DNA of 25,986 bases from a virus, in IMG/VR virus record IMGVR_UViG_3300008262_006041, positions 1 to 25,986 of that record; one strand, written 5' to 3'. Positions 1-25,986 of the stretch are shown here, piece by piece. Each line of letters begins with the position of its first letter. Within the stretch, counting starts at the first letter, position 1. The notes beneath the pieces were generated by a model. It did no database searches. It saw only the letters and a program-made list of their open reading frames with translations, and was not told the DNA's origin. The position numbers were made by a program, and so were the translations under genes.

Positions 1-2
1 CT

Positions 3-1601
3 GGCGAAATGATGGCCAAGTATGCCAGTAAACGTGCGGGGATCGGATTGGAAATCGGTCGACTACGCCCATTGGGCTCCCCAATTCGCGGTGGCGAAAT
101 TATGCACACTGGCATGCTGCCTTTTTTAAAGAAGTGGTTCGCAGATTTAAGGAGTTGCAGTCAAGGTGGTATACGTAATGCTAGTGCTACAGTTTTTTAT
201 CCTATTTGGCATCATCAGTTTGATGATCTTATCGTTCTTAAAAATAATCAAGGCACAGAAGAAACTAGAGTTAGACACATGGACTACGGAGTGGTACTGT
301 CTGCTTTCTTCTGGCGCAGATTTAAAGATAAAGGATCCATTACTTTCTTTGATCCCAATGAAGTACCAGACCTTTATGAAGCTTTCTACAGAGACACGAC
401 ACGGTTTGAAGATTTATACACCAAGTACGAGAAAGTACCTGGCCTGCGCAAGAAAACTATATCAGCAGAAGAAGTTTTTAAGAGTGGAATTTTAAAAGAG
501 CGTACAGATACAGGACGTATCTATCTAGTGTTTGTTGACAATGTGATGAATCAAGGTCCATTCGATCCTGAATATCATACTATCTATCAAAGTAATCTAT
601 GCTGCGAGATTCTATTACCTACTAAACCATTTAAGAGATTAGACGATGACGAAGGACGTATTGCCTTATGTACCTTGGGAAGCATCAACTGGGGAGCGTT
701 CCGTAACCCAGAAGATATGCGACGTGCTTGTCGCATTTTACAACGCAGTCTATGTAACATACTGGACTATCAAGATTTCTTATCAATTCAAAGTAAACTG
801 AGTAATGATGAAATTCAACCTCTGGGTATTGGTGTTACTAATCTTGCTTATTGGCATGCTAAACGAAGTCTTAAGTACGGAGAAACCGATGCGTTGGCAG
901 AGGTTAAATCCTGGATCGAGCATCAAGCTTACTACCTAACCGAAGCTACTGTAGAATTGGCCAAGGAAAGAGGTAAGTGTGTGCACAGTGATAAGACAAG
1001 ATACGGACAAGGAATTTTTCCTTGGGAATTACGTGCCCAAGGTGTAAATGATCTAGCTAACTTTACTCCTGAACTTGATTGGGAACCTCTACGTGCTGAG
1101 ATGAAACAGCACGGTGTACGCAACGCTACACTAATGGCTATTGCGCCCGTCGAGAGCTCAAGTGTTGTTATAAACAGCACCAACGGAATTGAGATGCCCA
1201 TGAGCTTAATCAGTGTTAAGGAAAGTAAAGCAGGATCATTTACACAGGTAGTTCCTGAGTATCACAGATTGAAAAACAAATATCAGCTAATGTGGGATCA
1301 AACAGACTGTGTTGGTTATCTAAAAACAGCCGCAGTTCTAGCAGCCTATGTGGATCAAAGTATCAGTACAAATACTTTTTACAATCCTGCGCACTGGGCA
1401 GACCGCAAAGTACCTACTACACTAATTGCTAAGAATTTAATGCAAGCTCATTATTGGGGTATTAAAACGTTTTACTATAGTTTGATTAATAAAACAGGTT
1501 CTAAATCACAAGACGATCTCGGTGAACCTAAGATGAATGGTTTCCATGAAATGGATCTAGATCTGTTAGACGATGCTGATTGTGAATCCTGCAAGTTATG
1601 A
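3..1601 (+). CDS. nrdA: Class Ia ribonucleotide reductase large subunit (5' truncated by window)
   Basis: This is the catalytic alpha subunit that reduces ribonucleoside diphosphates to deoxy forms for phage DNA synthesis. The frame is open to the left edge, so the ATG at 9 is internal; by comparison with E. coli NrdA (761 aa) roughly the first 230 residues, including the ATP cone and first active-site Cys, lie outside. Visible landmarks are GLGSPIRGGE-type substrate-loop sequence, SCSQGG, VLKNNxGxEExRVRHMDYG, the active-site stretch SNLCCEI (Asn, Cys and Glu of the N-x-C-x-E motif), LCTLGSINWG with the partner Cys, and FYY carrying the paired radical-transfer tyrosines. The tail ends in DCESCKL, giving the CxxC that exchanges electrons with glutaredoxin. 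Its stop overlaps the next start (ATGA), so it heads an nrdA-sod-nrdB-grx operon. Family call is secure. Confidence 0.96.
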   Translation, partial: GEMMAKYASKRAGIGLEIGRLRPLGSPIRGGEIMHTGMLPFLKKWFADLRSCSQGGIRNASATVFYPIWHHQFDDLIVLKNNQGTEETRVRHMDYGVVLSAFFWRRFKDKGSITFFDPNEVPDLYEAFYRDTTRFEDLYTKYEKVPGLRKKTISAEEVFKSGILKERTDTGRIYLVFVDNVMNQGPFDPEYHTIYQSNLCCEILLPTKPFKRLDDDEGRIALCTLGSINWGAFRNPEDMRRACRILQRSLCNILDYQDFLSIQSKLSNDEIQPLGIGVTNLAYWHAKRSLKYGETDALAEVKSWIEHQAYYLTEATVELAKERGKCVHSDKTRYGQGIFPWELRAQGVNDLANFTPELDWEPLRAEMKQHGVRNATLMAIAPVESSSVVINSTNGIEMPMSLISVKESKAGSFTQVVPEYHRLKNKYQLMWDQTDCVGYLKTAAVLAAYVDQSISTNTFYNPAHWADRKVPTTLIAKNLMQAHYWGIKTFYYSLINKTGSKSQDDLGEPKMNGFHEMDLDLLDDADCESCKL

Positions 1602-2149
1602 GTTATGAATTTATAAAAGGATTCATTGCTGAAGGTCGCAATGAAAAATTAAGTATTAAACCTTTGCCTTATAAAAAGGATGAACTTAGTCCTAGCATAA
1701 GTGAAAACACACTTAACTATCATTACGAAAAGTTAGCTAAGACTTATGCCGAACGATATAATAAAGGTGAGGGCGATCCTGTGTTTAATGAAGCAGGTGT
1801 TTTCCTACACAATATATTGTTTCAACAGTATCAAAGTCCTAATAGTAAAAATAAACCAGAAGGTGCTATAGAAGAATTTATAAACAAACACTATAAATCC
1901 TTTGATAAGTTTAAAGAAGAATTTGAAAAAACGGCTATGGGTATACAAGGCAGCGGTTGGGTATATCTTAGTAAAAGTGGTAAAATAAAAACAATAACAA
2001 ATCACGAAGTAAAAAAAGACATTGTTCTATTGATCGACTGGTGGGAGCATTCTTGGGCTCTGGATTACCAAGCTGATAAAAAGAAGTATTTAGAAAATCA
2101 ATGGAAAATAATTAATTGGAATCATATAAATGAGCAAAGCACAGTATAA
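1598..2149 (+). CDS. Fe/Mn-family superoxide dismutase
   Basis: This 183-aa protein dismutates superoxide to peroxide and oxygen. All four metal ligands are present: His42 (TLNYHYEKLAKTY), His71 (VFLHN), and Asp147 and His151 in DWWEHSW; Tyr50 corresponds to the gateway tyrosine. The position equal to E. coli FeSOD Gln69 is Gly67, and the outer-sphere position equal to MnSOD Gln146 is His136 (TITNHE), as in archaeal and some cambialistic enzymes, so metal preference cannot be assigned as classical Fe or Mn. The segment between the first two ligands is about 18 residues shorter than in E. coli, and there is an N-terminal extension of roughly 15 residues. No signal peptide is seen, so it is cytoplasmic. 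It overlaps nrdA by 4 bases and nrdB by 20, an unusual place for a sod gene. Confidence 0.93.
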   Translation: MSYEFIKGFIAEGRNEKLSIKPLPYKKDELSPSISENTLNYHYEKLAKTYAERYNKGEGDPVFNEAGVFLHNILFQQYQSPNSKNKPEGAIEEFINKHYKSFDKFKEEFEKTAMGIQGSGWVYLSKSGKIKTITNHEVKKDIVLLIDWWEHSWALDYQADKKKYLENQWKIINWNHINEQSTV

Positions 2150-3233
2150 TTTAAACACAAAGACAGACTACCTAAGTCGTAAAATGTTTTTGGACCCAGA
2201 AGGTCCAGTTACAATTCAACGATTTGAAGAAGTCAAGTATCCTAAGATACAAAAAATAGAACAAACAGCACGTGGTTTCTTTTGGGTGCCAGAAGAAATT
2301 AGTCTAACTAAAGATGCCGGAGATTTTAAAGAAGCCAGCGATGCGGTTAAACATATCTTTACTAGTAATTTATTACGTCAAACTGCCTTAGACAGTTTAC
2401 AAGGCCGTGGCCCGGCACAAGTGTTTACTCCTTGTGTAAGTTTGCCTGAACTAGAAGCACTTATGTACAACTGGAGTTTCTTTGAAACTAATATTCACAG
2501 TCGTAGTTACAGTCACATTATCCGCAACATCTATAATGTGCCTAAGGAAGTGTTTAACACTATTCATGACACACAAGAAATTATTGACATGGCCAGTAGT
2601 GTAGGCAAGTATTATGATTTATTACATAGACTAAACTGTCGTAAAGAATTAAATGAAGCTAATGTAACTGACATCGAACATGTCAAAGCAATCTGGTTAG
2701 CACTCAATGCCAGTTATGCTTTAGAGGCATTCCGCTTTATGGTTAGTTTTGCTACAAGTTTAGCCATGGTAGAGAATAAAATCTTTATTGGTAATGGCAA
2801 CATTATCAGTTTGATTCTACAAGATGAATTGCTCCATAAAGAATGGACAGCCATGCTAATTAACAACGTGGTCAAAGAAGATGAAAGATTCGCTCGTGCT
2901 AAAATCGAATGTGAAATCGAAGTATACACTATGTATGAAGATGTTATTCGTGAAGAAAAAGCATGGGCCGACTATCTTTTTAAGAAAGGTCCTGTTATTG
3001 GTTTGAATGCTAATATCTTAAAAGATTTTGTAGACTACACAGCAGTAGGCGCATTGAAGGAAATCGGAATCAAGTATCAACACGCTGCTCCAAAGACTAC
3101 ACCAATTCCTTGGTTTAACAAACACAGCGATACTAGTAAGAAACAAACTGCCTTACAAGAGAATGAGTCGACTAATTATGTTATAGGCGTAATGAGTGAC
3201 GCTATTGATTATGAGGAGTTGCCAACATTATGA
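2130..3233 (+). CDS. nrdB: Class Ia ribonucleotide reductase small subunit
   Basis: This 367-aa beta subunit carries the diiron-tyrosyl radical cofactor and feeds the radical to NrdA. Landmarks: FFWVPEEI (radical-path Trp), QTALDSLQGR (first Asp ligand), FFETNIHSRSYSHIIRN (Glu, His and the radical Tyr), ALEAFRFMVSF (Glu ligand), DELLH (Glu and His ligands) and a C-terminal tail NYVIGVMSDAIDYEEL with the interface Tyr. The spacing of the first Glu-His pair is ExxxH (ETNIH) rather than the ExxH of E. coli and T4 (ETIH), a one-residue insertion next to the metal site. Start lies inside the sod gene; no strong ribosome-binding site is visible, so translation is probably coupled. It ends in an ATGA overlap with glutaredoxin. 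Confidence 0.96.
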   Translation: MSKAQYNLNTKTDYLSRKMFLDPEGPVTIQRFEEVKYPKIQKIEQTARGFFWVPEEISLTKDAGDFKEASDAVKHIFTSNLLRQTALDSLQGRGPAQVFTPCVSLPELEALMYNWSFFETNIHSRSYSHIIRNIYNVPKEVFNTIHDTQEIIDMASSVGKYYDLLHRLNCRKELNEANVTDIEHVKAIWLALNASYALEAFRFMVSFATSLAMVENKIFIGNGNIISLILQDELLHKEWTAMLINNVVKEDERFARAKIECEIEVYTMYEDVIREEKAWADYLFKKGPVIGLNANILKDFVDYTAVGALKEIGIKYQHAAPKTTPIPWFNKHSDTSKKQTALQENESTNYVIGVMSDAIDYEELPTL

Positions 3234-3454
3234 AAGCAGTAGTATGGAGTAAGTACAATTGTCCATTTTGTGACCAGGCCAAAGCTTTATTAGCACATAA
3301 AGGTATTGAGGTCGAAGAGCGTAAAATTGGAGATGGATACACTAAAGAAGATTTATTAGAAGCAGTGCCCACAGCAAGAACAGTACCACAGATTTTTTTA
3401 GATGAAAAATTAATTGGTGGATTTACAGAACTTAAACAATATTTGAAAGGTTAA
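3230..3454 (+). CDS. Glutaredoxin
   Basis: This 74-aa dithiol glutaredoxin has the redox motif CPFC at residues 11-14, the cis-proline motif TVPQIF and the glutathione-binding GGFTEL near the C-terminus, the standard short fold. It is the likely electron donor to the CESC tail of NrdA; the position directly after nrdB with a 4-base overlap supports that role, as in T4-like phages where a thioredoxin/glutaredoxin accompanies RNR. Confident on family, and inferred for partner. Confidence 0.93.
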   Translation: MKAVVWSKYNCPFCDQAKALLAHKGIEVEERKIGDGYTKEDLLEAVPTARTVPQIFLDEKLIGGFTELKQYLKG

Positions 3455-3455
3455 T

Positions 3456-3770
3456 ATGTTATTAGAAAAACTAAGTTATAGTGAAAACGATATCGTCACA
3501 CTAAAATTGATCTCAGGTGAAGAAGTAATAGGCAAATTTATTAGCGAAGACAGTCAAGCAGTTACATTAGATAAACCGCTGACTTTGGCTATGAGTCAGA
3601 AAGGTGTAGGTATGGTTCCTTTATTAATGACGGTTAATCCTGATAATAAATTAAAAATTAATAAACAAGCTATCACCATAATGGTACACTCGGACGAAGA
3701 TATAGGCAAGCAATATACATTTCAAGTAACTGGAATTCAACCAGTAAGTACATCAGACTTTATGAGATGA
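3456..3770 (+). CDS. Sm-like (LSM-fold) phage protein
   Basis: This 104-aa protein opens with a small beta-barrel pattern: DIVTLKLISGEEVIGKFISED followed by AVTLDKPLTLAM, which matches the Sm1 signature (strand, Gly-Glu, strand) common in Sm-like proteins of marine T4-like phages. Such proteins may bind RNA as rings in the manner of Hfq, but no function has been shown for this group to my knowledge. The C-terminal part (VGMVPLLMTVNPDNKLKINKQAITIMV) looks like the Sm2 strands. It begins 1 base after glutaredoxin and overlaps the next gene by 4 bases, so it shares the operon. Fold assignment is from pattern only. Confidence 0.65.
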   Translation: MLLEKLSYSENDIVTLKLISGEEVIGKFISEDSQAVTLDKPLTLAMSQKGVGMVPLLMTVNPDNKLKINKQAITIMVHSDEDIGKQYTFQVTGIQPVSTSDFMR

Positions 3771-3979
3771 CACACAAGTTTGTTTTAATGATCAACGGGG
3801 AACTTCAAATCTTTGAACGGTTTGAAGATATCCCTGAAGATTTTGATCATGTGATAGAATTTGTTCCAGAAATACCAGATGGCCCTCATACACACGAACA
3901 GCACGAAGAAATAGACAAGTGGCACCATAGGTTACAAGAATTAATTGCCAAGGAAAATAAAAAATATGGCAACAGCTAG
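3767..3979 (+). CDS. Small acidic His-rich protein, unknown
   Basis: A 70-aa cytoplasmic protein I do not recognise. It is strongly acidic (many Glu and Asp) with a histidine cluster HTHEQHEEIDKWHH in the second half that could bind metal, followed by a short basic helix. It starts in an ATGA overlap with the Sm-like gene and its end overlaps the next gene start by 14 bases, which supports it being translated. No membrane segment or signal peptide is present. Confidence 0.6.
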   Translation: MTHKFVLMINGELQIFERFEDIPEDFDHVIEFVPEIPDGPHTHEQHEEIDKWHHRLQELIAKENKKYGNS

Positions 3980-4433
3980 TCCATCTATTTTACCTGCTAT
4001 TAATCATAATACAAATTTTTCAGTAACTGTTACATTGGTTCCTGACCTTATGGAAATTATTACCGATGTAAGCGGTGCCTTAGTTGGAGATCCAAGTGAA
4101 CCAATAACTGTTACGGCATCGGGAACTATTGTTACTATTAGTGGTAAGCATCAAAATTTATTTAAAGATGTTTTTACATTTACTCCTACAGATACAAGTG
4201 ATAAAACAGCTACACCTACAAGTGTGGAAGGTATAGGAGCAGTTCCTGATAAGCAAAATTTATTTGGTTTAGCACAGGATCAAAGACAATCAGTTATAAG
4301 AACTTACGCTATCAATTACAGCGGAGGTAGTGTAACAGTTACACAAGAAGTACTTAATCCGTTAGAAGTTATTCTTGCTTTTATGAAAGATTATAATTAT
4401 AACGATTATAAGAATAAGGAAAAAGGAGTTTAG
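3966..4433 (+). CDS. Beta-rich putative virion protein
   Basis: A 155-aa protein rich in Thr, Val and Ser with alternating strand-like pattern (FSVTVTLVPDLMEIIT, PITVTASGTIVTISG, YSGGSVTVTQEV), suggesting an Ig-like or other beta-sandwich. I chose the ATG at 3966, preceded by AAGGA about 11 bases upstream, over an in-frame ATG at 3945 which has no ribosome-binding site. It sits 1 base before the PAAR spike-tip gene, so a baseplate or tail role is plausible but is inference from position only. The C-terminus (DYNYNDYKNKEKGV) is Asn/Tyr/Lys-rich and probably disordered. Confidence 0.6.
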   Translation: MATASPSILPAINHNTNFSVTVTLVPDLMEIITDVSGALVGDPSEPITVTASGTIVTISGKHQNLFKDVFTFTPTDTSDKTATPTSVEGIGAVPDKQNLFGLAQDQRQSVIRTYAINYSGGSVTVTQEVLNPLEVILAFMKDYNYNDYKNKEKGV

Positions 4434-4434
4434 T

Positions 4435-4725
4435 ATGCCAGCAGTGACTAGAATTGGCGATGCGGACGTAGCACATTGTTCAGGGATGGCCAGAGCAGCA
4501 GGATCGCCTAATGTTTTTGCTAATAACAAACCTATTAGTAGACAAGGTGATGTTAATACAGTTCACAAATTGCCAGGAAGTCCTTGCCCGGCGCATAGTG
4601 CGCCAATAGCAGCCGGCAGTGGTACAGTCAAAGTAAACAATAAAGGCTGTGGTCGAGTTGGTGACGGACTTTCAGGTTGTACATCAGTCGCTGCCGGATC
4701 CCCAAACGTATTTGCTGGTGGTTGA
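4435..4725 (+). CDS. PAAR-motif spike-tip protein
   Basis: This 96-aa PAAR protein forms the sharp metal-containing tip that caps the central tail spike of contractile injection machines (T4 gp5.4 family). The sequence shows the opening AVTRIGDADVAHC, two GSPNVFANN/GSPNVFAGG repeats near either end, and CPAHSAPIAAGSGTVKVNNKGCGRVGD in the middle; His and Cys residues at about 14-15, 44, 51-54 and 72 are candidates for the bound metal. Length is typical. It is the clearest virion-structure gene in the window and marks the genome as that of a contractile-tailed phage. A strong ribosome-binding site (AAGGAG) precedes the start. Confidence 0.92.
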   Translation: MPAVTRIGDADVAHCSGMARAAGSPNVFANNKPISRQGDVNTVHKLPGSPCPAHSAPIAAGSGTVKVNNKGCGRVGDGLSGCTSVAAGSPNVFAGG

Positions 4726-4749
4726 CTTATTCTTTAAGAGTGCTACAAT
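4722..4749 (+). promoter_or_regulatory. Sigma-70-type promoter, near-leaderless
   Basis: TTGACT at 4722-4727 and TACAAT at 4744-4749 are separated by 16 bases. The -10 box ends 6 bases before the ATG of the deoxynucleotidase gene, so the predicted transcript starts at or next to the start codon. No ribosome-binding site lies between. Confidence 0.6.
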
Positions 4750-4755
4750 ATAAGC

Positions 4756-5352
4756 ATGGAAAAAATTATACTTACAGACGCAGATGGAGTTATCCTCGAT
4801 TGGGAATGGGCATTTCATGTCTGGATGTCCGAACGTGGTTACATTACCAAACCAAATGGAAAACATAGTTATTACTTACACGACCAGTACGAAGATTTAG
4901 ATCAATACGAAGCTAAAAAATTGATTAGAATATTCAATGAAAGTGCAGCAATTGGCTTTCTTCCTAGTCTAAGAGATGCTACATATTATGTAAAACGTTT
5001 ACATGAAGAACACGGATTTAAGTTTCATTGTATAACTAGTCTGAGTAATGATACAAATGCTCAAAAACTTAGGGAAATGAATATTAAAAAAATATTTGGT
5101 TCTACAGCATTTGAAAGATTTGTATTTCTAGATACTGGCGCAGACAAAGACGACGCACTAAGTTATTATGAACGCACTGGATTATACTGGATCGAAGACA
5201 AACCAGCAAATGCTGATGTCGGACATGCTCTTGGACTTAAAAGTATTTTAGTAGAACATGGACACAATATGGAACATGAATGTCCGTATCCTGTAGTCAA
5301 AAATTGGAAACAGATTTATAACATCATAACCGAAGGAGAAAACGATGAGTAA
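4756..5352 (+). CDS. HAD-superfamily 5'(3')-deoxyribonucleotidase-like phosphatase
   Basis: A 198-aa HAD hydrolase. Motif I is DADGVILD, with the nucleophile Asp8 and acid/base Asp10; motif II is ITSLS around Thr94-Ser95; motif IV is WIEDKP with Asp148. The small cap after motif I (residues about 15-75) and the overall length fit the NT5C type deoxyribonucleotidases that phages use to recycle or balance dNMP pools. Substrate is inferred from family. It is driven by its own near-leaderless promoter and overlaps the next gene by 8 bases. Confidence 0.75.
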   Translation: MEKIILTDADGVILDWEWAFHVWMSERGYITKPNGKHSYYLHDQYEDLDQYEAKKLIRIFNESAAIGFLPSLRDATYYVKRLHEEHGFKFHCITSLSNDTNAQKLREMNIKKIFGSTAFERFVFLDTGADKDDALSYYERTGLYWIEDKPANADVGHALGLKSILVEHGHNMEHECPYPVVKNWKQIYNIITEGENDE

Positions 5353-5533
5353 ATATCAAGAACTAGTAGCACTTGTAGAATCAATGGAAAATGATTTTGA
5401 AAAGTTTTACGACAAAGGCGTAGGCAGTGCCGGAACTCGCGTTCGTAAAGGCTTACAAGACATTGCTAAATTCTGTAAAGAAACACGTAATGATGTAACA
5501 GCAGTAAAGAACGCTAGAAAAGAAGCCAAATAA
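5345..5533 (+). CDS. Histone H1-like (Hc1-type) small DNA-binding protein
   Basis: A 62-aa helical, basic protein whose sequence SKYQELVALVESMENDFEKFYDKGVGSAGTRVRKG matches the N-terminal helical domain of bacterial histone H1-like proteins of the Chlamydia Hc1 type (helix, KG..AGTRxRK, helix). The Lys/Ala-rich tail found in Hc1 is missing, leaving only a short KNARKEAK end. It likely binds or bridges DNA, perhaps phage DNA during packaging or host nucleoid DNA; this is inferred. It overlaps the phosphatase gene by 8 bases. Confidence 0.72.
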   Translation: MSKYQELVALVESMENDFEKFYDKGVGSAGTRVRKGLQDIAKFCKETRNDVTAVKNARKEAK

Positions 5534-5538
5534 CTCGC

Positions 5539-5544
5539 TAAATA
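5539..5544 (+). promoter_or_regulatory. Putative T4-type late promoter for iscU
   Basis: CTAAATAT lies 17 bases before the iscU ATG, inside a 12-base palindrome CTAAATATTTAG. By the T4 rule the start of transcription would be near 5550, next to the GAGAGG ribosome-binding site. Confidence 0.5.
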
Positions 5545-5561
5545 TTTAGAGAGGTTAAATT

Positions 5562-5984
5562 ATGGCATACAGCAATAAAGTAATTGATCATTATGAAAAT
5601 CCTAGAAATGTAGGTAAATTTGAAATCGACGACACAATTGGCACTGGCATGGTGGGTGCTCCTGCCTGTGGTGATGTTATGAAACTACAGATAAAGGTTG
5701 ACAATGATACAGGTATTATTACAGATGCAAAATTTAAAACGTATGGCTGTGGATCGGCTATCGCGAGTTCGAGCCTTGTCACAGAGTGGCTCAAAGGAAA
5801 AACTCTCGACGAAGCAGGAACAATCAAAAACTCCAGCATCGCCGAAGAACTAGCTTTACCTCCTGTTAAGATACACTGTAGTATTTTAGCAGAAGACGCA
5901 ATTAAAGCAGCACTAGCAGATTACAAATCTAAACATGATTACGATAACAGAAACAGCAGCCAAGAAAGTCAAGCAACAAATTGA
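5562..5984 (+). CDS. iscU: IscU-type iron-sulfur scaffold protein
   Basis: A 140-aa scaffold on which [2Fe-2S] and [4Fe-4S] clusters are assembled. Cluster ligands are all present: Cys36 and Asp38 in GAPACGDVM, Cys63 in YGCGSA, and His105-Cys106 in KIHCS. The chaperone-recognition motif LPPVK (residues 99-103), bound by the Hsp70 HscA in bacteria, is intact. The family fold ends around residue 126 (ADYKSK); the last 15 or so residues are read through the start of iscA in another frame and look like a tail created by the overlap. A GAGAGG ribosome-binding site and a late-type promoter precede it. No IscS or ferredoxin gene is visible, so the host would supply sulfur and electrons. Confidence 0.95.
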   Translation: MAYSNKVIDHYENPRNVGKFEIDDTIGTGMVGAPACGDVMKLQIKVDNDTGIITDAKFKTYGCGSAIASSSLVTEWLKGKTLDEAGTIKNSSIAEELALPPVKIHCSILAEDAIKAALADYKSKHDYDNRNSSQESQATN

Positions 5985-6255
5985 ACGTAGGGGCAAAGGT
6001 CTAGGCATCATGGTAGGTGTAAGAACCACCGGGTGCTCTGGCCTTGCTTATAAATTAGAATATATAGACACTCCAAACACAGAGCAAATTAAGTACGAAA
6101 GCAACGGTGTTAACATCTTTGTAAATCCAAAAGATTTGCCATATATAGATGGTATGATTATGGATTGGCGTCGTCAAGGCCTTAATGAAGGTTTTGATTT
6201 TATTAACAACAAAGAAAAGGACCGTTGCGGATGTGGTGAATCATTCAGAATCTAA
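5935..6255 (+). CDS. IscA/ErpA-type iron-sulfur carrier
   Basis: A 106-aa A-type carrier that binds and delivers Fe-S clusters to client enzymes. The three conserved cysteines are Cys34 (TTGCSGLAYKLEY) and Cys98 and Cys100 (CGCGESF). It overlaps iscU by 50 bases in a different frame, with the start chosen because the ITITETAAKKVK N-terminus matches the family exactly. The iscU-iscA pair without iscS, hscAB or fdx is a reduced version of the bacterial isc operon. IscA versus ErpA cannot be separated by eye. Confidence 0.93.
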   Translation: MITITETAAKKVKQQIERRGKGLGIMVGVRTTGCSGLAYKLEYIDTPNTEQIKYESNGVNIFVNPKDLPYIDGMIMDWRRQGLNEGFDFINNKEKDRCGCGESFRI

Positions 6256-6256
6256 T

Positions 6257-6583
6257 ATGTGGACTAGAGAAGATACCAAAAATTGGTTATTTCAACTTGA
6301 ACACAGACTAGAGGATTTTGAATACTACTTACAACAAACCGAAACGTGGTGCGAATACCACGGTATTATCAATGACGCACAGTTGTTTATGTGCTACACA
6401 ATGACCATAGTTTGGGTCAACTATATGAGAGGCGAAAAGCTTACCAAAAGAGAATTGTTTGAAATTTTAGGGTTCGATCAACCAGACTATTCAGATGATT
6501 TGTATGAATTGGGTGAAGAATTTCAAAATCTGGATCACGAAAATCTGCTGTACAAAGTATGTCGAAATTTTGCAGAAGACTAG
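6257..6583 (+). CDS. Unknown helical protein downstream of iscA
   Basis: A 108-aa, acidic, mostly helical soluble protein that I do not recognise. It is rich in aromatic residues (MWTREDTKNWLFQLEHRLEDFEYYL) and ends with a Glu/Asp-rich helix. I chose the ATG at 6257, one base after the iscA stop; the in-frame ATG at 6185 lies deep in iscA. Its placement directly after iscUA suggests a shared transcript but not a shared function; it lacks the Cys spacing of a ferredoxin and the HPD motif of an HscB-like J protein. Confidence 0.6.
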   Translation: MWTREDTKNWLFQLEHRLEDFEYYLQQTETWCEYHGIINDAQLFMCYTMTIVWVNYMRGEKLTKRELFEILGFDQPDYSDDLYELGEEFQNLDHENLLYKVCRNFAED

Positions 6584-6609
6584 ACAAAAACCAAAATCTC
6601 TAGTATAAT
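6581..6609 (+). promoter_or_regulatory. Sigma-70-type promoter
   Basis: TAGACA at 6581-6586 and a perfect TATAAT at 6604-6609 with a 17-base spacer. It starts over the stop codon of the preceding gene and drives the gene at 6638. Confidence 0.65.
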
Positions 6610-6637
6610 ACATTTTTTGATTATTTAGGAGTTCATT

Positions 6638-7027
6638 TTGACTATGCATCTTGAAGGCCCTTGGCTAACTACTACAGGCAAACGTAAAGGCAAAAAGAAA
6701 TTTCGAAATTCCGAAGAAGCACGTAAGGCAAAAGAATTGGAAGAAAACTGGAAAGACTTACAAAAGAAGTGGGGTATCGAGGCTGAAAAGAAAAAGGCCA
6801 AACGTGCCATGTCTGCTTCGATTTATGTCGCTCCAAAATCTGTTTATAGAGGCTCAGAACTTCCAAAAGTTCCTAGCTTACCTTTTACTGGAGGACCATG
6901 TACTAAACCCGAACAAAAGGTTTATACAGGCACAAAAGTTAAAGGAATTGGTACTATGCACAAGTCTAATGCTGTTCCTATCTTTAGTGATGAGGAAGCA
7001 ATAGACATTAGCAAAATGCGTAGATAA
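6638..7027 (+). CDS. Conserved phage basic protein, unknown
   Basis: A 129-aa, Lys/Arg-rich protein whose start (HLEGPWLTTTGKRKGKKKFRN), middle charged helix (EEARKAKELEENWKDLQKKW) and end (GTMHKSNAVPIF, ISKMRR) resemble a widespread hypothetical of marine tailed phages. The likely initiator is TTG at 6638, six bases after AGGAG; the ATG at 6644 is 12 bases away. The high net charge suggests nucleic-acid or protein binding; no domain is recognised. Confidence 0.65.
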   Translation: MTMHLEGPWLTTTGKRKGKKKFRNSEEARKAKELEENWKDLQKKWGIEAEKKKAKRAMSASIYVAPKSVYRGSELPKVPSLPFTGGPCTKPEQKVYTGTKVKGIGTMHKSNAVPIFSDEEAIDISKMRR

Positions 7028-7149
7028 TGATTCTACGCACTTTGATAACTACTTAACGTTTTGAATTTTTTCAAACCACAGCAGTTTTTAATATTTTTTG
7101 GATTGCTGGTGTGTAGTGATACACATTAATATAATAGGAGGATTTAACT
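7028..7149 (+). promoter_or_regulatory. AT-rich leader before the envelope block
   Basis: This 122-base gap holds T-runs, a small dyad GTGTAgtgaTACAC and a TATAAT at 7130-7135 touching the AGGAGG at 7136-7141 of the next gene. If that -10 box were used, the transcript would begin after the ribosome-binding site, so the box may be chance and the true promoter may lie further upstream. No gene is visible. Confidence 0.4.
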
Positions 7150-7725
7150 ATGGAAAAATATCTAAGAATCGGTATGCTCGTGCTGGGTGTATTCTTAGTA
7201 GGATCAGCAATACAGGCTATTACTAAAAATCGTATAGCTTACTATCAAAAAGTCGAATTGGCCACGCAAGAAAAAGTTGCTGCCAAAAATCGAGAACTAG
7301 TAGCTCTTAAAGACAGAGAGCGTCAACTAGAATGTCTGGCTCGAAACATTTATTTCGAATCCGGATCTGAGTCGTTTGAAGGAAAAGTGGCTGTAGCTCA
7401 GGTTACTTTGAATAGATCAAAGCATCCAAGATTCCCAAACGATATCTGTCAAGTAGTTTATCAAAAGTCTATCTTTATGGAGAAGGTAGTATGCCAATTT
7501 AGTTGGTATTGTGAAAACGGTGGCAGACCAAAAATCAAGCATCCAGAACTTTACAAAGAAAGTTATGAAGTTGCTAAAAAGGTTCTTTTAGAAAATTTTA
7601 GATTAAGTTCGATGAAAGATGCTATGTACTTCCACGCTGTTTACGTCAGTCCCAATTGGGGCAAAGAAAGAATTGGCGTAATTGGTAATCATGTTTTTTA
7701 TAGGGATCGAAATGTCAACATTTAA
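7150..7725 (+). CDS. SleB-type cell-wall hydrolase, membrane-anchored
   Basis: A 191-aa protein of the Hydrolase_2/SleB family, which cleaves peptidoglycan glycan strands. An uncleaved N-terminal membrane segment (residues about 7-23, IGMLVLGVFLVGSAIQA) is followed by a charged coiled-coil (28-60) and the catalytic domain, with CLARNIYFES (catalytic Glu70), AVAQVTLNR, ICQVVYQ and FSWYC. The signal-anchor layout would place the enzyme in the periplasm, as for SAR-type endolysins. It is followed with a 14-base overlap by a holin-like gene, so a lysis role is likely, though a role in entry cannot be excluded. Confidence 0.88.
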   Translation: MEKYLRIGMLVLGVFLVGSAIQAITKNRIAYYQKVELATQEKVAAKNRELVALKDRERQLECLARNIYFESGSESFEGKVAVAQVTLNRSKHPRFPNDICQVVYQKSIFMEKVVCQFSWYCENGGRPKIKHPELYKESYEVAKKVLLENFRLSSMKDAMYFHAVYVSPNWGKERIGVIGNHVFYRDRNVNI

Positions 7726-7939
7726 TAGATGGTACGAACACGCCAAAGTTATTGTAATAGCAGTCAGTATGAGTTTAACAGATAGACTTCCTAGTGTAGA
7801 TTTGGTTCTACTTACTTGGGGAGCGTTATCACTACTGTTCTTGAAGGCAGTAATTGTTAAAGACATGCTTAATGTGGCAACTATTGGTTTTGGTTTTATT
7901 GTTCAAAGCGTTTTGATGATGCTTATATTCTTTAAATAA
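7712..7939 (+). CDS. Small membrane protein, holin candidate
   Basis: A 75-aa hydrophobic protein with two clear membrane segments (about residues 31-50, VLLTWGALSLLFLKAVIV, and 53-73, VATIGFGFIVQSVLMMLIFF) and a possible third near the N-terminus (VIVIAVSMSL). The start at 7712 has AGGGA five bases upstream and overlaps the hydrolase end by 14 bases. Size, segments and position after a cell-wall hydrolase match holins; there is no sequence signature, so this is inferred from context. Confidence 0.6.
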   Translation: MSTFNRWYEHAKVIVIAVSMSLTDRLPSVDLVLLTWGALSLLFLKAVIVKDMLNVATIGFGFIVQSVLMMLIFFK

Positions 7940-7948
7940 CCAAAACTA

Positions 7949-7991
7949 TTGACATTGAGTAGCCTCTACAGTATAATTGGTACTGTAGAGG
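7949..7991 (+). promoter_or_regulatory. Consensus promoter embedded in a perfect inverted repeat
   Basis: TTGACA (7949-7954), a 17-base spacer and TATAAT (7972-7977) form a near-ideal sigma-70 promoter. The -10 box sits across one arm of a perfect 11-bp inverted repeat: CCTCTACAGTA (7963-7973), a 7-base loop and TACTGTAGAGG (7981-7991), followed by TTTTATTTTA. The same bases can thus act as terminator for the upstream genes, as promoter for the lipoprotein genes, and possibly as an operator. Confidence 0.75.
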
Positions 7992-8024
7992 TTTTATTTT
8001 ATACACACACTTTGAAAGGCAAAT

Positions 8025-8636
8025 ATGAAAAAGGCTCTTGTAGTTATTTCTTTAACAACTGTTCTTACCGCATGTTCTACTACTAGTATGGAACCTCTGC
8101 GTACAGAAAATGTAACTAAACGTGAAGTTCCTAGCTGGTATCTTGAACACTCCGACGTAGGCTCAGAAAGTAAGGGCGGTTGGAAGTTTTGGGATAAAGA
8201 AGGTTACTTGTACGCTGTAGCCGAAGATGTCAGTCCTAGCATGGAAATGGCATTGAAAAAAGCTACACTAAAAGCCAAAGCTAAAGTACTGGATCGTATC
8301 ACTGGTGAAATGAATAACCGGACTACTATGATTTACAATGAAGAAGGTGGTCCAGAGAAACTAGAAGCATTTCAACAAGGTCAAGATGTATTTGTTAATC
8401 TTATTTCCGAAAGTGTACTACGTACCTACGCTGTAGATAAGAAAATGATTGTATTCAATCCAGAAACTGCTCACTATCGTGCCTTTGTACTAATGAAGAT
8501 TACAAAGAAAGATGTGGAGAACATGGCTAAAGAGTTTGATTCTAGAGTAGAACGTACAGAACGTAAACATGCCGGCAAAGATGTTAACGAAGTTGCTGGT
8601 GAACTTTTAAATCAAACTAAAAGTCGTAACAAATGA
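8025..8636 (+). CDS. LPP20-like lipoprotein
   Basis: A 203-aa secreted protein with a lipoprotein signal (lipobox LTAC, lipidated Cys17). The mature part contains PSWYLEH and YAVAEDVSPSMEMALKKATLKAKAKVLDRI, the pattern of LPP20-family lipoproteins, in which a helix rich in Ala and Lys follows a short strand. It would sit in the outer or inner membrane facing the periplasm. Phage use is unknown; superinfection exclusion or envelope change during infection are possibilities. It is transcribed from the promoter at 7949 and overlaps the next lipoprotein by 4 bases. Confidence 0.72.
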   Translation: MKKALVVISLTTVLTACSTTSMEPLRTENVTKREVPSWYLEHSDVGSESKGGWKFWDKEGYLYAVAEDVSPSMEMALKKATLKAKAKVLDRITGEMNNRTTMIYNEEGGPEKLEAFQQGQDVFVNLISESVLRTYAVDKKMIVFNPETAHYRAFVLMKITKKDVENMAKEFDSRVERTERKHAGKDVNEVAGELLNQTKSRNK

Positions 8637-8974
8637 TTAGATACTTACTAATCGGTAGTATGGTCCTTTCGGGCTGTACTACCTATACTCCACGTGCTAG
8701 TATTCCTGATCAATACTGCGACCTTAAATCTGAAAGTGTTACTATTAAAGATAAAAAAGGCCGAGTAGTAGATGGCAATACCGTAGAAGTGATGAAATGT
8801 AACGACAACAAAGTTGAACGACTATTTCATGCGCAAAGTGGTATAGCACAAGATTGTGGTGAATACAAATATTTTATTACTTTGAATAATCGACCTGTAG
8901 AAAGACGAGGATATGCCTGTAAAAAATATGATGGTACTTGGGAAGTTGTTCCTCATCCTAGTATGTACCAATAG
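8633..8974 (+). CDS. Small lipoprotein, unknown
   Basis: A 113-aa protein with a short lipoprotein signal, lipobox LSGC (Cys15), and four further cysteines (residues about 29, 54, 75 and 96) in a Lys/Asp-rich beta pattern that could form two disulfides in the periplasm. It starts in an ATGA overlap with the preceding lipoprotein, so the two are probably co-translated. It is not proline-rich in the way of Rz1 spanins, and no Rz-like partner is seen. Confidence 0.65.
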   Translation: MIRYLLIGSMVLSGCTTYTPRASIPDQYCDLKSESVTIKDKKGRVVDGNTVEVMKCNDNKVERLFHAQSGIAQDCGEYKYFITLNNRPVERRGYACKKYDGTWEVVPHPSMYQ

Positions 8975-9332
8975 TTTTGCTCAAAGTTTCGAAAGTCCAA
9001 TTAACAACAAGTGGTTGCCTAACGATAGTGCCTTTAATGTAGCGATTAATCTAACTAGATATTTTGGCACTCAGTTAAAACCACAGGATCGTGAATTACA
9101 CAGGCATGCGGTTTATCATGCTCTAAATAATTTAGAAAATGGTGAAGCAGTAGAATGGTTCAATGATCGAACTGACGCACAAGGTAAAGCAAGGATAGTT
9201 ATGACTACTCCTGCCAATGGTGGTTATTGTAGAAGAATTCATAGTTGGGTAAGATTAGGCGCAGATGAACGTGCTTTTGAAGACACAGCCTGCTATAATG
9301 TTACTACAAAAACTTGGAATTTTCACAAATAA
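8928..9332 (+). CDS. Secreted surface-antigen-family protein
   Basis: A 134-aa exported protein. A signal peptide is clear (MMVLGKLFLILVCTNSFAQS, cleavage after SFA). The mature domain has ALNNLENGEAVEWFND, YCRRIHSWVRLGADERAFEDTACYN and a closing W.F, which matches the C-terminal domain of the 17-kDa surface antigen / outer-membrane lipoprotein family (17kDa_Anti_2 type). The start must lie inside the preceding gene (about 47 bases of overlap); I chose 8928 as the position giving a proper signal peptide, but 8913 or 8931 are also possible and no good ribosome-binding site helps. Two cysteines could pair. Confidence 0.65.
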   Translation: MMVLGKLFLILVCTNSFAQSFESPINNKWLPNDSAFNVAINLTRYFGTQLKPQDRELHRHAVYHALNNLENGEAVEWFNDRTDAQGKARIVMTTPANGGYCRRIHSWVRLGADERAFEDTACYNVTTKTWNFHK

Positions 9333-9335
9333 ATA
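9330..9335 (+). promoter_or_regulatory. Putative T4-type late promoter, leaderless
   Basis: AATAAATA ends 6 bases before the ATG at 9342, so transcription by the T4 late rule would start within one base of the start codon. No ribosome-binding site lies between. Confidence 0.45.
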
Positions 9336-9341
9336 TATCTT

Positions 9342-11084
9342 ATGAAAGTAACATTAGCCGATAAAAGCATAGCATGGCTCGCTTTAATAAGCGGGCTTTC
9401 CATTTCTGCTGTAGCAGTTTATTATTCAGTCGCCGGATTGATTAGTATTTTTGCCGCCGCAGCTATTCCTATTGCTGTAATGGGAATAGTATTAGAACTA
9501 AGCAAATTAGTTGCCACTGTTTGGCTAAAACAAAATTGGTTTATCGCTCCCAAGCTGATAAAATCGTACTTGTTGATTGCCGTAGCTATTCTAATGTTAA
9601 TTACTAGTATGGGTATTTTTGGCTACTTGTCCAAGGCACATTTGGATCAAGCAGTACCAACAGGTGATGTTGCTGCCCAAGTGTCATTGTTAGACGAAAA
9701 GATCAAAACTGAACGTGACAACATTGATGCGGCCAAAAAAGCATTAACACAAATGGACGCACAAGTTGATCAAATGCTTGGGCGTTCAGACACAGAGCGC
9801 GGCGCAGAACGTGCTGTACAGATTCGTAAAAATCAAGCTAAAGAACGTGCTAGTCTACAAGCAGACATAGCCAAAAGTCAAAAAGCCATTGCGGCACTTA
9901 ATCAAGAACGTGCGCCCATTGCTGCCGAACTGCGCAAAGTAGAAGCAGAAGTAGGTCCGATTAAATACATCGCAGCTTTACTATATGGCGACAATCCAGA
10001 TCAAAATGTTTTAGAACGTGCTGTACGTTGGGTTATAATTTTAATTGTTATAATTTTTGATCCTCTTGCCGTTGTACTGTTATTGGCCAGCCAATATAGT
10101 TTCCAGTACTTCAGGAAACAAAAGGAAGAAGAAAATGACAATGCTAGTGCCGCACATAATGATGTACCTGTGGTGGGAGATGACAGTGGAGCCATTCCTG
10201 TGGTGGCTACCGGAGATCCCCAAGAAGTAATAACACACTGTCCTAACTGTGGTACAAAGGTCATGGATGCTCCAGGCATCGGTGAGTTCTGTCCTAACAA
10301 GGAATGTGACATTGTTGATAACTTGTATGGCAATATTGATCCTGAAACAGAGGCATTTTTTAAACGCCTAAGAGTAGTTGCTAAATTACAAGATATTGAA
10401 GATGAACAAGCTGACATCGAAGAAGCTAATCGTTTAATAGCAGAAATTCCCAAAGACGAAGATACCGAAGAAGAAATGGCCAGTGATTTAGTTGAACTAT
10501 CACAAGCTAATGAAGATGATCCTAATGTAGATGGGCCAATGGAACGTACAGTCTTTGAACCAAAAGAAAGACCATATCCGTTTCCCATGGAGCGTCCATT
10601 AGAAGGCCAAGCTAAATTAGAACAAGATATCATCGACAGTATGCCAGTTCTTGAAAATGAAGAAACATGGGCACAACGAGTTATTGATGAATCAGACGAT
10701 CCAGAAGACACAGATGCCAAGCGTCAGTGGAAGCTGTTAAATCCTCATGATACTATTAAGCGTCAACGTAACTTATATGAAAGAGGATTAATTGATAATC
10801 TTCCTTGGGAAACTATTGAGCAGTTCGATGCTGAAAAAGAAGAAGATATCGAAAGACTAGAAATTGAATCTGATCCATTAACACCAGATTATGAACCAGA
10901 TGACGGTCCGTTAACTGACGATCAACTAAATCAAATTAACGAACAAGTCGAAGATTCTAAAAAAAAAGAGCTACATAATGAAACAACAGAATCTTCAGAT
11001 CAAAAAGAAAAGGTAGTTTACGTTCAGAATAGCGAACAAGGATCTGACTCTATTTGGAAAAAGATTCAAGAAAGAAAAAGCTAA
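9342..11084 (+). CDS. Multi-pass membrane coiled-coil protein with zinc ribbon, unknown
   Basis: A 580-aa protein similar in layout to an uncharacterised protein of marine T4-like phages. In order: two or three membrane segments (about 10-60 and 74-95), a coiled-coil of about 100 residues (110-205, KIKTERDNIDAAKKALTQ and following), the conserved stretch VGPIKYIAALLYGD, a further membrane segment (229-250, VIILIVIIFDPLAVVLLLAS), a four-Cys zinc-ribbon candidate (Cys300, 303, 317, 322; CPNC and CPNKEC) and a long, acidic, disordered tail to 580. It may organise a membrane site in the infected cell, but no function is known to me. Confidence 0.7.
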   Translation: MKVTLADKSIAWLALISGLSISAVAVYYSVAGLISIFAAAAIPIAVMGIVLELSKLVATVWLKQNWFIAPKLIKSYLLIAVAILMLITSMGIFGYLSKAHLDQAVPTGDVAAQVSLLDEKIKTERDNIDAAKKALTQMDAQVDQMLGRSDTERGAERAVQIRKNQAKERASLQADIAKSQKAIAALNQERAPIAAELRKVEAEVGPIKYIAALLYGDNPDQNVLERAVRWVIILIVIIFDPLAVVLLLASQYSFQYFRKQKEEENDNASAAHNDVPVVGDDSGAIPVVATGDPQEVITHCPNCGTKVMDAPGIGEFCPNKECDIVDNLYGNIDPETEAFFKRLRVVAKLQDIEDEQADIEEANRLIAEIPKDEDTEEEMASDLVELSQANEDDPNVDGPMERTVFEPKERPYPFPMERPLEGQAKLEQDIIDSMPVLENEETWAQRVIDESDDPEDTDAKRQWKLLNPHDTIKRQRNLYERGLIDNLPWETIEQFDAEKEEDIERLEIESDPLTPDYEPDDGPLTDDQLNQINEQVEDSKKKELHNETTESSDQKEKVVYVQNSEQGSDSIWKKIQERKS

Positions 11085-11092
11085 TTATAAGT

Positions 11093-11500
11093 ATGACTTT
11101 AGGAAAAATTAATCTAATTACTCCACCGGACAAATTATATAACTCAAATGTTTCTTATTTGCTAGTTAAACCGTCTACAAAAACCAAAGTTCAATTTCAA
11201 AATATGTTAACTGATTTGGAAGAAGATGTTAATGTCTATGTGTATGACGATTCTGAAAATGATGTTGATTGGTTACTTGGAGTAGCACAAATTGTAGATT
11301 TTGTAGTCATTGATATCGACAATTGTGATCCTCTTACAAAATTATTTGTAGCATTATTGTTAACACAACCAAATGCTCACTATATCACAACTGACGAAAT
11401 TACTCCATACAAGTTAATAAGCAGAAATAGAATTTATAACTTTGATTGGATCAATGAAGTGTTAAATAACACAGACGATGATGATAAAACAGAGGAATAA
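11093..11500 (+). CDS. Unknown phage protein
   Basis: A 135-aa acidic protein starting ITPPDKLYNSNVSYLLVKPS, with YDDSENDVDWLLGVAQIVDFVVIDIDNCD in the middle and ITTDEITPYKLISRNRIYNFDW near the end. It resembles a hypothetical found next to the coiled-coil membrane protein in pelagiphage-like myoviruses. The alternating strand/helix pattern suggests a Rossmann-like alpha/beta fold. The start is taken as ATG 11093, eight bases after the preceding stop. It shares one base with the next start (TAATG). Confidence 0.65.
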   Translation: MTLGKINLITPPDKLYNSNVSYLLVKPSTKTKVQFQNMLTDLEEDVNVYVYDDSENDVDWLLGVAQIVDFVVIDIDNCDPLTKLFVALLLTQPNAHYITTDEITPYKLISRNRIYNFDWINEVLNNTDDDDKTEE

Positions 11501-12237
11501 TGCTTAGTTCTTTTTTGTGGTGGTATGTTTGTTGTACACTGGCAACACTTAGTGTTTCTATCTACTTTCACAGAGGCATAACTCATCGATCACTAACTCT
11601 ACATCCTGCGGTCGAACATGTTTTTAGATTATTGATTTGGTTGTTGTTAGGAATGAATCCGTGGGTGTGGGCAGCAGTACATCGATGGCATCATCAAAAT
11701 TCCGATAAAGAAAATGATATACATAGTCCTAAACAAAAAGGATTTTGGAATTTAATGGTACACGGATACGAAGCAGATATCTTAGAAAAATTAAAAAAAG
11801 ATAACAATTTTTTTGTAAAGTACGGACAAGGTGCTCCGGATGATTGGATAGAAAGAAATGTTTATAGATCTCTACCCAATACTGGACTATATATTATGCT
11901 TGTTATAGATACACTGATATGCGGTGTATGGGGACCATGGGTCTGGTTAGGACACTTTGTGTGGAGAGAATTTATTAATAAAGTTATTGCTGGTGTTGGT
12001 CATCAAATTGGTTACAGAAATTATAATACAGATGATCAAAGTAAAAATAATTTTCCTATAGGTATCTTTATTCTAGGAGAAGAACTTCATAATAATCATC
12101 ATCAAAATGCTAGTAGTCCTAATTTTAGCAGAAAATGGTTTGAAATAGATCCAGCTTGGTATGTTATTAAAATTTTGTGTTGGTGTAATCTTTGTAAATT
12201 AAATTACGCACCAGAGTACTATAAGGATAAACAATGA
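11500..12237 (+). CDS. Membrane fatty-acid desaturase (delta-9 type)
   Basis: A 245-aa membrane di-iron desaturase that would insert a double bond into an acyl chain and so alter membrane fluidity. All three histidine boxes are present: HRGITH (24-29), HRWHH (61-65) and ELHNNHH (195-201), together with the conserved HRSLTLHP after the first box and GVGHQIGYRNY before the third. Hydrophobic helices flank the boxes. It is a little shorter than bacterial acyl-CoA/acyl-lipid desaturases, mainly at the N-terminus. It is coupled to the gene before by TAATG and overlaps rpsU by 4 bases. Electron donor would come from the host. Confidence 0.92.
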   Translation: MLSSFLWWYVCCTLATLSVSIYFHRGITHRSLTLHPAVEHVFRLLIWLLLGMNPWVWAAVHRWHHQNSDKENDIHSPKQKGFWNLMVHGYEADILEKLKKDNNFFVKYGQGAPDDWIERNVYRSLPNTGLYIMLVIDTLICGVWGPWVWLGHFVWREFINKVIAGVGHQIGYRNYNTDDQSKNNFPIGIFILGEELHNNHHQNASSPNFSRKWFEIDPAWYVIKILCWCNLCKLNYAPEYYKDKQ

Positions 12238-12458
12238 GTAGAAAAGGAACAGTAGTGGTAGTAAGAGACGGCGAGGACGTAAATCGAGCTCTTAGAAAAC
12301 TCAAGAATAAAGTCGAAGAAGGCGGAGCACTTAAGGCCCTCCAAAAAAAAGAACATTACGAAAAACCAACTACAGCACGTAAGCGCAAAAAAGCAGCCGG
12401 TAAAGCTCGCTTCTTAAAAAAGTTAGAAAAAGAACAATTGCCAAAAAAGTTGTTTTAA
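12234..12458 (+). CDS. rpsU: Ribosomal protein bS21
   Basis: A 74-aa bS21 protein, recognised by VVVVRDGEDVNRALRKLKNKVEEGGALKAL and the basic KPTTARKRKKAAGKARFLKKL tail. Bacterial S21 sits at the mRNA exit near the anti-Shine-Dalgarno and affects initiation. Phage homologues are known, for example in pelagiphage HTVC008M, and may replace host S21 to favour phage mRNAs. It overlaps the desaturase by 4 bases (ATGA). Confidence 0.93.
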   Translation: MSRKGTVVVVRDGEDVNRALRKLKNKVEEGGALKALQKKEHYEKPTTARKRKKAAGKARFLKKLEKEQLPKKLF

Positions 12459-12478
12459 TTTCGTATCTGTATTATAAT
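12450..12478 (+). promoter_or_regulatory. Sigma-70-type promoter
   Basis: TTGTTT (12450-12455) and a perfect TATAAT (12473-12478) with a 17-base spacer, starting over the rpsU stop codon, upstream of the exonuclease gene. Confidence 0.55.
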
Positions 12479-12497
12479 AACAATTTAGAAAGAGTAT

Positions 12498-13079
12498 ATG
12501 CTATCTGATATAATGATAGATTTAGAAACATTAGCCACCTCTCCAAACGCAGCAGTGCTTACTATTGGAGCAGTAAAATTTGATCCTTTTAACAACGACA
12601 TAGACAATTCGACTTGTGAAAAATTATATATTCGAGTTGACCTTGACAGTTGTGATGAACTAGGATTAGAAGTAAATGACGACACTATAGCGTGGTGGGC
12701 ACAGCAGAGTAAAGAAGCACAAGAAGAAGCATTTAGTCCAGAAGGACGAATTCATATTAGAGAAGCATTTAATCAACTGTACAAATTTTGTTGGGGAGCT
12801 AAACGTGTTTGGAGTCATGGTGCCAGTTTTGATACTGTTATTTGTGAAAACATTTTTAGAAAACTTAATAAGGCTTGCCCATGGAAGTTCTGGGAAGTAC
12901 GCTGTACCCGTACACTTTTTGATATAGGTATCGATCCACAGCGTCCTCCAGTGCTAAAGCACCATGCTTTAGAAGATGCTTGGAATCAAACTGTGGGTGT
13001 TCAAAACGTTTTCCAGCGTTTACGTAGCAGCACACAGTTTAATGGAAAATTAATTTCGCCTTTTGCGAATCAGAAATAA
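12498..13079 (+). CDS. DexA-like 3'-5' exonuclease
   Basis: A 193-aa DEDD-superfamily exonuclease related to T4 exonuclease A and the Rv2179c-type 3'-5' exoribonuclease domain. Catalytic acidic residues are visible: Asp8 and Glu10 in IMIDLETLAT, Asp112 in GASFDTVICENIF, and His156 and Asp160 in KHHALEDAWNQ, giving the DEDDh layout. It could degrade host nucleic acid or trim 3' ends. The ATG at 12498 follows a weak GAAAGAG site and a clear promoter. Confidence 0.88.
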   Translation: MLSDIMIDLETLATSPNAAVLTIGAVKFDPFNNDIDNSTCEKLYIRVDLDSCDELGLEVNDDTIAWWAQQSKEAQEEAFSPEGRIHIREAFNQLYKFCWGAKRVWSHGASFDTVICENIFRKLNKACPWKFWEVRCTRTLFDIGIDPQRPPVLKHHALEDAWNQTVGVQNVFQRLRSSTQFNGKLISPFANQK

Positions 13080-13132
13080 ATAAAATTGTACAGCGCCGTA
13101 AGGGCTATACAAAGGACACGAGTCCAAAATAT
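13077..13132 (+). promoter_or_regulatory. Late-type promoter and structured dnaK leader
   Basis: AATAAATA ends at 13082; transcription by the T4 rule would start near 13088, at the foot of a hairpin (TTGTA 13086-13090 pairing with TACAA, with inner AGC/GCT and CC/GG pairs, loop GTAA). A second hairpin GGACacgaGTCC follows at 13114-13125, then the Shine-Dalgarno hairpin described next. Confidence 0.5.
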
Positions 13133-13150
13133 CTTGCTTAACATAAGGAG
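13133..13150 (+). promoter_or_regulatory. ROSE-like RNA thermometer hairpin, dnaK
   Basis: CTTGCTTA (13133-13140), loop ACA, TAAGGAG (13144-13150). The stem has seven pairs including one U-G, with G13136 bulged, and it covers the whole Shine-Dalgarno. The UUGCU stretch opposite the ribosome-binding site with a bulged G is the defining feature of ROSE thermometers. Activity is inferred. Confidence 0.65.
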
Positions 13151-13156
13151 AGAACA

Positions 13157-15025
13157 ATGAGCAAAATCATCGGTATCGATTTGGGTACAACAAATAGCTG
13201 TGTAGCAGTAGTAGAAAATGGCACAGCAAAAGTTATCGAAAATTCAGAAGGCGCACGTACTACACCAAGTACTGTAGCTTACACAGAAAATGAAATTTTA
13301 GTTGGTGCTCCAGCTAAACGTCAAGCAGTAACTAATCCTAAGAACACAATCTACGCAGCCAAGCGTTTCATTGGACGTAAGTTTCAAGAAAGCCAAAATC
13401 ATCTTATGCCTTATGAAGTTATTAAGGCCAGTAACGGTGATGCTTGGATCAAAGCATTAGATAAAGAATTAGCACCTCCACAAATTTCAGCAGAAGTTCT
13501 TCGTAAAATGAAGAAGACCGCAGAGGACTATTTGGGCCATGAAGTTACCCAAGCAGTTATCACCGTGCCTGCGTACTTTAACGACAGTCAACGCCAAGCA
13601 ACCAAAGACGCTGGTAAGATTGCTGGCTTAGAAGTTCTGCGTATTATCAACGAACCAACAGCAGCAGCATTAGCTTACGGAGTTGATAAAGAAAGTAAAA
13701 AGGATCGTAAAGTTGCTGTTTATGATTTAGGTGGTGGTACATTTGATGTTAGTATTATCGAAATTGCTAATGTAGATGGCGACAAACAAATCGAAGTTCT
13801 TTCTACTAATGGTGATACATCTTTAGGTGGCGAGGATTTTGATAATCGTATTATTGATTATCTTGTTGCCGAATTTAAGAAAGAGTCGGGTGTTGATCTT
13901 AGCAAAGACGTTATGGCATTACAACGTCTAAAAGAAGCAGCAGAAAAAACTAAGATAGAATTAAGTAATAGTACACAAACTGATGTCAACTTGCCTTACA
14001 TTACTGCCGATGCTACAGGTCCTAAACATCTTAATGTAAAAATTACTCGCGCTAAATTAGAAAGTCTTGTAGACGATTTAATTCAGCGTAGTCTTGCTCC
14101 TTGCCGTCAGGCAATTAAAGATGCTAATGTCAGTGCCAGTGACATCGATGAAGTTATCCTTGTTGGTGGACAGACTCGTATGCCTAAAGTACAAGAAGAA
14201 GTTGAAAAGCTTTTTGGAAAGGCTCCACGTCGCGATGTTAATCCAGACGAAGCAGTGGCAGTAGGTGCTGCTGTTCAAGGTGCTGTATTAGGCGGTGATC
14301 GTAAAGACGTTCTATTGTTAGATGTTACTCCACTAAGTCTTGGTATCGAAACAATGGGCGGTATCTTTACTAAACTTATTAATAAGAACACTACTATTCC
14401 TACAAAGCATAGTCAGGTATTTTCTACTGCTGAAGATAATCAACCTGCTGTTACTATCAAAGTTGCTCAAGGCGAAAGAGAAATGTTTGCCTACAATAAA
14501 TCACTAGGCGAATTTAATCTAGAAGGCATCGCTCCGGCACGTAGAGGTCAACCACAAATCGAAGTTACTTTAGATATAGATGCTAACGGCATTATGCATG
14601 TTAGTGCTAAAGATAAGAACACTGGTAAAGAAAATAAAATTACTATTAAATCTAACAGTGGATTAACTGACGACGAAATTCAACAAATGGTTAAAGATGC
14701 CGAACTAAATGCCGAGTCAGATAAAAAACAAAAAGAAATCATCGAGACACGTAATCAAGCCGATGGTCTGGTTCACTCAATTAAAAATGATCTAAAAGAA
14801 GTCGAAGACAAATTAACTGAGGAACAAAAAACCTCAATTAATCAAGCTATAGCAGATGTAGAAACTGCTATGGTTGGTGATGACAAAGAAGTTATCACCG
14901 AAAAGTTGAATAACTTGTTTACAGCAAGTCAAGTTATTCAACAGGCAAAGTCCGCAGCTTCTAATGAATCCGGAGATGCTACTACAGTAGATGCGGAATT
15001 TAAAGAAGTTAAGGATCCAGCCTAA
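13157..15025 (+). CDS. dnaK: Hsp70 chaperone DnaK, full length
   Basis: A complete 622-aa Hsp70. The ATPase domain has [56 protein letters not shown] and [13 protein letters not shown]; the interdomain linker is [19 protein letters not shown]; the substrate domain and helical lid follow, and the tail ends [10 protein letters not shown], close to the bacterial DnaK end. No DnaJ or GrpE is seen in the window, so host co-chaperones would be needed. Beyond general folding, it might also act on the phage IscU, which keeps the Hsp70-recognition motif LPPVK. It is preceded by a late-type promoter and a ROSE-like hairpin. A full DnaK is rare in phages. Confidence 0.98.
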
Positions 15026-15029
15026 TAGT

Positions 15030-15050
15030 GTGTAACGCTCTGGGTTACAC
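15030..15050 (+). promoter_or_regulatory. Hairpin in the dnaK-groES gap
   Basis: Perfect 7-bp inverted repeat GTGTAAC (15030-15036) / GTTACAC (15044-15050), loop of 7, extendable by about three pairs. A weak T-rich run follows, so it may attenuate dnaK transcripts or form the upper part of a ROSE-type multi-hairpin leader for groES. Confidence 0.55.
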
Positions 15051-15057
15051 ATTTATT

Positions 15058-15074
15058 CTTGCTTAATAAAGGAG
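15058..15074 (+). promoter_or_regulatory. ROSE-like RNA thermometer hairpin, groES
   Basis: CTTGCTT (15058-15064), loop AATA, AAGGAG (15069-15074). Six pairs with one U-G and bulged G15061 cover the Shine-Dalgarno. It is the same element as before dnaK and hsp20, with a different loop. Confidence 0.65.
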
Positions 15075-15080
15075 AAAATT

Positions 15081-16995
<1,915 letters not shown>

Positions 16996-17005
16996 ATTAT
17001 AGTTG

Positions 17006-17045
17006 TATAAATATTTGTGCGGTGCCCGGGTGGGGCCGCACAAAT
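17006..17045 (+). promoter_or_regulatory. Late-type promoter and 5' hairpin before hsp20
   Basis: A perfect TATAAATA (17006-17013) is followed by a 10-bp inverted repeat ATTTGTGCGG (17013-17022) / CCGCACAAAT (17036-17045). The predicted start near 17019 makes GCGG-CCC/GGG-CCGC a 5'-terminal stem-loop on the mRNA. Confidence 0.65.
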
Positions 17046-17049
17046 AATT

Positions 17050-17067
17050 CTTGCTTAATATAAGGAG
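17050..17067 (+). promoter_or_regulatory. ROSE-like RNA thermometer hairpin, hsp20
   Basis: CTTGCTTA (17050-17057), loop ATA, TAAGGAG (17061-17067). Seven pairs with one U-G and bulged G17053 cover the Shine-Dalgarno. ROSE elements are best known from small heat-shock genes, so this is the expected partner gene. Confidence 0.7.
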
Positions 17068-17076
17068 AAAAATATT

Positions 17077-17517
17077 ATGACACAATTATCACGCCTTGAT
17101 ACAACTGCTCTCAACAGAGCATTAGTTGGTTTCGACAGACTATTTGATACATTCGAAACTAGATTTGCTAATCAACTAACATCAAACTATCCTCCACATA
17201 ACATAATTAAAACAGACGATACTCATTACCAAATTGAAATCGCTGTAGCTGGTTTTAACAAGAACGAAATTCATGTTGAAATCGAACAAGAAATGTTAAC
17301 CGTGAGAGGGGAATCCGATAGCTCTACTGAGTCAAGTACACATCAATACTTACATAGAGGTTTAAGCAGCCGTAGCTTTGTACGTAGTTGGCAACTTGCC
17401 GAACATATGAAAGTAAACGGAGCCGAAATTAAAGATGGTATACTATCTATTAGTTTAGAATATGTTATTCCAGAAGAAAAGAAGGCTCGTGTAATTGACA
17501 TTGTAGAAGTTAAGTAA
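17077..17517 (+). CDS. Small heat-shock protein Hsp20 (IbpA-like)
   Basis: A 146-aa holdase with an alpha-crystallin domain. N-terminal FDRLFDTFETRFANQ, then IIKTDDTHYQIEIAVAGFNKNEIHVEIEQEMLTVRGE, HRGLSSRSFVRSWQLAEHMKVNGAEIKDGILSISLEYVIPEEKKARVIDI; the I-x-I-like end motif is weak (RVIDI). It binds unfolding proteins and would hand them to DnaK, encoded just upstream. Hsp20 genes are common in T4-like cyanophages and pelagiphages. It has its own late-type promoter and ROSE-like hairpin. Confidence 0.96.
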   Translation: MTQLSRLDTTALNRALVGFDRLFDTFETRFANQLTSNYPPHNIIKTDDTHYQIEIAVAGFNKNEIHVEIEQEMLTVRGESDSSTESSTHQYLHRGLSSRSFVRSWQLAEHMKVNGAEIKDGILSISLEYVIPEEKKARVIDIVEVK

Positions 17518-17523
17518 TATAAT

Positions 17524-17547
17524 ATAGGGGAAGGTTACTTCCCCTAT
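17524..17547 (+). promoter_or_regulatory. Strong hairpin between hsp20 and clpS
   Basis: Perfect 10-bp stem ATAGGGGAAG (17524-17533) / CTTCCCCTAT (17538-17547) with loop GTTA. No T-run follows, so it more likely protects or separates mRNA segments than ends transcription. Confidence 0.65.
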
Positions 17548-17566
17548 TAACTACTCGGAGACAAAA

Positions 17567-17872
17567 ATGACAGTAGAGTCAGATATTCAAATTGACGAAA
17601 AAGTAAAACAGACAGCCCAAGAACCTAAACATTGGAAAGTAATCTTGTTAAATGATGATTACACTCCTATGGATTTTGTAATTCAGGTTCTTCAAGAAAT
17701 TTTTAAACATAGCCAAGACACAGCTACAAATATTACTATGCAGATACATAATGAAGGAAGTGGAATAGCTGGTGTATACAGTTTCGAAATAGCAGAAGTA
17801 AAAGCTGTAGAGGCCACAACTTTAGCAAGATCAAATGGATTTCCTCTTCAAGTTAAAATGGAGGAAGAATGA
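17567..17872 (+). CDS. clpS: ClpS, adaptor of the ClpAP protease (N-degron pathway)
   Basis: A 101-aa ClpS. The binding pocket for N-terminal bulky residues is intact: LLNDDYTPMDFV (Asn29-Asp30-Asp31) and IHNEGSGIAGVYSFEIAEVKA with His61. It would load N-degron substrates onto host ClpA, or shift ClpAP away from other substrates such as tmRNA-tagged proteins. It follows hsp20 and overlaps heme oxygenase by 4 bases (ATGA), so it is the first gene of a tightly coupled trio. Confidence 0.95.
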   Translation: MTVESDIQIDEKVKQTAQEPKHWKVILLNDDYTPMDFVIQVLQEIFKHSQDTATNITMQIHNEGSGIAGVYSFEIAEVKAVEATTLARSNGFPLQVKMEEE

Positions 17873-18411
17873 GTCTTAGAGAAATAACCAAAGATTTACA
17901 CACAGACGCAGAACGAACTGTTTTTGCTAAAAAACTAGTTACAGGATCTTTGACAACAGAAGAATATGCGAACTATCTTTGGCAAATGGTTCTTGTTTAT
18001 AACGGCATTGAAGTAGCTGCCAACAGTCAAGGTATGCTTAAAAACTTGCCTGATATCGAACGAGCCCATAAAATTTATCAAGACTGTATTGAACTTGTAG
18101 GACCTAATCATAATTTAAAATGGTTACCTGATACTATCAGTTATTATCAGTATCTACTTGCTCTTAATTACAATTCGGAACGCAAGCACCTTGTGAAAGC
18201 TCATTTGTATTGTCGTCATATGGGAGATTTATTTGGTGGTCAAATTATTGCTAAAAAATGTCCTGGTCAAGGTCGTTTCTATCAGTTTAAAGATGCCGAA
18301 AATTTAAAAACTTCTATTAGAGCAGAATTAACAGATGATTTAGGCGACGAAGCAAGAGTAGCTTTTCAATGGGCCATCAAGATAATGAAAGCTTTGAACA
18401 CAGATGAGTGA
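17869..18411 (+). CDS. Heme oxygenase, HO-1 type
   Basis: A 180-aa heme oxygenase that opens heme to biliverdin, CO and Fe2+. The proximal heme ligand is His11 in DLHTDAERTVFAKKL; the distal helix is HMGDLFGGQIIAK (119-125), which keeps the catalytic Asp120 and the flexible glycines but has Phe122 in place of the usual Ser of GDLSGGQ. It is shorter than cyanobacterial Ho1 (about 240 aa), lacking the C-terminal extension. It is translation-coupled to clpS before it and to a bilin reductase after it (8-base overlap), which fixes its role in bilin synthesis and not only in iron release. Confidence 0.93.
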   Translation: MSLREITKDLHTDAERTVFAKKLVTGSLTTEEYANYLWQMVLVYNGIEVAANSQGMLKNLPDIERAHKIYQDCIELVGPNHNLKWLPDTISYYQYLLALNYNSERKHLVKAHLYCRHMGDLFGGQIIAKKCPGQGRFYQFKDAENLKTSIRAELTDDLGDEARVAFQWAIKIMKALNTDE

Positions 18412-19087
18412 TGTTTGGAATACTCTAGTTGATATACAAAAACTATTAGAAAATCAATTTAATGAAACCGGAAGAGAAATATTCGAGCCTGGCATGGATC
18501 GCTTTAACCAGCCTGGTTGGGTTAATCGCGTATGGAGTAGCGATCGTTATCGCAGAGCACACATAGATGTAGTCGATGCCAGAGATACAAAAGGTCTGTG
18601 GATGATGCACTGTTGTGTATTTCCTCATTTACATAATCCTGCCCCGATTTATGGTTTTGATGTTATAGCAGGTAAACACAAAATTACTGGTTGTTTTCAT
18701 GATTTTAGTCCCGCAGGAGACGATGAGCATCCATTAATAGATTGGTTCGCCGGGGAAGCAGTAAAACTACAGTGGAACAAGACTAGAAAGTTACCTGACT
18801 GGGCAGAGCGTATTTTTACTGGTAGTATGATAGCTGCTGGTAATGTACAAGACCAAGAAGAATTAGATCAAATTTTTAAAATTGCTAATCTTAGTATTAA
18901 ACATTATTTGAATGCTGTAGCAGAATCTAACTTTACTCATAAAAATACTACACATAATCAAAACTACTATTGCGAAAATCAAAAGAAAAATCCTCACACA
19001 CCTAAAGTTATGGCCAGTCTTGGCTTAGATGAAGAGGATGTGCGAGTGTTTATACAGGAATGTTTATTTCCAGAAATTAAAGTCTAA
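18404..19087 (+). CDS. pcyX: Ferredoxin-dependent bilin reductase, PcyX-like
   Basis: A 227-aa member of the PcyA/PebS/PcyX family that reduces biliverdin with electrons from ferredoxin. Diagnostic segments: MMHCCVFPHLHNPAPIYGFDVIAG, with His69 and Asp86 matching PcyA His88 and Asp105 (same 17-residue spacing), GCFHDFSP, LPDWAERIFTGSMIAAGN, and the C-terminal NQNYYCENQKKNPHTPKVMASLG plus FIQECLFPEI. PcyA Glu76 aligns with Asp55 (AHIDVVDA). PcyX reductases were described from uncultured marine phages next to heme oxygenase and make phycoerythrobilin; this is the best match by pattern, but PcyA- or PebS-type product cannot be ruled out. The gene end overlaps the convergent minus-strand gene by 11 bases. 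Confidence 0.88.
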   Translation: MSDVWNTLVDIQKLLENQFNETGREIFEPGMDRFNQPGWVNRVWSSDRYRRAHIDVVDARDTKGLWMMHCCVFPHLHNPAPIYGFDVIAGKHKITGCFHDFSPAGDDEHPLIDWFAGEAVKLQWNKTRKLPDWAERIFTGSMIAAGNVQDQEELDQIFKIANLSIKHYLNAVAESNFTHKNTTHNQNYYCENQKKNPHTPKVMASLGLDEEDVRVFIQECLFPEIKV

Positions 19088-20375
19088 TCCAACCAAGCCC
19101 TTGCGGATTTTTTAAACTTTGAACTCTTACAGTTGGGTTAGCTTGGAATATACCGTTAGCATATCTAATATAAATTGCTACACTAGCCGGTTCTTCATCC
19201 TCGTAGCCTATTGTAGCTAAGAAGTTTTGATTAGTTCCCTTAGGATTAGTGTATTGAAGGTCTATCAATTTTAGACCTTTCTTACTTGAAACTGAAGGTA
19301 CATAGAACACATCTTTAGGCGTAGCATAGAAATAACTTTTATCTCCAATTTTTACAACACTGTGTAGATTCATTTGATCAGCAAGTCCTGACTTGATCTT
19401 GTTTACAAAATCGGAACCAATTTTAGTAAACAGTACTGTGCCTAATCTTTTTAGTTCTTGATCTCTATTCCAATATGATTGGAAGTAATCACCAAAGACT
19501 CTTTGCCAGTCTTTATTTAGAAACATTTCACTCATTATTGTTTCTTGTGTTTTTTGAACTTTTTTACCTGCGAACTCTATTTCAAAATATCCTTGAGATA
19601 CATTTTCTTTCAAGGTAGAAACATCTGGATTAGCAGGTGTTGTAGGACTAGTCACTTGAGCTACAGGCTGTTGAGGAACAGCTGGCTCTGTTGATACTGG
19701 CTGTTGAACTGGCGGTGGCTGTACCTGAGGTTGTGATTTTTTTGATTTGTCCGCTACCACAGGCATTTCGCCTTCTATGTAAGTAATACTATATTTTGGC
19801 TTAGTAGGATAAAAAGGTTTTCCTGGCTGAGCCATTGCTTTTTCTAACACAGATTCAAAACAATGTGTTTTTACATCGTCCCACTCAGCTTTAGCATGTG
19901 CTCTGAAAACGTCTGGATCTTCACCTGCTAATCCTAATGCTTTAGCAGTTAGATTAGATAAAGTAGGCGCTCCTGCTTCTTTTATACTAATACCATCTAG
20001 CGGGTGATTAACAAATTTAACATCTGCTACACTTGAAAGATTTTGTCCGCCTACCCAAGATAATTCAGTGGGAGGAACATATCCTAATTTTTCAAGTTGA
20101 TCAAGGATCACTGAGGTAATTTTCTGTCCTACAGGCCCTGCCCACTTTTTAAATTTAGCTTCGTTGAAGCTCTCTGATCCCCGTTTGATATTATTCAAAG
20201 TATCTTCGCCCACAGTATACGGACTGTTGGCAAAACTTGTTTCAGGGTTTTCCGGGTCAAAAGTGTCAGGATCGACTCCGCACATAGCAGCTAATAAACC
20301 TACTTCGGAGTTAAATTGGGTTTTTTTAGAATCCCCTCCTTCGGTTAGCACTGATTTGAATTCTTTAAATCTCAT
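19077..20375 (-). CDS. Two-domain phage protein with Pro/Gln linker, unknown
   Basis: A 432-aa protein beginning MRFKEFKSVLTEGG, an N-terminal style seen in many marine myophage proteins. The N-terminal domain (about 20-200) has SWVGGQNLSSVADVKFVNHPLDGISIKEAG, in which Asp118 and Lys132 could form a PD-(D/E)xK-like nuclease core, though this is weak. Residues about 211-250 form a linker rich in Pro, Gln and Val. The C-terminal domain (256-432) is a mixed alpha/beta fold ending in VRVQSLKNPQGLGWIRL. It is the only long gene on the minus strand, convergent with the bilin reductase, and has its own late-type promoter 7 bases before the start codon. Confidence 0.7.
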   Translation of the reverse strand: MRFKEFKSVLTEGGDSKKTQFNSEVGLLAAMCGVDPDTFDPENPETSFANSPYTVGEDTLNNIKRGSESFNEAKFKKWAGPVGQKITSVILDQLEKLGYVPPTELSWVGGQNLSSVADVKFVNHPLDGISIKEAGAPTLSNLTAKALGLAGEDPDVFRAHAKAEWDDVKTHCFESVLEKAMAQPGKPFYPTKPKYSITYIEGEMPVVADKSKKSQPQVQPPPVQQPVSTEPAVPQQPVAQVTSPTTPANPDVSTLKENVSQGYFEIEFAGKKVQKTQETIMSEMFLNKDWQRVFGDYFQSYWNRDQELKRLGTVLFTKIGSDFVNKIKSGLADQMNLHSVVKIGDKSYFYATPKDVFYVPSVSSKKGLKLIDLQYTNPKGTNQNFLATIGYEDEEPASVAIYIRYANGIFQANPTVRVQSLKNPQGLGWIRL

Positions 20376-20382
20376 AGTTTTG

Positions 20383-20388
20383 TATTTA
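20383..20388 (-). promoter_or_regulatory. Late-type promoter, minus strand, near-leaderless
   Basis: On the minus strand GATAAATAC ends 7 bases before the ATG at 20375, which would give a leader of about two bases. Confidence 0.5.
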
Positions 20389-20416
20389 TCTTATAATAAA
20401 ATGAGGAGACTTTTAC

Positions 20417-20424
20417 TATAAATA
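20417..20424 (+). promoter_or_regulatory. Late-type promoter, leaderless
   Basis: A perfect TATAAATA ends 5 bases before the ATG at 20430, placing the predicted start of transcription on the A of the start codon. The only AGGAG (20404-20408) lies upstream of the promoter. Confidence 0.65.
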
Positions 20425-20429
20425 CTTTT

Positions 20430-20771
20430 ATGAAAACCCTACTAGCCGCCATCTTACTGGCCACTACAGCCTTGGCAGCTAATGCTGAACCAAGAAGCAG
20501 ACAAGTTAAATTCATGTGTGGCAGTTTCGAAGATGTAGAAGCAACCATGCAGAAATATGGCGAAACAATGGTTTTAGCTACTCAAGCACCCAATGGGCTC
20601 ACCGTCAATTTGCTTTATGTAAATTTTGAAACTCATACAAGTAGTTGGTTCATACACGATCTGCAAACAGACGAATATTGTATGATGGGTGTAGGCAAGG
20701 AGATTTATATTCCCGATGATAGTCCGTTAAAAGAAAACACTACATTTGGAACTAGAGTAATTTATAAGTAA
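20430..20771 (+). CDS. Small periplasmic protein, unknown
   Basis: A 113-aa exported protein with a cleavable signal peptide (MKTLLAAILLATTALAANA, cut before EPRS). The mature domain of about 94 residues is a predicted beta-rich fold with two cysteines, Cys30 (KFMCGSFEDVE) and Cys84 (DEYCMMG), likely joined in the periplasm. The pattern GETMVLATQ followed by WFIHDLQTDEYCMMG looks like a conserved marine-phage hypothetical. It ends at a strong terminator, so it is a single-gene unit with a leaderless late-type promoter. Confidence 0.75.
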   Translation: MKTLLAAILLATTALAANAEPRSRQVKFMCGSFEDVEATMQKYGETMVLATQAPNGLTVNLLYVNFETHTSSWFIHDLQTDEYCMMGVGKEIYIPDDSPLKENTTFGTRVIYK

Positions 20772-20796
20772 GCCTGGGTTTTCCAGGCTTTTTTTT
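20770..20796 (+). terminator. Rho-independent terminator
   Basis: Stem AAGCCTGG (20770-20777) / CCAGGCTT (20783-20790), loop of 5, followed by an unbroken T-run to 20796. Confidence 0.92.
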
Positions 20797-20806
20797 GGAG
20801 TAAAAT

Positions 20807-20887
20807 ATGTCATGGTTCTCGCACAAATCTAAACGTTACCCAACACCGCCCTCTCCACCGGAGCCTCATCGCGCTCCACAAAGGTAA
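20807..20887 (+). CDS. 26-residue proline-rich peptide
   Basis: A very small ORF starting MSWFSHKSKRYPTPPSPPEP and ending HRAPQR. GGAG stands 6 bases before the ATG, directly after the terminator. The aromatic/basic start followed by PPSPPEP resembles tiny conserved proteins of marine phages. It contains PxxP-type motifs; function unknown. Kept as real because of the ribosome-binding site and the fit between terminator and next promoter. Confidence 0.5.
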   Translation: MSWFSHKSKRYPTPPSPPEPHRAPQR

Positions 20888-20889
20888 AC

Positions 20890-20895
20890 TAAATA
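20890..20895 (+). promoter_or_regulatory. Late-type promoter, leaderless
   Basis: ACTAAATAC with the final A of TAAATA at 20895, four bases before the ATG at 20900; predicted transcription starts at the start codon. Confidence 0.5.
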
Positions 20896-20899
20896 CTGG

Positions 20900-21685
20900 A
20901 TGAGAGCTATAGAAATTTTAAGCGAGCTTGTAACTCGCGCAGACACCACTGATCACCTAATAAAGAGATTAAACTATGCCGCCGACCTGTGTGATCAGAT
21001 GGGCGATGTTCCTTTATTGGTAAGAGATTTCAGGACCGGACTTAAAAAAGAAACAGTGCTAGCCAAGGTTATTAATCGAACAGAAAAAGAAGGCGCAAGA
21101 AGTCCTGGGTATGTAAAAGGGGGTGTTGGTAAGGAAGGTCAAACAGCGATACTAGAAAAACTAGGCATAGAAAATCCTGTGTTTACTAAAATGGATTTAC
21201 CAGATAGCACATTTGCCTTTCACGGTGATCCACACATATTCATACCTCCTCCAGACAGTAGTGTATACTGGAGTCCTAAAATTGAAGATCTAGGCGGACA
21301 ACGTCTAGCCGGTGAAAAAAGAGAACTTGGTAAGACTACCGTTGTAGGCTGGATGGCTAAAGAAGCAGACAAGTGGGCAGCAACTTATCAAAATGAAATG
21401 CCTACAGAGTTCACACGTAATGAAGTTATATGGGACTGTGAATTTTACTATCTGTTAAACATACAAGAGTTCCTACATCGTTTCAGTGGTAAAGCAAATA
21501 AGATGAGTCTAACTGCTGGCAGCGTCGGTAGTAAAAAGATTGATCCTAGTGTGTGGGCAGAACGTGTTCGTTCGTATAGTGATGTTGCTAATTTTCTACG
21601 TAAGTATGGTGTAAGCTATGTGCAGTGGTATAAAGATAACGTAGAAGGAAAGAGTCCAGGCGAACGACAATACTTGGATTGTTAA
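20900..21685 (+). CDS. Unknown phage protein, possibly frameshifted at its 3' end
   Basis: A 261-aa soluble protein I do not recognise. Helical start (MRAIEILSELVTRADTTDHLIKRLNYAADLC), then PGYVKGGVGKEGQTAILEKLGI, a loop-rich segment HGDPHIFIPPPDSSVYWSPK, and a C-terminal region with FYYLLNIQEFLHRFSGKANKMSL and SDVANFLRKYGVSYVQWYKDN. It stops at 21685, but the reading frame one base ahead continues, with phage-like coding sequence, to 21830 and has no usable start of its own, so the native protein may be about 48-60 residues longer. Confidence 0.65.
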   Translation: MRAIEILSELVTRADTTDHLIKRLNYAADLCDQMGDVPLLVRDFRTGLKKETVLAKVINRTEKEGARSPGYVKGGVGKEGQTAILEKLGIENPVFTKMDLPDSTFAFHGDPHIFIPPPDSSVYWSPKIEDLGGQRLAGEKRELGKTTVVGWMAKEADKWAATYQNEMPTEFTRNEVIWDCEFYYLLNIQEFLHRFSGKANKMSLTAGSVGSKKIDPSVWAERVRSYSDVANFLRKYGVSYVQWYKDNVEGKSPGERQYLDC

Positions 21686-21830
21686 AAGCGAAACCGGACA
21701 AAGTTCATTAGTATCAGCTAACGATGAACAAGAAGCAATTTATCAAGCACTGAACAGCCGAGGTGCTACTGGGCAGTATGGCATGTTTCCTAACGGTCGA
21801 GAAAGTATCGTCAGCGTTGAAAAGAAATGA
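21645..21830 (+). pseudogene. Start-less coding frame, probable C-terminal part of the preceding gene (+1 frameshift)
   Basis: Open frame of 61 codons without ATG, GTG or TTG near its beginning. It reads TWIVKSETGQSSLVSANDEQ and then a helix EAIYQALNSRG and GMFPNGRESIVSVEKK, which looks like a real small alpha/beta domain. Its stop TGA overlaps the next ATG as ATGA, exactly as the true genes of this genome do. A +1 shift from the upstream frame, for example at the TGT-TAA stop at 21680-21685 or slightly before, would join the two. Either a programmed frameshift, a sequencing indel or a broken gene. Confidence 0.55.
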
Positions 21831-22435
21831 AGATTTACGAACTCACAGAATCAGTTGAAGATAGCGAGCTGATCAATAAACTTGCTAATGCCATAGCTAA
21901 ATGGATGTATCAAAATGAACCAGCAGAACATCCTGTACAAAGTATTGCTAAAATAACTGGCATTAAGGATTCTCCTTTAAGTAAACTAGGTATAACTTTT
22001 GATCACTTAGAAAAAGACACTGTAGCAGAATATCATAGAGAACAAGGCGGTAAACCTCTTATCGTTGTCAATTTAGAAGAATGGCAGGAAGGTGATTACG
22101 CTAGTATAGCAGAATACATAGCACACGAACTAAGACATGCTCTAGATGATGTTAAGTTTAAGGGCAAACATCATGTAAGTTACTGGGCAGGGCAAGACAA
22201 GTATCAGCAGCCTAAAAATAAAGATGAACCTTACTGGAGCAAACCTAGCGAAATAAATGCTAGAGTACAGCAGGCTCTACACAATGTAGATTACATAAAA
22301 AGAGATAATCCGGAAGCATCAGTCCAAGAACTATGGCCTGAAATAAAAGATATGCTAGATGAACTCAAACTAACGGAGTATCCAGGATATCAACGAATTG
22401 TTAAACGTGTTTTAGCTTACGCTGAAAAAGATTAA
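21827..22435 (+). CDS. Zinc metallopeptidase-like protein (HExxH)
   Basis: A 202-aa soluble protein starting MKIYELTESVEDSEL. The motif AEYIAHELRHALDD (His-Glu-x-x-His, about residues 105-109) is the zincin signature, and a downstream Glu in SEINARVQQAL could be the third ligand as in gluzincins. The region between contains KGKHHVSYWAGQDKYQQP. It resembles small phage-encoded zincins of unknown target. There is no signal peptide. Its stop overlaps the stop of the convergent minus-strand gene. Confidence 0.72.
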   Translation: MKIYELTESVEDSELINKLANAIAKWMYQNEPAEHPVQSIAKITGIKDSPLSKLGITFDHLEKDTVAEYHREQGGKPLIVVNLEEWQEGDYASIAEYIAHELRHALDDVKFKGKHHVSYWAGQDKYQQPKNKDEPYWSKPSEINARVQQALHNVDYIKRDNPEASVQELWPEIKDMLDELKLTEYPGYQRIVKRVLAYAEKD

Positions 22436-22575
22436 CGACCTTGGCCTCTGTAGGCCTTGTGTCCGTTACGTTTACTTTTGTTCATAGAACTAGTTTTTAC
22501 CTTACCACCCTGATTAGTAGTTTTGACTACTGATGTATGTATTTTTGTAGTTGCTGTGGTTTTTACTTTAGCCAT
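22432..22575 (-). CDS. 47-residue basic protein, unknown
   Basis: A small, strongly basic protein rich in Lys and Thr (MAKVKTTATTKIHTSVVKTT at the start) ending SSMNKSKRNGHKAYRGQGR. The C-terminal pattern resembles a short conserved protein of marine phages. AGGGA lies upstream of the ATG and the gene overlaps the preceding minus-strand gene by 8 bases. Charge suggests nucleic-acid or ribosome binding, but nothing proves it. Confidence 0.6.
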   Translation of the reverse strand: MAKVKTTATTKIHTSVVKTTNQGGKVKTSSMNKSKRNGHKAYRGQGR

Positions 22576-22729
22576 TTAATTCCCTTTCAGAATTTTTACA
22601 ATTAGGACACTGACACTCATTACAGTCGCAGTCGTCTGTCATACAACTATGCCCGCAGTGACGATGACATCCGCACGAGCATTTATTAGGTTTAATGTAA
22701 GCCGTATTGTCATCAAAAACGGGTTCCAT
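22568..22729 (-). CDS. Metallothionein-like Cys-rich protein
   Basis: A 53-aa protein with 10 Cys and 3 His packed in residues 17-44: KCSCGCHRHCGHSC, then DDCDCNECQCPNC. CxC, CxxC and CHRHC spacings are those of metal-thiolate cluster proteins. It does not follow the exact SmtA/BmtA pattern, so it may be a new type; a zinc-finger-like regulator is the main alternative. The start at 22729 is set by GGAG nine bases upstream and a late-type promoter; the frame extends further but without support. It would bind Zn, Cu or Cd in the cytoplasm. Confidence 0.65.
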   Translation of the reverse strand: MEPVFDDNTAYIKPNKCSCGCHRHCGHSCMTDDCDCNECQCPNCKNSERELNG

Positions 22730-22749
22730 AACTTCACTCCAAGATAACG

Positions 22750-22757
22750 TATTTATA
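22750..22757 (-). promoter_or_regulatory. Late-type promoter, minus strand
   Basis: A perfect TATAAATA on the minus strand, 20 bases before the ATG at 22729, with GGAG between. It drives the metallothionein-like gene and the 47-residue gene. Confidence 0.65.
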
Positions 22758-22794
22758 ATGAGCCAAAATTCTTGACTACCTTCAAAATACCTGT

Positions 22795-22802
22795 TATAAA
22801 TA
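22795..22802 (+). promoter_or_regulatory. Late-type promoter for tmRNA
   Basis: A perfect TATAAATA about 50 bases before the T-arm of the tmRNA; predicted start near 22808. It is nearly back to back with the minus-strand late promoter at 22750. Confidence 0.6.
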
Positions 22803-22821
22803 TACAAATAAAAGAATTGTT

Positions 22822-23117
22822 GTAATCCCTTCAAAGTGAAGGCATTCTGGACGCGGGTTCGACCCCCGCCAGGTCCACCATAAAGTATATTACTAAGAGT
22901 CCAGGTTCAGAGCGTGGCATAGTATACTTTATAATGGGCCTGACATGGTTTCGACAGGGTGAGATAATAGAGACGGCGCAAAACTATAGATGCAAACGTA
23001 TCTACATTCAAGTTCTGGCAAAGCCCAGTTAGCATCGCTGCTAACGACGAAGCTTTTGCTTTAGCTGCCTAAAAAACAGCACTTGCGGGGGCGGCGCCCT
23101 GTCATCCAATAGCCTAA
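22822..23117 (+). ncRNA. ssrA: Circularly permuted (two-piece) tmRNA
   Basis: tmRNA frees stalled ribosomes and tags the incomplete protein. Gene order is permuted: the 3' acceptor half comes first, with T-arm GCGGG-TTCGACC-CCCGC (22853-22869), acceptor strand CAGGTCC and encoded ACCA (22870-22880). An intervening segment follows, closed by TAAAGTATA (22881-22889) / TATACTTTA (22923-22931). Then comes the 5' half starting GGGCCTG at 22936. The two acceptor strands pair over 7 bp with G3-U70, the alanine identity pair. The tag frame GCT AAC GAC GAA GCT TTT GCT TTA GCT GCC TAA (from 23039) encodes ANDEAFALAA, possibly with one more Ala before. The outer 5' limit is uncertain. Confidence 0.93.
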
Positions 23118-23139
23118 CAGGACCTTCGGGTCCTGTTTT
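23118..23139 (+). terminator. Rho-independent terminator of tmRNA
   Basis: Stem CAGGACC (23118-23124) / GGTCCTG (23129-23135) with a very stable TTCG tetraloop and TTTT after it. Confidence 0.92.
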
Positions 23140-23141
23140 AC

Positions 23142-23168
23142 TAAATACTATTATGTGCTAACATAATA
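23142..23168 (+). promoter_or_regulatory. Late-type promoter with 5'-terminal hairpin
   Basis: CTAAATAC (TAAATA 23142-23147) followed by a perfect 8-bp inverted repeat TATTATGT / ACATAATA with loop GCTA (23149-23168). Predicted transcription start near 23153 leaves ATGTgctaACAT at the very 5' end. No clear ribosome-binding site precedes the ATG at 23171. Confidence 0.5.
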
Positions 23169-23170
23169 TC

Positions 23171-23815
23171 ATGAAACCTAGAATAGCTCTATTCCTGCAC
23201 CAACCTAGATGTTCAATTCAATGCGCAAATGGAATGATTAAAGCATTTGAAGACAACTACAATCTTAAAGTTTTCACCAAACACGAACTTGAAAATGATT
23301 TTTTTGATGATGTAGATATTGTTGCTTTTCCAGGAGGAGAAGGAGATAGTGACAGTTATCGTTATCTGTTGAAACATCATGCTCCAAGAATACGTAGATT
23401 TGTAGCTCGCGGCGGCCGTTATCTTGGTATATGTATGGGTGCTTACTGGGCAGGATCGAATTACTTCAATATACTCAATGATGTAGACGCAGTACAATAC
23501 ATTACACAACCTAACACTTGTACTCGTAGACCACACGCCAAGGCCATGCCAGTAACATGGTTCGGTGAACAACTAAAAATGTATTTCTACGATGGCTGCG
23601 CTCTAGTCGGAGATTCTACTAAATTTGAAACTGTGGCAACTTACTCAAACAACGATCCTATGGCTATAATTCAAGGACGTATCGGCCTAATTGGTTGTCA
23701 TCCTGAAGCTGAATATAACTGGTATCAACTACAGTCTTGGATGAAGCGTGAATGGCATGGCGGGCAACACAATCTATTATTACATTTTATCGATTATTTG
23801 ATGAAAAAAGATTGA
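23171..23815 (+). CDS. Class I glutamine-amidotransferase-like protein (BPL_N type)
   Basis: A 214-aa protein with the class I GATase fold. Nucleophile elbow GGRYLGICMGAYWAG with Cys88, and GCHPEAEYNW with His177 and Glu179 completing the triad; early VAFPGGEGDSDSYRYLL matches the N-terminal domain of eukaryotic-type biotin-protein ligases (BPL_N family), also found alone in bacteria and phages. Substrate is unknown; the intact triad suggests an active amidase or amidotransferase. It is a single-gene unit between the tmRNA terminator and pstS. Confidence 0.78.
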   Translation: MKPRIALFLHQPRCSIQCANGMIKAFEDNYNLKVFTKHELENDFFDDVDIVAFPGGEGDSDSYRYLLKHHAPRIRRFVARGGRYLGICMGAYWAGSNYFNILNDVDAVQYITQPNTCTRRPHAKAMPVTWFGEQLKMYFYDGCALVGDSTKFETVATYSNNDPMAIIQGRIGLIGCHPEAEYNWYQLQSWMKREWHGGQHNLLLHFIDYLMKKD

Positions 23816-23844
23816 CTTTGTAACACGCACGTAATCTTTTTGTG

Positions 23845-23878
23845 TTTAAATATTTGTGTAAGACAGGGTCGTCTTACA
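23845..23878 (+). promoter_or_regulatory. Late-type promoter with 5'-terminal hairpin before pstS
   Basis: TTTAAATA (23845-23852) followed by TGTAAGAC (23857-23864) / GTCTTACA (23871-23878), loop of 6. The predicted start near 23858 places the stem exactly at the 5' end of the mRNA. The 14 bases TTTAAATATTTGTG are nearly the same as before hsp20 (TATAAATATTTGTG). Confidence 0.6.
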
Positions 23879-23900
23879 ATACTCAAATAGGAGACACACA

Positions 23901-24926
23901 ATGCGAAATCTTATCGCAACCGTTTTATTAGCAGTATCCTCTCTAGCATCCGCAGCAGATTTAACCGGAGCAGGTGCTACATTTCCATATCCAATCTATA
24001 GCAAATGGGCCGAAGCATACAAAGCCGCAACTGGTATTGGTTTAAATTATCAATCAATTGGTAGTGGTGGCGGCATCCGTCAAATCAAAGCTAAGATTGT
24101 AGACTTTGGTGCTAGCGATATGCCACTAAAACAAGATGAATTAGACAAAGAAGGTCTAATGCAATTTCCTGCTATTATAGGCGGTGTTGTACCAGTTATT
24201 AACATCGATGGTGTTAGTGCTGGACAACTTAAACTTACCTCAGACGTTATTGCTGATAGCTATATGGGCAAGATTACTAAATGGGATCATCCTAGTATCA
24301 CAGCAATTAACCCAGGACTTAAATTACCTAACGCAAATATCTCTGTAGTTCACCGCAGTGATGGTTCAGGTACAACCTTTATATGGACCAACTGGTTAAG
24401 CAAGACTAATCCGGAATGGGCAGATAAAGTTAAAGATGGTACAGCAGTTAAATGGCCAACCGGTGTAGGCGGTAAAGGCAATGAAGGCGTAAGTGCTGTA
24501 GTTCAACAGTTAAAAAATAGTATCGGTTATGTAGAATATGCTTATGCTAAACGCAACAAGATTCCACACGCACAGGTTAAAAATCGTGATGGCAATTTTG
24601 TTCAACCTAGTGATGATACATTCAAAGCCGCAGCAGCCAACGCAGACTGGAACAATGCTCCAGGAATGTATTTGTTACTAACAGATCAGAAAGGCAAGGA
24701 TGCTTGGCCTATTACTGGTGCTAGTTTTATCCTTATGCACAAGCAACAAGCTGACGCACTAACAGGTCGTGCTGTACTTAAATTCTTTGATTGGAGTTAC
24801 AAGAACGGTGCCAAGATGAGTGAAGATTTAGAATATGTTCACTTGCCGCAGTCAGTTATCAAATTAGTACAAGATAACTGGAAGAAGGATCTTAAAGGTC
24901 CAGACAACAATCCAATCTGGAGATAA
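23901..24926 (+). CDS. pstS: Periplasmic phosphate-binding protein PstS
   Basis: A 341-aa PstS, the phosphate-capturing component of the Pst ABC transporter. Signal peptide MRNLIATVLLAVSSLASA, then DLTGAGATFPYPIYSKW, IGSGGGIRQIKAKIVDFGASDMPL and HRSDGSGTTFIWTNWL, which carry the Ser, Asp, Arg and Gly/Thr contacts to phosphate. Length is typical. PstS is a known accessory gene of marine cyanophages and pelagiphages, thought to raise phosphate uptake in infected cells using the host PstCAB. Here it is followed after 4 bases by a phosphate-selective porin, extending the idea to the outer membrane. Confidence 0.97.
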   Translation: MRNLIATVLLAVSSLASAADLTGAGATFPYPIYSKWAEAYKAATGIGLNYQSIGSGGGIRQIKAKIVDFGASDMPLKQDELDKEGLMQFPAIIGGVVPVINIDGVSAGQLKLTSDVIADSYMGKITKWDHPSITAINPGLKLPNANISVVHRSDGSGTTFIWTNWLSKTNPEWADKVKDGTAVKWPTGVGGKGNEGVSAVVQQLKNSIGYVEYAYAKRNKIPHAQVKNRDGNFVQPSDDTFKAAAANADWNNAPGMYLLLTDQKGKDAWPITGASFILMHKQQADALTGRAVLKFFDWSYKNGAKMSEDLEYVHLPQSVIKLVQDNWKKDLKGPDNNPIWR

Positions 24927-24930
24927 TTAA

Positions 24931-25986
24931 ATGAAAACTTTTAGTAAAATAGCATTAAGCATCGCTTTGGCTTTTAGCGTACCGGCCTATGCAGATGACT
25001 ACCTAGACACTTTAAAAATCTTAAAGGATAAAGGCATTTTGACACAGACGGAATATGACAGTAAAGTACAAGCGCATGAAGAAAAAGCAGAAAATCGAAA
25101 GTTTATCGAACAACGAATTGACAAAGATGTCAGTGACTCAGTCAAATACAGACAAGCCAGAGTCAATGACGGATCAGTCACAGAAAACGGAATTGGACTC
25201 AAAAGCAAAGATGGCAACAATACCATCCAACTTACAGGTCGATTACATATGGACTATCGTCAGTACTCCCCGGATTACGGTACAGGTCAAACCACAGATT
25301 CGTATCAGAACTTAGCAGAAGTTCGTCGTGCTAGATTCGGTATCCGTGGACAGTTTGCCAAAGACTTCAAATATCAGTTGTTGGCCAACTTTGGTAATGA
25401 TGCTGGTTCGAGTTCTACTACAACTACAGCGGATGAAATGTGGGTAAACTACGCAGCCAATCCTGAAATGCAATTTCAGTTTGGTCTGTTTAAAATGCCT
25501 TTTAGTCTTGAACAGTTGACTAGTTCTAATAATATTGATTTTATGGAGCGTAGTTTAATTGGTAACACTGACGGTGAGTTTATTCCTGCTAAAGAAACTG
25601 GCTTTATGTTACATGGTATCCCTAAGCCTGGTTTAACTTATGCTTTAGCATTGAGTCGAGGTCGTGCTAACAAAGATGCTACTAATGACGGCCTTGACTA
25701 CATCGGTCGTGTAACAACAAACGTTGCTGAACTACAAGGTAGCAAGACCTATGTGTTACACCTAGGAGCAGCATACAGTATAGGCGATATCAAAAGTGGT
25801 GTGATACCAGCTAGTGGTAGAACTGAGGCACGAACACAATCAGGTTGGTTCACAGGTTCTGCGTTATCAGGTAACACAACAAGAACACGTCAAGGTCTTG
25901 AAGCAGCATTTGCCTACAACGGTCTAAAGGTACAAGGTGAGCAATTCCAATTTAATTATGATCCTACTACAGGTAACGATCAGAAA
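24931..25986 (+). CDS. Phosphate-selective porin OprO/OprP-like (3' truncated by window)
   Basis: The first 352 residues of an outer-membrane porin. Signal peptide MKTFSKIALSIALAFSVPAYA; a short N-terminal segment DDYLDTLKILKDKGILTQTEYDSKVQA typical of OprP-family porins; then beta-barrel strands such as IQLTGRLHMDYRQYS, LAEVRRARFGIRGQFAKDFKYQLLANFG, FQFGLFKMPFSLEQLTSSNNIDFMERS and ETGFMLHGIPKPGLTYALALS. These match the phosphate-selective porin O and P family. It continues beyond the right edge. Adjacent to pstS, it would let phosphate through the outer membrane; a role as receptor change or block on superinfection is also possible. Confidence 0.9.
   Translation, partial: MKTFSKIALSIALAFSVPAYADDYLDTLKILKDKGILTQTEYDSKVQAHEEKAENRKFIEQRIDKDVSDSVKYRQARVNDGSVTENGIGLKSKDGNNTIQLTGRLHMDYRQYSPDYGTGQTTDSYQNLAEVRRARFGIRGQFAKDFKYQLLANFGNDAGSSSTTTTADEMWVNYAANPEMQFQFGLFKMPFSLEQLTSSNNIDFMERSLIGNTDGEFIPAKETGFMLHGIPKPGLTYALALSRGRANKDATNDGLDYIGRVTTNVAELQGSKTYVLHLGAAYSIGDIKSGVIPASGRTEARTQSGWFTGSALSGNTTRTRQGLEAAFAYNGLKVQGEQFQFNYDPTTGNDQK

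Follow-up and report, generated by a model that had tools for sequence, protein, structure and literature searches.

The window, by which we mean the whole 25,986-base IMG/VR fragment analysed, carries three closely packed genes on its plus strand. clpS (17567..17872), coding for an N-degron adaptor for ClpAP (PF02617, E=2.3e-32), is followed by the gene of a 180 aa heme oxygenase (HO, 17869..18411; PF01126, E=1.3e-19), which lies directly upstream of the gene of PcyX, a 227 aa ferredoxin-dependent bilin reductase (18404..19087). clpS and HO overlap by 4 nt (ATGA) and HO and PcyX by 8 nt (ATGAGTGA); the open reading frames, coordinates and overlaps of an earlier note on this DNA were all reproduced. 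The gene set upstream of clpS consists of bS21, an exonuclease and, on the same strand as clpS, dnaK (Hsp70, 622 aa, 13157..15025; an open reading frame with homologs in the same place in most relatives), groES (15081..15368; PF00166, E=4e-32), groEL (open reading frame 15343..16995, with its true start probably at about 15379, MNAKIVTF) and hsp20 (17077..17517; PF00011, E=1.3e-19), which encodes an IbpA-like small heat-shock protein with the equivalent of IbpA Arg93. Farther upstream there are genes for a Fe/Mn superoxide dismutase (1598-2149), NrdA/B, glutaredoxin, IscU and IscA (5562-6255) and a fatty-acid desaturase (11500-12237). On the other side of the block, a PstS-like protein was recognised by sequence reading only at 23901-24926.

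The reductase matched the Fe_bilin_red family (PF05996) with E=2.2e-15 and 57.4 bits (cut-off 31), and its nearest solved structure was the PcyX 5owg (E=2.7e-69), with PcyA structures at about 1e-14 (2d1e, 7e-15). In the alignment to PcyA, D55 (codon 18566-18568), H69 (18608-18610) and D86 (18659-18661) fall onto E76, H88 and D105, confirming the previous reading that His69 and Asp86 are kept and that Asp55 stands in place of PcyA Glu76. H69 and D86 were present in all 213 aligned family members and D55 in 205 of them, and the Asp55 column holds Glu in the five PcyA references (5/5). Wegner et al. (PMC11480375) name Asp55 as the PcyX-specific catalytic residue. Furthermore, a FastTree phylogeny of 90 sequences, which left out PebS, PebA/B and alphaproteobacterial PcyA, nested the published PcyX 5owg in the clade of the window and placed cyanophage and Synechocystis PcyA outside. 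The phylogeny proposed in the earlier note was thus carried out for PcyA and PcyX, and the structure match, the residues and the tree uphold its description of a PcyX-like reductase paired with HO. Family, tree and Asp55 together support the assignment as PcyX, whose product would be phycoerythrobilin (PEB). Among the relatives, L040:10001-11342 holds two tandem bilin reductase genes, the second of which shares 38% identity with the window PcyX and, like PcyA, has Glu at the Asp55 position; Tyr or Cys replaces Asp55 in the PcyX relatives at L205:6827 and L209:6840.

The two proteins encoded before PcyX also keep their functional residues. The ClpS pocket residues N29, D30, T33 and H61 (E. coli Asn34, Asp35, Thr38 and His66) were kept in 98/98 sequences, so that by its N-degron pocket the window ClpS is a probable N-recognin, with putative ClpA binding and substrate delivery. 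The heme oxygenase has the proximal His (H11) and the GDxxGG distal helix (G119-D120, G123-G124) of the HO-1 type; H11, D120, G123 and G124 were found in 131/131 sequences and G119 in 128 of them.

Relatives of the window PcyX are encoded in 279 IMG/VR stretches, and in 78 of the best 80 of these the order hsp20-clpS-HO-PcyX recurs, with dnaK upstream in nearly all. In non-redundant loci, hsp20 and clpS were adjacent in 80/82 and HO and PcyX in 71/78, while clpS and HO were direct neighbours in 75 of the 81 loci holding both, 59 of them with the ATGA overlap; the proposed search for the clpS-HO-reductase order in other phage contigs was therefore positive. The exonuclease and dnaK just upstream of the block were adjacent in only 12/66 loci. 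dN/dS for HO and PcyX was about 0.02-0.10 in ten sampled pairs, wherever synonymous sites were unsaturated, which points to purifying selection on both genes. The clpS-HO adjacency together with this low dN/dS argues against a chance arrangement, and the conservation counts are not independent events, since the loci share ancestry. ClpS relatives of at least about 54% identity have HO as the next gene and most of those below have hsp20-clpS without it, a pattern that indicates that hsp20-clpS is the wider pair, to which HO-PcyX was added in one set of lineages. Mosig-like PcyX loci carry HO-PcyX without clpS. In L005, L164 and L165, HO and PcyX are separated by an insertion of two genes for fatty-acid desaturases. 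Six PcyX matches in bacterial genome contigs came from MAG contigs that are short or phage-like, and in four of these hsp20-clpS flanks the pair. Such phage-like contigs with HO-PcyX (L234-L239) were probably misplaced in the bins of Halobacteroidaceae, Pirellulales, Marinimicrobia, Rickettsiales and other bacteria. As a bilin reductase was also found in 0 of the 399 sampled Pseudomonadota genomes, bacterial carriers were dismissed, and PcyX is phage-borne as far as sampled.

Each of the three chaperone units of the window has a predicted RNA-thermometer leader on the plus strand. The hsp20 leader (17016..17082) matched Rfam RF02523 (ROSE_3) with 44.4 bits against a cut-off of 43, and it has the two hairpins, the UUGCU/AGGA hairpin and the downstream hsp20 of a ROSE element. 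The dnaK leader (13070..13160) forms a hairpin and then a UUGCU...AAGGAG hairpin over the ribosome site. This leader and that of groES (15016..15084) scored 41.8 and 46.1 bits, respectively, with R1, a covariance model made in this analysis, and both lie outside its training set. An Rfam search of these two leaders gave no match at E<=1; we call them ROSE-type rather than members of ROSE because they match only R1. Covariation in the hsp20 leaders of 62 relatives was 0.316, compared with 0.152±0.009 in shuffled alignments and at most 0.09 with slid partners, and it came mostly from within the first hairpin. In a 400 kb and a 364 kb contig the dnaK and hsp20 leaders were its only matches below E=1e-3, and over 99 loci (1.39 Mb) 161 of 162 matches at E<=0.01 were at chaperone starts (158 directly and three on inspection, where the listed start of the reading frame was too long). 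Those at dnaK and groES had no part in training the model. The sole match away from a recognised chaperone start was L225:5174-5245. The coupling to heat-shock genes that was observed earlier is thus confirmed and is conserved across loci, and it reaches beyond clpS to dnaK and the hsp20-clpS-HO-PcyX block with their ROSE-type leaders.

The predicted accessibility of AAGGAG in these leaders rose from 0.14 at 5 °C to 0.33 at 45 °C; the corresponding values were 0.47 and 0.59 for a set of 105 other leaders with AAGGAG, only one of which contains the UUGCU motif. Shielding of the ribosome site is thus predicted to be stronger than in other AAGGAG leaders, the hsp20 leader is predicted to open gradually as it warms, and temperature-dependent translation of dnaK, groES and hsp20 is an in silico prediction. 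In addition, hsp20 leaders matched R1 in all ten named phages tested, at E<=3.4e-4 in S-SM2, S-SKS1, MED4-213, Atu_ph07, PA5oct, Mosig, S-RIM8, Paride and Phosso and weakly in ACG-2014f (E=0.0024); Rfam flagged none of those scanned. These phages are cyanophages and phages of Pseudomonas, Agrobacterium, Sinorhizobium and Pelagibacter, and the R1-matching leaders before hsp20 include L319:8363-8446 (Mosig), L320, L321, L322 and L324-L329. In this regard, Arg93 of IbpA is essential for IbpA to bind its own leader and repress its own translation (PMC10474464). Arg occupied the corresponding column in 148/148 aligned Hsp20 rows, where the E. coli IbpA reference is a 99.5% match to a RefSeq sequence annotated as ibpA with ROSE; this conserved residue may also be structural.

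The transcription signals around hsp20 and clpS bear on whether the bilin pair follows the thermometers. A sigma70 promoter (TTGACA-17-TATAAT, a 12/12 match; 17495..17523, plus strand) precedes clpS, and such a perfect promoter was found at the 3' end of hsp20 in 19/72 loci compared with 0.6% of other gene ends. This weakened the idea that the bilin genes are governed by a ROSE leader and nothing else: given the clpS promoter and a leader that shields the hsp20 start only, HO and PcyX need not follow temperature. The search for a strong promoter in the hsp20-clpS gap came up empty in roughly 70% of loci, and loci of this kind probably rely on the hsp20 transcript. HO and PcyX therefore belong physically to the block in nearly all loci, and their control by the thermometer, suggested by position only, is unproven. 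The gap between hsp20 and clpS also contains a perfect 10-bp hairpin (ATAGGGGAAG/CTTCCCCTAT; 17524..17547, plus strand; fold -16.7 kcal/mol) that lacks a U-tract. The hairpin is present in 70/72 loci and was ruled out as a terminator, as only 4/72 have a U-tract. Just before the hsp20 leader, TATAAATA (17006..17013, plus strand) is a weak hint of a T4 late promoter; late-like boxes were not enriched in the window (4 found, 2.6 expected) and occur in 18/78 hsp20 leaders.

Regarding the host, the window encodes outside the operon a permuted tmRNA of betaproteobacterial type (22767..23140, plus strand; RF01850, 133 bits) with the tag ...ANDEAFALAA. The window GroEL showed 75% identity to its nearest relatives among 399 genomes, all from Pseudomonadota; three genomes of about 2 Mb with GroEL at this identity have tmRNA tags ANDER[FY]ALAA and no beta_tmRNA match at the cut-off, so that the agreement with the window is through the tag peptide only. 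tmRNA type and GroEL relatives point to, and do not prove, a betaproteobacterial host, and a cyanobacterial host was rejected on the same two signals. The other genes of the window are not cyanophage-like either, in line with the earlier note, which saw no further sign of a cyanobacterial host.

Partner genes were sought in the long relatives. ClpP was found in 8/10 long records and Clp_N proteins of ClpA size in 6/10. AlaS (5-aminolevulinate synthase) was found in 4/10 (G002:345353, G003:382604, G005:105151 and G006:4121), tens of kb away from HO-PcyX, and not in G001, G004, G008 and G009; beside HO-PcyX in the window there is no reading frame of alaS size. GAF and CpeT were both lacking from the nine contigs of 75-436 kb that were examined besides Mosig, and we rejected a phage photoreceptor or lyase for them. 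The ferredoxin families Fer2 and Fer4_10 were also absent from these nine contigs, so a phage electron donor was likewise rejected and PcyX would draw on host ferredoxin. These absences are provisional, since no contig is certified complete and G007 has clpS with no HO nearby.

Bilin-making phages of heterotrophs are not new. Pelagibacter phage Mosig (MT647606) carries HO-PcyX, and Wegner et al. 2024 (PMC11480375) describe marine and freshwater heme-catabolic cassettes in phages of heterotrophs, some with alaS, and call the purpose of these genes enigmatic. The earlier note rightly saw HO paired with PcyX outside the cyanophages, but the question it left open, why such a phage makes a bilin, concerns a pair already described outside cyanobacteria. 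The pelagiphage cassette (PcyX EBK42635 / 5owg; Mosig) has the same enzymes, order and overlapping genes as the window, and its PcyX (EBK42635 / 5owg) is 51% identical to ours and keeps Asp55. In Mosig, however, the pair is flanked by 2OG-Fe oxygenases and neck genes rather than by clpS and chaperones, and this phage has its own 2Fe-2S ferredoxin. The valaS - hemO - pcyA/X cassette of phage CB_2 likewise combines hemO, a bilin reductase and alaS in large phages of heterotrophs, but its reductase is a PcyA without Asp55, alaS adjoins hemO-pcyA/X rather than lying far from it as in our long relatives, and no clpS or thermometer setting appears in the accessible text (PMC11480375). Pseudomonas jumbo phages PA5oct and Paride, in contrast, have hsp20 followed by clpS, bS21 nearby and a ROSE-like hsp20 leader, with no HO or PcyX beside them.

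As far as searched, what is new is the hsp20-clpS-HO-PcyX order as a conserved block in dozens of distinct phage genomes, that is, a pathway from heme to bile pigment that closes a heat-shock gene set headed by predicted RNA thermometers in large phages of probably non-cyanobacterial hosts, which would tie pigment synthesis to the control of protein damage. Within the same searches, the ROSE-type leaders on dnaK, groES and hsp20 and the partner genes of the long relatives are also new. HO and PcyX were already known from ocean phages, and the heat-shock setting is new in the searches made; no literature combining clpS, heme oxygenase, phage and groEL was found, which is weak evidence of absence, as subscription papers lay mostly outside the search. 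The leaders share with bacterial ROSE elements before ibpA/hsp20 the two hairpins, the UUGCU...AGGAG hairpin and a bulged G, and differ in being repeated before dnaK, groES and hsp20 and in falling mostly below Rfam cut-offs. The phage RNA thermometers listed in 2024, those of lambda cIII, SPbeta blyA and a sigma70 gene of a gut phage (PMC11182007), also shield the ribosome site in a thermo-labile manner, as predicted here, but they are of other RNA types and on other genes. With leaders of ROSE type on the chaperones of many phages, and before hsp20 in every named phage tested, RNA thermometers would be in common use among phages and no longer limited to those few cases.

We hold with about even confidence that clpS-HO-PcyX forms the downstream end of a proteostasis module of the phage, in which heme turnover is coupled to stress and PcyX consumes the biliverdin. 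ROSE-type leaders head dnaK, groES-groEL and hsp20, and the block continues from hsp20 into clpS, HO and PcyX, which would be co-expressed with it and in the window could also start from their own sigma70 promoter. Infection or heat would unfold proteins, which Hsp20 and DnaK/GroEL would handle by refolding and phage ClpS with ClpA and ClpP by degradation, freeing heme. HO would convert this heme to biliverdin, Fe2+ and CO, and PcyX with host ferredoxin would reduce the biliverdin to PEB. The recovered iron could serve the phage iron enzymes (superoxide dismutase and NrdB, with the IscU/IscA Fe-S genes in the same window), and the removal of biliverdin would pull the HO reaction and may yield an antioxidant. 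Iron as the sole aim is disfavoured, as PcyX would then be unnecessary. Of the functions that the earlier note listed, iron release, together with heme detoxification, fits the setting best, and a phage-supplied light sensor is disfavoured by the lack of GAF and CpeT in the nine contigs. The module would be a phage analogue of the heat-shock-inducible heme oxygenase of animals, since heme oxygenase-1 is the heat-shock protein HSP32; this is a parallel and not evidence of descent. The link to hsp20 is not needed for HO-PcyX to function, as Mosig keeps the pair away from hsp20. The conserved fusion to a chaperone/protease block turns the bilin puzzle into a testable stress-response hypothesis.

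A more tentative extension, which we place below an even chance, is that these phages have a heat-shock regulon of their own, with ROSE thermometers on dnaK, groES-EL and hsp20 and with ClpS-ClpA-ClpP and HO-PcyX as members, which would sense heat or aggregation and answer with chaperones, proteolysis and heme/iron recycling. Within such a regulon the leaders would probably be autoregulated by the phage IbpA-like Hsp20 and, if true, it would be a viral counterpart of HSP32. Rather unlikely, in our opinion, is vertical inheritance only, in which HO-PcyX landed behind clpS once and was kept for its own use in iron or pigment metabolism, with no tie to heat shock. The loci with a clpS link are confined to a few related clades, more distant phages hold hsp20-clpS without HO, Mosig-type phages have the cassette elsewhere, and about a quarter of loci have a promoter of their own before clpS, all of which agree with it. 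However, clpS and HO stay fused while neighbouring genes turn over, the start/stop overlaps are preserved, and in the roughly 70% of loci lacking a strong hsp20-clpS promoter the cassette probably needs upstream transcription.

The remaining explanations fare worse than the proteostasis module. A supply of the bilin as chromophore to a host photoreceptor or other bilin-binding protein, which would alter light signalling, seems improbable, even if a phytochrome can be loaded by the HO-PcyA pair of a freshwater phage (PMC11480375). The contigs of nine relatives lack a GAF domain and CpeT, and the neighbouring genes are chaperones, not regulators. To our knowledge, PEB is also not a normal photoswitching phytochrome chromophore. 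The most specific alternative, to which we give a slim chance, is a rewiring of tetrapyrrole synthesis in which phage ClpS with ClpAP would remove host glutamyl-tRNA reductase (GluTR), phage AlaS would take its place as the source of 5-aminolevulinate and HO-PcyX would clear surplus heme; GluTR is a putative substrate of the phage ClpS. In plants GluTR is bound by ClpS1, and in bacteria Clp and Lon are responsible for its turnover (PMC6597238). AlaS is encoded in four of the long relatives, and ClpA and ClpP in most of them. The host signals are betaproteobacterial, and betaproteobacteria are expected to use the GluTR route. Against this, AlaS was not found in four other long relatives and is distant from the cassette where present, and there are phages with hsp20-clpS and no HO. 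Light harvesting of the cyanophage type, with PEB feeding the phycobilisomes of a cyanobacterial host, is barely credible, since, even though PcyX expressed in Synechococcus can load phycobilisomes (PMC13197396), the tmRNA is of betaproteobacterial type, the GroEL is nearest to genomes with ANDER[FY]ALAA tags (among Pseudomonadota, the only group sampled), CpeT is lacking and PcyX groups apart from cyanophage PcyA.

Lastly, in the 364 kb contig among the long relatives (G004), ARAGORN called a tRNA with anticodon CUA as tRNA-Pyl (L281:10196-10271), which might serve this jumbo phage to suppress amber codons.
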